Source of the DNA: a virus
Reading direction: 5' to 3' (one strand)
DNA: 64,000 nt
Virus record (IMG/VR): IMGVR_UViG_3300044979_000007
Span: 1 to 64,000 of that record
Shown here: positions 1 to 64,000 of the stretch, piece after piece
Layout of the letters: every line of letters begins with the position of its first letter
Numbering within the stretch: position 1 is the first letter of the stretch
Position numbers and translations under genes: made by a program
The notes under the pieces: generated by a model
Databases searched by the model: none
What the model saw: only the letters and a program-made list of their open reading frames with translations
What the model was told of the DNA's origin: nothing

Positions 1-3
1 GGG

Positions 4-366
4 TTAGTGAGTATGCAATGTATCAATAATATGAATATACTTACTCAGGGAATCAGGAAGGTAAACTTGTGGGTATGAATCTTTTACGCGAATAAGTTTC
101 TTCCCGGTACTGTCCATGATGCTATCGGATTTAGTGGTGGGGAGCCTCAAGGCAAATTGGGTGATTTGACCCATTTCCGCCTGCAACCCGCTGTCTGATA
201 CAAACTTACGTCCCATATGCGTCCAAACCAATGCTTTATTGAATAAATACTGGCCGTTTTGGTTATAAGCGACTATGCAGGTATCGGTCGTATTTGTGGG
301 TTTCGGACCGGAATTACACGAATAATTGACTACGGTTGCCAGTAAAAAGAGGGCGAGATACTTCAT
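4..366 (-). CDS. putative small lipoprotein
   Basis: This 120-residue protein begins with a lysine and a hydrophobic stretch of about 14 residues. A Cys follows at residue 17 (context NYSCNSG), which fits a lipoprotein signal peptide. The predicted mature part is hydrophilic and was not recognised. It would be exported and lipid-anchored, perhaps altering the infected cell's surface, but that role is inferred. It is the leftmost gene and reads leftward, divergent from the HTH-like gene at 502. The shared gap of about 135 bases holds repeated TTTGTCTA boxes, so the two genes may be regulated together. Confidence 0.6.
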   Translation of the reverse strand: MKYLALFLLATVVNYSCNSGPKPTNTTDTCIVAYNQNGQYLFNKALVWTHMGRKFVSDSGLQAEMGQITQFALRLPTTKSDSIMDSTGKKLIRVKDSYPQVYLPDSLSKYIHIIDTLHTH

Positions 367-411
367 ATGTTTTAGTTTGTTGATGAGAATTGTTAGTGCA
401 AGATAAATAAC

Positions 412-493
412 TTTGTCTAAAAAAGCCTAAAATCTAAAAAATAAATGTATAAATTTGTCTACGGATAACGAAACTTTGTCTAAATTGCGTCTA
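412..493. promoter_or_regulatory. three TTTGTCTA direct repeats, candidate operator
   Basis: The 8-mer TTTGTCTA occurs at 412-419, 454-461 and 475-482. A partial copy (GTCTA) is at 489-493. All lie in the gap between the leftward lipoprotein gene and the rightward HTH-like gene. Repeats like this beside a small DNA-binding gene are typical of autoregulatory operators. Binding by the 502 product is inference only. Confidence 0.4.
450..457 (+). promoter_or_regulatory. candidate -7 box (TAAATTTG) for the 502 operon
   Basis: TAAATTTG matches the Bacteroidota -7 consensus TAnnTTTG exactly and lies 44 bases before the start codon at 502. No clear TTTG was seen at the usual -33 spacing. The box overlaps the second TTTGTCTA repeat, so a protein bound there could block transcription. 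Confidence 0.4.
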
Positions 494-501
494 AAAGAGG
501 G

Positions 502-870
502 ATGACGGCCGAAGAAATAAAGAAACTTTTAGAGAACACTACCGACCCAATCTATAAGATCGAAGCCGACCTGAAGATGCCAAAAACTACCCTTCAGAAG
601 GCTTTAAAGGGTCAAAGGGAGTTATCCGTAAAGTGGGAGCAGTTACTTAAAGAGCGGTTTTGGAAGCCTTCGGAGGATGAAATGATGCGGTTGCCAGTGG
701 ACTATAACCGCCAAGAAAAGGACTATTTTTCGTTAATTCGACAGTTTTTAGACAGGCATAGCCTCCTTCTTTTGAAATATGAAATTGAAAATAACAAGGT
801 CTTATCGGATGTTCAGAAAAGGAGCCAACTAACAAGCCTTAACTTTAAACTTCAAAGAACTAAATCTTAG
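502..870 (+). CDS. small helix-turn-helix-like protein
   Basis: This 122-residue protein has a predicted HTH-like helical region at about residues 3-50: 'KIEADLKMPKTTLQKAL' reads like a recognition-helix segment and is followed by 'ELSVKWEQLLKERF'. It leads a short rightward operon (502-1834) downstream of the TTTGTCTA repeats, as expected for an autoregulator. The C-terminal half is charged and probably helical. It could be a repressor, a transcription modulator or simply a DNA-binding accessory protein. No family was confidently recognised. Confidence 0.6.
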   Translation: MTAEEIKKLLENTTDPIYKIEADLKMPKTTLQKALKGQRELSVKWEQLLKERFWKPSEDEMMRLPVDYNRQEKDYFSLIRQFLDRHSLLLLKYEIENNKVLSDVQKRSQLTSLNFKLQRTKS

Positions 871-872
871 TT

Positions 873-1322
873 ATGGGACGAAAAAAAGGATCTAAAAACA
901 AACCGAAAGAGGACAATGGGACGCGTCCGGTTACTGGACTGAGTATTGTAGCCTCTATCAATTCCAGTTTATCTAAGTTCGCAAGGGCTAAAGAGCCATT
1001 CGACAAAAAGCCGCCAACTATCAACTTAGAAGATATGGAAGGCGAATTTGAAGTTGATCCGGACAAGAAAGTAGAATTTAGGGTTCCTCCCAAGGATGCC
1101 TACGATAGCGAAAAGTTACCAGATACGACCATTGACGAACATCCTATGTACATTGATGCGTCTAAAAAAGGAACCCTTGTAGTAACCGATCCACTTGTCG
1201 CTGCTTCACTAGCTCGGAATCCGCGAAATGCTGACCACCAAAATCACATCCCATTTCCCGAGGATTGGGACAAAATGGGTAAGGTTGACAAACTAAAATG
1301 GCTGACGGAACACAGAAAATAA
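873..1322 (+). CDS. basic N-terminal hypothetical protein
   Basis: The 149-residue product starts two bases after the upstream stop, so the two genes are co-transcribed. The N-terminus (MGRKKGSKNKPKE) is strongly basic with an AT-hook-like G-R-K-K / G-S-K pattern, suggesting contact with DNA or RNA. The rest is mixed acidic and basic, with no family recognised. The C-terminus ('PFPEDWDKMGKVDKLKWLTEHRK') looks helical. Function unknown. Confidence 0.6.
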   Translation: MGRKKGSKNKPKEDNGTRPVTGLSIVASINSSLSKFARAKEPFDKKPPTINLEDMEGEFEVDPDKKVEFRVPPKDAYDSEKLPDTTIDEHPMYIDASKKGTLVVTDPLVAASLARNPRNADHQNHIPFPEDWDKMGKVDKLKWLTEHRK

Positions 1323-1344
1323 CCCACTTTGTAAAGACTTATTT

Positions 1345-1503
1345 ATGATTGACGAAAGAGAATTGGTAAACGCACTCCGTGGGCCTCTAAATTTAAAGCA
1401 GATCATTCGGATACTGGCTAAGTTCGACCCCGAACCTATGAGGTCATATTATTTTAGAAGCGATGGACGAAAGAGAAAAAGCATATTACCTTCAGAGGAT
1501 TGA
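1345..1503 (+). CDS. small hypothetical protein (52 aa)
   Basis: An ATG at 1345 opens a 52-codon frame that ends in TGA at 1501-1503 and overlaps the start of the next gene at 1463. Its opening residues (MIDERELVNAL) resemble the opening of the downstream protein (MDEREKAYYL). The C-terminus is basic (DGRKRKS). The position inside a tight operon and the 41-base overlap with the next gene support a real coupled gene, but it is too short to classify. Confidence 0.5.
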   Translation: MIDERELVNALRGPLNLKQIIRILAKFDPEPMRSYYFRSDGRKRKSILPSED

Positions 1504-1834
1504 TTGTAACTGCAATAACTGCGGCTTTATGCAAAGGGATTTGGATAAATGGAAGTTCTGGCATGATTGGCACAAGGCTATAGAGCAAGCTGAATTTGAC
1601 AAAGCTAAAGCGAAAGCTATCAGGGAGGCCGAAGCAATCGAAGATGAGAACATGAGGCGCGGAATGCTTTACCATGCCAGAAAGATGCGGTTCTTATTCG
1701 ATAAGAGCAAGTTGATAAATTACGGCTTGTGCCTAAAATTCAATAAGGACGTTCATTTCATCCCTGACACCTGCCAGCTTCACACCCAAAAATGTTTTGT
1801 ACATCGAAAAGATTATATACCTTTTCCGTACTAA
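1463..1834 (+). CDS. cysteine-containing helical hypothetical protein
   Basis: The 123-residue protein has an N-terminal Cys cluster (CNCNNCG at about residues 15-21) that could bind a metal. It is followed by a long charged helix rich in Lys, Glu and Ala (about residues 40-75), likely a coiled coil. Further Cys residues lie in the C-terminal third. It is the last gene of the 502-1834 operon and is followed directly by an intrinsic terminator. Function unknown. Confidence 0.6.
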   Translation: MDEREKAYYLQRIDCNCNNCGFMQRDLDKWKFWHDWHKAIEQAEFDKAKAKAIREAEAIEDENMRRGMLYHARKMRFLFDKSKLINYGLCLKFNKDVHFIPDTCQLHTQKCFVHRKDYIPFPY

Positions 1835-1851
1835 AATTCTGGCTCGACAAG

Positions 1852-1888
1852 TCCTGCATTAACTCCGAATTGGTGTGGGATTTTTTTT
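1852..1888 (+). terminator. intrinsic terminator of the 502-1834 operon
   Basis: Arms 1852-1862 and 1870-1880 can form 11 pairs (four of them G-U wobbles) around a 7-base loop, followed by eight Ts at 1881-1888. It sits just after the stop at 1834. The T run reaches the stop codon of the leftward gene at 1887. Confidence 0.55.
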
Positions 1889-2072
1889 ATTTCCAGAACT
1901 GTAGACTGTGGCCCGTTAGCGCCATGATGATGAGAATTGCGGCCACAATGAAGATAATAATCCCCAATACTTTTTGGTCAATGGGTGTCACATACTTGGA
2001 AAAAAGGTATAAAATCAGGTAGATAACCGCTGCATAAACCAGTATTAGCAATAGAGTTATGATAAATGACAT
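1887..2072 (-). CDS. two-span small membrane protein
   Basis: This 61-residue protein has two hydrophobic helices (about residues 3-24 and 35-54) joined by a short polar turn (SKYVTPIDQK). It therefore looks like an integral membrane protein with both ends on the same side. It stands alone on the minus strand between two rightward units. It could be a holin-like or superinfection-exclusion protein, but nothing specific was recognised. Confidence 0.6.
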   Translation of the reverse strand: MSFIITLLLILVYAAVIYLILYLFSKYVTPIDQKVLGIIIFIVAAILIIMALTGHSLQFWK

Positions 2073-2098
2073 GGTAGGAGTTTACAATAATACCCGCC

Positions 2099-2113
2099 AA
2101 AACCGTACCTTTA
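2099..2113 (+). promoter_or_regulatory. AAAACSGTAMCTTTA motif, copy 1 (candidate promoter)
   Basis: The 15-mer AAAACCGTACCTTTA ends 9 bases before the ATG at 2123. Near-identical copies precede the genes at 15705 and 17417. TACCTTTA matches the -7 consensus TAnnTTTG in seven of eight positions, so this may be a phage-specific promoter. No -33 TTTG was seen. Confidence 0.5.
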
Positions 2114-2122
2114 TTTTCAAAA

Positions 2123-2344
2123 ATGTCTACTACTACTCCTATCTCAGCAGAAATAGATTTACAGGAGACGATCGGCTTGCTCTTGACGCCTGCTCCCGGT
2201 ACAGCCATTTCCAACGTACAATGGTTTCAAACCAATCCCATAGGAACGATAACACCGGGGGCCACTCCTGAAGCCGCTACTTTTAAACCCACGGCAGCGG
2301 GGACAACGGGGATTTACGCCCAGTGTGATGTAGCCATTCTATAA
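2123..2344 (+). CDS. small beta-rich protein, possibly Ig-like
   Basis: The 73-residue protein is rich in Thr, Ala, Gly and Pro, with alternating hydrophobic residues typical of a single beta-sandwich ('SNVQWFQTNPIGTITPG ... GIYAQCDVAIL'). Single Ig-like domains often decorate phage heads or tails, so a virion-surface role is plausible. Its start is fixed by the promoter-like 15-mer just upstream. It converges on the leftward gene at 2400-2759. Confidence 0.55.
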   Translation: MSTTTPISAEIDLQETIGLLLTPAPGTAISNVQWFQTNPIGTITPGATPEAATFKPTAAGTTGIYAQCDVAIL

Positions 2345-2369
2345 ACAAAAAAGCCTCCCTAAGGAGGCT
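2345..2369 (-). terminator. intrinsic terminator serving the minus strand
   Basis: Stem AGCCTCC (2352-2358) pairs with GGAGGCT (2363-2369) around a CTAA loop. The T-rich tract lies on the left side when read on the minus strand, so the hairpin best terminates the leftward gene at 2400-2759. It may also slow rightward transcription from 2123. Confidence 0.7.
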
Positions 2370-2399
2370 CGGTGTAGTACCCGAAACGCCTAAACGATT

Positions 2400-2759
2400 T
2401 TACTGATTGAAGGCCAAAACAGGCGATAAGGTGGTTACCGGGATGTTATTGGTCAAAGTCAGTGCGGGGCCAGTGATCGGGCCGCTGAATACCGGAGTTT
2501 TGCCGTCTGCCTGAAGCAACGTGCTTACGAAATTCCCGGTTGGCGTCACTGTTGTGCCCCCTGTGCTGGAAACTGCATGGATATCCACATCGGTTGGCGT
2601 TGTCGTGTCCGGCACTGCAATATCCTGGGTACTATCGCCAACAGAATAAGATAGACCAGATAGGACGCCAGCAATCGGATTTCCATTCTGGTCATTGACG
2701 GTCATAAAAAGCTGCACGGGTGCAGTCGAAGTGAGATTGAGAGAAGTTACTACTGCCAT
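2400..2759 (-). CDS. Ig-like beta-sandwich protein
   Basis: The 119-residue product is Thr/Val/Gly-rich with Ig-like patterning ('NDQNGNPIAGVLSG', 'VDIHAVSSTGGTTVT'), resembling bacterial Ig-like adhesive domains. The ATG at 2759 is preferred because an AT-rich leader precedes it. The frame stays open upstream to an ATG at 2909, which would add 50 residues without Ig character. It probably decorates virions or binds glycans (inference). It ends just before the terminator hairpin at 2345-2369. Confidence 0.6.
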   Translation of the reverse strand: MAVVTSLNLTSTAPVQLFMTVNDQNGNPIAGVLSGLSYSVGDSTQDIAVPDTTTPTDVDIHAVSSTGGTTVTPTGNFVSTLLQADGKTPVFSGPITGPALTLTNNIPVTTLSPVLAFNQ

Positions 2760-2973
2760 AAAATTGAAGTTTTTATTGTTGATTAAAATATTGAACCTGA
2801 GTTTGGGCGGCTCTCTTTTCCAGCTAAGAAGGGCCTCAATAATCCCGAGTTGGCGATTAATGATTGATTCATCCTCCTTTTGAGCGGCGCTTTCTCCAAA
2901 AATAGACATTTGATGGGGGAATTTGAATGTAAAGTTACGATGTTTCTGCCATATCCAGGCTAAGAAAATGTTA

Positions 2974-3285
2974 TCAAAGGGGCCGATGCACAAAGAAAGC
3001 CTCAGCGAATTTGTTGGCGGCTTGTTGGAAGGATGGGATTAACTCTGCCTCGAAGTAAGTTCTACTACCGTCAGGCGTAGAACAAAAGTAATCGAAGGAG
3101 ACAAATATCTTATTTTTATTTTCCCCTGTCATAAATTCGTGCCGCTGCTCTATCTTAGTCCTTCGCTGAACTTTTACCTCAAATATGTTTTCCGGCTTAC
3201 CCTTGTGATAAGTGATTGTAAAAAGTTTTTGACCCAAACTATACTTCGGTTTAGGCTCCGGGGTCGTTGTCTTTTTCTTTTTCAT
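2974..3285 (-). CDS. hypothetical protein (103 aa)
   Basis: This basic-N-terminal protein starts MKKKKTTTPEPKPKYSLGQ. A likely beta-rich body follows ('KLFTITYHKGKPENIFEVKV', 'NKIFVSFDYFCSTPDG') and a C-terminal helix. The body reads like a small barrel or SH3-like fold with a disordered basic tail, but no family was recognised. It is near the end of the leftward accessory operon and overlaps the next upstream gene by about 35 bases. Confidence 0.55.
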   Translation of the reverse strand: MKKKKTTTPEPKPKYSLGQKLFTITYHKGKPENIFEVKVQRRTKIEQRHEFMTGENKNKIFVSFDYFCSTPDGSRTYFEAELIPSFQQAANKFAEAFFVHRPL

Positions 3286-3475
3286 GTTTTATAATTGAAT
3301 TGTTTAAAATTTCAAATCTGCGATCTATCTCAGCATCTACTTCATCAAGATTAGCGAAGAATTGATTTCCGTATCTGAATCCGCCGCCACTTCTTTCCAG
3401 TAAACACCCTCTATGCTTCACGAAATTGTAAGCTATTAACTTATTAAAAGATGCCAGATAGTTATTGTTGTTCAT
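3251..3475 (-). CDS. hypothetical protein (74 aa)
   Basis: The small protein starts MNNNNYLASFNKLIAYNFVKH. A possible beta turn follows (GGGFRYGNQFF), then an acidic helix (NLDEVDAEIDRRFEIL). Its start overlaps the stop of the upstream gene (ATGA-type junction at 3472-3475) and its 3' end overlaps the following gene, so translation is likely coupled. Function unknown. Confidence 0.5.
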   Translation of the reverse strand: MNNNNYLASFNKLIAYNFVKHRGCLLERSGGGFRYGNQFFANLDEVDAEIDRRFEILNNSIIKHEKEKDNDPGA

Positions 3476-3891
3476 GGTTGCTGAGGGTATTTGGGGTTAT
3501 CGTCTTCCGTCATTGACAAATTAAAGCCTTCGTAATATTCATCTCTACTGATTTCTTTGGCGATATATTTTTCTCGCCACAATTGCCGGAAACGCCAATA
3601 CATTTTATTGGCCAGCATTTTCCAATTTGTGAATTGATTATCATGCAGGCGGCGAGGTTTTTTGACTATTTCAACAAATCCATCCTCTCTTATATATATC
3701 AGTCCATGAGCGGCCATAACCTCATCCTTCCGGATCAAATCTTTCGGGCAGACATAATAGAAATAATTAGCGCCGTCAGGAATTGAATGCTCCCCGTCCT
3801 TGTTCATTCCTGATTCTGGATAACGGAAGGCGGCTTCCTCTTTTGCTCTTTCCAGATTGGCCTCCTTTGAACGATCTGTATGGTTGGTCAT
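3472..3891 (-). CDS. hypothetical protein (139 aa)
   Basis: The start at 3891 was chosen because it carries the start context AACCGCCATGAC shared with 4751 and 5181. It also lies five bases after the upstream stop; a longer reading frame extends into the PAPS-reductase gene and is unlikely to be used. The protein has a charged N-terminal helix, a central 'IPDGANYFYYVCPKDLIRKDEV' segment and an aromatic, basic C-terminus ('KMYWRFRQLWREKY'). No family recognised. Confidence 0.6.
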   Translation of the reverse strand: MTNHTDRSKEANLERAKEEAAFRYPESGMNKDGEHSIPDGANYFYYVCPKDLIRKDEVMAAHGLIYIREDGFVEIVKKPRRLHDNQFTNWKMLANKMYWRFRQLWREKYIAKEISRDEYYEGFNLSMTEDDNPKYPQQP

Positions 3892-3896
3892 GGCGG

Positions 3897-4751
3897 TTAA
3901 AATAATTGTTGTTGTTCGTATTTTTTTTCGCATCCAATGCACATGAACATTTTCGATTTCTTTTGCTCTTTCTTCCACTCGTTGGGGCCAGAAGCCCAAT
4001 CCCACGGATGTCCGTTCTCTGTAGCGATCCGGTGAAGGTTTTGCAATCTTTTAAACACTTCCGGGTAAGCATGTTTGATCTCCATGTATTCCTCCCGCTT
4101 GGCAAAAGCGCCACATAAACACTCCCCGGATATACAAATCTTTTCTTTGACCGGATTTTTGGGGATGTTATGCTTCTTCATATAATCCTTACAATTCTGC
4201 TCCGACCAATAGAAGATTGGATTAACCCAGCAACGGGAAGCGTCTTTGCTCATCGTTTCTTGGTATCCCATTCGGATCAGGCTTTCATCCTTGCGTACGC
4301 CTGACAGTAATAGAACATTTTCTCTTGCATGGGGAGATGATTTTATTTCATGCGTAACGAAATGTCGTAACGCCCGCTCTTTTAACCTGCGATACATAAA
4401 CTGGTGCGCTGATCTTGTTGGGCCGGGGAATCCATGCTTTGCGACAATATTATCATACCAATCTTCTGGATTAGGAGGCCGACGGACATAAAGGCTCCAT
4501 TCGAATAATTCACAGATATCTGCAACATAATATTGGACTTCTTTAATTCCGATAGTTGTATCTCCGTGATATACCGAATAAATAACCTTCAATTTATCTA
4601 AGATACTGGCACTCACATGCGCATTTGTAACTGAATCATGGCCGCCAGACACCATCAGGAGCACATTGACCGGCTTATATAATTCAATAGCTTTCCGAAT
4701 TATATCTTCCGCTAACTTCATTTTATAGGCTACTGAACTATCTTCTGTCAT
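3897..4751 (-). CDS. PAPS-reductase-like PP-loop ATPase
   Basis: The 284-residue protein has the PP-loop SGGHDS at residues 35-40, the nucleotide-binding signature of PAPS reductases and related adenylating enzymes. A GVRKDES segment at 151-157 resembles the GxRxxES motif of PAPS-reductase/DndC-like proteins. Cys206, Cys211, Cys213, Cys271 and Cys274 could hold an Fe-S cluster or zinc. The family activates sulfate donors or uses sulfur in DNA or RNA modification. No other sulfur-modification gene is nearby, so the substrate is unknown. It starts MTEDSS in the shared AACCGCCATGAC context and lies in the leftward accessory operon. Confidence 0.8.
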   Translation of the reverse strand: MTEDSSVAYKMKLAEDIIRKAIELYKPVNVLLMVSGGHDSVTNAHVSASILDKLKVIYSVYHGDTTIGIKEVQYYVADICELFEWSLYVRRPPNPEDWYDNIVAKHGFPGPTRSAHQFMYRRLKERALRHFVTHEIKSSPHARENVLLLSGVRKDESLIRMGYQETMSKDASRCWVNPIFYWSEQNCKDYMKKHNIPKNPVKEKICISGECLCGAFAKREEYMEIKHAYPEVFKRLQNLHRIATENGHPWDWASGPNEWKKEQKKSKMFMCIGCEKKYEQQQLF

Positions 4752-4756
4752 GGCGG

Positions 4757-4981
4757 TTAATTTTCAAGATTTTCTTCTTTACATTTTTCATAGGCGGAAC
4801 GAGTAAGCCCGATGCCTGTAATGACAACTTTGGCTTCGATCTCAGGATCATCCAGAAATGTATCCAGGTATTGCAAGATATCGCGTACGTGATCCAGCGA
4901 TTCGCAGATAGTAATATCCCAATCCAACGAAGTACCCTGAACCTCCAATTGATAATAAGTATAAACGGGTTCTTCTGTCAT
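4757..4981 (-). CDS. hypothetical protein (74 aa)
   Basis: The product starts MTEEPVYTYYQLEVQGTSLDWDITICESLDHV. It looks like a small alpha/beta fold, with an acidic helix (DHVRDILQYLDTFLDD) and a C-terminal strand (AKVVITGIGLT). Its start codon overlaps the upstream stop (ATGAC junction at 4978-4981) and only five bases separate it from the PAPS-reductase-like gene. It may be coupled to it, but function is unknown. Confidence 0.55.
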   Translation of the reverse strand: MTEEPVYTYYQLEVQGTSLDWDITICESLDHVRDILQYLDTFLDDPEIEAKVVITGIGLTRSAYEKCKEENLEN

Positions 4982-5181
4982 GGCTTAGTGGTTATTGGGA
5001 GTTTGAAAATGTAAAAGGTCAAATTGGAGTGAACAACTTGCGTTGAGCATAACTCCCACCCTCCATTACCTCTTTTGGCAAGAGTTATTAATATCTTGTG
5101 CTGTGTAGCAAAATTTAACTCTCCATACGCATCGATTTCGTACTCCCATTGCTGTCTTTCTTCTGTAGATGTATTAGTCAT
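4978..5181 (-). CDS. DUF4177-like small protein
   Basis: The 67-residue protein fits the DUF4177 pattern: an early WEYEID, a helix containing 'ILITLAKRGNGGWEL', and a final strand 'LTFYIFKLP'. DUF4177 proteins are short alpha/beta proteins of unknown function found in bacteria and phages. It starts in the shared AACCGCCATGAC context and overlaps the 37-residue membrane peptide gene upstream by eight bases. Confidence 0.6.
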   Translation of the reverse strand: MTNTSTEERQQWEYEIDAYGELNFATQHKILITLAKRGNGGWELCSTQVVHSNLTFYIFKLPITTKP

Positions 5182-5287
5182 GGCGGTTGCTTTTTAAAAT
5201 TTTACGAATGTCATTCAATAGTGTAATGACAATCCATAATTGACAGGCTAGCGTCAACCAAGCAAAAAATAATTGCATATAACTCAT
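5174..5287 (-). CDS. small single-span membrane peptide (37 aa)
   Basis: Read by hand: ATG at 5287, TAA at 5174-5176. The peptide starts MSYMQLFFAW. Most of its length is one hydrophobic helix (about residues 3-24), followed by a basic tail (RKILKSNRH). It overlaps the next downstream gene by eight bases, and its start overlaps the upstream stop at 5284-5286 (ATGA). These junctions are the main evidence that it is real. Confidence 0.6.
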   Translation of the reverse strand: MSYMQLFFAWLTLACQLWIVITLLNDIRKILKSNRHD

Positions 5288-5568
5288 GGATGCTGGGTTG
5301 AAGAGTTCATAAAAGGCTCAGAAATTTTCCATGCCCGTTCGATCATAAGGTGGGCTTGTCCTATAAAGAATGCGGCATGGTTTAACCTACCGCCCAATGA
5401 ATACCGGCCTGCGTCATAATCCTTGCCTGCATCTGCGTATATTTTATCTCTTAAGCATTCGAGAAATTCCGCCAACGCCTCATAATGCAAATCACCTATC
5501 GCTTCGGCCAATACCTTCATGTCCGATATTCCGCCCACTTCTTTCTTGTGTTTTGAACAATCGCTCAT
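5284..5568 (-). CDS. hypothetical helical protein (94 aa)
   Basis: The start at 5568 was chosen because its ATG overlaps the upstream stop at 5565-5567; a longer frame to 5646 lies inside the upstream gene. The body is helical, with a four-helix-like pattern: 'LHYEALAEFLECLRDKIYADAG' then 'GRLNHAAFFIGQAHLMIERAW'. No family recognised. Confidence 0.6.
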   Translation of the reverse strand: MSDCSKHKKEVGGISDMKVLAEAIGDLHYEALAEFLECLRDKIYADAGKDYDAGRYSLGGRLNHAAFFIGQAHLMIERAWKISEPFMNSSTQHP

Positions 5569-5843
5569 AGATTTGAAGGTTGCAGGGTTTGGAGATACTT
5601 TTCGAACAGTTGTGGAGTGGTATACATTTCGCCGCCAAAAGACCAAATATCATAATGGTAGCTCCAATGCGCCCGAGCGTTGATTCTCCATTCCGCAAAT
5701 CCTATAGCTACCTGCTTGGCGTAGGCGTCCATTGCATCCAAAACATTTTCTTTCAGCATAGCTTCCCGCCCCACCTGATCCATGCCGCTTCCGATCTGGA
5801 CCATGTACCAGGGGCCGCGCTTTATGATTTCTTCTTTGCTCAT
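5565..5843 (-). CDS. hypothetical protein (92 aa)
   Basis: The protein starts MSKEEIIKRGPWYMVQIGSG. It has several aromatic residues in the second half ('ARAHWSYHYDIWSFGGEMY'), suggesting a compact domain. It ends with an ATGA overlap onto the downstream gene at 5568. Function unknown. Confidence 0.55.
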   Translation of the reverse strand: MSKEEIIKRGPWYMVQIGSGMDQVGREAMLKENVLDAMDAYAKQVAIGFAEWRINARAHWSYHYDIWSFGGEMYTTPQLFEKYLQTLQPSNL

Positions 5844-5901
5844 GACGTTTATTTTAACGGTTCATTTTTACTCTTTATTGGAGGGGTAGGGATTTGCCGA
5901 G

Positions 5902-6366
5902 TTATAATGGTTCGTTTATACCCGGAATGAGAGGATTATTGTGCGTTTCTATGAAGCCAACGACAGCGAGCCATGTAGCCTCAATCAGCGTATCGCCATC
6001 ATACAAACCACCGCAATAAAATCTAACCATTGGCCTGCCTTGTTCATTCAACATCCCGAACGTGATAGGGTGATGCGTCCATACAACCCATTTCTCACCG
6101 TCAAAACGCCTTTCAAATTCAATACGGGATATTTTTTCGACCACAGGCATAAGTAAATCCCACGATAAATGGTAATCAAATTCCTCTATTAGATGCTCAT
6201 TCAGGCCGTCAATGGGCCACGATCCGTAATACCAATGGTTTTCGCCTGGCTTCGTTACATTGTAGTGCATATTCTTGCCATCTCCAGCGAACTTGTACCC
6301 CATAAATTCGGCGATCAACTTGCTGCCTTCCAAAATTTCCTTCTCTGATAGCTTTACATTAGTCAT
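5902..6366 (-). CDS. hypothetical protein (154 aa)
   Basis: The start at 6366 was chosen because its ATG overlaps the stop of the HNH gene (6359-6361). The protein starts MTNVKLSEKEILEGSKLIAEFMGYKF, then has a repeatedly aromatic core ('NHWYYGSWPIDGL', 'FDGEKWVVWTHHP') and ends in hydrophobic strands. It resembles, from memory, unnamed proteins common in Bacteroidota phages, but no named domain was recognised. Confidence 0.6.
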   Translation of the reverse strand: MTNVKLSEKEILEGSKLIAEFMGYKFAGDGKNMHYNVTKPGENHWYYGSWPIDGLNEHLIEEFDYHLSWDLLMPVVEKISRIEFERRFDGEKWVVWTHHPITFGMLNEQGRPMVRFYCGGLYDGDTLIEATWLAVVGFIETHNNPLIPGINEPL

Positions 6367-6772
6367 TGATGTGCTGGTTAAAAGTTTCAAAATAAAACAC
6401 GATTGGCTTGACATTTTCGGTTACAAGGCCATAACGCTTTGCTATCTTGTATTGGGTACTGACCTCGTTCAAGTGTTTCATAAATCCGGATATAAGGGCG
6501 CGGAATTCTTCCAAGCTGCCGGAATGCTTATTGATATTGCAAGAAGCGCAGGCCGGCATCTGGTTGTCGATATGAAGGCGGTCGGGATGAGTATATCCGA
6601 TTAACCTGGTTGACCATTTGTGCTTGCCGTCTACCTTTTCGTAATGATCTTCGTACAGCCTTCTTACTGGCTTCAATTCATCTACATGCCAGCCCTTTGT
6701 TAGCCCACAACCGCAGTAAGCACATCGACCGCCATACTTATCAAAAACTACCTGTCTATCGGCCTTAGTCAT
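6359..6772 (-). CDS. HNH endonuclease
   Basis: The 137-residue protein has the zinc-binding and catalytic pattern of an HNH nuclease: Cys17-x2-Cys20 (CAYCG), His29 in HVDELKP, His67-Asn70, and Cys75-x2-Cys78 with His83 (PACASCNINKHSG). HNH nucleases nick or cut DNA with a metal ion. It lies in the accessory operon rather than in the packaging region, so a role in host DNA degradation or mobility is more likely than genome packaging. No DNA-recognition domain was seen. Confidence 0.85.
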   Translation of the reverse strand: MTKADRQVVFDKYGGRCAYCGCGLTKGWHVDELKPVRRLYEDHYEKVDGKHKWSTRLIGYTHPDRLHIDNQMPACASCNINKHSGSLEEFRALISGFMKHLNEVSTQYKIAKRYGLVTENVKPIVFYFETFNQHIND

Positions 6773-6776
6773 GGGT

Positions 6777-7010
6777 TTATAGTTTGATGCCTTTGGATTG
6801 CATTAGTTCCTGGAAGTCCTTATTTCCCGGAACATTTTTAGCAAAGTCATAACCGACCGAGAAAACCTCTCTCAATTCTTCTTCGGTAAGGACGATGACG
6901 TTTTCCTTTGGGGTCAACCAATATCCCGACTTGCTTTCATCCTGCTCGTTTTGAGCCCAATAATCCCCGTTCTCGATGTCTGGTACAAATATTTCCTCGT
7001 ATCGCTTCAT
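6777..7010 (-). CDS. hypothetical acidic protein (77 aa)
   Basis: The small acidic protein starts MKRYEEIFVPDIENGDYWAQNEQ and has a C-terminal helix ('EEELREVFSVGYDFAKN'). Its start context TAAACCCATGA is shared with the HNH gene start at 6772. It is four bases from the HNH gene and four bases after the stop of the 57-residue membrane peptide. Function unknown. Confidence 0.5.
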   Translation of the reverse strand: MKRYEEIFVPDIENGDYWAQNEQDESKSGYWLTPKENVIVLTEEELREVFSVGYDFAKNVPGNKDFQELMQSKGIKL

Positions 7011-7014
7011 GGGT

Positions 7015-7188
7015 TTACGATTTTCGATGATCTAATTTGTATTGAACAAAAAGTATGACGGCATATCCAATGGCACATTCTATAAACAGGAAATACTTAT
7101 GAAACTGAATCCAATGCATGGTAGCCACCAAAAAAGCTGCAAATATCAGCAAATTGTATCGCCATCCTATTTTTTTTATCGTCTTCAT
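7015..7188 (-). CDS. two-span small membrane protein (57 aa)
   Basis: Read by hand: ATG at 7188, TAA at 7015-7017. After a basic start (MKTIKKIGWRYN), two hydrophobic segments follow (about residues 12-25 and 32-49), then a basic tail. It fills the gap between two annotated genes exactly, which supports it. One of several tiny membrane proteins in this phage; function unknown. Confidence 0.55.
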   Translation of the reverse strand: MKTIKKIGWRYNLLIFAAFLVATMHWIQFHKYFLFIECAIGYAVILFVQYKLDHRKS

Positions 7189-7200
7189 TTTTTACTGCTT

Positions 7201-7602
7201 CTATGGGTGGGTGGAATGGACTGGCTCACCGATCAGGTCTTCGACATAAACGGGAGGCTCTGATATTTCAGGATACTGGGCTTTTTTGATATCGTACAGG
7301 GCGGCGAGGATGCGCTGCTTGGGGGTGGGTTGCTTGTAAGCGCTTTGCATGCCTTCGTGTTGCCACGAATTGTCATTAATAATGGTTACACACATAATTT
7401 CGCCACCAAATAATTTAATCAACGCTCTTGCTTCCTGCGTTAAATAAATACCGTCCGCCATTGTTCCTGGTCTCCCACCACAATGGCCGATAGCGCAATG
7501 CCTCCCATATTCGTCGCCCAATACTTCAATGCACCAGTCCTTCTCGTCTATTGCCGAAAATTTCGTGATAAAATAGTCTATATCATAAATTGTCTGTTCC
7601 AT
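7201..7602 (-). CDS. conserved hypothetical protein (133 aa)
   Basis: The ATG at 7602 (MEQTIYDIDYFITKFSAIDE) is preferred over an upstream ATG at 7692 that lies inside the next gene. The protein contains 'DWCIEVLGDEYGRHCAIGHCG', a Cys/His cluster that could bind metal. It ends with 'TPKQRILAALYDIKKAQYPE', a pattern seen from memory in widespread unnamed phage and bacterial proteins. No function known. Confidence 0.6.
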   Translation of the reverse strand: MEQTIYDIDYFITKFSAIDEKDWCIEVLGDEYGRHCAIGHCGGRPGTMADGIYLTQEARALIKLFGGEIMCVTIINDNSWQHEGMQSAYKQPTPKQRILAALYDIKKAQYPEISEPPVYVEDLIGEPVHSTHP

Positions 7603-7630
7603 GTTATTTATTTTTGAGTAGGTTAAGAAA

Positions 7631-7921
7631 TCAGTCAGCCGGTTCGTAAGTTTTTTTAAATATTTCATCTTTGCACGGGTAAAACTCACCATTGACGCCC
7701 TTTATGATCCAATCGCCCGGCATGGCTTTCATGTTACCTTCGAGTGTTGGGATCGTTAGGCTAAAGATTGGCGGAGCCTTCCCGGCTTCATAGGCTGTTT
7801 CAGATTCAAGCTGATAATAGAGATTCACGCCTTCGCCAATAAACGCTTCAATTGCAGCCCTGTTGAGATTATTGAATTGAATGGCATCAATAACAACTGG
7901 TTTTTTTCTGAACTTTGGCAT
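7631..7921 (-). CDS. widespread small phage protein (PGDWIIKG family)
   Basis: The 96-residue protein starts MPKFRKKPVVIDAIQF and contains PGDWIIKGVNGEFYPCKDEIF. This layout is recognised from memory as a very common small protein in phages of many hosts. Its function is unknown. The conserved C-terminal segment suggests a small beta barrel. It is in the leftward accessory operon. Confidence 0.7.
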   Translation of the reverse strand: MPKFRKKPVVIDAIQFNNLNRAAIEAFIGEGVNLYYQLESETAYEAGKAPPIFSLTIPTLEGNMKAMPGDWIIKGVNGEFYPCKDEIFKKTYEPAD

Positions 7922-7960
7922 TGCCTTTTATTTTAGATTTTATATCAAATGAGTCATCTA

Positions 7961-8458
7961 TCAGTTTAAAGACCACCTCCCCGGATAATCACTTATATGG
8001 TATCTGTCGTAAAATCCGAAATACCGAACTGAGCAGGTATCGCAGTCCTTCTGCCAGCCAACGGTACCTGGTGGAACGGGGATAGCAAAATGGAGGGTGT
8101 CGTTCCAATTAATGCTGGCGTGTATTGTATGCACCGGCGGATCACATTGGCACCGTGGTTTTTCGCCAGTATCAGAAATCGCTTTTATTCTAGCTCTAGT
8201 ACTGTCTGCTATAAGCAGATTGTATAAATCGAAGGCTTTGATTGTGAAATAATGTCGCTTATCGGAATAGTATAAAACACTGTCTTCGGGGCCGCATTTC
8301 ATACGACAGGTGTAAAAATCTGAACTGTCCACATAATTACCGGCCATTTTAACGCTATCCAAGTATTTAACGTCTCTGATTATAGCAGCGTCCGATCTAA
8401 TCGTCTGCCCCATCGCCCCGCTTCCTGCCAGAAGGAGTAATAGAAGTATAAGTTTCAT
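7961..8458 (-). CDS. secreted protein with signal peptide
   Basis: The N-terminus (MKLILLLLLLAGSGAMGQTI) is a clear signal peptide with Gln right after the predicted AMG cleavage site, as in the Bacteroidota Q-rule. The 165-residue protein then has several Cys residues (Cys51, Cys55, CQCDPP, CDTCS) that could form disulfides outside the cytoplasm. It is not a recognised family. Its start overlaps the stop of the 350-residue gene at 8455-8458 (ATGA). Confidence 0.6.
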   Translation of the reverse strand: MKLILLLLLLAGSGAMGQTIRSDAAIIRDVKYLDSVKMAGNYVDSSDFYTCRMKCGPEDSVLYYSDKRHYFTIKAFDLYNLLIADSTRARIKAISDTGEKPRCQCDPPVHTIHASINWNDTLHFAIPVPPGTVGWQKDCDTCSVRYFGFYDRYHISDYPGRWSLN

Positions 8459-9507
8459 GGTTGAGTGTTTAGATATTCTTTAAGGAATTCTTTCTTTTCT
8501 TCTGACGACCACTTGCAACTGTAGTCATTCAGAATTTTATTCACCTTGTCGAAGTCCTTATATTTAAGGTATCTCATTTGGTATTCGGTCGGAAATTTCT
8601 GCCAATCAAGCAATCGGAACTGGTTATCACTGGACATAAAATTGTACAGAAAATCCAGTGTTGCGTGATTGAATTTAAGGATAAACTTAGATATGAACCC
8701 TTTTATCGAATCAAAGACCAACTGTCTGTTGTTTAATGTGATAAGGCATTCGCCAAGTCTTGAAACCTGTTCGTCCGAAATATTTTTGTTGTGCTCTGGA
8801 AGTGCGAACAGGTAATGAAATTCAGAAACCCTTTTGTTAATAGATTCCAGCAGCATCGAAAACACATCCTCGTCTAAAATGTAAGGGTTTTTCATAATCA
8901 AGTCATGCGGCATGTTAGACAATCCGGCATCGGCCTCTATCCAGAAGTTTGAAACGCCAAAAATAGCCGAATTGGTATTATATTTTGGGGCCTTGACGTA
9001 TCCTATTACGGCGTCCTTTGAATAATCGTAAGGCATTTTAAAGGCATTGAGAAAGGATATAGCTTTGGCCGAATCTTCTGGCTTCATCAGCAATTGCAGC
9101 AGGTCGCAAATCTCCTTTTTGTGGTCGTAGTAATTGACCGCCAGATGGACAACCAAGCTGCCGTCGCTCCGACTGCAACACCATCCGTTATAGGCTTTTT
9201 TGATGCCAAATAAAGAGCTAAGTATCTGTTCGATAAAAAGGAATTGATTCTTTTGCCGACTATCATACCAGTCGCTTTTGTCATGCTCTCCCTCTTTGAT
9301 GCCGGAAAATGTATCTCTTAACTTACCGAATAGATGGTGGGTGTTTTCAGCTTCCAATACCCGCTCCTTTAGCATCTTAATCTCCTTTCGCTGATCCGAA
9401 ATAGTCTTGTTGCCGCTCTCTAATTGCTTCTCAAGTGAGGATATTTTTTGGCCAATTTCTTTTGAAACAATTTCATTAAGATCAACATTCAACAGTTCTG
9501 TGTTCAT
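8455..9507 (-). CDS. coiled-coil hypothetical protein (350 aa)
   Basis: Residues about 12-52 form a charged heptad-like helix ('QKISSLEKQLESGNKTISD', 'RKEIKMLKERVLEAENT'), probably a coiled coil. The remainder is mixed alpha/beta with aromatic segments ('KSDWYDSRQKNQFLF', 'YNGWCCSRSDGSLV'), a long helical C-terminal half and no recognised motif. It is the largest unknown in the leftward operon and is translationally coupled to the secreted protein downstream. Confidence 0.6.
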   Translation of the reverse strand: MNTELLNVDLNEIVSKEIGQKISSLEKQLESGNKTISDQRKEIKMLKERVLEAENTHHLFGKLRDTFSGIKEGEHDKSDWYDSRQKNQFLFIEQILSSLFGIKKAYNGWCCSRSDGSLVVHLAVNYYDHKKEICDLLQLLMKPEDSAKAISFLNAFKMPYDYSKDAVIGYVKAPKYNTNSAIFGVSNFWIEADAGLSNMPHDLIMKNPYILDEDVFSMLLESINKRVSEFHYLFALPEHNKNISDEQVSRLGECLITLNNRQLVFDSIKGFISKFILKFNHATLDFLYNFMSSDNQFRLLDWQKFPTEYQMRYLKYKDFDKVNKILNDYSCKWSSEEKKEFLKEYLNTQP

Positions 9508-9580
9508 ATAATAGTTTTATTGTTACTAACGTTCGCCACAATACACATCCAATCAAAAGGGAGAGAAAGATGTATTTCAT
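9482..9580 (-). CDS. possible tiny membrane peptide (32 aa)
   Basis: Read by hand: ATG at 9580, TGA at 9482-9484. It starts MKYIFLSLLIGCVLW, a short hydrophobic stretch with a Cys at residue 12 that loosely resembles a lipobox. It overlaps the start of the 350-residue gene by about 26 bases. The shortness and overlap make it uncertain. Confidence 0.35.
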   Translation of the reverse strand: MKYIFLSLLIGCVLWRTLVTIKLLYEHRTVEC

Positions 9581-9590
9581 TTAATAATAT

Positions 9591-10148
9591 TTATAATTTA
9601 ATTGGTTTAAGTTTCTTCATCCGGCGGACTTCTTTTGAGTAATGGGAGATAAGTTCTTTAATTTCTGACACGGAATAGTTATAAGTTACGCGGGCCTGAT
9701 CTTCTAAGGCTTCAACACTCCCCGGACGGTCTCTCTCCAAATGTTCGCCGTATGCCGTCAAATTACCCTTTTTAGTCTGGTTACAGGTAGTACATCCTCC
9801 ATGACAATTATCTTCACTATATCGTGTATTTTGATGGCCACGCCGCATGAAGTGCATATTATCGCATTCTGTCCAGTAGTTAACAGCACCACAGCAATAG
9901 CATGAGACATAACCGTTTTCGTCTGAATCTCGCAGCCGGATGAACTGGCTAAAAACATCATCTAAATCAGACATTGCAGTGCTAAGGCTTTCGTTTTCGG
10001 CAACTTCCTTTTCTTCAAATTTAGCCGCCGAAGCCAACCTGCGACCCAACCAATAGTGATTTTGACAAAGGCCGGCAGTCAACGCTCCATATACCGAACA
10101 TCCCGGATGCTTGCAATTACCTGTTTTTTGCCTGATTGTGCTATACAT
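9591..10148 (-). CDS. ninG: NinG/Rap-type recombination nuclease
   Basis: The 185-residue protein has the NinG layout: 'FSQFIRLRDSDENGYVSCYC' with a CYCCG knuckle, then MHFMRRGHQNTRYSEDN, CTTCNQTKKGN, and a final 'YGEHLERDRPGSVEALE'. In lambda, NinG (Rap) is a Holliday-junction endonuclease acting in recombination. An extra N-terminal Cys/His cluster (CKHPGC...CQNH) may bind a second zinc. ATG at 10148 was chosen over an upstream GTG because the -7 box at 10154-10161 overlaps that GTG. The mRNA would be almost leaderless. Confidence 0.8.
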   Translation of the reverse strand: MYSTIRQKTGNCKHPGCSVYGALTAGLCQNHYWLGRRLASAAKFEEKEVAENESLSTAMSDLDDVFSQFIRLRDSDENGYVSCYCCGAVNYWTECDNMHFMRRGHQNTRYSEDNCHGGCTTCNQTKKGNLTAYGEHLERDRPGSVEALEDQARVTYNYSVSEIKELISHYSKEVRRMKKLKPIKL

Positions 10149-10153
10149 CAGCA

Positions 10154-10161
10154 CAAACCTA
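10154..10161 (-). promoter_or_regulatory. leftward -7 box (TAGGTTTG) for the accessory operon
   Basis: On the minus strand TAGGTTTG fits TAnnTTTG exactly, with TTTG at 10181-10184 nineteen bases upstream, a good -33 spacing. It drives the leftward operon starting with ninG. The start codon at 10148 is only five bases beyond the box, so translation is probably leaderless. Confidence 0.65.
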
Positions 10162-10217
10162 ATACTATTTTCAACAATTCCAAAAAAATAATTATTGTTA
10201 ATTCAAAAAAGTTTATT

Positions 10218-10225
10218 TAGGTTTG
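10218..10225 (+). promoter_or_regulatory. rightward -7 box (TAGGTTTG) for the replication operon
   Basis: TAGGTTTG is an exact TAnnTTTG match. ATTG at 10194-10197 sits at -33-like spacing. Together with the box at 10154-10161 it makes a 9-base inverted repeat (10154-10162 and 10217-10225), so the divergent promoters mirror each other. Confidence 0.6.
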
Positions 10226-10241
10226 CTGAAACATTTCCAAA

Positions 10242-10433
10242 ATGGCAGAAGTTAAAGAAAACTATCGGGCTAAAATTAAAGCGGCTCTTATTACCCAAAA
10301 GCGACTGGCGAAGATGACTAAAATACATGAGGTCCGTATCTCTTGTGTCTTGAACGGAACATTGGAATTTAGCGATGAGGAGATTGATAAAGTTTATAAG
10401 GCTTTAAAACTTAAAAGAGATGGCAAATCGTAA
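10242..10433 (+). CDS. small HTH DNA-binding protein
   Basis: The 63-residue protein looks like a stripped-down XRE-type helix-turn-helix: 'ALITQKRLAKMTKIHEVRIS' and 'VLNGTLEFSDEEIDKVYKAL'. It is the first gene rightward of the divergent promoter, the classic position of a regulator that binds the mirrored boxes. That it represses one or both promoters is inference. It overlaps the next gene by 14 bases. Confidence 0.7.
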   Translation: MAEVKENYRAKIKAALITQKRLAKMTKIHEVRISCVLNGTLEFSDEEIDKVYKALKLKRDGKS

Positions 10434-10758
10434 AGAGACACGGGAAGTCCATAAGAAGGCGTTTCTAGCTTTACTGCAACGCGGCGAGGTTCTTACTCAA
10501 AAGAAACACGGCACCATATTCAAGTGTATGCGCCTAGCCGCCCGTATGTGGGATTTAAGAAAAGACGGACACCCCATCATAACCACCATGATTTACAACG
10601 AAAAAACTGGCGAAAAGTACGCCGAATACTCTTACGAAGGAGTAACGCCGGAGCCATCCAAAAAACGTGAACGAGTAATGAAGGGAAAGACGGTAGCGGA
10701 TCACGCTCGTGAAATTAAGAAGATTCAAAGTCAAGTAATTCAAACAACACTATTTTAA
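10420..10758 (+). CDS. HTH_39-type helix-turn-helix protein
   Basis: The 112-residue protein matches the phage HTH_39 pattern: 'LLQRGEVLTQKKHGTIFKCM' then 'RLAARMWDLRKDGHPIITTM'. The family is a winged-helix-like domain common in phage early regions, near replication genes, and of unsettled function. The C-terminal half is basic and helical. It overlaps the preceding HTH gene, so the two are coupled. Confidence 0.7.
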   Translation: MANRKETREVHKKAFLALLQRGEVLTQKKHGTIFKCMRLAARMWDLRKDGHPIITTMIYNEKTGEKYAEYSYEGVTPEPSKKRERVMKGKTVADHAREIKKIQSQVIQTTLF

Positions 10759-10759
10759 T

Positions 10760-11104
10760 ATGCCGCAAGTCCCATTTCCACATGTACTTACTTTCCCACG
10801 CAATAACAGTTATCCTCCAAAGGGTGATATTGTCAGGGTGGTCACCGACGCGCCAATTTCAGATTTTGTTTTATAAACCACAGTCTCAGTTGGGCAAGAT
10901 ATTCGATACGCCACTTTCGTAACCGACAAGGTTTTGGCTCAGCGGCCGGCGAAAGGCAATTGGTCTAATTGGGAAAAACATCCTACCTATTACGAAATAT
11001 CCGTCAAAGAAACAGTGGACCGGCGTAGCGAAACTATGTCGAGCGACCCGAACTACCAGAAGAAACAAGAGACTTTGGCTGCTGCGAAGAAACTCTCCAA
11101 CTAA
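10760..11104 (+). pseudogene. open frame interrupted by an in-frame TAA
   Basis: ATG at 10760 opens 38 codons (MPQVPFPHVLTFPRNNSYPP...) to a TAA at 10874-10876. The same frame then stays open and protein-like for 75 more codons ('YATFVTDKVLAQRPAKGNWS', 'NWEKHPTYYEISVKETVD') to TAA at 11102-11104. The full frame would be 115 codons. It may be a broken gene, a sequencing error, readthrough, or only a 38-residue gene. A one-base slip in the T run near 10868 would instead give a different short ending, so the case is not closed. Confidence 0.5.
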
Positions 11105-11166
11105 GCCCCCCCCCTGTATAATAGATAGCCGGGAAAAATATTTTGAAAAAGTATAATCATTTTGTA

Positions 11167-11631
11167 ATGAGAGAAATAAAGTTTCGATATGTCTGGAAGC
11201 GAAAAGAGGACGGCCATATCTACATGGAGATATCTAGCGTTGAGCTATTGGAGCAGAAAGAAAGCGGTCGTTTTAAAGGCAATGAATTATGGGAGTTGAT
11301 CGGAAGGGATCAGCACACCGGGCTAAGAGATAAGAACGGAAACGATATTTACGAGAACGATATTATACAGGGCTATGTTTCTGATGAGGATGATGAAGGC
11401 GAAGTGCTGGAAAGGCGACTTGTTCGACGAGTGGTGAAATGGCGAGACGGTGCGCCAAACCACGAACCTCCAAAAGACGACAACCCGTCTACGTTCAACC
11501 AAAATCCTGAATTTGTAGGTGATCTTATTGACGGCTACGAAGATGGATCAATGTACTGGTCTGAATTCCATGAGTGCGAAATTATCGGCAATATCCACGA
11601 AGACAAAGACCTGCTCGTTAAAGCAGGCTAA
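11167..11631 (+). CDS. YopX-family protein
   Basis: ATG at 11167 (MREIKFRYVWK) was chosen over an upstream TTG because it gives the canonical family start. The central 'QHTGLRDKNGNDIYENDII' and late 'HECEIIGNIHEDKDLLV' match the YopX signature (start REIKFR, QyTGLkDkNG, EviGNiyEnpeLl). YopX proteins are widespread in phages and have no established biochemical function. It follows the interrupted frame in the rightward early operon. Confidence 0.8.
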   Translation: MREIKFRYVWKRKEDGHIYMEISSVELLEQKESGRFKGNELWELIGRDQHTGLRDKNGNDIYENDIIQGYVSDEDDEGEVLERRLVRRVVKWRDGAPNHEPPKDDNPSTFNQNPEFVGDLIDGYEDGSMYWSEFHECEIIGNIHEDKDLLVKAG

Positions 11632-11671
11632 AGAACATGGATTATCAGTAAGAATTGTTAAATATTAAGTT

Positions 11672-11905
11672 ATGATAGTCAAAGTACAAATAAGCCAATT
11701 CGATAGCGAAGGACGGAAACGGATGTTGATCTACGACCGTACAAGGACGTATATGTGCGAAGATGATGCTAGTCCGGCAGTACTGAAACTTATGGGCGAT
11801 GATCCTAAAAAGTTCTTTCACGCAGAAGCGGCCCCACCGCCAAACAACGACAGGCATTCGGCAAAGTTTGTAATAGGCGAACAAGCTCCTTGGCAAGATT
11901 GGTAA
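11672..11905 (+). CDS. hypothetical protein (77 aa)
   Basis: The protein starts MIVKVQISQFDSEGRKRMLIYDRTRTY, a beta-hairpin-like start, and has a Pro-rich middle. It looks from memory like small proteins found near phage replication genes. It is the last gene before the promoter/terminator-like region at 11992-12090. Confidence 0.55.
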   Translation: MIVKVQISQFDSEGRKRMLIYDRTRTYMCEDDASPAVLKLMGDDPKKFFHAEAAPPPNNDRHSAKFVIGEQAPWQDW

Positions 11906-11991
11906 AAAATAAATTTTTTAATTCGAAAGAACTATTAGTAATTTCATAGTGCTTAGTCCGAATAATCTTATTTAATATGCAGGAAATACAT

Positions 11992-11999
11992 TATTTTTG
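11992..11999 (+). promoter_or_regulatory. candidate -7 box (TATTTTTG)
   Basis: TATTTTTG is an exact TAnnTTTG match. A start of transcription near 12005 is expected. It would begin just before the perfect 5-base hairpin GTCCG/CGGAC (12009-12013 with 12018-12022). No clean TTTG was seen at -33. Confidence 0.45.
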
Positions 12000-12004
12000 T
12001 AATC

Positions 12005-12090
12005 AAGCGTCCGTCTCCGGACAATTTCGCATTTTCATAGGATTATTTTATTAAGCAACTTCCGCCGGGTTCTCTCGGGGGATTTTTTTT
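12005..12090 (+). ncRNA. candidate small RNA or attenuated leader
   Basis: The predicted transcript begins near 12005, opens with the GTCCG-TCTC-CGGAC hairpin and ends in a strong terminator before the gene at 12112. It could be a free small RNA of about 85 bases or a leader that controls the downstream HNH and replication genes by premature termination. No known RNA family was recognised. Confidence 0.35.
12061..12090 (+). terminator. intrinsic terminator/attenuator
   Basis: TCCGCCGGG (12061-12069) pairs with CTCGGGGGA (12074-12082) around TTCT, with one G-G mismatch and one G-U wobble. Eight Ts follow (12083-12090). It ends the early operon or attenuates the next gene, which starts 21 bases later. 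Confidence 0.65.
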
Positions 12091-12111
12091 GTATCCTTTT
12101 AAGAGCTGGTT

Positions 12112-12513
12112 ATGACATGGAATGAACAACTGCTAACCAAAAAATGGCTTACTAAGCGTACCGAAATTCTGATCCGAGACCATTTTAAATGTCAGGTTCC
12201 TGGGTGTGATGTTGAATTCGAGGGCGTTGAGGTTCACCACTTAGATTATCTTGGTAATTTACTGGCGTGGGAGTACCCGAATGATATGCTTAAGACGTTG
12301 TGCCATAAGCATCATTCTAACCATCATCAGGGCATCCAGATGGCCGAAAAGGCGCTAATGTCTTCACTACGGGTAAAAGGGTTTCTCTTGGGCGACGTGA
12401 TGGCTTTATCCTCTTTGGTCGATACAGACATAGAATTTACTCAATCCCTATTAAAAATCCTTTCGGACTTGCAAAATGGCAAAAAGGTTCACAGCTACGG
12501 AAATATGGGGTGA
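12112..12513 (+). CDS. HNH-like endonuclease
   Basis: The 133-residue protein has 'KRTEILIRDHFKCQVPGCDV' (Cys27, Cys32), then VEVHHLDYLG (His42-His43) and 'TLCHKHHSNHH' (Cys64, His67-68). This matches the compact phage HNH fold with two zinc-binding turns. It starts the replication block and overlaps the next gene by 38 bases. A role in DNA nicking is expected, but the target is unknown. Confidence 0.75.
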   Translation: MTWNEQLLTKKWLTKRTEILIRDHFKCQVPGCDVEFEGVEVHHLDYLGNLLAWEYPNDMLKTLCHKHHSNHHQGIQMAEKALMSSLRVKGFLLGDVMALSSLVDTDIEFTQSLLKILSDLQNGKKVHSYGNMG

Positions 12514-13063
12514 GGATTGGTTCCTCGAAATGCCCTCAGAATACAAGTTATTTTGGTACTACATGCTTGCTACCTGCGATCATGGAGGTCTGTTTAAGGT
12601 CAACTTGAGGTCTTTTAGAGGTCTAGTAGGGGTCGACATCACCTCTCATACAGCTCTCGAACACTTCAATAAAGGGAAGGAAAGAATAAGAATTATCAAT
12701 AGTTCTGTTTGGTTGATTGAGGATTTCTTTGTGTATCAATACGGTACGACATTTAATCCGAATAACAAGATGCACGCGAGTATCGAAAAGCTGTATTTAA
12801 AATTTGACCTCAAAATGACTTCTATTAGAGGTCTAACAGACCTCAAGGATAGGGTCAAGGATAAGGAAAAGGAAATAAATACAGAGAGTAGAATACACGA
12901 AGCCACTAATGGCAAAATTCAAAGCGGAATAAAATTCGATGAAAAGGGGGAAACAGTTTTTTTCGACGACGGCACCTATCAGCAATTAGGCTACGAACAA
13001 CGGATCGCCTTCCGCCAAAAAACATTAAACCCAAGAGACGTTAAAAAAGGTCATCCTTATTGA
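12476..13063 (+). CDS. replication initiator-like protein
   Basis: The 195-residue protein starts MAKRFTATEIWGEDWFLEMP, followed by 'YKLFWYYMLATCDHGGLFKV' and a helical N-terminal half. A linker of charged residues (KDRVKDKEKEIN) follows. This resembles phage replication-organiser proteins that precede the helicase gene, though the family name is not certain. It lies directly upstream of the primase-helicase and overlaps the HNH gene. Confidence 0.6.
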   Translation: MAKRFTATEIWGEDWFLEMPSEYKLFWYYMLATCDHGGLFKVNLRSFRGLVGVDITSHTALEHFNKGKERIRIINSSVWLIEDFFVYQYGTTFNPNNKMHASIEKLYLKFDLKMTSIRGLTDLKDRVKDKEKEINTESRIHEATNGKIQSGIKFDEKGETVFFDDGTYQQLGYEQRIAFRQKTLNPRDVKKGHPY

Positions 13064-13069
13064 TTATCT

Positions 13070-14932
13070 ATGTATTACGATAGGCTTTCAGACTTAGGGA
13101 TCAAACTCACCCGGCATTCCGGGAACGAAAAAACGCTATGCCCTCAGTGTAGCGACGGGCGCAAGAACAAGCGAGATAGATGCTTGTCAGTCAACGTCAC
13201 AACCGGGGAATACAACTGCCACAATTGCGGCTGGAAAGGGAATTGTCGGAGTTTTGAGCGCAAGCGGGAAGAAAAAACCTACGAACGACCGGCCCGCGAT
13301 TACATCGAATCCATCCAGCGAAAGGAGAAAACGGAATGGTATTTCGAAAAACGGGGTATCGGGACGGCGACGCTGGAAAAATTTCTGATCTTCAGCCGTG
13401 ACGAATTCATGCCGCAAACCGGCCAAAAGGAGAACTGTATTTGCTTCCCATACTTCCGGGATGGAGAGTTAGTCAACATCAAATTCAGGGACGCCAGGAA
13501 GAATTTTCGCATGGTAGCCGGGGCCGAACTGATTTTTTACAACCTTTCCAGCCTTCGAGAAAAGAAAAAGGCAATCATTACCGAAGGAGAAATTGACTGC
13601 CTGAGTTGCTACGAAGCAGGGATCGGACAGGACACGGAGCCATTTTCGGAGTACGGGATCGTTAGCGTCCCGAATGGAGCCAGCAAAGGAAGTCAGCGGT
13701 TAGACTATCTTGACAACTGCGCGGATTGGTTCATGGGGTTGGAAGAAATCGTTATCGCTACTGATGGCGACGAAGCGGGCCAATCACTGAGGGATGAGCT
13801 AATGCGAAGATTGGGGGTCGAACGATGCCGGTTTGTGACGTATCCGGAAGAAAGTAGGATAGACGCTGGCGGCCAACTAAAACGGCCATGTAAGGACTTG
13901 AATGAGGTTTTGGTTCATTTCGGAAAGGAACGTGTGTTAGATTGCATCCAGAATGCTAAAGCTGTCCCTGTAGACGGGGTTTACTTTGTAGAGGACATAT
14001 TCGGGTCAATGTTCGACAACTTCAAAAAAGGGGTACAGATTGCGCCTGAGACAAGGTTTAGAGATTTGGACAACTACTTCCGATGGAAAAAAGGAGCCAT
14101 CAACGTGTTTACCGGATATGCCAATGCAGGTAAGACTTTTTTCGTCCTGCAACTGATGCTCACAAAAAGCCTGTACGATGATTGGAAGTGGGCGGTATTC
14201 TCCCCTGAAAATTATCCGGCCAATGACTTTTTCGATGATATGGTTGAAATGTTCTGCGGGAAATCGTTAGGCGACATGAAGGATGAGGAATATATTCAAG
14301 CCTGTGAATTTTTGAACGAGCATTTTTTCTACGTGTACCCCGACAACGACCATGACCTGCTTTCGATCCATGACAAGTTCCGATATTTGGTTCTCAAAAA
14401 AGGAGTTGACGGCGTTACCATAGACCCGTACAACCAACTTGACCACAACCAGAAAGCATACCAGCGAGAAGATCAATACCTTTCTGACGTACTCAAAGAC
14501 ATTAAGCGATTTGCGTTGCTTAATAACGTAACTTATAACATCGTAGCTCACCCGAAAAACCCAAAATACGAACAGGACAAATCTCTCCCGGTTGTGGATA
14601 TGTACGATTTGCACGGAGGGTCCATGTGGGGAAATAAAGCGGATCATATACTTTCTTATCACCGACCAAATTGGCATATTGATAAAAATAGCCCTGAGGT
14701 AGAAATCCATATCCAGAAAGTCAAGCGCAAGCGGACAGGCGGAAAGCAGGGTATGGTAGAAATGAAACTCAATTGGCAGCAAAAAAGATATATTGAAACT
14801 TCTGAAACCGAATCATTTTGCGATCCAAAACGGGCCACGAATTTTAAAACGTCAACAGAACCGCCTAAAATTATCGACACCTATAAGCCAGTCAAAAACT
14901 GGTATGAACGCGAAGATATTGATCCATTCTAA
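13070..14932 (+). CDS. bifunctional DNA primase-helicase (T7 gp4-like)
   Basis: The 620-residue protein has an N-terminal zinc finger (Cys24-x2-Cys27 and Cys50-x2-Cys53). A TOPRIM primase core follows (EGE at 172-174, DGD at 232-234), then a RecA-like helicase with Walker A GYANAGKT at 349-356 and Walker B aspartate near 452 (DGVTIDPYNQ). This is the T7 gp4/Twinkle arrangement: it unwinds DNA at the fork and lays primers. It is the central replication enzyme here; no DNA polymerase lies in the window. Confidence 0.9.
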   Translation: MYYDRLSDLGIKLTRHSGNEKTLCPQCSDGRKNKRDRCLSVNVTTGEYNCHNCGWKGNCRSFERKREEKTYERPARDYIESIQRKEKTEWYFEKRGIGTATLEKFLIFSRDEFMPQTGQKENCICFPYFRDGELVNIKFRDARKNFRMVAGAELIFYNLSSLREKKKAIITEGEIDCLSCYEAGIGQDTEPFSEYGIVSVPNGASKGSQRLDYLDNCADWFMGLEEIVIATDGDEAGQSLRDELMRRLGVERCRFVTYPEESRIDAGGQLKRPCKDLNEVLVHFGKERVLDCIQNAKAVPVDGVYFVEDIFGSMFDNFKKGVQIAPETRFRDLDNYFRWKKGAINVFTGYANAGKTFFVLQLMLTKSLYDDWKWAVFSPENYPANDFFDDMVEMFCGKSLGDMKDEEYIQACEFLNEHFFYVYPDNDHDLLSIHDKFRYLVLKKGVDGVTIDPYNQLDHNQKAYQREDQYLSDVLKDIKRFALLNNVTYNIVAHPKNPKYEQDKSLPVVDMYDLHGGSMWGNKADHILSYHRPNWHIDKNSPEVEIHIQKVKRKRTGGKQGMVEMKLNWQQKRYIETSETESFCDPKRATNFKTSTEPPKIIDTYKPVKNWYEREDIDPF

Positions 14933-14952
14933 AACTCTAAAGCGTACGAACC

Positions 14953-15270
14953 ATGGCACTCAACTTTAGACCAAGATACGAGCTACATACCGAATTTGGG
15001 ATTATTGAAGGCTCTTATGAAGATTTAATTTCCTTGAGAGAAAAATCAGCAGGTGCTATTCTATACGAATTGATCCCATCATCCATGAACAAGGTGAGAA
15101 TAAGCCGGGTGTCATATATCACTTTAGGCCAGTACCTGTACATTCATGTCATGCACAAGCGTGGAAAGGTGAGACAGGATTTTGCTAGACAGTTTAATTT
15201 AGGATGGAGTACAATAGTCAGAATACTAAAAGATGAATTTAATATCTTACAGCATGGAAATATTGGATAA
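14953..15270 (+). CDS. hypothetical protein with C-terminal HTH-like end
   Basis: The 105-residue protein starts MALNFRPRYELHTEFGIIEG. Its C-terminal third ('VRQDFARQFNLGWSTIVRIL') reads like a helix-turn-helix. It follows the primase-helicase by 20 bases and overlaps the next gene by 17. A regulatory or replication accessory role is a guess. Confidence 0.5.
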   Translation: MALNFRPRYELHTEFGIIEGSYEDLISLREKSAGAILYELIPSSMNKVRISRVSYITLGQYLYIHVMHKRGKVRQDFARQFNLGWSTIVRILKDEFNILQHGNIG

Positions 15271-15640
15271 AAACACACCGGGATTCACTGTGACGAACAA
15301 GAGAGGGGGCAAAATAATGATTACCTTTTCTGATTCAGGTATATTTATTTCAAGTAGCGCATGCAGGGAATTTGACTTAAACCCACTCGATAAGATACAC
15401 TTCATTCACGATTTGGATAGGCTATACTTTTTTATAAATGAAGAAAAATCGGGTTTCTCTTTGTTCGCATGCGGGGCTGGTAAAAATGGGCTGAGATCAA
15501 AATGTATTACGATGATAAATATTTTGAAAAAAAAAATGCCAACTGTAATATCGCCACCAGTATCCTTCCCGTTAAAGAAATCTGTAACAAAATTAAACGG
15601 TCATAATCTTATCGAAATTCTTATCCATAAAAAACCATAA
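15254..15640 (+). CDS. hypothetical beta-rich protein (128 aa)
   Basis: ATG at 15254 (MEILDKNTPGFTVTNKRGGK) is preferred over an in-frame upstream codon at 15233. The protein has a start-to-middle beta pattern ('KIMITFSDSGIFISSSACRE', 'LDKIHFIHDLDRLYFFINE') and a basic end. The pattern recalls small AbrB-like or barrel folds, but no family was identified. It is the last gene of the replication block. Confidence 0.5.
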   Translation: MEILDKNTPGFTVTNKRGGKIMITFSDSGIFISSSACREFDLNPLDKIHFIHDLDRLYFFINEEKSGFSLFACGAGKNGLRSKCITMINILKKKMPTVISPPVSFPLKKSVTKLNGHNLIEILIHKKP

Positions 15641-15678
15641 CACTCCCACCCCCTTAATAAATACTACAGCAATAATAA

Positions 15679-15693
15679 AAAACGGTAACTTTA
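15679..15693 (+). promoter_or_regulatory. AAAACSGTAMCTTTA motif, copy 2 (candidate promoter)
   Basis: AAAACGGTAACTTTA ends 11 bases before the ATG at 15705. It is one of three near-identical copies in the window (others at 2099-2113 and 17382-17396). It would start a new transcription unit after the replication genes. Confidence 0.5.
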
Positions 15694-15704
15694 ATTTAAA
15701 ATTA

Positions 15705-15950
15705 ATGACACCAAAACCTATTTGCATAATAAAAGTAGATTTTGAAAGGATTAAGCCCGGAGGCCACGATTTGCTTTCTGATCTGACGAATGCTTTTTCA
15801 GAAAAAATGCCAGACTATCATGTTTTTGTTATACCCAACGATGACCGAGAAGAACCGCATGATGTTTTAGAGTTTCAGGTATTTTACGAGAAGGATCAAC
15901 TACCTATCGACTATGAAGGACTTAAAAACATAATCAAACCATCAAACTAA
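15705..15950 (+). CDS. hypothetical protein (81 aa)
   Basis: The protein starts MTPKPICIIKVDFERIKPGG, has a helix (DLLSDLTNAFSEKM) and two strands ('DYHVFVIPNDD', 'VLEFQVFYEK'). This suggests a small alpha/beta fold. It is the first gene after the shared promoter-like 15-mer. Function unknown. Confidence 0.5.
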   Translation: MTPKPICIIKVDFERIKPGGHDLLSDLTNAFSEKMPDYHVFVIPNDDREEPHDVLEFQVFYEKDQLPIDYEGLKNIIKPSN

Positions 15951-15957
15951 ACGGTAT

Positions 15958-16305
15958 ATGACAGTAGAACAATTTTTGGTTTCCGTTGGGAATGCTAAGT
16001 ATAAGCGGGATACCGGGGAAGAAAAGCCAATCGGATATTGGGGGTACTCGCATAACGCTGCTATCGAGGCGATGGAACAATGGGCAAAGATAGAAAGCGA
16101 AAGATTCCTGAAATGGGTAGAGGATGGTCACTTTTGCCCAAATAGCAGCGGCTTTTGGTTTGACTACACTTTGTCCAGAGATGAAGTTCGTTTTTATACC
16201 ATTTCTCAACTTTACGGTTGGTTCCATACCGGAATAAAGTTCACGTTGCCGCCGCTAGAACTTCCTAAATCACTGCAACCTACAACCGAAAACAATAAAC
16301 CATGA
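15958..16305 (+). CDS. hypothetical protein (115 aa)
   Basis: The protein is rich in aromatic residues ('PIGYWGYSHNAAIEAMEQWA', 'SSGFWFDYTLSRDEVRFYTI', 'LYGWFHTGI'). These hints suggest a compact domain, with no family recognised. Its stop overlaps the next start (ATGA at 16302-16305). Confidence 0.5.
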   Translation: MTVEQFLVSVGNAKYKRDTGEEKPIGYWGYSHNAAIEAMEQWAKIESERFLKWVEDGHFCPNSSGFWFDYTLSRDEVRFYTISQLYGWFHTGIKFTLPPLELPKSLQPTTENNKP

Positions 16306-16523
16306 AAGAATACTCTCTAACCCAATCGTATAGAGGAATGCCGGCTAACACTTCTCTCTTTGGTCCATTTCCTGTTCGCGGAGGAACGGCTGGCGTCTAC
16401 GTTCAAAAAGCTGACATCCCAACCGATCCTTCTCAAGGAGTATCTTTTGGAATATATGAATCGGCGATACTATCCAATCCAGACATTTTTAAACCTGCGA
16501 CGAATGGTACGGAAGGAAAATAA
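16302..16523 (+). CDS. hypothetical protein (73 aa)
   Basis: The small protein starts MKEYSLTQSYRGMPANTSLF. A Gly/Pro-rich middle ('GPFPVRGGTAGVYVQKAD') suggests a small beta structure. It overlaps the following gene by about 20 bases. No family recognised. Confidence 0.45.
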   Translation: MKEYSLTQSYRGMPANTSLFGPFPVRGGTAGVYVQKADIPTDPSQGVSFGIYESAILSNPDIFKPATNGTEGK

Positions 16524-16794
16524 ATGCACGAAATCCGAGTGGTTTCCCGAGAACGATCCGCCAACATATAATCCCGGTGCGAGGGCTTTTCAGCGGGCAA
16601 TCATTCAATCCGAGAATGGCCGTATTATTCCCGGATTTGCATTTGGCGAGACAGATGAGGAATGCGCGGCTAACTCATGGATGTTGTCGGCCAGCAAAGA
16701 CCTATTCAAAGCAGTTCAGGCTTTCTTACTCAACGATCCGTCCGCTCCTGAAAAGGCAAACTATGCCTTACGGAAAGCGATGGACGATCTTTAA
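16504..16794 (+). CDS. hypothetical protein (96 aa)
   Basis: ATG at 16504 (MVRKENKCTKSEWFPENDPP) was chosen because a longer frame lies inside the upstream gene. The C-terminal half is a helical bundle ('ANSWMLSASKDLFKAVQAFL', 'EKANYALRKAMDDL'). Function unknown. Confidence 0.5.
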   Translation: MVRKENKCTKSEWFPENDPPTYNPGARAFQRAIIQSENGRIIPGFAFGETDEECAANSWMLSASKDLFKAVQAFLLNDPSAPEKANYALRKAMDDL

Positions 16795-16806
16795 AACTCG
16801 TAACAA

Positions 16807-16950
16807 ATGAAAATAAGGCTTAGAAAAATCGGTGTCGATAATTGGGTAGGAACTATTGGCGTGTATGTACTTTTTTCGTGGGCCAATTGGATGTTCTGGT
16901 GCTTTTTGTATGACGGCGCTAAACTTATTTGGCACTGGATATTTTCATAA
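16807..16950 (+). CDS. small membrane peptide (47 aa)
   Basis: Read by hand: ATG at 16807 and TAA at 16948-16950. After a basic N-terminus (MKIRLRKIGVDNW) comes a hydrophobic, Trp-rich stretch ('VLFSWANWMFWCFLYDGAKL') long enough for a membrane span. It closes the rightward unit that began at 15705. Function unknown. Confidence 0.5.
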   Translation: MKIRLRKIGVDNWVGTIGVYVLFSWANWMFWCFLYDGAKLIWHWIFS

Positions 16951-16976
16951 AAAATCCCCCCGTAGAAACAGGAGGA
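16951..16976 (-). terminator. weak intrinsic terminator for the minus strand
   Basis: TCCCCC (16955-16960) pairs with GGAGGA (16971-16976) with one mismatch and a 10-base loop. The A run on the left becomes a T run on the minus strand. It lies between the converging genes ending at 16950 (+) and 17008 (-). Confidence 0.45.
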
Positions 16977-17007
16977 CATTTACTAATCAATAAGAATCAA
17001 AAAAATG

Positions 17008-17307
17008 TTACGTACGAAGCGCGTTAAGAGCGGCAACGGTGGAATCGCAAATGTACCGTTTAGACTTAGCCGGGATTTGGAGACCCATCGGGAATACTTC
17101 CACTAAGGAATTGGCGTAAACGGTGCCCCATTTCGTTTGAAAAATTTGGTAAGGTATCGTTGACACCCTGGTTGATTGCACGGGGAGAGATTGATAATCA
17201 GGGCCAGAGTAACCATTCCCGTAGAGGAAGACGCCCCCGTTGACGTTGTCCACATACGCCACATCTCCATAAAGTGTGCATGCGAACGCATTTTGACCTG
17301 TAGCCAT
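17008..17307 (-). CDS. hypothetical beta-rich protein (99 aa)
   Basis: The protein is Gly/Tyr/Thr-rich and probably all beta ('DNVNGGVFLYGNGYSGPDYQ', 'IPYQIFQTKWGTVYANSLVE'). It is a lone leftward gene between two rightward units, like the Ig-like gene at 2400, and could be a late virion-decorating protein (inference). No family recognised. Confidence 0.5.
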   Translation of the reverse strand: MATGQNAFACTLYGDVAYVDNVNGGVFLYGNGYSGPDYQSLPVQSTRVSTIPYQIFQTKWGTVYANSLVEVFPMGLQIPAKSKRYICDSTVAALNALRT

Positions 17308-17381
17308 AAAAATTAAGTTTTAAAGTATAGCAAAATATATTTCGACCTATTAAAAATAAATGAGTTTTGTCGGTTTGGCCC

Positions 17382-17396
17382 AAAACGGTACCTTTA
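17382..17396 (+). promoter_or_regulatory. AAAACSGTAMCTTTA motif, copy 3, with overlapping palindrome
   Basis: AAAACGGTACCTTTA ends 20 bases before the ATG at 17417. It overlaps an inverted repeat ACCTT-T-AAGGT (17390-17400), a possible operator for the ribbon-helix-helix protein it precedes. Confidence 0.5.
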
Positions 17397-17416
17397 AGGT
17401 GGCAACTATCTTAACG

Positions 17417-17548
17417 ATGGTAAAATTTACTGTAAGATTTAAGGAGGCTATGTACGAAAAGATAAAGTCGTACTCCAAGCACGAAGGCATCACCTTTATG
17501 GCCGCACTTCGGCAAATCATTAATCAATTTTTCAAGGAAAGGAAATGA
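17417..17548 (+). CDS. small ribbon-helix-helix protein (43 aa)
   Basis: ATG at 17417 gives MVKFTVRFKEAMYEKIKSYS, then 'KHEGITFMAALRQIINQFFK'. A short strand followed by two helices is the ribbon-helix-helix (Arc/CopG-like) fold. An upstream ATG at 17360 would precede the promoter motif and is less likely. It probably regulates this unit by binding the palindrome at 17390-17400 (inference). Its stop overlaps the glycosyltransferase start. Confidence 0.65.
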   Translation: MVKFTVRFKEAMYEKIKSYSKHEGITFMAALRQIINQFFKERK

Positions 17549-19035
17549 AAGAACTGCCAAAAGTAACCCTTATAGTTTGCGATACCGTATCTCCTGGCCG
17601 TGCTTTAGCTTCATTGAGACGTAGTTTAACCCAGATCAAGCCTGCCAAAACAATTCTCTTTACCAGTGTAGGATTGGCTGTAAAAGACGATATAGAGGTG
17701 GTTAGAATAGCCAATTTGAAATCTAAGGCCGATTATAGCCGGTGGATCATGCGGGAGCTTTACAAGTACGTTGAGACAGACTTTGTGCTTGTGTCTCAAT
17801 GGGACGGCTATGTTTTAGATTCTGAATGCTGGACAGACGAATTTCTATCGGTAGACTATTTGGGCGCAAGTTGGCTAGAAACAGATGGATTTTCGGTTGG
17901 GAACGGCGGATTTTCAATCCGGTCCCGTAGGCTCATGGAGGCTGTCGCCACCGATCCCATGATTGTATCCACGCACCCGGAAGATAATCAAATTTGCAAG
18001 ATATATCGCCCTTATCTTGAAGCCAAGCACGGATTCAAGTGGGCATCTCATGAATTAGCCGATAAGTTTTCGTTTGAATTGCGAGAACCAACGCAACCGA
18101 CATTCGGGTTTCACTCGTTTTTCCACACCCCATTCAAAAAAACGGTAATTATAAATCGAAAGGCATCTCTCGGGGATGTGGTAATGACCGAACCAGTTCT
18201 CAGGTACTTTCACGAAAAAGGCTACCGGGTTGTACTGAAAACGTTGCCCCAGTTCTACAATCTTTTCTATAGCCACGAATTTAAGGTTCATCATCCAGAC
18301 GAAGTTGATCCGAAAATACTCGCTAACGCAACAGAAATAGACTTGGACATGAGTTATGAGAGTACGCCAGAGCAACTTCACTTATTGAGTTACTACCAAA
18401 TGGCGGGAATTGAAGATGGAGAAATAAGAAACCCACAATTATTCACTGGATATGACTACAGGAATCATGACTTCAAGTTGTTTCGGAAATATTGTGTCCT
18501 TCATATCGACGAAAGACCGCAAGAAGGCAGGAATATTTACGGGGTTGATTGGGACGAAACGATTTCTTACCTTTCTGCAAAAGGATATACTGTTGTTCAG
18601 ATAGGCCAAGGGAAACATATTGTTCCGAAAGGGGCCGTAGAAATGCGAAACATGAATGAGCCAATGTTAATGCGGTTAATCGGGGGTGCTGATCTGATGA
18701 TAGCAATTGATTCCGGGCCATCAAATATCGCATTAGCTATGGGCACGCCGCTCATTGTATTTTTTGGGAACGTCCACCCAGATTATATTATTCCCAATAG
18801 GGAGAATGTAACAGTTATCCAAAACCACAATCCAGAAAAGCCTATCTGCCGATTACCTCACTGTTGGTCAAGCACTATTTCGACTGAAGGAGTTGAGTGC
18901 ATTGAAACAATGGGGCAGATAAAACGCGTGGTAAAGATGTTTCAAGGAGCAGAATGCGTGGAGGATGCGGTTATCCCTCCTTGCGTTCGCTTCACTACTC
19001 AACAGGTTATTAACGCTATAAATCAAAGATTATGA
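17545..19035 (+). CDS. two-domain glycosyltransferase (DUF5672 + GT9-like)
   Basis: Residues about 1-180 match DUF5672, a glycosyltransferase-like domain: 'DFVLVSQWDGYVLDSECWTD', then VGNGGFSIRSRRLM. Residues about 200-480 resemble family 9 (heptosyltransferase-type): 'NRKASLGDVVMTEPVL' and 'AIDSGPSNIALAMGTPLIVF'. The fusion suggests two sugar transfers by one protein. It begins a glyco/methyl cluster (17545-22165). Likely targets are a host surface glycan, a virion protein or DNA; none can be chosen from sequence. Confidence 0.8.
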   Translation: MKELPKVTLIVCDTVSPGRALASLRRSLTQIKPAKTILFTSVGLAVKDDIEVVRIANLKSKADYSRWIMRELYKYVETDFVLVSQWDGYVLDSECWTDEFLSVDYLGASWLETDGFSVGNGGFSIRSRRLMEAVATDPMIVSTHPEDNQICKIYRPYLEAKHGFKWASHELADKFSFELREPTQPTFGFHSFFHTPFKKTVIINRKASLGDVVMTEPVLRYFHEKGYRVVLKTLPQFYNLFYSHEFKVHHPDEVDPKILANATEIDLDMSYESTPEQLHLLSYYQMAGIEDGEIRNPQLFTGYDYRNHDFKLFRKYCVLHIDERPQEGRNIYGVDWDETISYLSAKGYTVVQIGQGKHIVPKGAVEMRNMNEPMLMRLIGGADLMIAIDSGPSNIALAMGTPLIVFFGNVHPDYIIPNRENVTVIQNHNPEKPICRLPHCWSSTISTEGVECIETMGQIKRVVKMFQGAECVEDAVIPPCVRFTTQQVINAINQRL

Positions 19036-19355
19036 ATTGGGGCAACCCATTCAAAAAGAAAAAGGCTCACCGGATACGTGGTTACAATCCTACGAAGAAA
19101 GAATTGCAAGAGGAATTCGATAGGCTGCTAAAGCATCGGGTTGCCACTCGTTTCAAGGCTGAATTAGGGGAAGGTAAAAGCCCAATGGAATTTATGGATT
19201 TTAGAGAAAAGAACGGCGACCGGATACGAGATGAAGAAAACGCCAAGTTGATTGCCGAACTGAAAGAAAAAGGATATTCACACGTAACCGAATTAACCAG
19301 ACAACCGGGACAAGATGTTCTATTCAAAAAGATCATTGGAGGTAAGCATGAATAG
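19032..19355 (+). CDS. hypothetical charged protein (107 aa)
   Basis: The protein starts MNWGNPFKKKKAHRIRGYNP and is highly charged and helical ('KKELQEEFDRLLKHRVATRF'). It sits between the glycosyltransferase and the first methyltransferase with ATGA-type overlap at its start, so it may be an adaptor for them. No family recognised. Confidence 0.5.
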   Translation: MNWGNPFKKKKAHRIRGYNPTKKELQEEFDRLLKHRVATRFKAELGEGKSPMEFMDFREKNGDRIRDEENAKLIAELKEKGYSHVTELTRQPGQDVLFKKIIGGKHE

Positions 19356-19935
19356 TATAACACTTGAAGGATTGGTAGGGAGTGGCGAGTTATGGCTTGA
19401 TATAATGCGAATCATTTGCGGCGATACAGGAGGCAAATCAATGCTAGACGCCTGTTGCCATAAAGCACCGTATACTTCTAAATTGGGATTTAGCGAACGG
19501 ACATACGTGGATATTCAGGACCGCCCTTTGGACGATCCGAACGAACAGAAATATTTTATCAAGGCTGACATAGTAGAGTACTTAGTGAAAACAGAACATG
19601 TTTTTGACGTAGCAATCTGCTCTGACGCCGTGGAGCATTTTAGTTTTTCAGATGGTTATAACCTGATATGGCTAATGTCATTCAAGTCTTATAAGACAAT
19701 TTTCTTTACTCCATTAGGCGCGTGCATGATTCAAAATAAAGAAACAAACGATCCTGATGCGCACCGTACTGGATGGATTCCAGAAATGTTTGAAGGATAT
19801 CTTTCAATAGTGTTGCCAAACTTTCATCCAACCATAAAGAGCGGCGCATTCTTTTCTGTACTATGCAATCCAATCGAAACAACAAGAATATATAACGAAA
19901 TAAAATCTAAGTATGTCGAAAATAGAATTGATTAA
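19348..19935 (+). CDS. class I SAM-dependent methyltransferase-like protein
   Basis: ATG at 19348 was chosen because the longer frame runs into the preceding gene. The 195-residue protein has a Rossmann-like order: 'SMLDACCHKAPYTSKLGFSE' (degenerate SAM loop), an acidic 'YVDIQDRPL', 'FDVAICSDAVEHFSFSDG' (typical motif IV region) and 'IFFTPLGA'. Methylation of the glycan made by the neighbours is plausible. Substrate unknown. Confidence 0.7.
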   Translation: MNSITLEGLVGSGELWLDIMRIICGDTGGKSMLDACCHKAPYTSKLGFSERTYVDIQDRPLDDPNEQKYFIKADIVEYLVKTEHVFDVAICSDAVEHFSFSDGYNLIWLMSFKSYKTIFFTPLGACMIQNKETNDPDAHRTGWIPEMFEGYLSIVLPNFHPTIKSGAFFSVLCNPIETTRIYNEIKSKYVENRID

Positions 19936-20548
19936 ACAAGCTATTGAGAAAGCTATTCGGAGAGAATCCAAAATAACTCCCTTGGCGCTTGCTATTCCAT
20001 TTCTAGGGTGTTTAAATACGCGCCACTTGCTTAATAATCTTGGTTCAATATCAACCAGATACGCCGAAATCGGCAGTCACCGTGGCGGAAGTCTATGCTC
20101 CGCCGTATTCAAAAACGATAATCTCATATCGGCCACGGCAATAGACAACTTTCTTTCAGATGAAACCAATAATGAGGGTGCAAAGCCGGATTTTCTTGGA
20201 AATGTCGAAATATGCCTACCAAAAGAGGTTAAATTCAATTTAATTCATAAAGATAGCTTTCAGGTTGATTTGTCAGAGGTGCCAACTGGAATAGATTTGT
20301 ATCTCATGGATGGCAGTCATGACGAAGAATCCCAATGCCGAGCGTTAACTTACTATTTACCCGTAATGGCTGATGAATTCATATTTCTTGTTGACGATAG
20401 TGACTGGCCAGACGTAATAGAAGGGACAAAGCGCGGTTTGCGAGAAACTGGAGCAGAAGTCATTTTTGAGCGAAAATTTCAGGGGAATGACCATGATAAC
20501 GACGGGTGGTATAATGGGTATTGGATTTTCCTTTTGAGAAAAAAATAG
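19913..20548 (+). CDS. class I SAM methyltransferase (Methyltransf_24-like)
   Basis: The 211-residue protein has 'YAEIGSHRGGSLCSAVFKND' as SAM loop, 'ATAIDNFLSDE' as the acidic residue region, and 'GIDLYLMDGSHDEESQCRAL' then 'EFIFLVDDSDWPDVIEGT'. This is typical of Methyltransf_24 proteins found in sugar-modification clusters. It overlaps the first methyltransferase by about 23 bases. A homing endonuclease gene follows. Confidence 0.75.
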   Translation: MSKIELIKQAIEKAIRRESKITPLALAIPFLGCLNTRHLLNNLGSISTRYAEIGSHRGGSLCSAVFKNDNLISATAIDNFLSDETNNEGAKPDFLGNVEICLPKEVKFNLIHKDSFQVDLSEVPTGIDLYLMDGSHDEESQCRALTYYLPVMADEFIFLVDDSDWPDVIEGTKRGLRETGAEVIFERKFQGNDHDNDGWYNGYWIFLLRKK

Positions 20549-20556
20549 TATATTTG
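20549..20556 (+). promoter_or_regulatory. -7 box (TATATTTG) before the homing endonuclease
   Basis: TATATTTG is an exact TAnnTTTG match and starts with the last base of the upstream stop codon. The leader to the ATG at 20671 (about 110 bases) contains a CCGC/GCGG hairpin (about 20643-20657) and a T-rich tract just before the ATG. It could attenuate endonuclease expression. A 33-codon frame (20579-20680) overlaps it but is probably spurious. Confidence 0.4.
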
Positions 20557-20670
20557 TCTTGCGTATTACTTTCGACAAATGAAATTTTTAACACAAAATC
20601 CCGTAAATAGGTGCATTCCCTTCCTTTGGTTGAGAGTGATACGCCGCCTGTTTGCGGGACTTTGTTTTTT

Positions 20671-21423
20671 ATGGAATTAATTATTCACTCAAAAGTGTAC
20701 GGAACCCATACGGTTTATTACGACGCGCAGGATCATAATTTAGTAAGAAGAATTAAATGGTCAATCGCTAAAGGGAAAAATGGTATTTATTATGCTAGGG
20801 GCCGTGTACGTAATAAGGATTTGGAAGAAATTGGGCAAAGATCAGTTAGAATGCACAGATTACTATTAGGCGCAACAGAATTGCAAGAGGTTGACCACGT
20901 TGACCATAACGGGCTTAACAACCGTAAAAATAATCTTAGAATTGTGACGAATAGTCAAAATTCATCAAACACGAGATTGCATGCTGACAGTAGCACTGGA
21001 TTTAAGGGCGTCACTTTAAGGAAGAAAAAGGGGCTTTATTGTCCAAGGATTAGAGTTAATGGGAAATTGATTCATGGCAAGCTGACAAAAAATATCTACG
21101 ATGCGGCATTGCAGTATAACGAAATGGCCGTTAAATATTTTGGCGAATACGCCTATTTGAATGAATTATCGCCAGAACAATTGGAGCAGGCTAAAATAAA
21201 AATAGCCCCGAAAAGAGTACTTTCATCAAACGTAACTGGCTACCGAGGCGTTTGCATGAGTGGTAATAAAAGAAACCCGTATGCGGCTACTATTAGAGTA
21301 AACGGGAAGAATAACTATTTGGGTTGTTATCCAACTGCCGACATAGCTGCAAAAGTCTATAATCAAGCCGTTATTTCATTTAATAAACCAGTCGAATGGT
21401 TAAATATAATTCCAAATGAGTAA
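20671..21423 (+). CDS. HNH homing endonuclease with two AP2 domains
   Basis: The 250-residue protein has an HNH core at about 60-100 ('RMHRLLLGATELQEVDHVDH', then NGLNNRKNNLRIVTNSQN). Two AP2-like DNA-binding domains follow (about 108-165 and 189-245), each beginning GFKGV or GYRGV. This is the architecture of free-standing homing endonucleases. It is inserted inside the glyco cluster; its stop overlaps the start of the next glycosyltransferase by eight bases. ATG at 20671 is preferred over an upstream GTG at 20611. Confidence 0.85.
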   Translation: MELIIHSKVYGTHTVYYDAQDHNLVRRIKWSIAKGKNGIYYARGRVRNKDLEEIGQRSVRMHRLLLGATELQEVDHVDHNGLNNRKNNLRIVTNSQNSSNTRLHADSSTGFKGVTLRKKKGLYCPRIRVNGKLIHGKLTKNIYDAALQYNEMAVKYFGEYAYLNELSPEQLEQAKIKIAPKRVLSSNVTGYRGVCMSGNKRNPYAATIRVNGKNNYLGCYPTADIAAKVYNQAVISFNKPVEWLNIIPNE

Positions 21424-22165
21424 AAGGCTAGGCGGCACTCAATTTGTTATCGACGGGCTAAAGTGGGATTACCCGTTTGCTGAATCTATACGGTCATTGC
21501 AGGAATTCTGTGATGAGGTAGTTGTTATCGACGCTGGTAGCATAGACGGGACAGTAGAGGTGCTAAAAACACTGGAAAACGAAAAGACAAAAGTAATTTA
21601 CTTAGATCGTGAAGAATGGGATAGCTTGCACGGGTGGGCAAAACTTAACCACTTTTCCAATAAAGCCATTTCTGAACTTACGGCAGAATGGAATTTTTAC
21701 CAGCAAAGCGATGAGGTTGTCCATGAAAAATGCTATAAGTCGATACGGGAAGCTGTAGATTATGGAACAGCCGAAGCCTATCTAGTGAGCCGTATTAACC
21801 TATGGAATACTCCGTATGAAATGCTGAATGTAAAAGGGAATAGAAATCCTTGCAGTACACAGGTAATCCGCTTGGCAAAATCACAGTACATGACAGGCGG
21901 CGATGCGGAAAGTATTTATGCTCCCGCAAGTAGTGCCTACTTGGATCGGATACGGATTTACCATTTCGGTTTTGTAAGAAATAAAGAGGTCCACGCCGAT
22001 AAGATACGGAACATGCAAGCCAATATTTTCGAAGTAGGCGTAGATAAAAAATTGGATGGAATGACCACGTTTGATCCCAGTAAGTGGTTCGGTCCAGAAG
22101 ACCTTTTGCCAGTACCGGAAATTCTTCCTGCCATCATGGACCAATGGTGTTTGGAAAGAATGTAA
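21416..22165 (+). CDS. glycosyltransferase family 2-like protein
   Basis: The 249-residue protein starts with a GT-A pattern: 'DYPFAESIRSLQEFCDEVVV' then IDAGSIDGTVEVL, the donor-binding region. The expected catalytic DxD is not obvious, though 'YQQSDEVVHEKC' could serve. It is translationally coupled to the homing endonuclease and ends the glyco/methyl cluster. The product would extend or cap a glycan. Substrate unknown. Confidence 0.75.
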   Translation: MSKRLGGTQFVIDGLKWDYPFAESIRSLQEFCDEVVVIDAGSIDGTVEVLKTLENEKTKVIYLDREEWDSLHGWAKLNHFSNKAISELTAEWNFYQQSDEVVHEKCYKSIREAVDYGTAEAYLVSRINLWNTPYEMLNVKGNRNPCSTQVIRLAKSQYMTGGDAESIYAPASSAYLDRIRIYHFGFVRNKEVHADKIRNMQANIFEVGVDKKLDGMTTFDPSKWFGPEDLLPVPEILPAIMDQWCLERM

Positions 22166-22186
22166 AATAATCATTAACTTAGCCTT

Positions 22187-22405
22187 ATGGCTAAAATAAA
22201 ACGTTCCGTTAAGAAGTTGCCAGAATATCCAGCCGACCACAAGCTGGGTATGGTTGTTCCAGAAGGGGGCAGCATGTGTGGCCGTTGCTCTTTTTGGGAC
22301 GGTAAGGATTGCGAAAACAAATATTATCGAGAATGGAATGGATCAGGAGAAATACCAGTTGCGCCAGAAAGATATTGCTGCGACTTTTTTCAAACTTCAA
22401 AATAA
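22187..22405 (+). CDS. small Cys-rich protein
   Basis: The 72-residue protein has 'VVPEGGSMCGRCSFWDGKDC' and a C-terminal YCCDFFQ. Five Cys arranged like this could bind a metal or Fe-S cluster. The 'VPEGGSMCxxC' pattern is recalled from small phage and bacterial proteins of unknown function. It stands at the start of the packaging region. Confidence 0.6.
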   Translation: MAKIKRSVKKLPEYPADHKLGMVVPEGGSMCGRCSFWDGKDCENKYYREWNGSGEIPVAPERYCCDFFQTSK

Positions 22406-22409
22406 ATAT

Positions 22410-22613
22410 ATGGGTAAGAAAATTCGTGTAATCAAAGCTAAGAAGGATGGCCAAAAAGATATTCATTTCAAAGAAGGGGGGCTTCATGCCAGTACCGGGA
22501 CATCCGCCGACAAGCCGATTAGCGCAGCCAAACACGCAGAAGCAAAGAGTGGTGAATTAGGGCCGAAGGCAAAGAAGCAGGAGCAGTTTTATGAAAACGT
22601 ACTGAAGAAATAG
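22410..22613 (+). CDS. small basic protein (67 aa)
   Basis: ATG at 22410 (MGKKIRVIKAKKDGQKDIHF) is preferred because an upstream start lies inside the previous gene. The rest is 'KEGGLHASTGTSADKPISAA' and a basic Lys-rich helix. Small basic proteins next to terminase often aid packaging or bind DNA. No family recognised. Confidence 0.5.
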   Translation: MGKKIRVIKAKKDGQKDIHFKEGGLHASTGTSADKPISAAKHAEAKSGELGPKAKKQEQFYENVLKK

Positions 22614-22614
22614 T

Positions 22615-23301
22615 ATGAAGCATACTCAAGGTCGCATAGTCGTTAAAGTTCCACTCCTTCACAAGAACGAGCATATGATGGAGAACGGCCAAGTACTTTC
22701 CATAGAGCGGCAGTACAATAATTTGAATAGGCGCGAAACCGAGCCGGTCAATGCATGGGTTATTAGCGCCGAAAATATTCCAGAAGGGGCAGAAGTTCTC
22801 ATTGGGCACAACGCTACCCACGACACGTTTAAGATCACAAATCACGACCAATTGAGTGGCGGAATAATTGCCGGGAAGATTGAGTATTTTGCCATACCAG
22901 AAGATCAGGCTTTTTTGTGGCGCATAGGTAAAGCTCAATGGCAACCGATAAAAGGATATGCTACCGGCTTGCGTGTTTTTAAACCCTATGAGGGTGTCCT
23001 AGCTGGAATTGAACCAAAGCAAATAAAAAATGTGCTTTACGTCACATCCGGAGAGTTAACTGGAAAGATATGCCAAACCGTTAGAGCAGCGGATTATGAA
23101 TTGGTCTTTAACGATTTTGATCGACGTGAACACCGGATAATCCGATTTCGACACTACGAAGACGGCATTGAATTAAACGGGCGAGAAGATGAACTAACTT
23201 GTATCCGAAACGACTTAACCAAAGAATTGAAAGCAGGAAGGCTACTCATCGGCCTTACCACTTCTGACGCTAAACCTTTAAAAGAACTTGCTCATGCCTG
23301 A
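22615..23301 (+). CDS. hypothetical beta-rich protein (228 aa)
   Basis: The protein starts MKHTQGRIVVKVPLLHKNEH and contains 'PEGAEVLIGHNATHDTFKIT', a beta-barrel-like pattern that faintly resembles GroES-type folds. That comparison is weak. It lies in the packaging block and overlaps the following gene by eight bases. Function unknown. Confidence 0.5.
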   Translation: MKHTQGRIVVKVPLLHKNEHMMENGQVLSIERQYNNLNRRETEPVNAWVISAENIPEGAEVLIGHNATHDTFKITNHDQLSGGIIAGKIEYFAIPEDQAFLWRIGKAQWQPIKGYATGLRVFKPYEGVLAGIEPKQIKNVLYVTSGELTGKICQTVRAADYELVFNDFDRREHRIIRFRHYEDGIELNGREDELTCIRNDLTKELKAGRLLIGLTTSDAKPLKELAHA

Positions 23302-23674
23302 AGAACCAGACTATAAAAAAATGTATGAGCAGGAACAGAAAAAAACCGCCATGCTTACCAAAAGAGTAGAATCGTATGAGGGTAACGGTCCGGCTAAACT
23401 ATACTATAGTCTGAATAGGAAGCAATGGGAGATGGCCGATTTGTTAAATAGGGAGAATCTTACTGACATGGACATAGACGATCCAAAAAGCAAAACATTT
23501 GACAGATTAAAAATAATCTTAAAAGAAGGGTCTGAAATGGGAGTGGCGGTCAACTCATTGGGAATGGCGCTCGGGATAACCGGTGATGAGGCCAAAGACA
23601 TAACTAGGCGTAGAACCACAACGCCAGAAAGCATATCCGATGTACTTGGAAATACCGCAGGGAAGCAGGATTGA
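23294..23674 (+). CDS. candidate small terminase subunit
   Basis: The 126-residue protein has an N-terminal coiled coil ('YKKMYEQEQKKTAMLTKRVE') and helical C-terminal region ('LGMALGITGDEAKDITRRRT') compatible with a DNA-binding helix-turn-helix. It sits directly before, and overlaps by 35 bases, the large terminase gene, the usual place of TerS. Size fits. The identity is by position and shape only. ATG at 23294 is preferred over the TTG two codons upstream. Confidence 0.4.
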   Translation: MPEEPDYKKMYEQEQKKTAMLTKRVESYEGNGPAKLYYSLNRKQWEMADLLNRENLTDMDIDDPKSKTFDRLKIILKEGSEMGVAVNSLGMALGITGDEAKDITRRRTTTPESISDVLGNTAGKQD

Positions 23675-25703
23675 AATACAAGGGCTAGAATGTTCAATTC
23701 CGCCAGAGGGGTACGTGTGGAATATCCTTACAAAACAATTGGAGTTTAGGGGGGTTTATAAAAGATCGGACAATCCAGAGGAGCAATATTGGGAAAGATT
23801 TCCATTGCCTTCGTGGTACAAGCGCGTAGTTAAGGCGGAAGATGATTACGATAAGAGAAAAAAATCAGAAGACCCATTATTTTACGATGAGCGATACGAA
23901 AATTTCAAACAACAAGAATGGGATAGGCGTCTGAATGGTTTTTGGCTGATGATAAAAGGGAGGGCGGTGTTTTTAGTTGGTCCGCACTATCTCTACATGC
24001 AGTGGTTCTCTATAGATATTGGGTATCCAAAATTTCGCGTTCCAGACCTTGAATATTTTTACTCTCTTCAATATTGTATAGAAGACCCTGAATGTATGGG
24101 AATGATTGAAATTACCAAGCGCCGTTTTGGTAAAACATTCAGGGCTGGTCTGTTCCTTATAGAATACGTTACGCGCACAAAGATGACGAACGCTGGTATT
24201 CAATCTAAAACGGGCGGCGACGCCAAAAAAGTATTCAGCAAAGCGGTAGTAGCTCCTTTTAAAAAACTCCCGAAGTTTTTCAGACCAGAATACGATATGT
24301 CTTTGGGGATTACACCTAAGACTGAAATGCGTTTTCAGCAAACGAACATTCGGGGCAAGAAAGCGGAGGAAGGTTTGGACAAAGACGAATTGGGGTCGAT
24401 GATAGATCACCAAAGCGCGGATGTTGTTGCATACGACGGCCAAAAGCTACATCGCTATGTGGCAGACGAAAGTGGCAAAACGACCGAAGTAAATATCTAT
24501 GACCGGCACGACGTTATACGGTATTGCCTACTAGATGATGAAGGACGAATAATCGGGAAAGCTCTTTATACTACTACCGTTGAAAAATTGGATACTGAAA
24601 AAGAAGGAGTACAAGAAGCATTCAAGAACCTTTGGAATGACAGTAACCAATTTGATAGGAAAGAGAACGGAAGAACTGCAAGTGGACTATATCGGTTCTT
24701 TATGACCGCAGATAGGGGAAGGAATTTCGATATTTACGGGGAACCTGACATACAAAAAACAGTTAAGGAGATTTTAGCGGATAGAGCATCCGTATCTCAT
24801 AACCTTCGGGCATTATCAGCCCGTATTCGTAAAGAAGCGAGAACTATTGAGGAGGCATTTAGCACCGACGGCGACAAGTGTATTTTCAATATAATTTACG
24901 TTGACAAGAGGGTAAGGGAATTAACCGAACATCCAATTACAAAACGGTGCATTATCTTTTATAGGGATTTAGATCAGGTAATAAGATGGAGAGACATTGA
25001 TCCCAAAAATAATAGCTTTCACTGGAAGATAACTGCATTCCCGCCGCCGGGTCAGGAAAATAAATTTGTAACGGTAGATAAATTAAAAAAACCAGGGCGC
25101 ACAAAAGACGGGGCCATCGCTATAGATGGCTATTCCAATTCTCAGGGGGGCGCAAAATACGGATCAAAGGCATCGGCATGGATCGGCCGAAAGTTCGATA
25201 TATTGGACCCATTGAATACCGGGAAGGCTATTGGTTGGCTTTACGGTCGCCCATCTGTAAAAGATACTCTATACGAGCAGGTGATGATGGCCGCAGAATA
25301 TTATGGGTATGTAGCATGGTTTGAACACAACAGCGATTCGTATTTGGAGTATTTCCGTGATCGCGGGAAGTTACTTTATCTCGGGACTTATCCGCTCAGT
25401 ACGATTGACCCAATTAAAAGACAAGAGGCGGACAGGTACAGGGGATTCCCGACAACCCCATTTAGCCTAACTAGGCAAACAGATGTCGGAATTGCCTATG
25501 TAGAAAATTATTATTATCTGATTGATTTTATCGAATTATTGGAAGATATGAAAGTGTTTGATCCGAACGACCGGACAGAATTTGATATTACGGTGTCCTT
25601 CTTGATGTTGCTGGTTTGTCTTATGGAGCCGGAGTATACGCCGCCGCCTAGAAAATCTCCATTGGTGAAAATATATGATAATGTCAACTACAGGGAGAAC
25701 TGA
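23640..25703 (+). CDS. terL: terminase large subunit
   Basis: The 687-residue protein has the ATPase Walker A 'EITKRRFGKTFRAG' (about 157-170), Walker B with 'HRYVADESGK' (about 271-280), and a C-terminal nuclease-like region with Asp496 in IAIDGYS. The large subunit pumps DNA into the prohead and cuts it. It precedes the portal gene and overlaps the candidate small subunit. A small antisense zinc-ribbon gene overlaps its last 20 bases. Confidence 0.9.
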   Translation: MYLEIPQGSRIEIQGLECSIPPEGYVWNILTKQLEFRGVYKRSDNPEEQYWERFPLPSWYKRVVKAEDDYDKRKKSEDPLFYDERYENFKQQEWDRRLNGFWLMIKGRAVFLVGPHYLYMQWFSIDIGYPKFRVPDLEYFYSLQYCIEDPECMGMIEITKRRFGKTFRAGLFLIEYVTRTKMTNAGIQSKTGGDAKKVFSKAVVAPFKKLPKFFRPEYDMSLGITPKTEMRFQQTNIRGKKAEEGLDKDELGSMIDHQSADVVAYDGQKLHRYVADESGKTTEVNIYDRHDVIRYCLLDDEGRIIGKALYTTTVEKLDTEKEGVQEAFKNLWNDSNQFDRKENGRTASGLYRFFMTADRGRNFDIYGEPDIQKTVKEILADRASVSHNLRALSARIRKEARTIEEAFSTDGDKCIFNIIYVDKRVRELTEHPITKRCIIFYRDLDQVIRWRDIDPKNNSFHWKITAFPPPGQENKFVTVDKLKKPGRTKDGAIAIDGYSNSQGGAKYGSKASAWIGRKFDILDPLNTGKAIGWLYGRPSVKDTLYEQVMMAAEYYGYVAWFEHNSDSYLEYFRDRGKLLYLGTYPLSTIDPIKRQEADRYRGFPTTPFSLTRQTDVGIAYVENYYYLIDFIELLEDMKVFDPNDRTEFDITVSFLMLLVCLMEPEYTPPPRKSPLVKIYDNVNYREN

Positions 25704-25842
25704 TTTTGCGGCTGTTCTTCACATAGTCTGCGTGGCATTTCTTGCAATAGCCATATCGCCCGCGCCTGTTTTCTTCAACAGGCTTGCCGCATTTTGAGCA
25801 AGTCGGTTTCCTGCCTTTGCCTTTTACATTCCGTAATCGCAT
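25684..25842 (-). CDS. small zinc-ribbon protein (52 aa)
   Basis: Read by hand: ATG at 25842 and TGA at 25684-25686. The protein has CSKCGK (Cys15, Cys18) and 'YGYCKKCHADYVK' (Cys33, Cys36), a two-knuckle zinc ribbon, with a basic N-terminus (MRLRNVKGKGRK). It lies on the opposite strand to the terminase and portal genes and overlaps terL by 20 bases. A -7 box TATATTTG lies just before its ATG. It may bind nucleic acid, possibly as a regulator (inference). Confidence 0.65.
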   Translation of the reverse strand: MRLRNVKGKGRKPTCSKCGKPVEENRRGRYGYCKKCHADYVKNSRKISSPCS

Positions 25843-25845
25843 ACC

Positions 25846-25853
25846 CAAATATA
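25846..25853 (-). promoter_or_regulatory. -7 box for the zinc-ribbon gene
   Basis: On the minus strand TATATTTG matches TAnnTTTG exactly. Only three bases separate it from the ATG at 25842, so translation would be leaderless. It faces the operator-like repeat at 25859-25898. Confidence 0.45.
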
Positions 25854-25858
25854 CAAAA

Positions 25859-25898
25859 GTGAAACGCTATTGTGATTCGTGAAACGATAGTGTTTCAC
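25859..25898. promoter_or_regulatory. tandem 20-base operator-like repeat
   Basis: Two adjacent 20-base units (25859-25878 and 25879-25898) both begin GTGAAACG and share 14 of 20 bases. The second unit is itself palindromic, GTGAAAC and GTTTCAC around six bases. The repeat lies between the leftward zinc-ribbon promoter and the rightward portal promoter, so one protein could control both. Confidence 0.5.
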
Positions 25899-25938
25899 GA
25901 TTTCTTTTCAGATGTTAACTCTATCTTACCTAAAGCAT

Positions 25939-25946
25939 TAAATTTG
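25939..25946 (+). promoter_or_regulatory. -7 box (TAAATTTG) for the portal operon
   Basis: TAAATTTG is an exact TAnnTTTG match, 21 bases before the TTG start at 25968. No clear -33 TTTG was found. Confidence 0.45.
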
Positions 25947-25967
25947 ACCAACTAATCCTTCTTTTAG

Positions 25968-28454
25968 TTGGCAGATTCGCAAAATATCCCCGGTTCAGGC
26001 GGTACAGAAACGCTAAAAATCTTCAATCTCCTAACGGACACAAAGTCCAAAAGCGATTGGGCATGGGGCAAGAATATCGCTCAATACATCTGCTCGACTG
26101 TTTTTGCCGGAATAGGCAGTGGATACTTTTGGATCAGGAATAGCCGATTTAAAGCCAATCGGGACTTAGCCGCTGGAAAGGTTGACCCCGTTAAATGGCA
26201 GGATAGGCTTGACTTCAACGGGAAGGTTAACTACATCAATCTAAACTGGGCGGCGATAAAAGTAGTCAGTACGACCATTTCCAAAATAGTCGGTCGATGG
26301 ATGGGGCGGAATGAAAAGATTGTGGTTAGGGCGACGGATTCGCTATCCGAAAAAGACCGGATAGAAGGGTATCAACAGGCGGAATTTTACATGATGCACC
26401 GGGATATGGTCGCCCAATTGGAACAGGCGTCCGGCACCCAAATTACTCCGAAAGATCAGTTTATACCCGAAGACCCCGACGAACTTCTTTTATGGTCGAA
26501 TGAATTGCAACGGCTCCCCGAAGAAATTTTATACGAAAAAGGCGTGAACGATATTCTTGACGCCAATGGATTTTTTGACCAGAACAAGGAAAAACTACTC
26601 CACGACAGCGCCGAAGTAGGATTGCCGGTCACTCACACTGAAATGGACACGAACGGGGTGATTGACGTGTCTTGGATCAAATCGGAAAACTTTTTCTATT
26701 CGTGGTCGGAGTATAATGATTTGCACGATTGCTCTTGGCAAGGGGACGCCATAGGGATGAAGATTACCGAAATCCGTGGCAAGTTTGGGGTTGAATTTGG
26801 TGGGCACTTGACCGAAGAGCAACTTTGGGAGATTGCTCAAAGCTCTCAGGAGTACCAATTGTACGATAAACTCCGGTGGCTGGTTGAATGGAATGTGGCT
26901 GTCCTTCGCCCTTATGACGAATGGAACGTACCCGTTGTCCGGTTCTATGTGAAGACCTTGGATAAAGACCCGTACACGTTAGTCCAAACCAAAAAGAACA
27001 AAAGCACTTTCCTAAAAAAAGGGGGCACTCCGGCGAAGTTGGCCGAAAACGAAGAATACGTAGAGGATAAGAACATCAAAATCTACAAGGGGCTTTATAT
27101 CCGCAGTACCGAAACGATCCTTTCTTGGGGGTTGTGGGAAAATATGATCCGACCGCAAGACCCAAAAGAATACGGTGAATGCTTGTTTCCATACGCGCCG
27201 TACATGTACCAGAATCAGGACATGAAAAACGTGGCCATTCCTGAAAAGGTCGAAGAACCGGCAGATCAAATGATATTGGCGAGGTACAAAATCCAACAGT
27301 GCGTCATGTCTATGATCCCGCACGGAGCCGCTGTTAATACAGATGCTATTCAAGAACTGGATTATGGACTAGGCGATAAAAATAGACTGATTGACCCAGT
27401 TAAATTTTATCAACAAACTGGAATGCTTTATTACCGTGGAAAAGATGGCGAAGGGAATCCTATCCCGGTGCCGATTGAAGAACTAGCCAATTCCGGCTTC
27501 ATGTCCCAAATGCAGGGGCTTATACAGACCTACGAATTTCACTACAAGGTATATAAGGATGAACTTGGCGAAGACCCGAGCATATCCACGCAGGCTGCTA
27601 AACCGCGTGTAACTAGCGACAATGTTCAATCAGCCATGCAAGCCGCAGATGAAGCGACCGATTACATGTATGATGCCTACTTGTACTGCATGGAAGGGAC
27701 GGCAAAAAGAATCTCCTGCCTACTGCATGATAGCGTAACCTACGGGGCGGACGCCTACAGAAAAATACTGAAAGAAGATAATATAAAGGGGAGGGCTTTT
27801 TCTACGATAGCTAGGATGTTGCCTACCGACACGCAGATGCAGGCGCTAGACATGTTCATGCAACAGGCTTTACAGGCTAACCCGGAATTGATTACATTCC
27901 TTGACCCATTCAAACTGAGACGGTTGGCGATGGATGACGTTAAGTTGGCCGAATTGTACATGCGCCGGTGCCAAAAGAAAATGTGGCAGGCGCAACAACA
28001 GGCCGCGCAACAACAGTCGCAGCAAAACGCCCAAGCTCAACAGCAGTCCTTGCAAATGAAGGCTCAATTAGACATGGAGCATGAGCAAGCAAAAGCACAG
28101 TTCGAGGCCCAAAAGAATGCCGACCTTAGTCGGGCTAAAAAGGAGGAATTATTCATTCAAATGATTTCGTCCGTTGTAACCGCAGGGGTGCCAATGCCGC
28201 CAGCTTTGCAACAAGTGGCAGACGAACTATATCAGAATGTCGGTCTACCATTATTCGCAGCTAATCAAAAAAATCAGCAGGCATTACAGCAGGGGGTTCA
28301 GCAGGGTATGCAGATGGCCGCCGGTCAACCCGGAGCCCCACCACAACCAGGAGGACTTCAACAGCCGTCGGATCAGCAGGATCAAGGGCAGCCACAAGGC
28401 CAACCGGACCAATCACAACCACAAGATCAATCACTTCAAACACAACCACAATGA
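25968..28454 (+). CDS. portal protein
   Basis: The 828-residue protein has the position and features of a portal: directly after terL, before head genes, with a long clip/stem region ('YGLGDKNRLIDPVKFYQQTG', 'LDKYRWLVEWN'-like segments) and a C-terminal Gln/Pro-rich tail. It forms the ring through which DNA is pumped. TTG at 25968 is the only plausible start; the first in-frame ATG lies about 110 codons on. The tail (about residues 670-828) is low-complexity Gln/Pro/Ala. Confidence 0.75.
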   Translation: MADSQNIPGSGGTETLKIFNLLTDTKSKSDWAWGKNIAQYICSTVFAGIGSGYFWIRNSRFKANRDLAAGKVDPVKWQDRLDFNGKVNYINLNWAAIKVVSTTISKIVGRWMGRNEKIVVRATDSLSEKDRIEGYQQAEFYMMHRDMVAQLEQASGTQITPKDQFIPEDPDELLLWSNELQRLPEEILYEKGVNDILDANGFFDQNKEKLLHDSAEVGLPVTHTEMDTNGVIDVSWIKSENFFYSWSEYNDLHDCSWQGDAIGMKITEIRGKFGVEFGGHLTEEQLWEIAQSSQEYQLYDKLRWLVEWNVAVLRPYDEWNVPVVRFYVKTLDKDPYTLVQTKKNKSTFLKKGGTPAKLAENEEYVEDKNIKIYKGLYIRSTETILSWGLWENMIRPQDPKEYGECLFPYAPYMYQNQDMKNVAIPEKVEEPADQMILARYKIQQCVMSMIPHGAAVNTDAIQELDYGLGDKNRLIDPVKFYQQTGMLYYRGKDGEGNPIPVPIEELANSGFMSQMQGLIQTYEFHYKVYKDELGEDPSISTQAAKPRVTSDNVQSAMQAADEATDYMYDAYLYCMEGTAKRISCLLHDSVTYGADAYRKILKEDNIKGRAFSTIARMLPTDTQMQALDMFMQQALQANPELITFLDPFKLRRLAMDDVKLAELYMRRCQKKMWQAQQQAAQQQSQQNAQAQQQSLQMKAQLDMEHEQAKAQFEAQKNADLSRAKKEELFIQMISSVVTAGVPMPPALQQVADELYQNVGLPLFAANQKNQQALQQGVQQGMQMAAGQPGAPPQPGGLQQPSDQQDQGQPQGQPDQSQPQDQSLQTQPQ

Positions 28455-28726
28455 GCCTAAACATTACCAACCAGACCGCTAGTCCTGCGTTAGACGGACA
28501 GGATGCATTGGTTACCATGACGTGGGCAGTATCTAACGCCAATATCGCTAACCTTTACGTTGGGCAGAAATGCGGAGTAGTGAGCAACGGGAAGTTAGGT
28601 GCGGTTAGCGAAATAGATACAGCTGGTATAACTGTAAAGTGCAAACCGGCCCAACCTAATGCCAGATTCGATAGCGCTTCAACACCTGGGCAGTTGGCTG
28701 TTAATGAGACTGTGACGTTCTTTTAA
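28451..28726 (+). CDS. small beta-rich head-region protein
   Basis: The 91-residue protein overlaps the portal stop (ATGA) and has beta-rich patterning ('VTMTWAVSNANIANLYVGQK'). It may be a head decoration or stabilisation protein, but no family was recognised. It lies between portal and capsid genes. Confidence 0.5.
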   Translation: MSLNITNQTASPALDGQDALVTMTWAVSNANIANLYVGQKCGVVSNGKLGAVSEIDTAGITVKCKPAQPNARFDSASTPGQLAVNETVTFF

Positions 28727-28736
28727 AAAAAATATT

Positions 28737-29111
28737 ATGATAGCATCACACAAGGATTTTACAAATCAATTTAACCTTGGGATAGGCAGTACTACCGGGC
28801 TTCTGCAAATTGACACCAGTGGGTTTGACTATGTGATTGTCCATTTTGTGAATCTCGGTGGGACGGTTACGTTTGCGGGGTCTAATGATGGTGGAGGTAT
28901 AACTGGTGAGGCAGACGGGAACGCAACAAGCGCAATCAACTGGGTTTCGGTTCAGGGAATCAATCAAACTACTGGTTCGGCTGGGACTACAGCCGCGACC
29001 AATACCATTTATAAATTTTCATCTGTAGCGAGGTATTTACAATTTACTGGGACGGCTTCGACCTCTTGTAAAATTCTGGTGTACTTCGCTAAGATTTCAC
29101 AAACAATGTAA
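28737..29111 (+). CDS. beta-sandwich head-region protein (124 aa)
   Basis: The protein is Gly/Thr/Ser-rich with jelly-roll-like strands ('TSGFDYVIVHFVNLGGTVTF', 'SSVARYLQFTGTASTSCKIL'). This is the pattern of phage decoration or tail-surface proteins. Its place between portal and scaffold genes supports a head decoration role (inference). Confidence 0.5.
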   Translation: MIASHKDFTNQFNLGIGSTTGLLQIDTSGFDYVIVHFVNLGGTVTFAGSNDGGGITGEADGNATSAINWVSVQGINQTTGSAGTTAATNTIYKFSSVARYLQFTGTASTSCKILVYFAKISQTM

Positions 29112-29117
29112 TTTTTT

Positions 29118-30290
29118 ATGGCAGAAGAAACAGCAGTAGCAGAACCGATACGTGGTCTCGAAGAAATGCAGGTGATAGTCCCTGAAACTATTTCATGGGA
29201 TGATGTTCCGCCCGTGGTCAAACCGGGCCAATCTGGTGAAGAAAATGGAATTAAGCCGGAAACCAAAGAAGTAAAGACTGACCAGGAGGAAGAAATTGTA
29301 GACGAACTGGAATACCTGGAAAAGCAAACGGGGTATAAGTCATGGGATGACATTAAGGCATTGAAGACGGAGGCCGAACAACTACGGGCTAAAGCTCAAA
29401 CGCCAGCGGAGATAAAATTCGCTAACGAGACAAGCCAGAAACTTTTTGAGGCTTGGAAAGAAGGCAAAGAAGACGAAGTTTATAACCTACTGCACACCCA
29501 ACGGGAGTTAAAAAGGGCAGCCGATTTGCCATCGGCAGATGCTATCCGGATGCACATCAAGATGACAAACGAAGGCAACCCTAATTTTAAGGCTGCCGAT
29601 GTCGAAGATATTTTTGAGGATCGATATGGGCTTCCTAAAGAGCCAAAGCAACGAGCCGATGAAGACCCGGAAGATTTTCAGGACCGGATGACAGAATACA
29701 AAACGCGCGTGGAAAAAGTAAATAGGGCTATTGAGCGAGACGCGTTTACAGCGAAGCAAGAATTGGCGAAAAGAATGACGGAGCTAAAACCACCAGAAAT
29801 ACCGAAGCAACAAGTGCAGCAAGGGCCAACCCAAGAAGTATTGGACGCCCGGAAGGCTTTTGTTGAAAATTATCGCAAAGAACTTCCGAAGGAATTGGAA
29901 GGTGTAAAAGGGTTTACCACGAACTTCAAAGACGAAGTGACGGAATTCCAAGTTGCTTATGGCATTACGCCAGAAGAACTAGAACCTTACAAAGCAGAAT
30001 TGGAAGAATTTGCGAACAATGGGCTAGATGTAAATACTTTATTTTCTAAGCGTTGGATCAAAAAAGACGGTTCCGTAGACATTCAGCGAGCAGCGGAAGA
30101 TCTCTACTTGCGGGATAACCGGGACAAAGTTTTCAAAAAGATTGCAACCGAAACCGGGACGCAACGGATGGAAGCGCAAAGGAAGATAAATAACAACATC
30201 AAAGTTGACGGTGAAACCAAAGTTGTTCAAATGGACAAAACGCAAAAAGGATCACAAGCGGAAGCCATCGACAAACTATGGAATAGCTAA
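29118..30290 (+). CDS. capsid scaffolding protein
   Basis: The 390-residue protein is acidic and helical with long charged coiled-coil stretches ('ELEYLEKQTGYKSWDDIKAL', 'YLRDNRDKVFKKIATETGTQ') and a Lys/Gln-rich C-terminus. It precedes the major capsid gene, as scaffolds do. Scaffold proteins guide assembly and then leave the head. No protease domain was seen. Confidence 0.7.
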   Translation: MAEETAVAEPIRGLEEMQVIVPETISWDDVPPVVKPGQSGEENGIKPETKEVKTDQEEEIVDELEYLEKQTGYKSWDDIKALKTEAEQLRAKAQTPAEIKFANETSQKLFEAWKEGKEDEVYNLLHTQRELKRAADLPSADAIRMHIKMTNEGNPNFKAADVEDIFEDRYGLPKEPKQRADEDPEDFQDRMTEYKTRVEKVNRAIERDAFTAKQELAKRMTELKPPEIPKQQVQQGPTQEVLDARKAFVENYRKELPKELEGVKGFTTNFKDEVTEFQVAYGITPEELEPYKAELEEFANNGLDVNTLFSKRWIKKDGSVDIQRAAEDLYLRDNRDKVFKKIATETGTQRMEAQRKINNNIKVDGETKVVQMDKTQKGSQAEAIDKLWNS

Positions 30291-30316
30291 TCTGTTAACA
30301 ATTTAAATTTAAAAAC

Positions 30317-31762
30317 ATGCCTACAGGAATCCCTACGGGGAATATATTGCAACCAGGCCAAATAGCATTGGCCAATGGTGCAACACAGGGGCTAGTCAGC
30401 TATTTACAGCTACTGACCCCTCAGTACTATAAACAGTACGTTGAAAAATACGGAAACGAAGACCTTACGTGGTGGTTGTCTGCCTACGGCGGGATGGAGG
30501 AAGTAGAAAACCAGAACTACTTTTGGTTTGAAAACCGTGGCAAATTAATGCCTGGCATTCAGATCGCCAATAACGTGTCGGCTGCTGTCGGCGCTACGAT
30601 CACTCCAACCTTGGCCGCACCTTTCCATTTCAATGGAGGTACGCAAGCTCCCTTAAGAGGCGGTGAAACAGTACGGGTAGCCTCCACGAATGTGGAAGGT
30701 GTGATCTTGACCGGAAGCATTGTTACGACTACTCCGGGAGCATTTACGTTTCAAGTAGCTCCAAAACAAACCGGCCAATCTCTCGCATCCGCCGGAGCAA
30801 CGTCCTTGCTCACGAGCGATGTTCTGTTGTTCGGTGGTCAGATGGACGTCGGCGAAGCGTCCGGTAGCGCATCTGCACTCGTTCATTTGGACCAGAAGTA
30901 CAGCAACAATATCACCGAAATGAGGGATACGCATGCTGGAACCGATCTGGCCGAAATGACACAGGTGTACTACACGGGTGGCGTAACCGGATCGGCGGCA
31001 GTTCAACAGGCCGGTACGTCGTTATTCACATACAAGTCCTTGGTCAAAACAGAGACCAGATTCAAAAACAACGTGGAATTTAAGCTACTCCGTGGCGACA
31101 TTCAGAACAATACGTCTATCGTAAATGCTAGTGGGTACAGTTCCAAGGGTTCTCAGGGCGTTTTCCCGAAGATTGCTACAGATGGTGAAACAGTCGGCAT
31201 CACTCCTGGAAACTTGGATATAGCCAAAATCCATGAAATCACAAGGATTATGGACGTCAATGGTTGTGCTAAACAAGTTCTTTGGATGCAGGATATTTTC
31301 CTCCGCCAAGACTTCAGCGATGGGTTGTTCTCTACATACCCGGCTGGCGCATTTGTTTGGGGCAAGAATGAGGCATCTGAAGAAGCCCTAATCAATTACG
31401 GTGTTAAGCATATCAACATCGACGACTATATGATGGGAGTGAAAAAGTACCGGCAATATAACACTGAATTCACTACAGGTGTCACTCCCGGAGTGGACTT
31501 CTTCCGTAATTCTGGCCATATCATTCCATTCGGAACGGCTCAGGACTACAAAGACGCAACGAAGGTTTACAAGAACCTTACCGTTATGGTACAGAAGGCT
31601 CCGAAAGGTGGAACCCAAGGCAACGGAATTCGTGTCTGGCCCCATGGAGGTGGTAGCTTGAACCCGGCCGACGGAACGATGATCGATTTCGTCGAATTTA
31701 TCTGCTACCGAGGTACAAGAGTTGTCGCCGCAAATCAGTTCATTTACACAGAAGCAGCTTAA
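30317..31762 (+). CDS. major capsid protein
   Basis: The 481-residue protein follows the scaffold and is followed by a terminator, the expected arrangement for a highly expressed capsid gene. The middle is Gly/Thr/Ala-rich, with 'VEGVILTGSIVTTTPGAFTF' and 'VLLFGGQMDVGEASGSASAL'. It resembles the HK97-like capsids of Bacteroidota podoviruses, though that fold cannot be confirmed from sequence alone. Confidence 0.75.
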   Translation: MPTGIPTGNILQPGQIALANGATQGLVSYLQLLTPQYYKQYVEKYGNEDLTWWLSAYGGMEEVENQNYFWFENRGKLMPGIQIANNVSAAVGATITPTLAAPFHFNGGTQAPLRGGETVRVASTNVEGVILTGSIVTTTPGAFTFQVAPKQTGQSLASAGATSLLTSDVLLFGGQMDVGEASGSASALVHLDQKYSNNITEMRDTHAGTDLAEMTQVYYTGGVTGSAAVQQAGTSLFTYKSLVKTETRFKNNVEFKLLRGDIQNNTSIVNASGYSSKGSQGVFPKIATDGETVGITPGNLDIAKIHEITRIMDVNGCAKQVLWMQDIFLRQDFSDGLFSTYPAGAFVWGKNEASEEALINYGVKHINIDDYMMGVKKYRQYNTEFTTGVTPGVDFFRNSGHIIPFGTAQDYKDATKVYKNLTVMVQKAPKGGTQGNGIRVWPHGGGSLNPADGTMIDFVEFICYRGTRVVAANQFIYTEAA

Positions 31763-31770
31763 TTTTTAAC

Positions 31771-31804
31771 GGGGCGGTATATTGCCGCCCCTTTCATTCT
31801 TAAT
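31771..31804 (+). terminator. intrinsic terminator after the capsid gene
   Basis: GGGGCGG (31771-31777) pairs perfectly with CCGCCCC (31785-31791) around a 7-base loop, followed by a T-rich stretch. It would reduce transcription into the downstream head genes and keep capsid mRNA abundant. T-rich flanks on both sides suggest it may work in both directions. Confidence 0.75.
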
Positions 31805-31811
31805 ATTTTTT

Positions 31812-32687
31812 ATGGCAAAAGCAATTTCATCGTCAGACGCTCTTTTAGCAACGCAGGACGAAAAAAAGGTAGACCCGGTGTTTAAGGAAATCATGGCAAA
31901 AATGTCACCGACGCCAGCCAACCGGCCTATGATTATTTTTAAACTCAGGAACGCACCTAATGGAAAGGTTCATTTAGACGGCATAGACGACGTATTTGAC
32001 CCGGATACAAAACGGATGCGCCGGATCAGGCTTATTCGCGGTGCTACCACTATTTGGATGGATGAGCAGGAAAAGATGGACAAAGAATTCCTTCAAAAGA
32101 ATAGAATAAGCATAACCTTTGTCGCAGGAAATCTCATCTGCGATGAGCTAAAAGACGAAATGATCGTAAAGGCTGCGAGATTAATGAACGCCAACGAAGG
32201 GAATCCCAACCGGATACCAGGGAAAAAACGTTCATTTTACGAGTGGGACGCATCGGCAGAAGAAAGAGAAGCATTCGAAAAAGAACTGCTCGAAGCAAAG
32301 GTTGTACAATTAGCTATGGAACAGCCGTTCGAGAAGATGAAAAAACACGCTTTGTATCTCAATCTACCGATCACCAATGAAATGGGTCAGATTCGAGGAG
32401 AGGACGGTATCCGCGCTCTTTATCTCAGGGCTGCTAAAGCCGATCCAAAGAAATTCAAAGAATCTTTAGATTCAAAGGAAGTAGAGTACAAATACCTCAT
32501 CCGTAGAGCTATTGTAGACGCAAAGATTTCAGTTTCAACCACTGAAATCAAATATCCTACAGGTCAACTCATTTGCCGACTGCCGCATGGGAGGGAATCT
32601 GTAGACTACTTGGTAGAGTTTGCTATGTTGCCAACAGATGAATCAAAATCTTTTGTTGAACGACTTGAAAAAATGGCGTTTAATTGA
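31812..32687 (+). CDS. head-region structural protein (291 aa)
   Basis: ATG at 31812 (MAKAISSSDALLATQDEKKV) is preferred over an upstream start that overlaps the terminator. The protein is charged and alpha/beta with no named domain ('MRRIRLIRGATTIWMDEQEK', 'VAGNLICDELKDEMIV'). Its fixed position after the capsid suggests a head completion or accessory role. It overlaps the next gene (TTGA junction). Confidence 0.5.
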   Translation: MAKAISSSDALLATQDEKKVDPVFKEIMAKMSPTPANRPMIIFKLRNAPNGKVHLDGIDDVFDPDTKRMRRIRLIRGATTIWMDEQEKMDKEFLQKNRISITFVAGNLICDELKDEMIVKAARLMNANEGNPNRIPGKKRSFYEWDASAEEREAFEKELLEAKVVQLAMEQPFEKMKKHALYLNLPITNEMGQIRGEDGIRALYLRAAKADPKKFKESLDSKEVEYKYLIRRAIVDAKISVSTTEIKYPTGQLICRLPHGRESVDYLVEFAMLPTDESKSFVERLEKMAFN

Positions 32688-33370
32688 CGGCGGATACCGC
32701 ATATCAGTTAGTTAATTATCTGGCTAATCAATTCCAGCGCGGAAACGTCAGCCCTACTAGGTTTAACCTTATCATCAATCAGGCGAGTACCAGTTTTTTG
32801 AATTATTTGTTAGGACAATTCCAGACGTACAATTACGGGAAACCTGAATCTAGGGTACAGTTCGGAGTGAACGAGACTGCAAGGCAAAGGCTATCTCCGA
32901 TAATCAATCCGTTGTCTACTTTGACTATTGATGTTACCGGGTTAGCGCCGTATCCAACAGGGTTTGAACAGGTAGACGCGATGTTTAGTACGACAATGGA
33001 CAGGATACGGTTCTTTCCGCAGCATAGGCTTTATTCGTACCTGAATGATCCGATTGACCCTATCAATACCAATCCGGGGTATGTGTTGGAAAGTGGCGGT
33101 TTTAGGTTCTATCCAAACACAACATGTAACGGGACACAATTGCCCGGCGCTTTGATAAGCTATGTACAGACGCCAACGCCTATTTTCTGGAATTCGGCAC
33201 CGGACGCCAACGGGAGGCCAGTGTACGTGTCAGCAGGTAGTACCGGATTGCCTTGGTATGACGTTGACAATTTCGAGGTCGTAGTTCGTGCTTTGAAAAT
33301 GGTGGGAGTAAATTTGAGTGTAAATGAATTATTGCAATACGGTGACGACATTATAAAACAAGGTCAGTAA
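32684..33370 (+). CDS. head-to-tail connector-like protein (228 aa)
   Basis: The protein starts with TTG at 32684 (MTADTAYQLVNYLANQFQRG), overlapping the upstream stop. It has a helical N-terminus and beta-rich remainder ('SGGFRFYPNTTCNGTQLPGA'). Podovirus connectors are often of this size and location, so a ring or neck role is plausible. It abuts the next gene. Confidence 0.45.
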   Translation: MTADTAYQLVNYLANQFQRGNVSPTRFNLIINQASTSFLNYLLGQFQTYNYGKPESRVQFGVNETARQRLSPIINPLSTLTIDVTGLAPYPTGFEQVDAMFSTTMDRIRFFPQHRLYSYLNDPIDPINTNPGYVLESGGFRFYPNTTCNGTQLPGALISYVQTPTPIFWNSAPDANGRPVYVSAGSTGLPWYDVDNFEVVVRALKMVGVNLSVNELLQYGDDIIKQGQ

Positions 33371-33999
33371 TGGAAACAAGATTTTCGTTCATAAAAAGAT
33401 TGTTGCGGCAGATTTATAACGATCAGCCTAGCGACGATTCAAACATAACGACCAATCTTGTTAACAGATGGCTTAACGATGCCATTGGAGCGGCGGCAAA
33501 AAAGAACTATACTGACAATTTACAAATGGATGGTGTTGCTTATGTGAATAATAGTTTTTACACCACCTTTAGCGGACTAGCGATTACTCAGGGGCCGGAT
33601 CAATTTACCTATCAAATGTCGCTACCACAAATCCCGATCGGGTTGGGCAATAACGAAGGTGTTGGTATATTGCAGTTTGTTGATTCAAGTGGCAATATTT
33701 CCGATCCGGCCATTCCACTGAGCGAAAACCAAGTTGGATATTTCAGGAATATGCGACCAATTCCGAACAAAATCCTATACTTTCCTGAAGGCTCATTTTT
33801 GTTTGCTATATCCACCTTGCAGCTTAATAATTTCACTGGGAAGGTTAGAATGGTAAGCGGCGGGGATAGCACAAACCTAAACAGCACATTGAACGTACCG
33901 GATGACTACATGCCAGTAATGGTTGAGTATATTAAAAACCAACTGGCTTGGGAACGGGCCCAAGCTAGGATAAATACAAATGACGGATCAGATGCTTAA
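33370..33999 (+). CDS. neck/connector-like protein (209 aa)
   Basis: The protein starts METRFSFIKRLLRQIYNDQP, has a helical start and a beta-rich body ('LSENQVGYFRNMRPIPNKIL', 'YFPEGSFLFAISTLQLNNFT') and ends with a helix ('VEYIKNQLAWERAQARI'). It resembles in size and position neck proteins of podoviruses, but no family was recognised. It overlaps the GroES gene by 20 bases. Confidence 0.45.
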   Translation: METRFSFIKRLLRQIYNDQPSDDSNITTNLVNRWLNDAIGAAAKKNYTDNLQMDGVAYVNNSFYTTFSGLAITQGPDQFTYQMSLPQIPIGLGNNEGVGILQFVDSSGNISDPAIPLSENQVGYFRNMRPIPNKILYFPEGSFLFAISTLQLNNFTGKVRMVSGGDSTNLNSTLNVPDDYMPVMVEYIKNQLAWERAQARINTNDGSDA

Positions 34000-34258
34000 A
34001 CCGATAAAAAACCAAGTTCTTGTCAAGTTATTCAAAGGGGATGACTTGTCGGCAGGCGGAATTATCGTACCTGAATCATTTCGTGCCGAATCGAATAAAG
34101 GGGAAGTAGTGGCTTGTGGGGATGGGTCTAAAGATAGACCTATGCAATTCAAGGAAGGAGATATTGTCTACCGAGTACAAGGACATGGGGAGCCGTTTGA
34201 TATTGGTGGTGAACGATTTTATATGATGGATCAAAATACAATTTTGGCAAAAGAATAA
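33980..34258 (+). CDS. groES: GroES-family co-chaperonin
   Basis: The 92-residue protein matches GroES: 'KPIKNQVLVKLFKGDDLSAG', then 'GIIVPESFRAESNKGEVVAC' (mobile loop region), 'GDGSKDRPMQFKEGDIVYRV' and a final 'MMDQNTILAKE'. GroES caps GroEL; phages such as T4 (gp31) use their own to fold the capsid. Its place among the head genes fits capsid folding with host GroEL. Confidence 0.85.
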   Translation: MTDQMLKPIKNQVLVKLFKGDDLSAGGIIVPESFRAESNKGEVVACGDGSKDRPMQFKEGDIVYRVQGHGEPFDIGGERFYMMDQNTILAKE

Positions 34259-34262
34259 AATT

Positions 34263-35033
34263 ATGGCTATTCAAAAACAGGGGTGGGTTACGGTTGAAGT
34301 ATGCGTAAATGAATACTTGGATCGTAGCGAACAGAGCAACCACAAATATTTCAAGTTGTGGAACATAGCCTTTGCCGGGATGCAAAAAATGGGTATTAAC
34401 TTCTTTTACCAAATACAAACCTTTAAACTTCCAATTAACTCAAACTTCACCGTCAATAGGCCAGATAATTATCTAAAATGGTGCAAGGTGGGGGTGGGTA
34501 ACGCCATAGGAGAAATTATCCCGTTGGACTACAATAATAAGCTAAATCTTTTTGCTGATCTACAAACAAACAGATTATCTCAAACTCAAGACAATTCGCT
34601 GTTTAATTTTTACTTCGGGAATTCTGGGATTTTCTATAACTACTGGAACGGCGACACGTTTGAAACATTATATGGACTTCCAAGCGGAGGGCCTTTTGTG
34701 GGTAGCTTTAAGATGGATGAAACAAACAATCTAATCGTACTGAATGATTTTTTTCAATACCCATATTGTTTTTTAGAGTGCTTAACCTCGCCAAAAGAAG
34801 GATCTGAATACAGAGTGCCAGTTGATTTTGAGGAAGCAATGATTGCCTTTATGGGGTGGCAAGATAACTATTACAAGCCGTCAAGCAGTCACATGCAACG
34901 CGGAGATAAAGAAAGTTTGAAACAAAACTTTTACAATGAACTTAGGCTAGCTAAGGCGAATTACAAACCCTTCCAATTAGAGGAGGCGTATGAATGGAAT
35001 TTGAAAAACATGAGATTAACAGTAAAATCTTGA
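34263..35033 (+). CDS. tail/connector structural protein (256 aa)
   Basis: The protein starts MAIQKQGWVTVEVCVNEYLD, is alpha/beta and aromatic-rich ('FYQIQTFKLPINSNFTVNRP', 'FNFYFGNSGIFYNYWNGDTF'), and was not matched to a family. It precedes a homing endonuclease that starts five bases beyond its stop. The smooth C-terminus (WNLKNMRLTVKS) does not look truncated. Confidence 0.5.
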   Translation: MAIQKQGWVTVEVCVNEYLDRSEQSNHKYFKLWNIAFAGMQKMGINFFYQIQTFKLPINSNFTVNRPDNYLKWCKVGVGNAIGEIIPLDYNNKLNLFADLQTNRLSQTQDNSLFNFYFGNSGIFYNYWNGDTFETLYGLPSGGPFVGSFKMDETNNLIVLNDFFQYPYCFLECLTSPKEGSEYRVPVDFEEAMIAFMGWQDNYYKPSSSHMQRGDKESLKQNFYNELRLAKANYKPFQLEEAYEWNLKNMRLTVKS

Positions 35034-35038
35034 TTATC

Positions 35039-35614
35039 ATGAGTATATACAATAGAGAGATTTTAGATTACAATGATGGGGAAATGTGGAATGGAATTCC
35101 AGGATGGGAAGACCTTTACGAAGTTAGTTCCGCTGGAAGGGTTCGTTCCCTAGATAGAGTTGTAAAAAACTACAGAAGTGGGACTTGTGTATTTAAGGGG
35201 AAAATAATGAAATATAATTTAGCCAGAGGATATCATACCGTTTTGCTTTATAGATCCGCTACAGATAAAAAAAGACATGGCGTTCATCTTTTAATGGGGA
35301 AAGCATTTTTGGGTAATCCTGAAAACAAAAAAACTATAAACCATAAAAATACCATCAAAACAGATAATTATTTGTCTAATCTTGAATGGGCTACTTATTC
35401 AGAACAGCAAATTCATGCAGTTAAAAATAATCTCCGGGATAATTCATTGGGAGAATCAAGCAATTTCTCTAAATTAATAAAAGAGGAAGTGCTTGAGATA
35501 AGGGAATTGTTTGATTCTAAATCTTTAACAATAAAAGAGTTAGCGGTTAAATTTAAGACGGCTAAGTCCAATATTCAGTATATCGTCAACAGAGAAACTT
35601 GGAAACATATCTAA
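35039..35614 (+). CDS. NUMOD4-HNH homing endonuclease
   Basis: The 191-residue protein has a NUMOD4-like segment (about 16-65, 'PGWEDLYEVSSAGRVRSLDR'), an HNH_3 core with His83 and Asn101-His102-Lys103 (TINHKNTIKTDN), then 'YLSNLEWATYSEQQIHAV', and a C-terminal HTH-like end ('LTIKELAVKFKTAKSNIQYI'). Free-standing HNH genes home into phage neighbours. It is placed between two tail genes with five-base and one-base junctions. ATG at 35039 is used because an upstream start overlaps the previous gene. Confidence 0.85.
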   Translation: MSIYNREILDYNDGEMWNGIPGWEDLYEVSSAGRVRSLDRVVKNYRSGTCVFKGKIMKYNLARGYHTVLLYRSATDKKRHGVHLLMGKAFLGNPENKKTINHKNTIKTDNYLSNLEWATYSEQQIHAVKNNLRDNSLGESSNFSKLIKEEVLEIRELFDSKSLTIKELAVKFKTAKSNIQYIVNRETWKHI

Positions 35615-35615
35615 T

Positions 35616-38600
35616 ATGTTAGCAACGTATCCATTTCGAGGTAGGTTAAATATGGACGATCCCTCCTTGGTAATTCCCCAAGGCGACCATATTATGGCTC
35701 GTAATGGAATATTTAGGGGTACAGAAGGACGGATGCGTTTCGAATCGTGTCTCGGGACTACACTCATGCCAAATGCTAACTTACCGGCAGGAACGAACGC
35801 TACAGTGGGGGTTAAATACGATCCGGTAAATGAAAACTCAAACGGAACTTTAAATCCACGGGTCTTTTTCTTCAATCTTAACTCAAACGGTTATTCTGGT
35901 ATTTATATTTATTATACGCTCACGGGAACCTTTCAAACACTCGTTCAAGATAACACGAATACGGTTGGAGCGGTAACGGGTATCACAAATGCCAACCGAA
36001 TTACCAGCATAGATTTACTTTACGGTGACGGTGTACAAGGGACACTTCTTTTCTATGTGGATTCGACTTTGAATTGCAGAAAGCTAAACATAAATCGTAT
36101 TCTGGCAGGCGGGTATCCGACGATCAAAAGCACTTACTTAAACGTCATTAAAGCGCCTCCGATACCGCCTATTCAATGTTGTTACGAGAACGATACAACC
36201 GTGGCGGCAAATAATCTGGTTAACTCGCTTTTTAACTTTACTTGTACGCACATCTATGATGATTTCGAGCAATCCGTGTTAGCCAGTGCAAGCAAGCAGC
36301 CGTTACCAACCGATCCGTTAAACCCACCAAATACAGCCACAAGTTCTGTAGCTAGTCCTTTCAGAAATTCACGTATCGTTCTATACATTCCTACAGGAGA
36401 TATTAACGTAACCAAACTTAGGATATATGCGAAGCAAACCCAGTATGGATCAACGACGGATTGGTTCATTGTGGACACCTTAGACAAAACGCTTTTGAAT
36501 ATTCCTAGCAATACGGTCTGGCAATATTACTTTCATAACAATGGAAATTACACGTTTGCCGATCCGACATTCACGGTCTTAGACTACGACCAAGTACCTA
36601 TAGGCGCTAATTGTCAATCGTTGCTTGACGGTAATGTGATTTCTTATTCAGGAATAACAGAAGGGTACAATTGGCTCAACCCGACTTTTAGCGTAGCGAC
36701 CTCCAACGTAAACTTTCCGCAATATTCGGTCAACGGACTTTTATTTTTTGCAGCCACCAACGGCCTTTTTACATCGGGCCAACCACAGATAACCGTGTAT
36801 TTGCGTGGAGTGGGGTCTAATGATGGTTACAACAATCCTATCTTGCTCGAAAAAGCGCCGAAGACATTAACGGTAAGGGCTAAATCAGGATCAACGGATA
36901 TTAGCTTTACCTTCAACAATACAACGGGAGTTATCAATAGTATCTTAGTTGGGTTATTGGCGGCGGCGAATGCGGCAGGTTGGGTAACAGTAGGAGCCAT
37001 AACAACCAACTCGTTCACGGTCTACTATCCAACCGGGAATGTGGTATTGCAATCCTCTTACACGAATCAATTAGTTATTGATAACTCACCGTATCCAAGT
37101 CCGATATGTTGTCATTTCCCGCAATCAGCTTATTCGTACGGCGTTCTTTACCGGGATGCTGGCGGCCGCACAAATGGAACAATTAGCAATGTAACCGGAA
37201 ACGTACTAACCCAAGCGGTATCGAATGGTCAGATACCCCAAGTGTCAATTAACTTGGCCGCGTTTCAACCGCCGCCGTGGGCCGTCTATTGGGAACTCGT
37301 TCGCACCGATACGCTGACTTACAACAAGTACTTAAACTGGGTAACCAATGCGGCCTGTCAAGGAACAGGGGCAGGTGTGAGTACACAATACGCCTATTTT
37401 GGGATCAACAATATTGCCACCTATAACCAATCCATTAACGCGACGGAAGGGCCAGTTTCGTATTCCTTCACGCAGGGGGATCGGATTCGGATTTTAGGCA
37501 GATACGACCACAACATGAATTTTTACCCGCTCAACCTTGACTATGCGATTTTAGGTGAAGCGGTTGACCCCATTGCTAACGGTATCTTTCAAAAAGGAAC
37601 GTTCATTCAGATTTACTATCCAACCTATGATGTCGGAGCTAACCCAAATTTTGGATTCCCAATTTCCAGCATTGACGACGACTATCAAAATTACCTTGTT
37701 CTCATCTACTCTTATAAACCTTATTCAACCACGAATCAGAACGTCTATTTTCAGATTGGGCAACAGTACGGTGTTGGCAATCCGGGGACGGGAACGGCCT
37801 ATCACATTGGCAACGTGGCAGACAACCAAGTGATTTTGACAGATGGAGATGTATTCAACCGGCAACGGCCAGTACCATTAATCAATAGCTATTTTATCAA
37901 TACTGGTAGTTTCGATCAAACAAGCCCTTACGGAACCGATTGGGTGAATCCCGGGGGTGGAGCGGTCCCGATTATAGATAACGGCATTTGGAAGATTGTG
38001 GGCGGCGCTCAAATGGTAGCCGGTCTTTTGCCTACCCAATATCCGACTTATGCGAACAATGATTTTACGATCTTCAATGAATCCACAACTTTAACGCTTG
38101 CCGTTCGGTTAAGGGGAACGCAAACGATCATCGACAAAACCGATCCCAATGGGCAGTTTTCAAAGTATGTGAAAGTCGTTTTGCCGGGCAATGTGGTGAC
38201 CACTACACAAATCGTACCTACGCAGTCAGGGATCAATCCGCAATCCAGCTCGAACAGCAGCGCAGTAACCGTCACCTTTGACGCGACTATTCAATTGCCG
38301 CCACAAGGAAAACTATGGCTGATCAACTATTGCGTCAATGAAATGCTGATTGGCGGGTACTTGTTACAACTCGATGTACTAAGAACGATTACGATAAATT
38401 GTTTCGACAAATCTTTCAGCGATATTTACGACCTTCAAACCAATTCGGATAATAAACCGAATGTGGTCGACGTCGAAGCCGCGCAAACCTATTACAGTAC
38501 CTTATTCCGTTTTAGTCAACCAGATATTTTAGGAACCGATATCAACAACTCCAATCGGTTCTATCCTGATAACTTCGACGAATGGGATAAATCCTTTGGA

Positions 38601-39584
38601 GATGCTATGCGAATGCGGGTCAGACAACGGGAACTTCGCGTATTTCAGAAAAGAAGGTGCGGGCGTGTGGGGGTATATCAAAAGTTTATCACCAACCAAA
38701 GTGCAGCCGTTTCGCTTATCGTGTCCGATACGATCATCACCCAAAACAACATCCAATATTTTGAAGGAGAATACGGGATAGGTGACGCTGTAGATAGTCT
38801 TTCAAGTTCTGGCTATCAGGATTATTTCGCGGACCCAATAAAAGGCGTATGGTGCCGACTTTCACTAAACGGCGTGGACAATATAAGTGAAGATGAGAAG
38901 GTGCAGACATTTGCTGGAAGTCTCACTACTTATTTAAACAATTATGTTTATCCGTTCGGAGGGGTATCTTCAATATTGTCAGCTTTCAATGTGTTGCCGG
39001 ATAGGGATGCGGAGGTGTTGTTCTTCATGCAGCCCGGAACAAGTGGAGCAAATACATTACCGGGTCAAACCATTGCTTTCAACGAACGTCAAAAGGTAGC
39101 CTACGGATTCTTTGACTACGCTCCTGACGCGGCTGTTTGCGCAGAAAACCAGTTGATTCTATTCTATAATGGGCAACTTTACGTCCAAAACAATAGTACA
39201 AATCCGGCCATGTTTTTTGGGACGCAACAGACGCCTAGCATAACTTTGGTATTTAAAGACCCTAATATCGAAAAAAAGACCTTTTTGGCAGTTACGGAAG
39301 TTGCCAACCAACCGTGGGTTTGTCCGACAATCCAGACTGATACCTATTCGTATCCGGGTACGCTACAATTGAGTAATCTTGTGGCGGAAGATTTTGAGCT
39401 TTTGGGAACGGATTACAACGCCGCTCTGCTAATGGATTCCAACTCAATTGGAGGGATTATCAACGGAGACGTACTTCAAGGGAGCCAATTAGTTATACAA
39501 TTTTCGTCTAGCAATCCTTCTGTTTTTTCGTATCTTGCTACTATTGGGGTAAGATATATTGACAGTCCTCTAACAGCTAAATAA
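35616..39584 (+). CDS. large tail protein (1322 aa)
   Basis: The protein is 1322 residues, beta-rich, with repeated strands ('FRNSRIVLYIPTGDINVTKL', 'LFFYVDSTLNCRKLNINRIL'-like segments) and no signal peptide. Position and size fit a podovirus tail-stabilisation or tail-hub protein such as the large beta-rich one known in crAss-like phages, but that match is from memory of layout only. It is flanked on both sides by NUMOD4-HNH genes. Confidence 0.55.
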   Translation: MLATYPFRGRLNMDDPSLVIPQGDHIMARNGIFRGTEGRMRFESCLGTTLMPNANLPAGTNATVGVKYDPVNENSNGTLNPRVFFFNLNSNGYSGIYIYYTLTGTFQTLVQDNTNTVGAVTGITNANRITSIDLLYGDGVQGTLLFYVDSTLNCRKLNINRILAGGYPTIKSTYLNVIKAPPIPPIQCCYENDTTVAANNLVNSLFNFTCTHIYDDFEQSVLASASKQPLPTDPLNPPNTATSSVASPFRNSRIVLYIPTGDINVTKLRIYAKQTQYGSTTDWFIVDTLDKTLLNIPSNTVWQYYFHNNGNYTFADPTFTVLDYDQVPIGANCQSLLDGNVISYSGITEGYNWLNPTFSVATSNVNFPQYSVNGLLFFAATNGLFTSGQPQITVYLRGVGSNDGYNNPILLEKAPKTLTVRAKSGSTDISFTFNNTTGVINSILVGLLAAANAAGWVTVGAITTNSFTVYYPTGNVVLQSSYTNQLVIDNSPYPSPICCHFPQSAYSYGVLYRDAGGRTNGTISNVTGNVLTQAVSNGQIPQVSINLAAFQPPPWAVYWELVRTDTLTYNKYLNWVTNAACQGTGAGVSTQYAYFGINNIATYNQSINATEGPVSYSFTQGDRIRILGRYDHNMNFYPLNLDYAILGEAVDPIANGIFQKGTFIQIYYPTYDVGANPNFGFPISSIDDDYQNYLVLIYSYKPYSTTNQNVYFQIGQQYGVGNPGTGTAYHIGNVADNQVILTDGDVFNRQRPVPLINSYFINTGSFDQTSPYGTDWVNPGGGAVPIIDNGIWKIVGGAQMVAGLLPTQYPTYANNDFTIFNESTTLTLAVRLRGTQTIIDKTDPNGQFSKYVKVVLPGNVVTTTQIVPTQSGINPQSSSNSSAVTVTFDATIQLPPQGKLWLINYCVNEMLIGGYLLQLDVLRTITINCFDKSFSDIYDLQTNSDNKPNVVDVEAAQTYYSTLFRFSQPDILGTDINNSNRFYPDNFDEWDKSFGDAMRMRVRQRELRVFQKRRCGRVGVYQKFITNQSAAVSLIVSDTIITQNNIQYFEGEYGIGDAVDSLSSSGYQDYFADPIKGVWCRLSLNGVDNISEDEKVQTFAGSLTTYLNNYVYPFGGVSSILSAFNVLPDRDAEVLFFMQPGTSGANTLPGQTIAFNERQKVAYGFFDYAPDAAVCAENQLILFYNGQLYVQNNSTNPAMFFGTQQTPSITLVFKDPNIEKKTFLAVTEVANQPWVCPTIQTDTYSYPGTLQLSNLVAEDFELLGTDYNAALLMDSNSIGGIINGDVLQGSQLVIQFSSSNPSVFSYLATIGVRYIDSPLTAK

Positions 39585-40139
39585 ATGAATATAAACGTTT
39601 ACAATTCAGATGAAAAATGGCTTCCAATTAAGGGGTTTGGAGGAAACTATGAAGTTAGTAATCTAGGAAGGATAAGGTCGTATTGCTGGAATAGGGAGGT
39701 TATTAGAAAGGTACACATTGGCACTACCGGATACTTTGAAATTACCTTACATGACAAGATGAAGCAAAAACGATGCAAAGTTCACCGATTGGTGGCATTG
39801 GCTTTTATTCCGAAGGTCAAAGGGAAAACAATGGTTAATCATAAAAACGGTTTAAAAACAGATAATCGTGTGGAAAATCTAGAGTGGTGCACGATGAGCG
39901 AAAATAGCATGCATGCATACGCCACCTGCTTAAGCAAGCCAGCATGGACCGGAAAATTTGGTCAAAAAAATAAAACAGCAAAATTAGTGGGACAATTTAC
40001 AAAAGACGGAAAAAAAATAATGGAATTTTACGGGGCGAGAGAGGCACAAAGAAAAACCGGAGTCGCATTTAGAAACATTTCTCAGGTATGCGTTGGGGAA
40101 AGGCCGTCTGCCGGGGGATATATTTGGAAATTTATATAA
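39585..40139 (+). CDS. NUMOD4-HNH-NUMOD1 homing endonuclease
   Basis: The 184-residue protein has a NUMOD4-like start ('FGGNYEVSNLGRIRSYCW'), an HNH_3 core with His67 and Asn85-His86-Lys87 (MVNHKNGLKTDN), and a NUMOD1-like end ('GAREAQRKTGVAFRNISQVC', ending GYIWKFI). It starts on the base after the large tail protein's stop. The next gene starts on the second base after its own stop, so it fits exactly between them. Confidence 0.85.
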   Translation: MNINVYNSDEKWLPIKGFGGNYEVSNLGRIRSYCWNREVIRKVHIGTTGYFEITLHDKMKQKRCKVHRLVALAFIPKVKGKTMVNHKNGLKTDNRVENLEWCTMSENSMHAYATCLSKPAWTGKFGQKNKTAKLVGQFTKDGKKIMEFYGAREAQRKTGVAFRNISQVCVGERPSAGGYIWKFI

Positions 40140-40140
40140 A

Positions 40141-40362
40141 ATGGAACACAAAAATAAGATAGACAATTGGGCGCATTATTGGGGAATAGCAGCCTCCCGA
40201 AAAGACATGAAGGAGTTTAAGAATCTATTACAGATCAACGCTAACTCGCCGCAGATAGATTTAGGAAAGCAGCAAATTCCTACAAAGGACGGCATCAAAA
40301 CTTTTAATGAATTGGTAAAAGAATTGGCTCCGAAAGAAAACGAACATGGAGAACTCAATTGA
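40141..40362 (+). CDS. hypothetical protein (73 aa)
   Basis: ATG at 40141 (MEHKNKIDNWAHYWGIAASR) is chosen because it follows the homing endonuclease stop; a longer frame lies inside that gene. The rest is helical and charged. It overlaps the cupin gene by 17 bases. No family recognised. Confidence 0.5.
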   Translation: MEHKNKIDNWAHYWGIAASRKDMKEFKNLLQINANSPQIDLGKQQIPTKDGIKTFNELVKELAPKENEHGELN

Positions 40363-40813
40363 CGATAAGATAGATGAACTTGAATTAGCTATGCAGGATT
40401 ATGAACCTGTGGACTGTCCGTTGACCCATACGTTCACCCCAAAGGTCTACACTCGAACCATATTCATGAAAGCGGGTAGCCTTATAACCAGCAGGGTCCA
40501 CAGAACTAGGCACCAATTCGTTATTATGGCCGGAGTAGTAATGGTTAAGGTGAAGGATGGCGAATGGAAACAATTGGCTGCCCCCTATAATGGAATCACT
40601 GAACCAGGAACAAGGCGCATCCTCTATATACTCGAAGACTGCGTTTGGATGACGATACATTACACGGAAATACAGCCGGAAGACGAAAGAGAAGAATCGG
40701 TATTAGAAGCAGTACGGCAGATCGAAGATTTGATTATAGAACCGTATGTCAATAAATTATTGGGCGGCATTGTTAAAAATAACATTATTTCACCATTAAT
40801 TGAAACAGAATGA
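40346..40813 (+). CDS. cupin-like protein
   Basis: The 155-residue protein has a cupin pattern: 'YTRTIFMKAGSLITSRVHRT' with His52 and His56, then HQFVIMAGVVMV and 'TEPGTRRILYILEDCVWMTI'. Cupins are small barrels that often bind a metal. Small cupins occur in phage virion or late gene sets with unclear roles. It is followed by internal virion genes. Confidence 0.7.
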   Translation: MENSIDDKIDELELAMQDYEPVDCPLTHTFTPKVYTRTIFMKAGSLITSRVHRTRHQFVIMAGVVMVKVKDGEWKQLAAPYNGITEPGTRRILYILEDCVWMTIHYTEIQPEDEREESVLEAVRQIEDLIIEPYVNKLLGGIVKNNIISPLIETE

Positions 40814-41505
40814 GTTTCGTTGGCGTTGGGGTAACTGCCGGAATTGGGATTACGCAAGCTGTCATCGGCGGAATTAAGGCCGGGAAGGCTCACCGTGAGA
40901 TGGAGAACCTGAAGACCCCCACATATTCAGGCAGTCAGCCTCTTTCTCAATACTATCAGGAGGCATTGAATAGGTATAACCAAAGCCCGTACCAATCTAA
41001 TTTTTACGAACAAGCGCAGAAAGCGGCCGGGCGAAATCAAGCAACGGCAATTGGCGCAACGATGGATCGGCATTCCGCTGGAAACATAGGAGCTATTGTA
41101 CAAGGGAGTGATGACCAAATGCAGAAAGCAGGTGTACAGGCGGAAAGTTTGCAACGTCAGGCATTTGGTCAGTTAGGGGGAGCGGCTAATATGGAAACAG
41201 GAGATTTACGTCAACAATTCCAGTACAATCAGGAAGCCCCATATGAAAAGGCATTTGGCATAGCACAAGGGAAAGCAATAGCAGGTAGTCAGATGGAGAA
41301 TGCTGGATTCCAGAATATTTCAGGAGGATTAGGAAGTTATTCTCAAATTGGTCAACTGAAACAGCTATATGGAGGCGGAGGTACCGGTTCGACAAGAACA
41401 GCAGGTGCCGCGCCGACAACAGGGACAACGAACGCTTTTGGAAGCGGATCAATGTATAATTCTCAACCAGGATTAGACGCATCAGGTAATGTAGTATTTC
41501 AATGA
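40810..41505 (+). CDS. candidate internal virion protein (231 aa)
   Basis: The protein starts MSFVGVGVTAGIGITQAVIG, a short hydrophobic segment, then becomes Gln/Ala/Gly-rich and helical ('NFYEQAQKAAGRNQATAIGA'). This resembles T7-type internal core proteins, which are ejected with DNA into the host. It overlaps both neighbours, showing a tight operon with the next two proteins. Confidence 0.55.
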   Translation: MSFVGVGVTAGIGITQAVIGGIKAGKAHREMENLKTPTYSGSQPLSQYYQEALNRYNQSPYQSNFYEQAQKAAGRNQATAIGATMDRHSAGNIGAIVQGSDDQMQKAGVQAESLQRQAFGQLGGAANMETGDLRQQFQYNQEAPYEKAFGIAQGKAIAGSQMENAGFQNISGGLGSYSQIGQLKQLYGGGGTGSTRTAGAAPTTGTTNAFGSGSMYNSQPGLDASGNVVFQ

Positions 41506-42944
41506 GAGGATCATCAACAGCAGTAAACCCAGCCGCTTATTCAGGCGGAACTTTCGCGATAAGACCGCCGAATTACACCGCGTATTACATGCGGGCGATG
41601 ATGCACCAACAAGCCAAGCAACAAGCCCTATCCCAATACTATGACAAACTCCAAAACTCTATAAATCCGGCAGGTGTTCGAGATATTGATTTGGACGGAT
41701 GGAATCAGAAGGCAGACGCTTGGCAGAAATTTGGTATTGAAAATAGGGACGCGCTCGTTAATCCAAGGTTGGACGGCGGTAGGGCAATGGCAAGATTTCA
41801 GTCTATGCACCGTGATTTACTAGGTGATGCTCAAAAATCAAAGCAGGCAGCTCAGAAAGAAATGTCTTTGCAAAAAATATATTCTAATCCTAACGAAGCT
41901 GCAAGAGCTACAGATAGCGATATGCGGTTAGCGCATTCTATCAGTTCGTCTATCTATGACCCGCAGCATTACCAAGATGACGGAGTTACGCCGCACAACC
42001 TCACAGAATTTTCGTTCAACGCGCCACCATACGATTATAAAATGCAAAAAGCGGTTGCGTCACAAGTTACCGCAGGACTGAAACCAAGCAAAACTTTTGG
42101 CAAAGCTACACAGCGGGACTACGCAGCAGGTACGGAGATTGTTCCATTTACCTCAAAACATTCAACGGATAACCTGAAGGAAATGGCTAACAGGATGGGT
42201 GACCTATACGATAAAAACCCGTCTATGCAGCGGTCTTACGAAAGCGAAAAATTAGACTCGGATAAACTGACTTCCTTAAGTCAAGCCTATAAGTCAGTAT
42301 TCCCTAACGATGATATAGTAGGGCCAGATGGTACACCAAGTCCTAAAAAAATAGCACAAGCCGAAGCTATTCGGGATAATTCAGCGGTAAATTCCAGTTC
42401 AGAATTGCATAGTGTACCACGCATTCCAGTTGGCAAAGGGCTCACTCAAGCCCAGCAAAATCAACAGCTAATGCTCAACCTAACGAATCAAATGGGGTCA
42501 GCCATGAAAGCGGGTAATTTGGATGAGGTAAACCGATTAGCAGGCACTTGGTATTCTGGAAATGGGAAAAGCCAATTCCAGGGTATAGAAAAAGGCCCCA
42601 TAGCAGACCCATGGAATGCAGGAGTTCCAAACGCTACTCCAAAACAAGGGTATTTAATTAGGCACGTAGACAAACAATGGGTGCCCGACGATCCTAAAAA
42701 TCCAGCCGTTGGTGCTTACAAGGACGTACTGAATACGACGGAAATTGACCCGAACGACCCTAATTTAATCAGCAAGTTGGCCAATCAGCATCAAGCATAC
42801 ATGGGTAGTACTCCGGCACTCGAACAAGGGGTGGCTCACCAGATATTGAACGCGCCACAGGCAGGAACACCGGCACCAGCACCGAAACCGGCAGCGGTTG
42901 ATCCTGACGCTTTATTAAAAAAATATGCACCGACACCGCAATAA
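41502..42944 (+). CDS. candidate internal virion protein (480 aa)
   Basis: The protein is Gln/Ala/Asp-rich with long helical and low-complexity stretches ('MMHQQAKQQALSQYYDKLQN', 'LGDAQKSKQAAQKEMSLQKI'). It lies between two internal virion candidates and overlaps the first (ATGA). It probably belongs to an ejected core complex (inference). Confidence 0.5.
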   Translation: MRGSSTAVNPAAYSGGTFAIRPPNYTAYYMRAMMHQQAKQQALSQYYDKLQNSINPAGVRDIDLDGWNQKADAWQKFGIENRDALVNPRLDGGRAMARFQSMHRDLLGDAQKSKQAAQKEMSLQKIYSNPNEAARATDSDMRLAHSISSSIYDPQHYQDDGVTPHNLTEFSFNAPPYDYKMQKAVASQVTAGLKPSKTFGKATQRDYAAGTEIVPFTSKHSTDNLKEMANRMGDLYDKNPSMQRSYESEKLDSDKLTSLSQAYKSVFPNDDIVGPDGTPSPKKIAQAEAIRDNSAVNSSSELHSVPRIPVGKGLTQAQQNQQLMLNLTNQMGSAMKAGNLDEVNRLAGTWYSGNGKSQFQGIEKGPIADPWNAGVPNATPKQGYLIRHVDKQWVPDDPKNPAVGAYKDVLNTTEIDPNDPNLISKLANQHQAYMGSTPALEQGVAHQILNAPQAGTPAPAPKPAAVDPDALLKKYAPTPQ

Positions 42945-45900
42945 ATGGCCGGAACTACAGACATATTAGAGCCAGACGTAGACGAGCAGGAACCGCAACC
43001 AGCTCCCCCACCAATTGGTGGGCCGGGCCAGCAACCGCCTGTCAAAACACCAACACCTAACTATGGACTGAAAGACGAAGACAAGCAGAAGATTGCCCAG
43101 ATCATAACGAAAATGCAGCAGGCTGGGGAACCGGACACCAATATCAAATCAGTCGTTAAACGGTTCATCGAAATCAATACCGCTCCGCCGCCTTCGCCAG
43201 TTGATAAAGGAATCAGGCAGACTACACAGAATCTTAATCAACCGTTGCAATTCAATGGAACTTTCCAACCGGATTTAGAAGGAGAAAAGAACGGACTTTA
43301 CTTGAACGATCCCGATTATCAAGCACAGAAAAAAGACTTTGTTAGCCGAATTGCCACTGATCAGAATGGTGTTTTACTATACCCTGAACAAGATTCGAAA
43401 GGAAACTGGTCGAACTATTACACCAAGCAGCCGATACCGAATTTCGATCCGCATTCGATGCAAGGAAAGATTCTGCAAGTACCGCGCCCATACCAAGCGG
43501 CGACAGGGGGCAAACAGTTTATTACGCCTACCTACAATTGGGATACAAACTCATACGACTTCCCGGGTGTGCAGACGCCGGACGTTCCGACGCAAACTAC
43601 ACTACCAACGGCTACCGTTTACTGGAATAAAAATGCGCCAACCGGAGAAAGTCCAGAATTACAGGGGTTATCACCTTCAGTGAATAAGATAGTAGTTGAA
43701 TCCAATAAACAGGGCGGTCAATTTGGGAGTATTCTAAAAGAGAATCCTTCTTTGGCTGGAGATATTGATAACACGCTGAATAAATACGGCCCTCAGTATG
43801 CCGAATCGTTGGACGCTGGCAGTCAAGGAATGACCAATGTACTTCAAAAAACAGTCGAAGACAAGTATAACCTCAGCCAGCCGTTGCCTAAAAATGTCGA
43901 TCCTGATATTTTAAGCGGGCATTTGAGCGTATTAAACAACTTCGAGAAGAACAAGAATGAGTTTGAGGGACAGCAACAGGAATTACAGCATCAGGCAGAC
44001 TTGTTAACAGACAGAGCTAAAAGAACAGGACAGCCCATAAGTCAAGAAGATGCCGACCGTCTAGCACAGAAAGCAGCGCAGAACCTGCAACGGTGGAACG
44101 CCTATACAAAAACGGTTAACTTCTCACAAAATTATCTAAACCAGCCGGAGGTTAAAAACTATCTCACAGAATTTCAGAAGCGGCAACAAGGCATAGGATT
44201 AATGGATGAGATTAGGCAACGTTCTTTCCCGGATGACACCAACGCCCAATTAAAACAGGACGAATACGACCGTAAGGCCGTCGAAGGGAATACAGGAGTA
44301 CTCGACTATTTAAAGACGGCGGCTGGGTCAGCAGCTAAAGGGGTGACAAATATAGGAGAGGGAGCCATGCAATTATGGAGTTACACCCAACCTGGTATCG
44401 ATCCTTCGCTCATGTCATCTGTTCAGAAGTTGAATAACAATGCGCAACAGTTTTTAAGCTCTAATCTACCTTCTATTTCGCCAGATGCGATGGAGCAAAT
44501 CAGCAAAGGAAAAGGAGGGTTGTCTTTGTTGGCCAATGACGTTGCTTCAACCGTTGGTGGCTTTGCGCCGTATATCGTTCCTGGTTTAGCAGAAGAAGCG
44601 GGAGTTGCAAAGGCGGGAACATTTGCCACAGCACTGGCTGAAAGCCTCCCTACGGTTCGAAAGGAGGCCGAAAAAGCCGGGTTGACCGGATCGGCTTACA
44701 ATACCTATCTAGCGGCAAAACCACTCATAGGAGCGGCCTTTATGACCCTCCTTCCAAATATAAAGTTTGCTAAAGGTTTTGAAAACGACGTGGCGGAAGC
44801 TGTTGTTAACGGAGAGGCCAATAACCCCAAAAGAATGCTCCTTAATTTGGCTGCTAAGGCCGTCAAAGAACCTGGGGATATCGCACACCTTCAGGCGATG
44901 CTAACGGGGACTAATTTAGGGAATGCCTTGGTTAATCAGGTGACGAACGGCTTGCAAGCTAAAGAGGATTTACAACGTGGAATCAGCCGTAAGAATGGAT
45001 TATCAACTGATATATCAGGAGCTTTCGATCCAAGGCAAACGGCGGTAATGGCACTCGCTGGTAAAGCACTCGAAGCCGTTCCAACCTTAAAGAATGCCGT
45101 CGGAGATTATCAGGCCGGTAAAGACGTAGCCGAAACGTACGACCATATCCAAAACAACCTCGTCGAACTGGCGGCCCAAAATACGCCAGCCGTCAGTGCC
45201 CAAGTAGACGCGATGCTAAAGAAAGACCCCGGAAACATCTACGCTCAACACTTAAAGAATACGCTTGAAGATTTTACAGACGCACAACTTAGGATGCCGC
45301 AAGGATTGGAACCAGAACAAAAGGCGGCACTATTCAGTGTACAAAATCAGATTAGCCAGATTAACCGACAGATGGCCTATGCCGATCCGGTTTATAAACC
45401 GCATCTTCAAAAAAACATCGACGAACTAAATAAGCAAATTCCTGAATTACTCAAAGACCCCAAAAAAGCCAACGACTACTTAAAAGATAGTCATAACGAT
45501 TTGATTGATACGATTAACTCACCAAAAACGGAAGCCAATGGCAAAGAAACCGAAAATGCCCCCGATGCCCAAGCCGAAGGGGAAATAGGGAAACCAACGG
45601 AAGGAGTGCAGGGGATTGCGGCCCCGTCGGGCGCTCCTTCTTTCCTAGAATCCCGCCATGCTGATACCAAAGATGATGAGAAAGGACTAGTCAGCGGCCC
45701 GAATGACAATCCAATTTCACCAGAAGGGAGAAAAGACGCTAACAATTTAGCTACCGAAGTAAAAGAGCATTCGGAGAAAACGGGCGTCCCTGTAACAAAA
45801 GTTATCACATCTGGGCTAGAGCGATCAAAAAATACCGGCCAAGCGGTAGCGGATAAGGTGGGAGCAAAAGTTGTTTCCGATCCCGAGTTGAATACATGGG

Positions 45901-48860
45901 ATATTGGAGATTTCGATAAGGCTAAAGATGCCGAATTTAAGAGAGCACAGGAATATTTTGTTAAGAATCCGGATGCCACCGAATTCGAAGGCAAACGCAT
46001 CAACGAATCTTTCAATCAATACAAGGATCGTATTATAAAAGCCCGTACTGCACTAGAAAACGAACCATCCAGCACCTTAGTCGTCAACCATAGCAACAAT
46101 ATGATGCTATGGGATGCTTATGAAAAAAATGGCCGTCAGTGGAACGAACAGACTGCCGAAGACTACCTACATTCCAAAACACCGGAACCAGCAACGTTAA
46201 CAGATAAATCTAAACAAAATGCCATTCCAGAGCAAGCAACAGGAGAAATGGGCGTTCGCAACGGCCCAACCGTTCGCCAAGGAGTGGGCGGACAAAACGG
46301 ACCAGAGCAGCCTCCCGGACAAGGTGAGCCAACCGAAGAAAAAGAAAATTCGGGTCAAAAAGGCCCCGGCGAACCCGGCAAGACAGACGACTGGCCCTTC
46401 ATAGAGGAAGACAGCGATAATGAATTTACCAGCACCAAAACCGAAATTACCAAAAAGAAGATAGAGGAAGCTGGATTAGTGCAGCCAATGAAAGAAGCTG
46501 CCCGTGAATTTGGAGAGGTTTGGAAAAAGGCACAAGAGAAAATAGCGAAAGGGGAGAATATAGAGAAACTTATTAAGTCATTAGATAATAAGCCTCGGGC
46601 CGTCACTGATTTGGAAAACGCCATGATTCTATTCCATCAGAATGTGAAGGAATCGCAATTGGATGCCGCTAATAAGGATATAGCCGAAGCCATCGACAAG
46701 AAAAAACCAGAAGATTTGGCAGATGCCATTCAAAGGCGTGCCGCCCTATTAGATGACCTACAGAAAATCTACAATGTAGATAAGAAGATAGGCAGAGAAA
46801 CAGCAAGGGGATTAAATGCCCGTAAAATGATGGCGGATCGTCGTTTCTCGTTAGTGAATATGCAAATGGAAAAACGTGCGGCGAAAGGAGGCGATCCATT
46901 GTCTGATGACGAAATGAAGGAACTCCAAAAGCAACACGACGATATTAAAGCGGCAAAAGAAGCCGTAGATGCCCGTGTCGCTGAACTTGAAAAAGAGAAC
47001 GCTGCCTTACGTGCCAAACAAGCCATATCAGGCGGCAAAGGCGGTAGGGCGCGCAAAACGAAAGAACAGTTTAAGGAGGAAAGGAAAGATATTGTCCAAA
47101 AGATGCGCGCCGACTTATTGAAAGCAGCGAAAGGCGGCGAAGGGCTTACTTCATCCATTCCTGGTGCCGCGCAGTTAAAAGCAGTCGCGCCACACATTAG
47201 AGACTTGGTTAAGAGTTTTATTGAGGAAGGGGTAGACAAGTTGGAGGATATTACCAAAAACATCATGGATATTCTGAAACCGGATATTCCAGATTTGGAA
47301 GAAAGGCACGTTCACGATTTGATTGCAGGCGTGTACAATGAGCCGCCAGCCGCAAAAGAGCCGTCTACCTATCAAAATGTCAAGGAACAGGCCAAGGCGC
47401 AAAAATACCGTGCAACCCATCCTAAATTAATGAAAGCGCAGGCCGACTACGAACGCGCAAAGGATAGATTCGCTCAAAGCATAAAAGTTGATGAGCGAAA
47501 ATCCCGCACTTCGCTTGAAAAGGGGTTAGATGTATTCCAGAAATACAACCGGATGGCTAAACTATCTAATCCGGTTACGCTCGGTAAATTAACTGCCGCA
47601 GCTTTGACCAGGGTGGCGACTACGCCAGTTGAAAGTGCCGTTGGTGCAGGTTGGTCATGGCTATTGCCAGCATTGGCCAAAAAAGCGCCCGGTGAAGCCG
47701 GGGCAAATGTAGCCGCACTAGCCAAAGGGTATAAGGCTGCTTTCATGCGCGGGCTAGATGACGCGGCAACGATTGCCAAAGGCGGTAAAACAGATATAGA
47801 GGCCATATACGGCAAGAAAGGCCAATTACCTCCTAAAGCCTTAGACTTCTTTGGTCAGTTACACAGCGCGATCAAGGCCCCCGTGAAGCGGTTTGCTTTT
47901 GAGCGGTCATTCCAAAAAAGACTAGCCAATAACATCAAAAACGGCGCAACCATTGATGGCATGACAGAAGCCCGTATTGCAATGGAAGCCTACAAGGATG
48001 CGGAACGTTCAATCTTCATGCAGGACAACCCAATCTCAAAAGGGTGGACAAATGCTATGGCGGCAATGGAACGGTCTGGGCCTAGAGGTGAATTAGTGGC
48101 TACGATTAGTCGGTGGTTACTTCCTTTCGTAAAAGTCCCAACGAATATCTTAGGAGAAACTATCTCGCATGTCGCCGGTCCGGAAATAGCTTTGACACAA
48201 ATTATCTCAAAGAGTTTGGGTAAAGGGCTTAAAAACTTGTCACAGGATGAGGCGGAAAGTATCATGCGGAACCTGAAAAAAGGAACGATTGGCCATGTAG
48301 CTTTGATGGCCGGATATCTCAATCCTAGCGTTTTTGGCGGCTATTACCAGAAAGGAGAGAAGCGAGATGAGAAAGACGTTAAAGTGGGAGACATGAAGAT
48401 AGACGGCGTAAATATCCCCGCATGGGCTTTAGAAGCCCCTATATTCCAGACGATGCAACTTGGCGCAACCGTTCGCCGGATCAAAGACACCATGGTTAAA
48501 GGGCAAGCCAAAGGCATTGGGGAGGGTATTTGGGGCGGCGCACTCGGGTTGATGTCCCACGAGCCGCTGATCGATGAGCCATCTCGCCTTACCGGGATGA
48601 TGGCCAGTCCGACGGAACGGCAGTATTTCTTGGGTGAACTGGCAAAAAGTACCCTTGTCCCTGCTGTCTCCGAATACGCCGCTAAAGTAACCGATCCGGC
48701 CGATACGAGATCAACGGGTGAAAAAATGCTCGAACCGGAGAACAAACGGGCACCGACAACCATAGGCGAACACGTTGAAAGCGCCATTCCTGGACTTCGG
48801 GAGAACACGCCGATTAAGCAACCCAAACCAACCGGTCACCGGCAAAGGCAACACAGATAA
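42945..48860 (+). CDS. giant internal virion protein with histidine-phosphatase-like domain
   Basis: The 1971-residue protein starts right after the previous stop. It has a Pro/Gln-rich N-terminus, long helices, and a histidine-phosphatase-like domain at about 900-1075: RHA at 904-906, then 'KVITSGLERSKNTGQAVADK' and 'LVVNHSNNMM' (His1049). The canonical RHG motif is RHA here. Later parts have Lys/Glu-rich coiled coils ('MKELQKQHDDIKAAKEAVDA') and a hydrophobic C-terminal third ('GRWLLPFVKVPTN'-like). Large polyvalent virion proteins of podoviruses are ejected into the host. The phosphatase's substrate is unknown. Confidence 0.7.
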   Translation: MAGTTDILEPDVDEQEPQPAPPPIGGPGQQPPVKTPTPNYGLKDEDKQKIAQIITKMQQAGEPDTNIKSVVKRFIEINTAPPPSPVDKGIRQTTQNLNQPLQFNGTFQPDLEGEKNGLYLNDPDYQAQKKDFVSRIATDQNGVLLYPEQDSKGNWSNYYTKQPIPNFDPHSMQGKILQVPRPYQAATGGKQFITPTYNWDTNSYDFPGVQTPDVPTQTTLPTATVYWNKNAPTGESPELQGLSPSVNKIVVESNKQGGQFGSILKENPSLAGDIDNTLNKYGPQYAESLDAGSQGMTNVLQKTVEDKYNLSQPLPKNVDPDILSGHLSVLNNFEKNKNEFEGQQQELQHQADLLTDRAKRTGQPISQEDADRLAQKAAQNLQRWNAYTKTVNFSQNYLNQPEVKNYLTEFQKRQQGIGLMDEIRQRSFPDDTNAQLKQDEYDRKAVEGNTGVLDYLKTAAGSAAKGVTNIGEGAMQLWSYTQPGIDPSLMSSVQKLNNNAQQFLSSNLPSISPDAMEQISKGKGGLSLLANDVASTVGGFAPYIVPGLAEEAGVAKAGTFATALAESLPTVRKEAEKAGLTGSAYNTYLAAKPLIGAAFMTLLPNIKFAKGFENDVAEAVVNGEANNPKRMLLNLAAKAVKEPGDIAHLQAMLTGTNLGNALVNQVTNGLQAKEDLQRGISRKNGLSTDISGAFDPRQTAVMALAGKALEAVPTLKNAVGDYQAGKDVAETYDHIQNNLVELAAQNTPAVSAQVDAMLKKDPGNIYAQHLKNTLEDFTDAQLRMPQGLEPEQKAALFSVQNQISQINRQMAYADPVYKPHLQKNIDELNKQIPELLKDPKKANDYLKDSHNDLIDTINSPKTEANGKETENAPDAQAEGEIGKPTEGVQGIAAPSGAPSFLESRHADTKDDEKGLVSGPNDNPISPEGRKDANNLATEVKEHSEKTGVPVTKVITSGLERSKNTGQAVADKVGAKVVSDPELNTWDIGDFDKAKDAEFKRAQEYFVKNPDATEFEGKRINESFNQYKDRIIKARTALENEPSSTLVVNHSNNMMLWDAYEKNGRQWNEQTAEDYLHSKTPEPATLTDKSKQNAIPEQATGEMGVRNGPTVRQGVGGQNGPEQPPGQGEPTEEKENSGQKGPGEPGKTDDWPFIEEDSDNEFTSTKTEITKKKIEEAGLVQPMKEAAREFGEVWKKAQEKIAKGENIEKLIKSLDNKPRAVTDLENAMILFHQNVKESQLDAANKDIAEAIDKKKPEDLADAIQRRAALLDDLQKIYNVDKKIGRETARGLNARKMMADRRFSLVNMQMEKRAAKGGDPLSDDEMKELQKQHDDIKAAKEAVDARVAELEKENAALRAKQAISGGKGGRARKTKEQFKEERKDIVQKMRADLLKAAKGGEGLTSSIPGAAQLKAVAPHIRDLVKSFIEEGVDKLEDITKNIMDILKPDIPDLEERHVHDLIAGVYNEPPAAKEPSTYQNVKEQAKAQKYRATHPKLMKAQADYERAKDRFAQSIKVDERKSRTSLEKGLDVFQKYNRMAKLSNPVTLGKLTAAALTRVATTPVESAVGAGWSWLLPALAKKAPGEAGANVAALAKGYKAAFMRGLDDAATIAKGGKTDIEAIYGKKGQLPPKALDFFGQLHSAIKAPVKRFAFERSFQKRLANNIKNGATIDGMTEARIAMEAYKDAERSIFMQDNPISKGWTNAMAAMERSGPRGELVATISRWLLPFVKVPTNILGETISHVAGPEIALTQIISKSLGKGLKNLSQDEAESIMRNLKKGTIGHVALMAGYLNPSVFGGYYQKGEKRDEKDVKVGDMKIDGVNIPAWALEAPIFQTMQLGATVRRIKDTMVKGQAKGIGEGIWGGALGLMSHEPLIDEPSRLTGMMASPTERQYFLGELAKSTLVPAVSEYAAKVTDPADTRSTGEKMLEPENKRAPTTIGEHVESAIPGLRENTPIKQPKPTGHRQRQHR

Positions 48861-48962
48861 TCAACTATTTACAGTATTATTTGGATAATTAGATGAGAGT
48901 AAGTAATTTGGCACCTATATACTATAAGGGACTAAGACCTTTTATACTAAAACGTTAATTAA

Positions 48963-49130
48963 ATGCAAAAAAACTATTTAGAAGATGTAAGCGAAGCTGC
49001 TCGAAAGGTGGCCCCAGATATTGAAAAGTTATTGCAAGGTTTATCCGTTAGCGATGCAAAGAGGCTTTTGTTTCGCTTGACAAAGAAGATTGAAGCGGAT
49101 ACTAACGTAGCTGCGCCTATTCCTTGTTAG
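48963..49130 (+). CDS. small hypothetical protein (55 aa)
   Basis: Read by hand: ATG at 48963 to TAG at 49128-49130. The protein (MQKNYLEDVSEAARKVAPDI, then 'EKLLQGLSVSDAKRLLFRLT') is helical and ends in Cys. Its end overlaps the leftward gene at 49117. An AT-rich leader of about 100 bases precedes it. No family recognised. Confidence 0.5.
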   Translation: MQKNYLEDVSEAARKVAPDIEKLLQGLSVSDAKRLLFRLTKKIEADTNVAAPIPC

Positions 49131-49299
49131 TGATTGCAAATTCGACGTCCTTAATTGACGAATCGATCACGTCTAGCTTTTCTACAATGCTTCGCAACTT
49201 AGAACTTTCTGAATCCGGAATTGAGCTTTTAATGTCATCTAAGCTACTGTCAATCGAACGCAGGACTTTCATTAAGTCCGAAAACTGTTGATCTGTCAT
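49117..49299 (-). CDS. small coiled-coil protein (60 aa)
   Basis: ATG at 49299 (MTDQQFSDLMKVLRSIDSSL) is preferred over an upstream frame to 49392 that overlaps the next gene. The protein is an almost continuous helix with heptad-like hydrophobics ('DSSLDDIKSSIPDSESSKLR', 'SIVEKLDVIDSSIKDVEFAI'). It is part of the leftward late-region cassette and overlaps a rightward gene at its end. Confidence 0.5.
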   Translation of the reverse strand: MTDQQFSDLMKVLRSIDSSLDDIKSSIPDSESSKLRSIVEKLDVIDSSIKDVEFAITNKE

Positions 49300-49375
49300 A
49301 AAAAACTTGTTTAGACCGCTAGTTATGCGGCAATTATTGTAAATAATGCCTTCCTTTCTAGGAGGGCATTCAAAT

Positions 49376-49738
49376 TTAGCTATTTTCAACATAATACATA
49401 TAGGTTTTATCCGGGTATTCCAGCCAAAAAGAGGCTAAATGCGGCGCTTTCTCCGATTCGTAGATCTCATGGGTGACGATACATTTTATACCCTTAGAAT
49501 CAACCCCATTGAATTTAAATGTGGCGATACTATCTTTCTCGAAGACAGAAAACGGTTTGGAATCCAAATGGAAGATTTGAACGATTGGGGAATGGATATA
49601 CAATATCGAACTATCGGAGTTCAGTTCTATGGGCATATCCTTTAAATCATGCATTTCTGGCGGCTCCATCCGGTGTGAATATCTCGCTACACGGCGGCAT
49701 AATGTAACTATCACACCGTTTGCATTATTTGTGGACAC
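49376..49738 (-). CDS. hypothetical beta-rich protein (120 aa)
   Basis: The protein begins at a GTG at 49738 (MSTNNANGVIVTL) or at ATG 49669 (MEPPEMHDLKD). The body is beta-rich ('ELNSDSSILYIHSPIVQIFH', 'DSIATFKFNGVDSKGIKCIV'), consistent with a small compact domain. It belongs to the leftward cassette in an otherwise rightward late region. No family recognised. Confidence 0.45.
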   Translation of the reverse strand: MSTNNANGVIVTLCRRVARYSHRMEPPEMHDLKDMPIELNSDSSILYIHSPIVQIFHLDSKPFSVFEKDSIATFKFNGVDSKGIKCIVTHEIYESEKAPHLASFWLEYPDKTYMYYVENS

Positions 49739-49743
49739 AATTC

Positions 49744-49782
49744 AAAAAAACGGGTCAAGATTCTATATAAAACCCCCTGACC
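49744..49782 (-). terminator. weak terminator for the leftward small gene
   Basis: GGTCA (49753-49757) pairs with TGACC (49778-49782) across a 20-base loop. Read leftward, a T run (A run at 49744-49750) follows. It would end transcription from the interrupted membrane-peptide frame at 49806-49937. Confidence 0.35.
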
Positions 49783-49805
49783 AAATACTGATCTGGCTTC
49801 AATAA

Positions 49806-49937
49806 TCACTTGGCGAATATGAGAATGACTACCACTACCCACCCCACAAGAGCGGCTATTTCAAGAATCCTAATATAATTTCTGTCTTGTTGTGTCAGAC
49901 CGCTAAATCTACCCTACGGGTTTATCCTACTTGCCAT
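49806..49937 (-). pseudogene. membrane-peptide frame interrupted by an in-frame TAG
   Basis: On the minus strand ATG at 49937 runs MASRINP to a TAG at 49914-49916. The same frame then continues GRFSGLTQQDRNYIRILEIA and a hydrophobic span (ALVGWVVVVILIFAK) to TGA at 49806-49808. If the TAG were read through, the product would be a 43-residue single-span membrane protein. TAG is used as an ordinary stop elsewhere in the window, so phage-wide TAG reassignment is unlikely. This may be a broken gene, a suppressed stop or a sequencing error. Confidence 0.4.
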
Positions 49938-49985
49938 CCCTTCTTGTCCCTCACCATATATAGATGCCATAGAGAAAGATTTGGT

Positions 49986-50013
49986 CTAAAATACCGCTTT
50001 TTTCGTATTTTAG
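49986..50013. promoter_or_regulatory. perfect inverted repeat before the lysozyme-like gene
   Basis: CTAAAATAC (49986-49994) and GTATTTTAG (50005-50013) are exact complements around a 10-base T-rich centre. TATTTTAG (50006-50013) resembles a -7 box (TAnnTTTG, seven of eight). TCTAAAAT recurs at 49985-49992 and 50024-50031. It may be an operator or a hairpin in the promoter of the 50030 gene, or of the leftward cassette. Confidence 0.4.
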
Positions 50014-50029
50014 CGAAACTTTCTCTAAA

Positions 50030-50929
50030 ATGCCTGACCTCCCATCTATTTCCCCACCTCCAACCATTGAGGATGATGGCACGCCAACAGGGGGGGGCAA
50101 TACACCACCGACGAAGACGACCACCGCCCCAGCTTTACCAACCCTCATCCCTAAGCCAAACTATGCCGATCCAGTATCTAGGCTACAATATGCTAAAAGT
50201 TTTTATAAACAGTATCCAGGAATAGGACATGGTAACGGGGACACACCACTTCGCATTAACGAAGTACCAAATACCGATTTTGACAAACAGACGCCAAAAC
50301 AAATGTCTACAGAGATAGGGTCAAAATTAGGCATCGACCCGGCACTTCTTTATTCATCCGCGATGAACGAGGGCATGAGTGGACTTTGGAATGACAAAGA
50401 AGGTAATATAGTCGGTACCAGTGATAAGAAATTTCCGGTGAGCGGGTACAATAGTTTTGGATTGGATAACTTTTCAGACGCGTATCCCGCACTCGTCAAG
50501 AAAGGATATTTGCCACCAGACTTTCAAAATAATTTCGTAAAGCACGTCATCCCGCCACAGGAAGGAGACAATAAAACAACCGTCAATTCAGCTGATTTCG
50601 TAGATGCAAAATCAGCACTCACCGCTAAAGCAGCTATGATGAAAATGGAATATGACGACATAGATTCCTACACTAAGCAACGGAAGATAACCCTATCGCC
50701 AAAGGCAAGAGACTTTTTCGCGTTGGCGGATTACAACGGCGGTGAAGGAACGGGGCATCAAATGATAAACGATTACAACAAAAACGGGCTATTAGAGGGG
50801 GATAAATTTTTAGAATCAAGACCAACTTCCGGCACCGGGTTGAAAGCGGGTAGTTACAAGAAAGTATACCAAAACGTTAGCCAGCGTTTGGCGATGAGGG
50901 ACGCATTAAAGGAACAGCAACTATTTTGA
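50030..50929 (+). CDS. lysozyme/transglycosylase-like virion protein
   Basis: The 299-residue protein has a Pro/Thr-rich N-terminus and a lysozyme-like region: 'LGIDPALLYSSAMNEGMSGL' (Glu114, candidate catalytic acid) and, at about 229-241, FFALADYNGGEGTG, typical of lytic transglycosylase-like folds. No signal peptide was seen. It probably cuts peptidoglycan during entry or lysis. The start is set by the inverted repeat upstream. Confidence 0.65.
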   Translation: MPDLPSISPPPTIEDDGTPTGGGNTPPTKTTTAPALPTLIPKPNYADPVSRLQYAKSFYKQYPGIGHGNGDTPLRINEVPNTDFDKQTPKQMSTEIGSKLGIDPALLYSSAMNEGMSGLWNDKEGNIVGTSDKKFPVSGYNSFGLDNFSDAYPALVKKGYLPPDFQNNFVKHVIPPQEGDNKTTVNSADFVDAKSALTAKAAMMKMEYDDIDSYTKQRKITLSPKARDFFALADYNGGEGTGHQMINDYNKNGLLEGDKFLESRPTSGTGLKAGSYKKVYQNVSQRLAMRDALKEQQLF

Positions 50930-50971
50930 GATAATATAACAATTTTTTAGTAATTTCACAAAACAATCGAA

Positions 50972-51472
50972 ATGCCTCTAGTGCCTTCGTTTTCGGTGAC
51001 CCCTTTAGGAAATGGATCATCTTTCGTAATAACTGACACATCTACAGGGTCAGACGGGGCTATTACCGACAGACAAATTTTGATTTATACAGCTTCGAAT
51101 GCTTTACTGGTTCCGGCCATAGATTTCCAGCTTTCTGCCGGAAATTCCATAACAATATCGCCGTTAACTACAGATATCGCCGTAGCTATTGTATTGAATT
51201 GGAATAATAGTTCTGGCGCTGCTATTTATACGTACAACCTTATTTTCGCTTTTGTTCAATTCGGGCTTCTTTTCCTGCAATCCCTTACGCAAACTCAAAT
51301 CTCTAATCCAAATATAGTCAACGATCAAAACTGGATCAGTCAAAAACTAGGGATTTTCTTGGAGATTCAAAGCGCATTGAATGCAATAAACGTAGGTCAA
51401 AGTGTGGCCGCAGCCCAATCCTGTATTTTGAGATATAACCAGACTATTGCGAACCAAAACACTATATTCTAA
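50972..51472 (+). CDS. virion beta-rich protein (166 aa)
   Basis: The protein is Thr/Ser/Asn-rich with beta-sandwich-like strands ('LGNGSSFVITDTSTGSDGAI', 'ITISPLTTDIAVAIVLNWNN') and a helical end. It abuts the next gene (ATG overlap at 51472), so they are expressed together. A small tail or fibre-associated role is likely. No family recognised. Confidence 0.45.
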   Translation: MPLVPSFSVTPLGNGSSFVITDTSTGSDGAITDRQILIYTASNALLVPAIDFQLSAGNSITISPLTTDIAVAIVLNWNNSSGAAIYTYNLIFAFVQFGLLFLQSLTQTQISNPNIVNDQNWISQKLGIFLEIQSALNAINVGQSVAAAQSCILRYNQTIANQNTIF

Positions 51473-52344
51473 TGGCATCGCAATTCACTATCAGCCAGAT
51501 AATCGAATACCAGGAGGTCAGTCAATATCTCGCAGCAAATGACAAGTCTTCATTAATGCAATTGCAAAGCGGATCATACATTGGCATACTGCCACAACTT
51601 TTGTATATGGAGGGGGTTCTTTTACAGAACCTAAATAGTCTCAATCCTGGCAGCCCAACACTAAGGGGGGCGGCCGAATATGTCTTATCGCTTTGCGGTA
51701 AATACTTATCACAAGCTATCCAGACGATCAACAATCTAGCAGGCTCAAAGCCAGTTATTACAGGGCCCAGCAATGAAGCTACCACGGTTGGTGGATCGGC
51801 CACTTTCACTGTCAGCGTTACGTCTTCAACTCCAGTTGTAATTCAATGGCTTTTGAATGGTGTACCGACAGGAACATTTGGAAGTACACTTATTGTTTCA
51901 AATGCTCAATTATCTCAAAACGGAAATCTTTATTCAGTGCAAGCAACTAATCTCGCTGGTGTAGTTACCAGCAATCAAGCAACTTTGACAGTAACAGCCG
52001 GACTGACCGGCCAATTTTATCAAGGCAGCACAGATTATTCGGCAGCATTGGAAGGCGGTACGGACAACGTGTCCTACTTGGGAACCTTCCCTATAACGAC
52101 AGGCCAACCGTTTACGGTTACATTCCCCGATCTTGTATCAACCGAATACCTAGTAGTAAAATATCCGGCGACTGAGCCAACGAAAACAAGTTATCTGAAC
52201 CCGCCGCCAAGTGGACCAGACACGGGGCCGGTACCAAATTTGGCATTGAATACGACAACTATTGGAGCTTATAAATATATATTCAGTAGGACAGGAGTAC
52301 CATTTGGTGTTAACGCAGTAAACGGTAAAATTCAATTCAGCTAG
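51472..52344 (+). CDS. Ig-like domain virion protein (290 aa)
   Basis: The protein has a helical N-terminal third ('QLLYMEGVLLQNLNSLNPGS') and an Ig-like domain in the middle ('PSNEATTVGGSATFTVSVTS', 'TPVVIQWLLNGVPTGTF'), then another beta-rich region. Ig-like domains commonly help phage virions hold on to cell-surface glycans. It lies just before the tail fibre gene, which supports an adhesin or baseplate role. Confidence 0.6.
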   Translation: MASQFTISQIIEYQEVSQYLAANDKSSLMQLQSGSYIGILPQLLYMEGVLLQNLNSLNPGSPTLRGAAEYVLSLCGKYLSQAIQTINNLAGSKPVITGPSNEATTVGGSATFTVSVTSSTPVVIQWLLNGVPTGTFGSTLIVSNAQLSQNGNLYSVQATNLAGVVTSNQATLTVTAGLTGQFYQGSTDYSAALEGGTDNVSYLGTFPITTGQPFTVTFPDLVSTEYLVVKYPATEPTKTSYLNPPPSGPDTGPVPNLALNTTTIGAYKYIFSRTGVPFGVNAVNGKIQFS

Positions 52345-52358
52345 AAAAAACAAACGAT

Positions 52359-55300
52359 ATGAACAAAGGTCAGCGGGTGGCCCTACCAAATAGATATTGG
52401 TCAGCCATCCTGTTAATCCTAATATTATTCTCTTTAAGGGGGTACGGTCAGACGTATAACCCGTCTATTCATGTCGTTGTTAACGATGCGATTTCCCCGG
52501 CACAGGCAACGCCAACCGATAGTCGTAGTATGTTCTATGACGCCACCAATTTCGTTTATAGGCCGTACCAATCAACCAGCGAGGTTTTAAGCTACCTGAA
52601 TCTTTCAAAGTATAGAACCGGAAATTTTCTTATTGTCATTGACAGCGGCGGAACGTTGCAGAGCAACGGGACGTTTCTGAATGGTACGAATACCATTTGG
52701 ATGTTCCGGGATAGTACAACCAATTCTGCGTTAATAAAATTGAATATATTTAATACTGGTGCATGTTCGGGTTGTTTGTTGGCTTCGAATAACTTGTCTG
52801 ATTTGGCAAATGCCGGTACCGCCCGATCCAACCTAGGATTAGGATCAATGGCTACGCAAACCACTACTGCTATAGGGTCTGATGTGGTAGGTACATGGCC
52901 GGGAGCGTTGACAGTAGCTAAATTCAACGGACAATTACCATCTTATTACCTTAACTATGCCAATCTTACCAACCCCCCTCCCGGATTAAGTCTTACCACC
53001 ACCGGAACTTCCGGGGCGGCTACTTACAATTCAACAACAGGCGTTTTAAACATTCCAAACTATACCGGAGGCGGCGGAAGTTGCTTAAACTGTAATGCGG
53101 ATACAATCGGAAACATACCATTAAACTTTGTTAGCTTCTGTAACAACTGCGTATTAACGTTAGATAGTACGGCTGGGTATGCGTATTGGGCACCGTCTAC
53201 TGGCGGGACAGCTTCTTTGCCTCCAAATGGAGGAAGTGGTTTTAGAATTTATTCTCCCCAAATTCCAGCCATTCGCTCACTAGTTTGCGCATCTGGATGT
53301 ACGATTGATTCAACGAGCAATACAGGATCGTTAACGTTTACTGTTACCACCAGCGGGGTCGGGACGGTTACCAATTTTTCGGCGGTCAATATCACCGGGT
53401 TTGCAACTCAGGGCGTAACGAATGCAACTACCACCCCACAGCTTACTTACACTCTTATTAACGCACCTGCCTACAATGTTTGGGGAAACAATACATCCTC
53501 TCCGGGGGCACCTGCCTATTTTGCCCCCAACTTGACGATATTAAACCAATGGGCCAGCGGGTCAATAGCTCTTTTGGGAGCTACGCAAACCTTTACAGGG
53601 TCAAACACATTTAATGGGGGGATATTCTTAGGATCATCAGTTGGGTTCTCGGCGGATAACACGTATAATATAGGGTCTACCTTAGATGGAGCAGCCAATA
53701 TATATTCCAGAAATTTACTGTCAACGTCTAATTTACTATTGGGCGCAGGGGCCTCAAGTTCCATAGCTTTTGATATCAATGGCGTCACTAACGCGCAATT
53801 ACTCAGTACCGGCCAATTGAATCTTACGAAGTATACTACACCTACTTCATTTACGGGTACGGCTACCTCAGTCTTAGAAGTTGACGCTTCCGGAAACATC
53901 ATACAAGGGCCTATAACGTATAACCTGTATGCGGTGGAAGGTACATCTCCGATAGGAACACATGGAGATTCGGTACAATTGGGAGGATCGTTGGGGACAT
54001 TGTTTCAGCCGGATACTATTTTCACGGCAGGTCAACCTTTTTATATTACCGGACTACCCAGCAAAGCAACGGCCCTTACTACTGACAGCGTTTTGATTGA
54101 AACAATAGCAGGACAGTTGTATAAATTGCCTGTTCCTTCTGGCGGGGGCGGTGGATTGACCTCCTTCACTTCTCCGAACAGCACTATAACCATAGGTGGA
54201 ACCCTGACAGCGCCAACCGTAGATATCAACTTGGCACATGCGAATACATGGAGTGCCCTTCAAACACTTACCGGTGGGTTGGCCATGACCAGCAACATCA
54301 CCTTCACCGCTACCAACACTTATAGCATAGGAACCCTATCAGATGAAGCATCACAAGTCTATACCCAAAATATATCAGCCAATGGAGGATTAGCACTAAG
54401 CGCAGGGTCTACCAATAATATTACATTAGCGTTTAATGGAACACCAGAAGCAGTTTTAAGTCATACTGGTCAGCTTCAATTGAATAGTTATGGGGTCGGA
54501 ACGTTTACGGGAACGACGGCCTATTATCTGGCAGTAACATCAGCAGGTCAACTTATCGAAAGTAGCGGAAGCGGCGGCGGTTCGCCTGGTGGTAGTAATA
54601 CAGACGTTCAGTTTAACAACTCAGGAGCTTTTGGCGGGGCTGCTGGAATGACTTGGAACGGCTCTGTCTTCACAGCCACGGCCATTACTTCAACGGGAGA
54701 TGCAACGATTAACGGAGTGGATGCCGGTTTGGGTAAAGGCGCTCTTGCCCACAATACCGTATTCGGTGTAGGAGTATTTAACGCTACCCCCACCGGAGAT
54801 TATAATACGTTCTTTGGGTATGACGCCGGATATGGTAACACTTCTGGAACTGGAAATATTGGAATAGGACCGCTCGTATTAAGCAGCAATGCAACTGGAA
54901 CATACAATGTTGGTATAGGGTATCAGGCTGCCAGGAATGTAACCGGAAGTTTCATTGTGGCCATAGGAGATCAGGCATTGAGTGCATATGTCAGCGGCAA
55001 CGACGCAACCGCTGTAGGCGCATTGTCACAAGTTAACGCTACCGGATATGGAAATACTTCACTCGGTAAATGGTCGTTGTCTCTTTTGACAACTGGAACA
55101 TGGAATACAGGAGTAGGACTTGGGGCTGGATCGGGGGATAGCACTGGTGTTGACAACTGGTGGGGAGCATATTTGGCAGGCGATCTCGCCTCAACTGGAT
55201 CATGGAATACCGTCACCGGTGCGTATGCTGTCCAACAACAGGCACATCCATTCTATAATACTGATTACGGTTTTGAAGCAGGTGGGCAAAATTCATCAAT

Positions 55301-57491
55301 CAGCGACACTGCCGCGATATTGATAGGTTGGCAACCATTCGGGGCCAGCGGACAAACGATGAACCGAAAGGCTACGATAGCTATTGGTAATAATATCGGG
55401 TATGCCCAGAACGCTCATTGGTATGAAGATATTTTACTTTCAGATAGCCTTAATGCCCCATCATCAGATACATTTGTTTATAATGTAATAGCCATAGGTC
55501 ATAATATCACCCTCCCCTCCGCTGCTTCGAATCTAGCTATTTTCGGGACACAGACACAGCAAATTTTACTTGGGAATGGCGGTGTGACGACTACGGTCAT
55601 GAATGCCTTTCCGAATATAGCCGGAGGAATTGTTTATAATACGACCACCGGTGGTTACTACTTTAATAATGGGTCAGGCTGGATAGCTTTTTCTTCTGGC
55701 GGAGGTGGGGGAGTAACAACAGTAGGGGCATACAACGGCGGAACGGCAAATTCAAATGGCCTTTATATCAGCGGGACCAACATATATGCCCAACCAGCAT
55801 CTACGACCAACCCTGGGATGGTCAATGCCTCCGGTGCGCAGACGCTTGGTATTACTATGACCCTGAACACCGATGCGACCATCCACGGCGTAAAAATTGG
55901 TACTGGGGTTGGGAGTGGCTCCGGAAATACTGCCACAGGAAACGGAGCGATGAGCACTGCAAGCACCGGAACTGGCAATACCGCAGATGGATTTGATGTT
56001 CTTTATAATTACAACGGGAGCGGCATTGGAGCCAATACAGGAGTAGGATATGAGGCGGCGATAAATGTTACTTCTGGTCAATACAACACCTTCCTAGGGT
56101 ATCAGGCTGGGGACATAGTTTATACCGGCATCGGCAACACGGTGGTAGGAGCATCAGCCCAGTTCGGCAATAATACCAATCAAGCCGTCAGTTATGTAAC
56201 AGCAGTCGGTTACAACGCTCTTAATGCCAATTATGCAAATTATAATACCGCATTCGGATATGATGTTTTGGAACTGAACACAACTGGCACTTATAACGTA
56301 GGGTTCGCTCCAGGCGCTTTGGCCAACAACACAACCGGAAGCTACAATTATGGTGGTGGCGTCAATGCGGGCAATTCTCTTGTTTCCGGTAGTTATGAAT
56401 TTTTAATGGGTCCGTGGGTGAATTCGGCCACAACGACCGAAAGCGACACGGGCAGAATCCTGAATGGGATACTGATGACAGGATTGTTTTCTCCAACTGC
56501 TTTATACAGCACACCGGTGACTGGTTTTGAAGTAGGCATTGCGATGTATCCTACATCAACGCTGACGGTCGGCATTTCGCCGTACATGGGTACTTTAGGA
56601 ACTCAATTGGTCGCCGCCGCCAAGACATCAAACGATGCGGTTACTTCAGGAAGTGGAACCGTCCCCGACATGGCGGCGGATGTGTTTAATGCCCCAACAT
56701 TCAGTGCCACTAATACAGGCATCACCTATACAAATGGGTCTACTGTCTACATTTCAGGGGCACCATCGAACGGCACTAATGTAACCATCACAAACCCATT
56801 TGCACTTAAAGTAGCGTCAGGAGCCAGCGATTTTGCAGGTCAGGTATTTGTGGCTAATCCGTCTTCCGGGAGTATGACGTGGAATCCCAATAGCGGTACG
56901 GGGTTATCTCAAGGAGCGTTTAGCATTAAAAATATAACCTACAATGATGCCACTACTGCCGCCAGCGGGACAGTGACAAACGCTTTTGCGAATAGTGTAG
57001 CTACTCCTACTTTTTCAGCTACCAATACCGGCGTTGTGTACACTAACGCCTTCACTTTCTATATAAATGGTGCCCCGAGTGTAGGCACCAATATAATTAC
57101 AACAAACGGGTATGCTCTAGGCGTAAATGGCCCGGCTATTTTCCAAACTCAATTATCTACCAAAAGCGAAGCCATTTATAACTGGCAAACAGTAACAACT
57201 GGCACCACATCTACAGTTGGTAACAATCAAACAAACTGGCTCCTTAATTTAAGCACTCTAGCTACCACGTTTACGGTTACCCTCCCTTCCGCACCTGTTG
57301 ATGGGCAGTTAGTAAAATTATTCTTTGGCGGGACAATCTCAGGCGGGTCTACCGTAGTAACAGCCCTAACCGTTTCAGCCAACAGTGGTCAAACAATTAC
57401 TCAGTCAGCAGTCCCCACAACAGCTTTAAGCGGTAATTGCTATATCTATCAATACAATCTGGCATTAGCAAGCTGGTATCGTCAACAGTGA
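52359..57491 (+). CDS. tail fibre with signal peptide and repeated head-like motifs
   Basis: The 1710-residue protein begins with an apparent signal peptide (hydrophobic span about residues 14-30, then GYGQTYN with Gln at +1). The rest is a beta-rich fibre: the phage-fibre motif 'DVQFNNSGAFGGAAGMTWNG', repeated YadA-head-like NT-x-G units (about 814-900 and 1188-1275), and two C-terminal repeats (FSATNTG, YINGAPS). Fibres recognise host glycans. Why a virion protein should carry a Sec signal is unexplained. Its stop overlaps the next start. Confidence 0.7.
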   Translation: MNKGQRVALPNRYWSAILLILILFSLRGYGQTYNPSIHVVVNDAISPAQATPTDSRSMFYDATNFVYRPYQSTSEVLSYLNLSKYRTGNFLIVIDSGGTLQSNGTFLNGTNTIWMFRDSTTNSALIKLNIFNTGACSGCLLASNNLSDLANAGTARSNLGLGSMATQTTTAIGSDVVGTWPGALTVAKFNGQLPSYYLNYANLTNPPPGLSLTTTGTSGAATYNSTTGVLNIPNYTGGGGSCLNCNADTIGNIPLNFVSFCNNCVLTLDSTAGYAYWAPSTGGTASLPPNGGSGFRIYSPQIPAIRSLVCASGCTIDSTSNTGSLTFTVTTSGVGTVTNFSAVNITGFATQGVTNATTTPQLTYTLINAPAYNVWGNNTSSPGAPAYFAPNLTILNQWASGSIALLGATQTFTGSNTFNGGIFLGSSVGFSADNTYNIGSTLDGAANIYSRNLLSTSNLLLGAGASSSIAFDINGVTNAQLLSTGQLNLTKYTTPTSFTGTATSVLEVDASGNIIQGPITYNLYAVEGTSPIGTHGDSVQLGGSLGTLFQPDTIFTAGQPFYITGLPSKATALTTDSVLIETIAGQLYKLPVPSGGGGGLTSFTSPNSTITIGGTLTAPTVDINLAHANTWSALQTLTGGLAMTSNITFTATNTYSIGTLSDEASQVYTQNISANGGLALSAGSTNNITLAFNGTPEAVLSHTGQLQLNSYGVGTFTGTTAYYLAVTSAGQLIESSGSGGGSPGGSNTDVQFNNSGAFGGAAGMTWNGSVFTATAITSTGDATINGVDAGLGKGALAHNTVFGVGVFNATPTGDYNTFFGYDAGYGNTSGTGNIGIGPLVLSSNATGTYNVGIGYQAARNVTGSFIVAIGDQALSAYVSGNDATAVGALSQVNATGYGNTSLGKWSLSLLTTGTWNTGVGLGAGSGDSTGVDNWWGAYLAGDLASTGSWNTVTGAYAVQQQAHPFYNTDYGFEAGGQNSSISDTAAILIGWQPFGASGQTMNRKATIAIGNNIGYAQNAHWYEDILLSDSLNAPSSDTFVYNVIAIGHNITLPSAASNLAIFGTQTQQILLGNGGVTTTVMNAFPNIAGGIVYNTTTGGYYFNNGSGWIAFSSGGGGGVTTVGAYNGGTANSNGLYISGTNIYAQPASTTNPGMVNASGAQTLGITMTLNTDATIHGVKIGTGVGSGSGNTATGNGAMSTASTGTGNTADGFDVLYNYNGSGIGANTGVGYEAAINVTSGQYNTFLGYQAGDIVYTGIGNTVVGASAQFGNNTNQAVSYVTAVGYNALNANYANYNTAFGYDVLELNTTGTYNVGFAPGALANNTTGSYNYGGGVNAGNSLVSGSYEFLMGPWVNSATTTESDTGRILNGILMTGLFSPTALYSTPVTGFEVGIAMYPTSTLTVGISPYMGTLGTQLVAAAKTSNDAVTSGSGTVPDMAADVFNAPTFSATNTGITYTNGSTVYISGAPSNGTNVTITNPFALKVASGASDFAGQVFVANPSSGSMTWNPNSGTGLSQGAFSIKNITYNDATTAASGTVTNAFANSVATPTFSATNTGVVYTNAFTFYINGAPSVGTNIITTNGYALGVNGPAIFQTQLSTKSEAIYNWQTVTTGTTSTVGNNQTNWLLNLSTLATTFTVTLPSAPVDGQLVKLFFGGTISGGSTVVTALTVSANSGQTITQSAVPTTALSGNCYIYQYNLALASWYRQQ

Positions 57492-60400
57492 AGAAACTTT
57501 TAGTCATATTATTTTTTATCCTCCCCTTCCTTGTACATGGGCAGCAGCTAAACAGGGATCAGTGGGGTAATCAATTATATATTGTTCCTGTATGGGAAGG
57601 GTGGTGTGAATACTTGAATACCTACATCCGGTCGTCAGATTCGACCTGGTGGGCGGGTGGTAATGATATTGCTCTGCGTGGTTTGGGGTCGGCTACCGCT
57701 CCACAAGCGGTTCCTACAGCCGTGCCGGTTGCCGGTATAAAATTCATTCAGATTAGCAACGGATTGCATGACAATTTTGCGATTTCTTCTATAGCGGACA
57801 CCTCTTTTGGGTATGAGATAGGGGCCAACAATTACGGACAGCGAGGAGACGGGACAACCAACACACAAACCACGGCCTATAAGCTCCGTTACGATAGTTC
57901 CGGCAATCTGTTTGATAGTCTGAAGATCATTGCCGGAGGTTGGCAGGCGGCAAATAACGCCCCCTTTTATGCCGCCGTCAAAAACAACGGAAGCGTTTGG
58001 ATGTGGGGTTATTTGGCCAGTGGTGGGGCTGGTAATCAATCGGCAGGGGGCACCTTAAAAAAGCCTATATCCGTTACTTTGGCCGGGGGTAAAATAGCAG
58101 AGTTTATTCAATGTAACGACGACTGCGCGGTTCTATGTTCCGACAGCACAGTACAGACATGGGGGAATGACAATAGCTATGCCTCAAATCTTGGTAGAAC
58201 TTATTCAGGAACCGGAAACCGATCCCCCACTGATATAGGTCTATCTCACATCGTTTCCATTGCCGTAGGATACGGGTTTAATTATGCGATTGATGTTAGT
58301 GGTCATGTACACTTCTGGGGGCAATTCGAGGCTTATGGTGGGTATGGCGCAACAAGTGGAACGGCAACCACTCCTATCGATATTACAACGGCCCTTGCAT
58401 TGTCTGCAACCCCTAAGAAGATTGTCTGCAACCACAACGCAACGATGGGATTACTCTCGAATGGCGAAGTGGTTAGCTGGGGTGGTATCCCAACGGGCTC
58501 AACCGCTCAGGGAGTTGATTTTAACTGGCCAGCTTATACCACACCTGCCAGCGGAACCAACCCTTATAATGGAACAGTTCCGAGCCCTTGGAATTGGTAC
58601 CTCGAATATTTCAATAACAGCAGTGCAGACTTTACCGATTACACCGTTCAAGTCAAACAGGTAGCTCCGGGTAAGAGCAATTTCGTTCAGATATTCGGCG
58701 GTCAATTATACGATTTTGATTTTGCTTGCGAAGATTCCACTGGGCAATTCTACCAAGCAGGCCGAAATAAAGGAGCGGTCATTGCCAACGGAACCTATGC
58801 GGCTGACACCCTAAGTTCTACGATTGAAGCCGATTTTCCAGTTAGCTGGGATCAAATATATTTAGTGCTAACCAATCCATTCAACGTCACAGTGGTTCAG
58901 GAAGTAACAAGTCCATATTGCGTCCTCAATCCTTCGACAGCGCCTTGTCCAAATTACACGATTCCAACGCGGACACACCCACATGCGTCAGTTACTTCAT
59001 TCACAACAGCACCTGGCAGAGTTGTTCTTAATGGAAGCGCCTCTACTGCTTATTACTTCAACAATAGGCTATGGACGCAATTGACAGGCCCGGCAACAAC
59101 GCAAATGGCCATTCAAACCTCACCAACCGATACGGTAATACTCATAACACCCGGTACATACACATATAAATATAAAATAACCGATGACGTTTGGCAATCT
59201 GATTCAGCCGTCTCAACCATAATCGTATCTGCCGTAGCACAAACAGGGTTTTATTTCGCAGATACGGCTACCGGGACAGGATGCACTTTAGCATGGCCGT
59301 GCCCACCTTCTCTATTTAATTCAGTATACGCCACAGAAAGTGGTGGTGATACCAATTACCTAAAGCGGGGTGATGTCTTCCCGATTGAAATGGTTGCCAA
59401 TTCATCCGGATCATCTGGTAATCCCATTGTAACAAGACCCTACGGAACAGGACCGGAACCCATCATAGGAGGGATGACTACCCAAACAGGGTGGACCAAT
59501 ATCGGGAGTAACGTTTGGCAGGTAGCTTACACGAGCGGAGTAATTCCTAATTTACTCGCCGCAAATGACACGCTATGGAATGTAGCCAGAACACCCAATT
59601 TCTTATCCGGATATCACATCGCTACCTCAACAACGAGTAATACAATTACCGACGCGGCGAATGCGGGAACGGTCTCTACCGGGGATAGTATTGTATATCG
59701 ACCAAATCCGTATACCTTCAATCATAGAAAAGTCAGCGGGGTAGCCGGGTCAGTCATCACCGTTAGTTCAAACTTCGGAACCATAGCAGGCGGGTTAGGG
59801 TGGTTCAAGTACAACACCTTACCAGATACGGCCTACGAATACAGAATGAACAGCGGAAATTTACAGGTGTATAGCGTCAACACGCCAACGAATATCACCA
59901 CGCCAACCGTTGACACCTGTTTACTCAGTGAAGGAACCTATCAGGAATGGGATAGTCTGCATTTCTCAGGCGGCAACAACGCTGGTATTATCTTAGCCTT
60001 CCAAGCCAATTCAGGAAATGTTTTCAAATGGGATACGGTAGATTATTGTTTCGATGCTTTTCAAATGCGGACACAAGGCGGCTGGTCACTCATCAACTGC
60101 CACATCCTTCACTGTGTTGATGGAGGCGTACAGAAACAAGGAAACAGCAACTACAACAACACCTATCTAAGCGATACTCTAATTGATATAGGTATGCGTC
60201 CGGGAATGGGTGGGGAAAATGGAGATCAAAACTATTCAGCTCTCGTGGCCGGTGACAGCGGATCGATTGTCAAGTACTGTGAGGTTTACCAAGCCGGATA
60301 CATTGGGATAGCCAATTATGGAAGCAGGTATAAATCAGATAGCAATTGGGTGAACTTCTTTTGTCAGGTGGCGGAAGATGGAGGCGGATTATACACGTAT

Positions 60401-61132
60401 CAAGCATCCGGAAGTGTGCCTTCTTACCGTCCTGAAAATGTCGGAGACGTTATATCCAATGGAGGAAGCTATTTAGCGCATAACGGCATGAACCCAACGC
60501 TAACGCCGGCAGCTTACGGCGTTTACAATGACAATTACAGCAGCAATATTTATAGTAACGGCGTGTCTGTGTATAACGTAAGTGCATCATCGTTCTTTTG
60601 TCACGGGCCTAACGACACTTTCATAAACTGCACAGCTTATGCATCAGGACTATCAGATCTTTACTTGTATGAGATATCCACCGGTCCTGTCATAACAGGT
60701 ACTTACGTGAAGCATAATGTTTTTGGATCAGGGACATGGAGTGTAGCTGCCGTTCGGTTTGCCACTGTTAACAACGACATCCCAACGATGGCCACATCCG
60801 ATAGTAACCAGGTGGCTGGATTCAATGGAGCGCCCAATCCATATTGGACATTTGCAACGTCCGGTGGTGATCCTGGAACTTTTAGAACGTTGGCAGGATG
60901 GACAGGATTAACAGGATATGACGCGCATACTACATATCAGACAGGAGTTTTAGGATTTAATTACAACGGGACATCATCTAATTCAACACAAAACCTGAAT
61001 AATCTATACAAAACTTTGAATGGCGCATTTAAATGGGGAAGTATTACCTTATCACCGTACACCTCTCAGGTATTGATAAATGTGGGGGTTGGTATTCAAA
61101 TACAAATTGGTAGTAAACTAAATGTTTTATAA
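57488..61132 (+). CDS. secreted RCC1/PKD-like/beta-helix protein, probable depolymerase
   Basis: The GTG at 57488 gives MKKLLVILFFILPFLVHGQQ, a signal peptide with Gln at +1; its TGA overlap with the previous stop suggests coupling. The 1214-residue protein has RCC1-like blades (about 50-425; YGQRGDGT, GSVWMWG), a PKD-like domain (about 497-580), then a right-handed beta-helix from about 587 (FYFADTATGTG, YLKRGDVFP). Beta-helix proteins are often polysaccharide lyases or depolymerases. RCC1 repeats in such a protein are unusual. Confidence 0.7.
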   Translation: MKKLLVILFFILPFLVHGQQLNRDQWGNQLYIVPVWEGWCEYLNTYIRSSDSTWWAGGNDIALRGLGSATAPQAVPTAVPVAGIKFIQISNGLHDNFAISSIADTSFGYEIGANNYGQRGDGTTNTQTTAYKLRYDSSGNLFDSLKIIAGGWQAANNAPFYAAVKNNGSVWMWGYLASGGAGNQSAGGTLKKPISVTLAGGKIAEFIQCNDDCAVLCSDSTVQTWGNDNSYASNLGRTYSGTGNRSPTDIGLSHIVSIAVGYGFNYAIDVSGHVHFWGQFEAYGGYGATSGTATTPIDITTALALSATPKKIVCNHNATMGLLSNGEVVSWGGIPTGSTAQGVDFNWPAYTTPASGTNPYNGTVPSPWNWYLEYFNNSSADFTDYTVQVKQVAPGKSNFVQIFGGQLYDFDFACEDSTGQFYQAGRNKGAVIANGTYAADTLSSTIEADFPVSWDQIYLVLTNPFNVTVVQEVTSPYCVLNPSTAPCPNYTIPTRTHPHASVTSFTTAPGRVVLNGSASTAYYFNNRLWTQLTGPATTQMAIQTSPTDTVILITPGTYTYKYKITDDVWQSDSAVSTIIVSAVAQTGFYFADTATGTGCTLAWPCPPSLFNSVYATESGGDTNYLKRGDVFPIEMVANSSGSSGNPIVTRPYGTGPEPIIGGMTTQTGWTNIGSNVWQVAYTSGVIPNLLAANDTLWNVARTPNFLSGYHIATSTTSNTITDAANAGTVSTGDSIVYRPNPYTFNHRKVSGVAGSVITVSSNFGTIAGGLGWFKYNTLPDTAYEYRMNSGNLQVYSVNTPTNITTPTVDTCLLSEGTYQEWDSLHFSGGNNAGIILAFQANSGNVFKWDTVDYCFDAFQMRTQGGWSLINCHILHCVDGGVQKQGNSNYNNTYLSDTLIDIGMRPGMGGENGDQNYSALVAGDSGSIVKYCEVYQAGYIGIANYGSRYKSDSNWVNFFCQVAEDGGGLYTYQASGSVPSYRPENVGDVISNGGSYLAHNGMNPTLTPAAYGVYNDNYSSNIYSNGVSVYNVSASSFFCHGPNDTFINCTAYASGLSDLYLYEISTGPVITGTYVKHNVFGSGTWSVAAVRFATVNNDIPTMATSDSNQVAGFNGAPNPYWTFATSGGDPGTFRTLAGWTGLTGYDAHTTYQTGVLGFNYNGTSSNSTQNLNNLYKTLNGAFKWGSITLSPYTSQVLINVGVGIQIQIGSKLNVL

Positions 61133-62055
61133 TGAGAAAATTATTCAGTCTTTTGGCATTTCTTCTGCCGTTGTCGATCTTCGCTCAGACAACGCCAGGC
61201 ATCACTGAGGTTACCCTTGGTGGGTATCAATTTTTGGAGCATATCCCACAAGCCTATAAAGCAGGACAGTTGGTTAATGTGTTGATTCAGGCACCTGGTA
61301 GTGGCGAAGTGGGTGGACCGATAGCTAAAGACACCATTAACGGACCATTCGCCTCGTGGGATGGACATCCGGGCGTAAAGGATACAACAGTCATGGACCC
61401 AAATCTGGTAGTACTGGCATGGAACCCCGGAACGTCTTATGTGGCCAATAGTCAGGTGGCCGGGGTTATCGCAGCGGTCAAATCCACGTTCAATGTTAAC
61501 AAAATTGCCGTGTCAGGACTTTCTGAAGGTTGTGGCGATTTTACCAATTGGGCGTATAGTTCCTATGCTAATTTTTCACAGATTGCAGCCTTTTTCTTAT
61601 TCAGTCCACAGCCAACACAAGCGGTAGCCTATGCCGGTCCTGGAACGCAGTGCCAATGGTTCTTGAAAGATTCCGCGTATTTTTATGCAGCTTGCGCCAC
61701 ACAAGACCCTGATGGATTTTATGGACCGGCACTATTGGAGTTTGACAGCATACAGGCAGAACATCCCTACCGGACCCCTGAATTTACCGCTATGTCCTGT
61801 TCGTGCCATTCATCCGCCGCATGGGGACAATTCTTCTCACCTTATTGGATCGATCCTGTTACTGGAAGGAATATTTATAACCAATTCATGTATGAATACC
61901 CTGTTGCTTCAGTTGGGCCGCCAGTTACTCCGCCTGTGACCAAATGCCCTGTGCAGCGCACCGCTATTGGATTTACCCTGACCTATGTAAACGGAGTTTT
62001 AACCACATTGGTAACCTATTCTGATTCGACTAGCGCACCTATCGTAGTGCCATAA
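61132..62055 (+). CDS. secreted alpha/beta-hydrolase (esterase-like)
   Basis: The 307-residue protein has a signal peptide (MRKLFSLLAFLLPLSIFAQT, Gln at +1) and a GLSEG nucleophile elbow with Ser131. His226 (SCSCHSSAAW) is a candidate catalytic His and an Asp around 192-194 could complete the triad. Families such as PHB-depolymerase-like esterases have this form. It could remove acetyl groups from a host capsule, working with the preceding depolymerase. The two genes share one base (stop/start at 61132). Confidence 0.7.
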   Translation: MRKLFSLLAFLLPLSIFAQTTPGITEVTLGGYQFLEHIPQAYKAGQLVNVLIQAPGSGEVGGPIAKDTINGPFASWDGHPGVKDTTVMDPNLVVLAWNPGTSYVANSQVAGVIAAVKSTFNVNKIAVSGLSEGCGDFTNWAYSSYANFSQIAAFFLFSPQPTQAVAYAGPGTQCQWFLKDSAYFYAACATQDPDGFYGPALLEFDSIQAEHPYRTPEFTAMSCSCHSSAAWGQFFSPYWIDPVTGRNIYNQFMYEYPVASVGPPVTPPVTKCPVQRTAIGFTLTYVNGVLTTLVTYSDSTSAPIVVP

Positions 62056-62057
62056 AA

Positions 62058-62399
62058 ATGAAAGACAATGTTAACCAATATGATCTTTTAGAGGAAATGC
62101 TCAATACCGTCAGACAGGACGTGCAGGGCGTAAAGGATAACATCGTCCATCAGGAAAAGGAAAACGAGCGACGACTGGATGCGCTCAACGGAGAGGGCGA
62201 CAGAATAAAGGAGATACTTAAAGAATCAATTCCTCGGGAAGTATTTGATCGTACCGTAGAGAGTATTAGAACAAGGGTAGCTGCCGTGGAAGCAGCAATG
62301 ATAAAGGCAGAAGGGAGACATCAACTATTGCAATATATTCCGTGGGTGCTGACGGTGATTTCTCTTATTTTCATGTATTTGATGTACAAGAAGCCATGA
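62058..62399 (+). CDS. coiled-coil protein with C-terminal membrane span (holin-like)
   Basis: The 113-residue protein has a charged coiled-coil (about residues 10-85, 'VRQDVQGVKDNIVHQEKENE') and a C-terminal hydrophobic span (about 92-109, 'YIPWVLTVISLIFMYLMYKK'). This is the shape of some phage holins or membrane-bound lysis regulators. It lies in a run of membrane proteins after the fibre genes. Confidence 0.5.
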   Translation: MKDNVNQYDLLEEMLNTVRQDVQGVKDNIVHQEKENERRLDALNGEGDRIKEILKESIPREVFDRTVESIRTRVAAVEAAMIKAEGRHQLLQYIPWVLTVISLIFMYLMYKKP

Positions 62400-62542
62400 A
62401 GGAGAAAAAAGACCCCCGAAAGGACGTAATGGACCGCATCCTAAACACACTGGCCTACTTTTCTAATGAGGAGCTATGGGAAATATTGGTTGCGCTGGCT
62501 AAGAAGAAGAAAAACGGGAAGAATGGAGGGGCAAAACAATGA
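62396..62542 (+). CDS. small basic protein (48 aa)
   Basis: ATG at 62396 (MKEKKDPRKDVMDRILNTLA) overlaps the upstream stop, so it is preferred over the longer frame inside the holin-like gene. The end is very basic (KKKKNGKNGGAKQ). It may be a lysis-module accessory protein. No family recognised. Confidence 0.45.
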   Translation: MKEKKDPRKDVMDRILNTLAYFSNEELWEILVALAKKKKNGKNGGAKQ

Positions 62543-62594
62543 ATTATGGAATATTTACTTAATATTGTATAAGGGTCTAACGGTACGGGATTTG

Positions 62595-62602
62595 TATGTT
62601 TG
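62595..62602 (+). promoter_or_regulatory. -7 box (TATGTTTG) before the second holin-like gene
   Basis: TATGTTTG is an exact TAnnTTTG match 15 bases before the ATG at 62618. No clear -33 TTTG at normal spacing was seen. Confidence 0.35.
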
Positions 62603-62617
62603 ATTTAAATCAATTTT

Positions 62618-63067
62618 ATGACCGATGCAATTATACACCCCCCTTTACCGGAAGTCCGCTTACCGGCGAAATTGGTAAACATGACCTTTAATCCAATTAG
62701 TATGAACACGCAGGAACAGTCTGAAAAAAATGAGCGAGAGGAGCGGTACAGAGTGTCCCAGGATGATGTGTCGGTCATACGAAAAGAGGTCAACAAGTTG
62801 ACAGAAGCGGTAGGGGATCTGAAGCAGGAGACGCAAAAAATGGTCGAAGCCCTTCAAGGAAACAAATACGGTAATAAGGGGATTTTGGAAAGATTGGTAG
62901 CTGTTGAACAAACCGCAAAGGCCCTAGAAGATAAAGTAGAGGATGTTATCTTAAAAGCCAAAAGCCGAGAAACGTATGTGAGGATCATTTGGGGTTTAAT
63001 TTGTGCATTGGGCAGTATGGCCGTTACGGTGATTATTGAGCGAATATGGTCGCCGAAAGGTAAGTAA
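62618..63067 (+). CDS. coiled-coil protein with C-terminal membrane span
   Basis: The 149-residue protein has a long coiled coil (about 30-115, 'KEVNKLTEAVGDLKQETQKM') and a C-terminal hydrophobic span (about 120-142, 'IIWGLICALGSMAVTVIIE'). It resembles the 62058 protein in plan and may be a second membrane lysis protein. Confidence 0.5.
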   Translation: MTDAIIHPPLPEVRLPAKLVNMTFNPISMNTQEQSEKNEREERYRVSQDDVSVIRKEVNKLTEAVGDLKQETQKMVEALQGNKYGNKGILERLVAVEQTAKALEDKVEDVILKAKSRETYVRIIWGLICALGSMAVTVIIERIWSPKGK

Positions 63068-63084
63068 TTAATAACTTAAAATAT

Positions 63085-63549
63085 ATGGCATCTACAACGA
63101 CAACTCCCACACCTCCAACGCCGCCGACAACCGGAATAGCGGCATGGATAGCGGCAAATAAGGTCATTCTTTTTGGAATTTTGTCCGCTGGTATTTTAGC
63201 CGTTCAGCAATTGGCAAGTCAATATCCAAAGGACTATAAAGTTTTGGGCCTCGCTGCTTTTATCGCCGTCCTATCGTTTCTTGCCAACAATCTACGCGGT
63301 CAGTGGGCGTCTATCTTAGGATCGCTATTGCCTTCCCTTGGAATTGTGTTGACGAATATCGAAGCTGTTCCGCCTGTTCCCATTAGTTGGTGGCAGTTCG
63401 CCGGGGGCGCCGCATTGGCCATAGGAGGGGTATTGGCACCTCCCGCAAAGAGCCTATCTTACGAAACATCTCCGACAATTGTAGCAGCAAAAGCACAAGC
63501 TGCCACTACGGATGCCGCAAAAAGTACTTCACCCCCCGTTTCAAAATAA
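63085..63549 (+). CDS. four-span membrane protein (holin-like)
   Basis: The 154-residue protein has four hydrophobic segments (about 27-44, 53-70, 74-92 and 102-120) and a Thr/Pro-rich start (MASTTTTPTPPTPPTT). Multi-span holins that make lesions in the inner membrane have similar size, though no family match was made. It is the third membrane protein in a row and precedes the partial secreted gene. Confidence 0.5.
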   Translation: MASTTTTPTPPTPPTTGIAAWIAANKVILFGILSAGILAVQQLASQYPKDYKVLGLAAFIAVLSFLANNLRGQWASILGSLLPSLGIVLTNIEAVPPVPISWWQFAGGAALAIGGVLAPPAKSLSYETSPTIVAAKAQAATTDAAKSTSPPVSK

Positions 63550-63555
63550 CTACTT

Positions 63556-64000
63556 ATGAAATATATATTGATAATCTCTTTACTCTTTATCGGGATCGTT
63601 GGGAATGCTCAGTCTCCTTTTAAATCTCAGCCTGTTTTGCAATTACGCGGGGCATCGGCAGTACGTGCGATGGCGGTTACAACTGTTCCGGCAGCTATTT
63701 CCCCACTACCAACGGTTACAGAAGCGGATAGCATTGTAAATGCTTGGCGGTTTACGGCCAATATTTCGCCAGGCGGATACACATTCAATGGAACCTATCA
63801 GGTAATGGCCGGAGCCGAATTTGGCTGGCAGCATCAATCATACTCCTATGCCACCCAAACCTACACAGTACTCTATTCCATCAATGCCGCATGGTTTCCT
63901 ATTAATTCTGCGAATGGCTTTACCTCATTGGCGGGTATTTCTTCCGTGGCGGCCTTATTCGGCTTCGATAACAATTTGATCCAGCTAGGGCCGATGTATA
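63556..64000 (+). CDS. secreted, possibly outer-membrane protein (partial at right edge)
   Basis: ATG at 63556 opens MKYILIISLLFIGIVGNAQS, a signal peptide with Gln at +1. The readable 148 residues look like amphipathic strands ('GYTFNGTYQVMAGAEFGWQH', 'QTYTVLYSINAAWFPINSAN'), as in an outer-membrane barrel. The gene runs off the window, so its length and class are not known. It continues the secreted-protein block. Confidence 0.5.
   Translation, partial: MKYILIISLLFIGIVGNAQSPFKSQPVLQLRGASAVRAMAVTTVPAAISPLPTVTEADSIVNAWRFTANISPGGYTFNGTYQVMAGAEFGWQHQSYSYATQTYTVLYSINAAWFPINSANGFTSLAGISSVAALFGFDNNLIQLGPMY

Follow-up and report, generated by a model that had tools for sequence, protein, structure and literature searches.

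A candidate terminator-gated leader ahead of the replication genes of a phage

The question raised by this locus is what a promoter-like box, a short hairpin and a strong terminator are doing in a non-coding gap directly before the replication genes of a phage. An earlier note had proposed that they form a complete small transcript, either a small RNA or an attenuator controlling replication gene expression. The box, the perfect 5-base hairpin and the eight-T terminator before the gene at 12112 are all where they had been placed, and the analysis below concerns what they may do together. The window, that is the whole stretch of DNA analysed, covers 64,000 nt of a 70,898-base virus record; among its other genes is a phosphoadenosine phosphosulfate reductase-like gene on the minus strand (3897-4751), an auxiliary metabolic gene.

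The coordinates of the locus are collected in Table 1. On the + strand 5′ of the gap lie the genes for a small repressor-like protein, an HTH_39 protein, a YopX-like protein and p77, the first two being putative DNA-binding proteins, while NinG and other genes run in the opposite direction. Divergent promoters are predicted between NinG and the small repressor-like gene (10155-10241), where TAGGTTTG boxes occur on either strand. From 10242 to the helicase, all the genes are on the + strand. The start codon of the HNH gene, which opens the replication cluster, is backed by alignment with relatives.

Table 1. Positions of the features of the locus within the window.
Feature	Position	Strand	Description
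-7 box TAGGTTTG, probable early promoter of the upstream + strand genes	10218..10225	+	ATTG at -33, 20-nt spacer
p77 gene	11672-11905	+	ends just before the gap
Non-coding gap, 206 nt	11906..12111	+	from the end of p77 to the HNH start
-33-like element TTTA, weak	11971..11974	+	17-nt spacer to the -7 box; chance-level
-7 box TATTTTTG	11992..11999	+	sequence match, consensus TAnnTTTG; predicted start ~12004
5-bp hairpin GUCCG-UCUC-CGGAC, 5′ end of the predicted RNA	12009..12022	+	borderline against chance
Intrinsic terminator	12061..12090	+	hairpin 12061-12082 plus T8 12083-12090
HNH endonuclease gene, opening the replication cluster	12112..12513	+	phrog_119, E 3.3e-11
p195, function unassigned, beside the primase/helicase	12476..13063	+	32% identity to the L029 neighbour
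DNA primase/helicase gene	13070..14932	+	phrog_239, E 5.9e-84; DnaB_C and Toprim

Among box, hairpin and terminator, the terminator alone is clearly beyond chance. Its hairpin consists of 3+5 bp around a G.G mismatch with a folding energy of -13.5 kcal/mol, dinucleotide shuffling of the 206-nt gap gave its equal 6 times in 3000, and it is the only intergenic + strand terminator past -11 kcal/mol within the 64-kb window. An inverted repeat relating 12047-12091 to 16946-16990 was also considered and amounts merely to a likeness between two terminators. The terminator lies 155 nt past the previous stop codon, where most of the other terminators of the window and of related genomes follow a stop by 18-39 nt, and is thus unlike the upstream gene's own end. 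The HNH start codon follows after only 22 nt, which leaves no room for a promoter behind the terminator, and an exact + strand TANNTTTG was not found anywhere from 12000 to 20291. Since the genes from 10242 to the helicase share one strand, the terminator stands in the way of any transcript started upstream. Being too far from the upstream gene and too near the HNH gene for a promoter in between, it would gate the replication genes.

The flavobacterial -7 box has the consensus TAnnTTTG and is located at -12 to -5 relative to the start (PMC9723704). TATTTTTG at 11992-11999 is a full match to this Bacteroidota -7 box. A scan with the sigma-70 consensus was uninformative for the window. The pattern TANNTTTG at 11992 is the sole exact + strand match between 10226 and 20291; over the whole window it is no commoner than expected (59 observed against 59.6), and it turns up in 12% of the gap shuffles (p ~0.12). 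When the box is scored together with its TTTA element, the combined score is equalled by 48 of 500 shuffles. The promoter is a partial match only, and the box alone is not beyond chance. If it is active, transcription would start at about 12004 and end in an RNA of about 85 nt.

This RNA would carry the small hairpin near its 5′ end. The stem arms (12009-12013 and 12018-12022) form a perfect 5-bp helix of -7.2 kcal/mol, and hairpins of this class occur in 1.1% of shuffles of 12005-12060, in 3.5% of shuffles of 12005-12030 and in 2.2% of the 56-nt stretches of the window. The fold of the 90-nt unit as a whole gains modestly over shuffled sequences (z -1.65).

Taken together, these features lead us to read the stretch as a terminator-gated leader ahead of the phage replication genes, a reading to which we assign an even chance of being right. 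Polymerases starting from about 12004, or arriving from the early promoter at about 10218, would reach the terminator, where the majority would stop and release the RNA of about 85 nt. HNH, p195 and the primase/helicase would then be transcribed only by polymerases that read through, whether by leak or after modification of the elongating polymerase by a protein or another factor, and any regulation of read-through would require such a factor to act on the polymerase. The 5′ hairpin could be the recognition element for it, by analogy with lambda boxB. Promoter activity, read-through and its possible regulation are what we infer here from the arrangement of the locus. The gated leader is a plausible but fairly ordinary phage control element.

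The second proposal of the earlier note, an attenuator, fared worse in its classical form. The locus does resemble attenuator leaders in having a terminator inside the leader and close to the first gene. Unlike them, it offers neither an ATG nor a GTG start codon within 12000-12090, and a leader-peptide attenuator is not supported. A riboswitch or other RNA-only attenuator is likewise unsupported, as no fold excluding the terminator is better than chance: with the terminator blocked, the best competing fold reaches -11.2 kcal/mol against a null mean of -14.1, and an equal or better value is reached by 429 of 500 sequences whose upstream part was randomised. Searches of Rfam 15, with the window at the gathering score and the gap at a relaxed E-value, returned no family, the best weak match being JA04, which scored 23 bits where the cut-off is 81. 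Given that a leader peptide, a competing fold and an Rfam match are all lacking and that the relatives found are too distant for covariation analysis, a self-contained attenuator is unsupported. Scanning about 30 genes with PHROGs/Pfam revealed no candidate antiterminator; antitermination factors are poorly conserved. A literature search found no paper matching a terminator-leader element of this kind.

Support for the layout also comes from relatives in IMG/VR, whose primase/helicases are 58-70% identical to that of the window; L082 is more distant and was reached through its HNH protein (about 50%). In L006, L089 and L082 the terminator follows the upstream stop codon by 160, 180 and 171 nt, respectively. 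The first replication gene, which is the nearest downstream gene call with an ATG, begins 36, 50 and 15 nt after the terminator, so the arrangement of the window recurs in three related records. L006 and L089 share a promoter of the form TTTGG-N19/20-GTATCTTAGTC, a good -33/-7 promoter inside the gap itself, followed by leaders of 158 and 164 nt. Between these two sequences the terminator stem is kept while two of its pairs are altered on both sides, which weakly points to selection on the terminator. The earlier idea of a promoter-leader-terminator unit before the replication genes is supported by the terminator, by its geometry and by the recurrence of that geometry, the promoter being a partial match only.

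The arrangement is not universal among the relatives. A simple terminator at the site of the replication leader is absent from L007, L091 and L002-L005, which are of similar relatedness. Moreover, blastn of the gap against the relatives gave weak AT-rich matches only, with no homology to their leaders; no exact copy of an 18-mer of the hairpin was found in IMG/VR, no relatives of p77 were found, and a DNA search of phage records gave no match. Two scans of bacterial genomes returned no Bacteroidota prophage relative and one contig of an archaeal MAG at 37%.

The recurrence bears directly on the first alternative, namely that this is an ordinary terminator ending the early operon that starts at about 10218, with the replication genes served by a constant partial leak, no start at 11992 and no regulation. 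Phages often put terminators between gene blocks, the genes from 10242 to the gap are all + strand genes downstream of a good early promoter, and the promoter at 11992 is weak, all of which fit. The 155 nt between stop codon and terminator do not, given that most other terminators follow far more closely and that the long distance returns in three relatives; nor do the good promoters that L006 and L089 have within the gap. We consider this explanation unlikely, though it deserves to be kept in mind.

In the second alternative, the transcript of about 85 nt is an independent small RNA with targets in trans among phage or host mRNAs, and the replication genes are reached by unrelated read-through. 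From sequence, a small RNA and a gated leader are indistinguishable, and the complete anatomy of candidate promoter, hairpin and terminator favours this reading. A comparable geometry is found behind a non-coding RNA gene: among the terminators far from a stop codon and close ahead of a gene is one behind the permuted tmRNA gene of the relative G001, whose terminator leaves just 31 nt to the gene that follows. Such a layout therefore also fits non-coding RNA genes, and a gene close behind a terminator is no proof of gating. Trans-acting RNAs usually recur in relatives, and close relatives of this phage were not found. Against a stand-alone RNA stand the lack of any Rfam family, the lack of sequence conservation and the modest z of the fold, and we regard it as distinctly improbable. 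A pure chance origin, in which a -7 box and a hairpin, either of which chance could explain singly, arose fortuitously in an AT-rich gap with an unimportant terminator, is very improbable in view of the few shuffles that match the terminator and its placement as in three relatives.

Other non-coding elements were noticed in the relatives. A permuted tmRNA (Rfam RF04321, 56 bits) was found at 10407-10629 of L254 (IMGVR_UViG_3300010397_000044), a close relative by primase/helicase; ARAGORN calls a tmRNA at 9916-10463, in partial overlap with this match, so that the limits of the gene are tentative. In both L163 and L170 a leader hairpin sits roughly 130 nt ahead of the HNH start (3501). Judged by eye, part of this hairpin is complementary both to the bases immediately preceding the HNH start codon and to a copy of them lying farther 5′ (GTAGGATT/AATCCTAC in L163, GTAGCTT/AAGCTAC in L170), with the pairing kept despite the difference in sequence. 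About 1 kb of the minus strand of L261 (4344-5384) contains several strong terminators, some of them separated by hardly any or no coding sequence, and may be a cluster of small RNA genes. A long hairpin leader, TGGCTYGTCCYGTARCG...CGTTATRGGCRRGCCA, precedes the replication genes at 3294-3366 of L002, 3320-3390 of L003 and 3299-3371 of L004; across these three sequences compensatory changes occur at 4 of 23 pairs, and a covariance model of the L002-L005 hairpin, run on the window and the other loci, recovered its own group only (83 sources).

The L002-L005 leader, with a promoter TTTGG...TATATTCG, resembles the gated leader of the window in being non-coding, structured and located before the same p195/primase-helicase position. 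It differs in being a 66-nt long hairpin with no terminator and no sequence relation to the window. One could go further and suppose that this Bacteroidota-type phage group shares a processive antitermination switch, or another RNA-based one, for the replication operon, in which sequence-unrelated leaders at the same place, of the terminator type (window, L006, L089, L082) or of the long-hairpin type (L002-L005), are gates for a putative phage factor. We regard this extension as quite doubtful. We know of no described phage antitermination system for Bacteroidota. If the gate works, it would mean termination control of replication timing in phages of this host group, a possibility that can readily be tested because location and spacing recur; if the terminator is merely leaky, the element is ordinary.

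Among known systems, two of phage lambda come closest to the gated leader proposed here. In the late leader of lambda, promoter pR′ and terminator tR′ delimit the 6S RNA (194 nt), and the antiterminator Q allows passage. The present locus is alike in having a (predicted) promoter, a short leader, an intrinsic terminator before a gene block and no promoter between terminator and genes. It is unlike it in that replication genes rather than late genes would be gated, the predicted RNA is 85 nt as against 194 nt, neither a Q-like protein nor a Q-binding site was identified and the promoter is of the Bacteroidota type. The second is lambda tR1 and nut with N, where a terminator likewise sits between the early promoter and the replication genes and the short upstream hairpin has its counterpart as a candidate boxB-like site; here, however, no N-like protein or boxA was recognised, and the hairpin has a loop of 4 nt and no evidence of conservation. 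By analogy, the element would work most like lambda pR′/tR′ or tR1, as a putative member of the antitermination systems.
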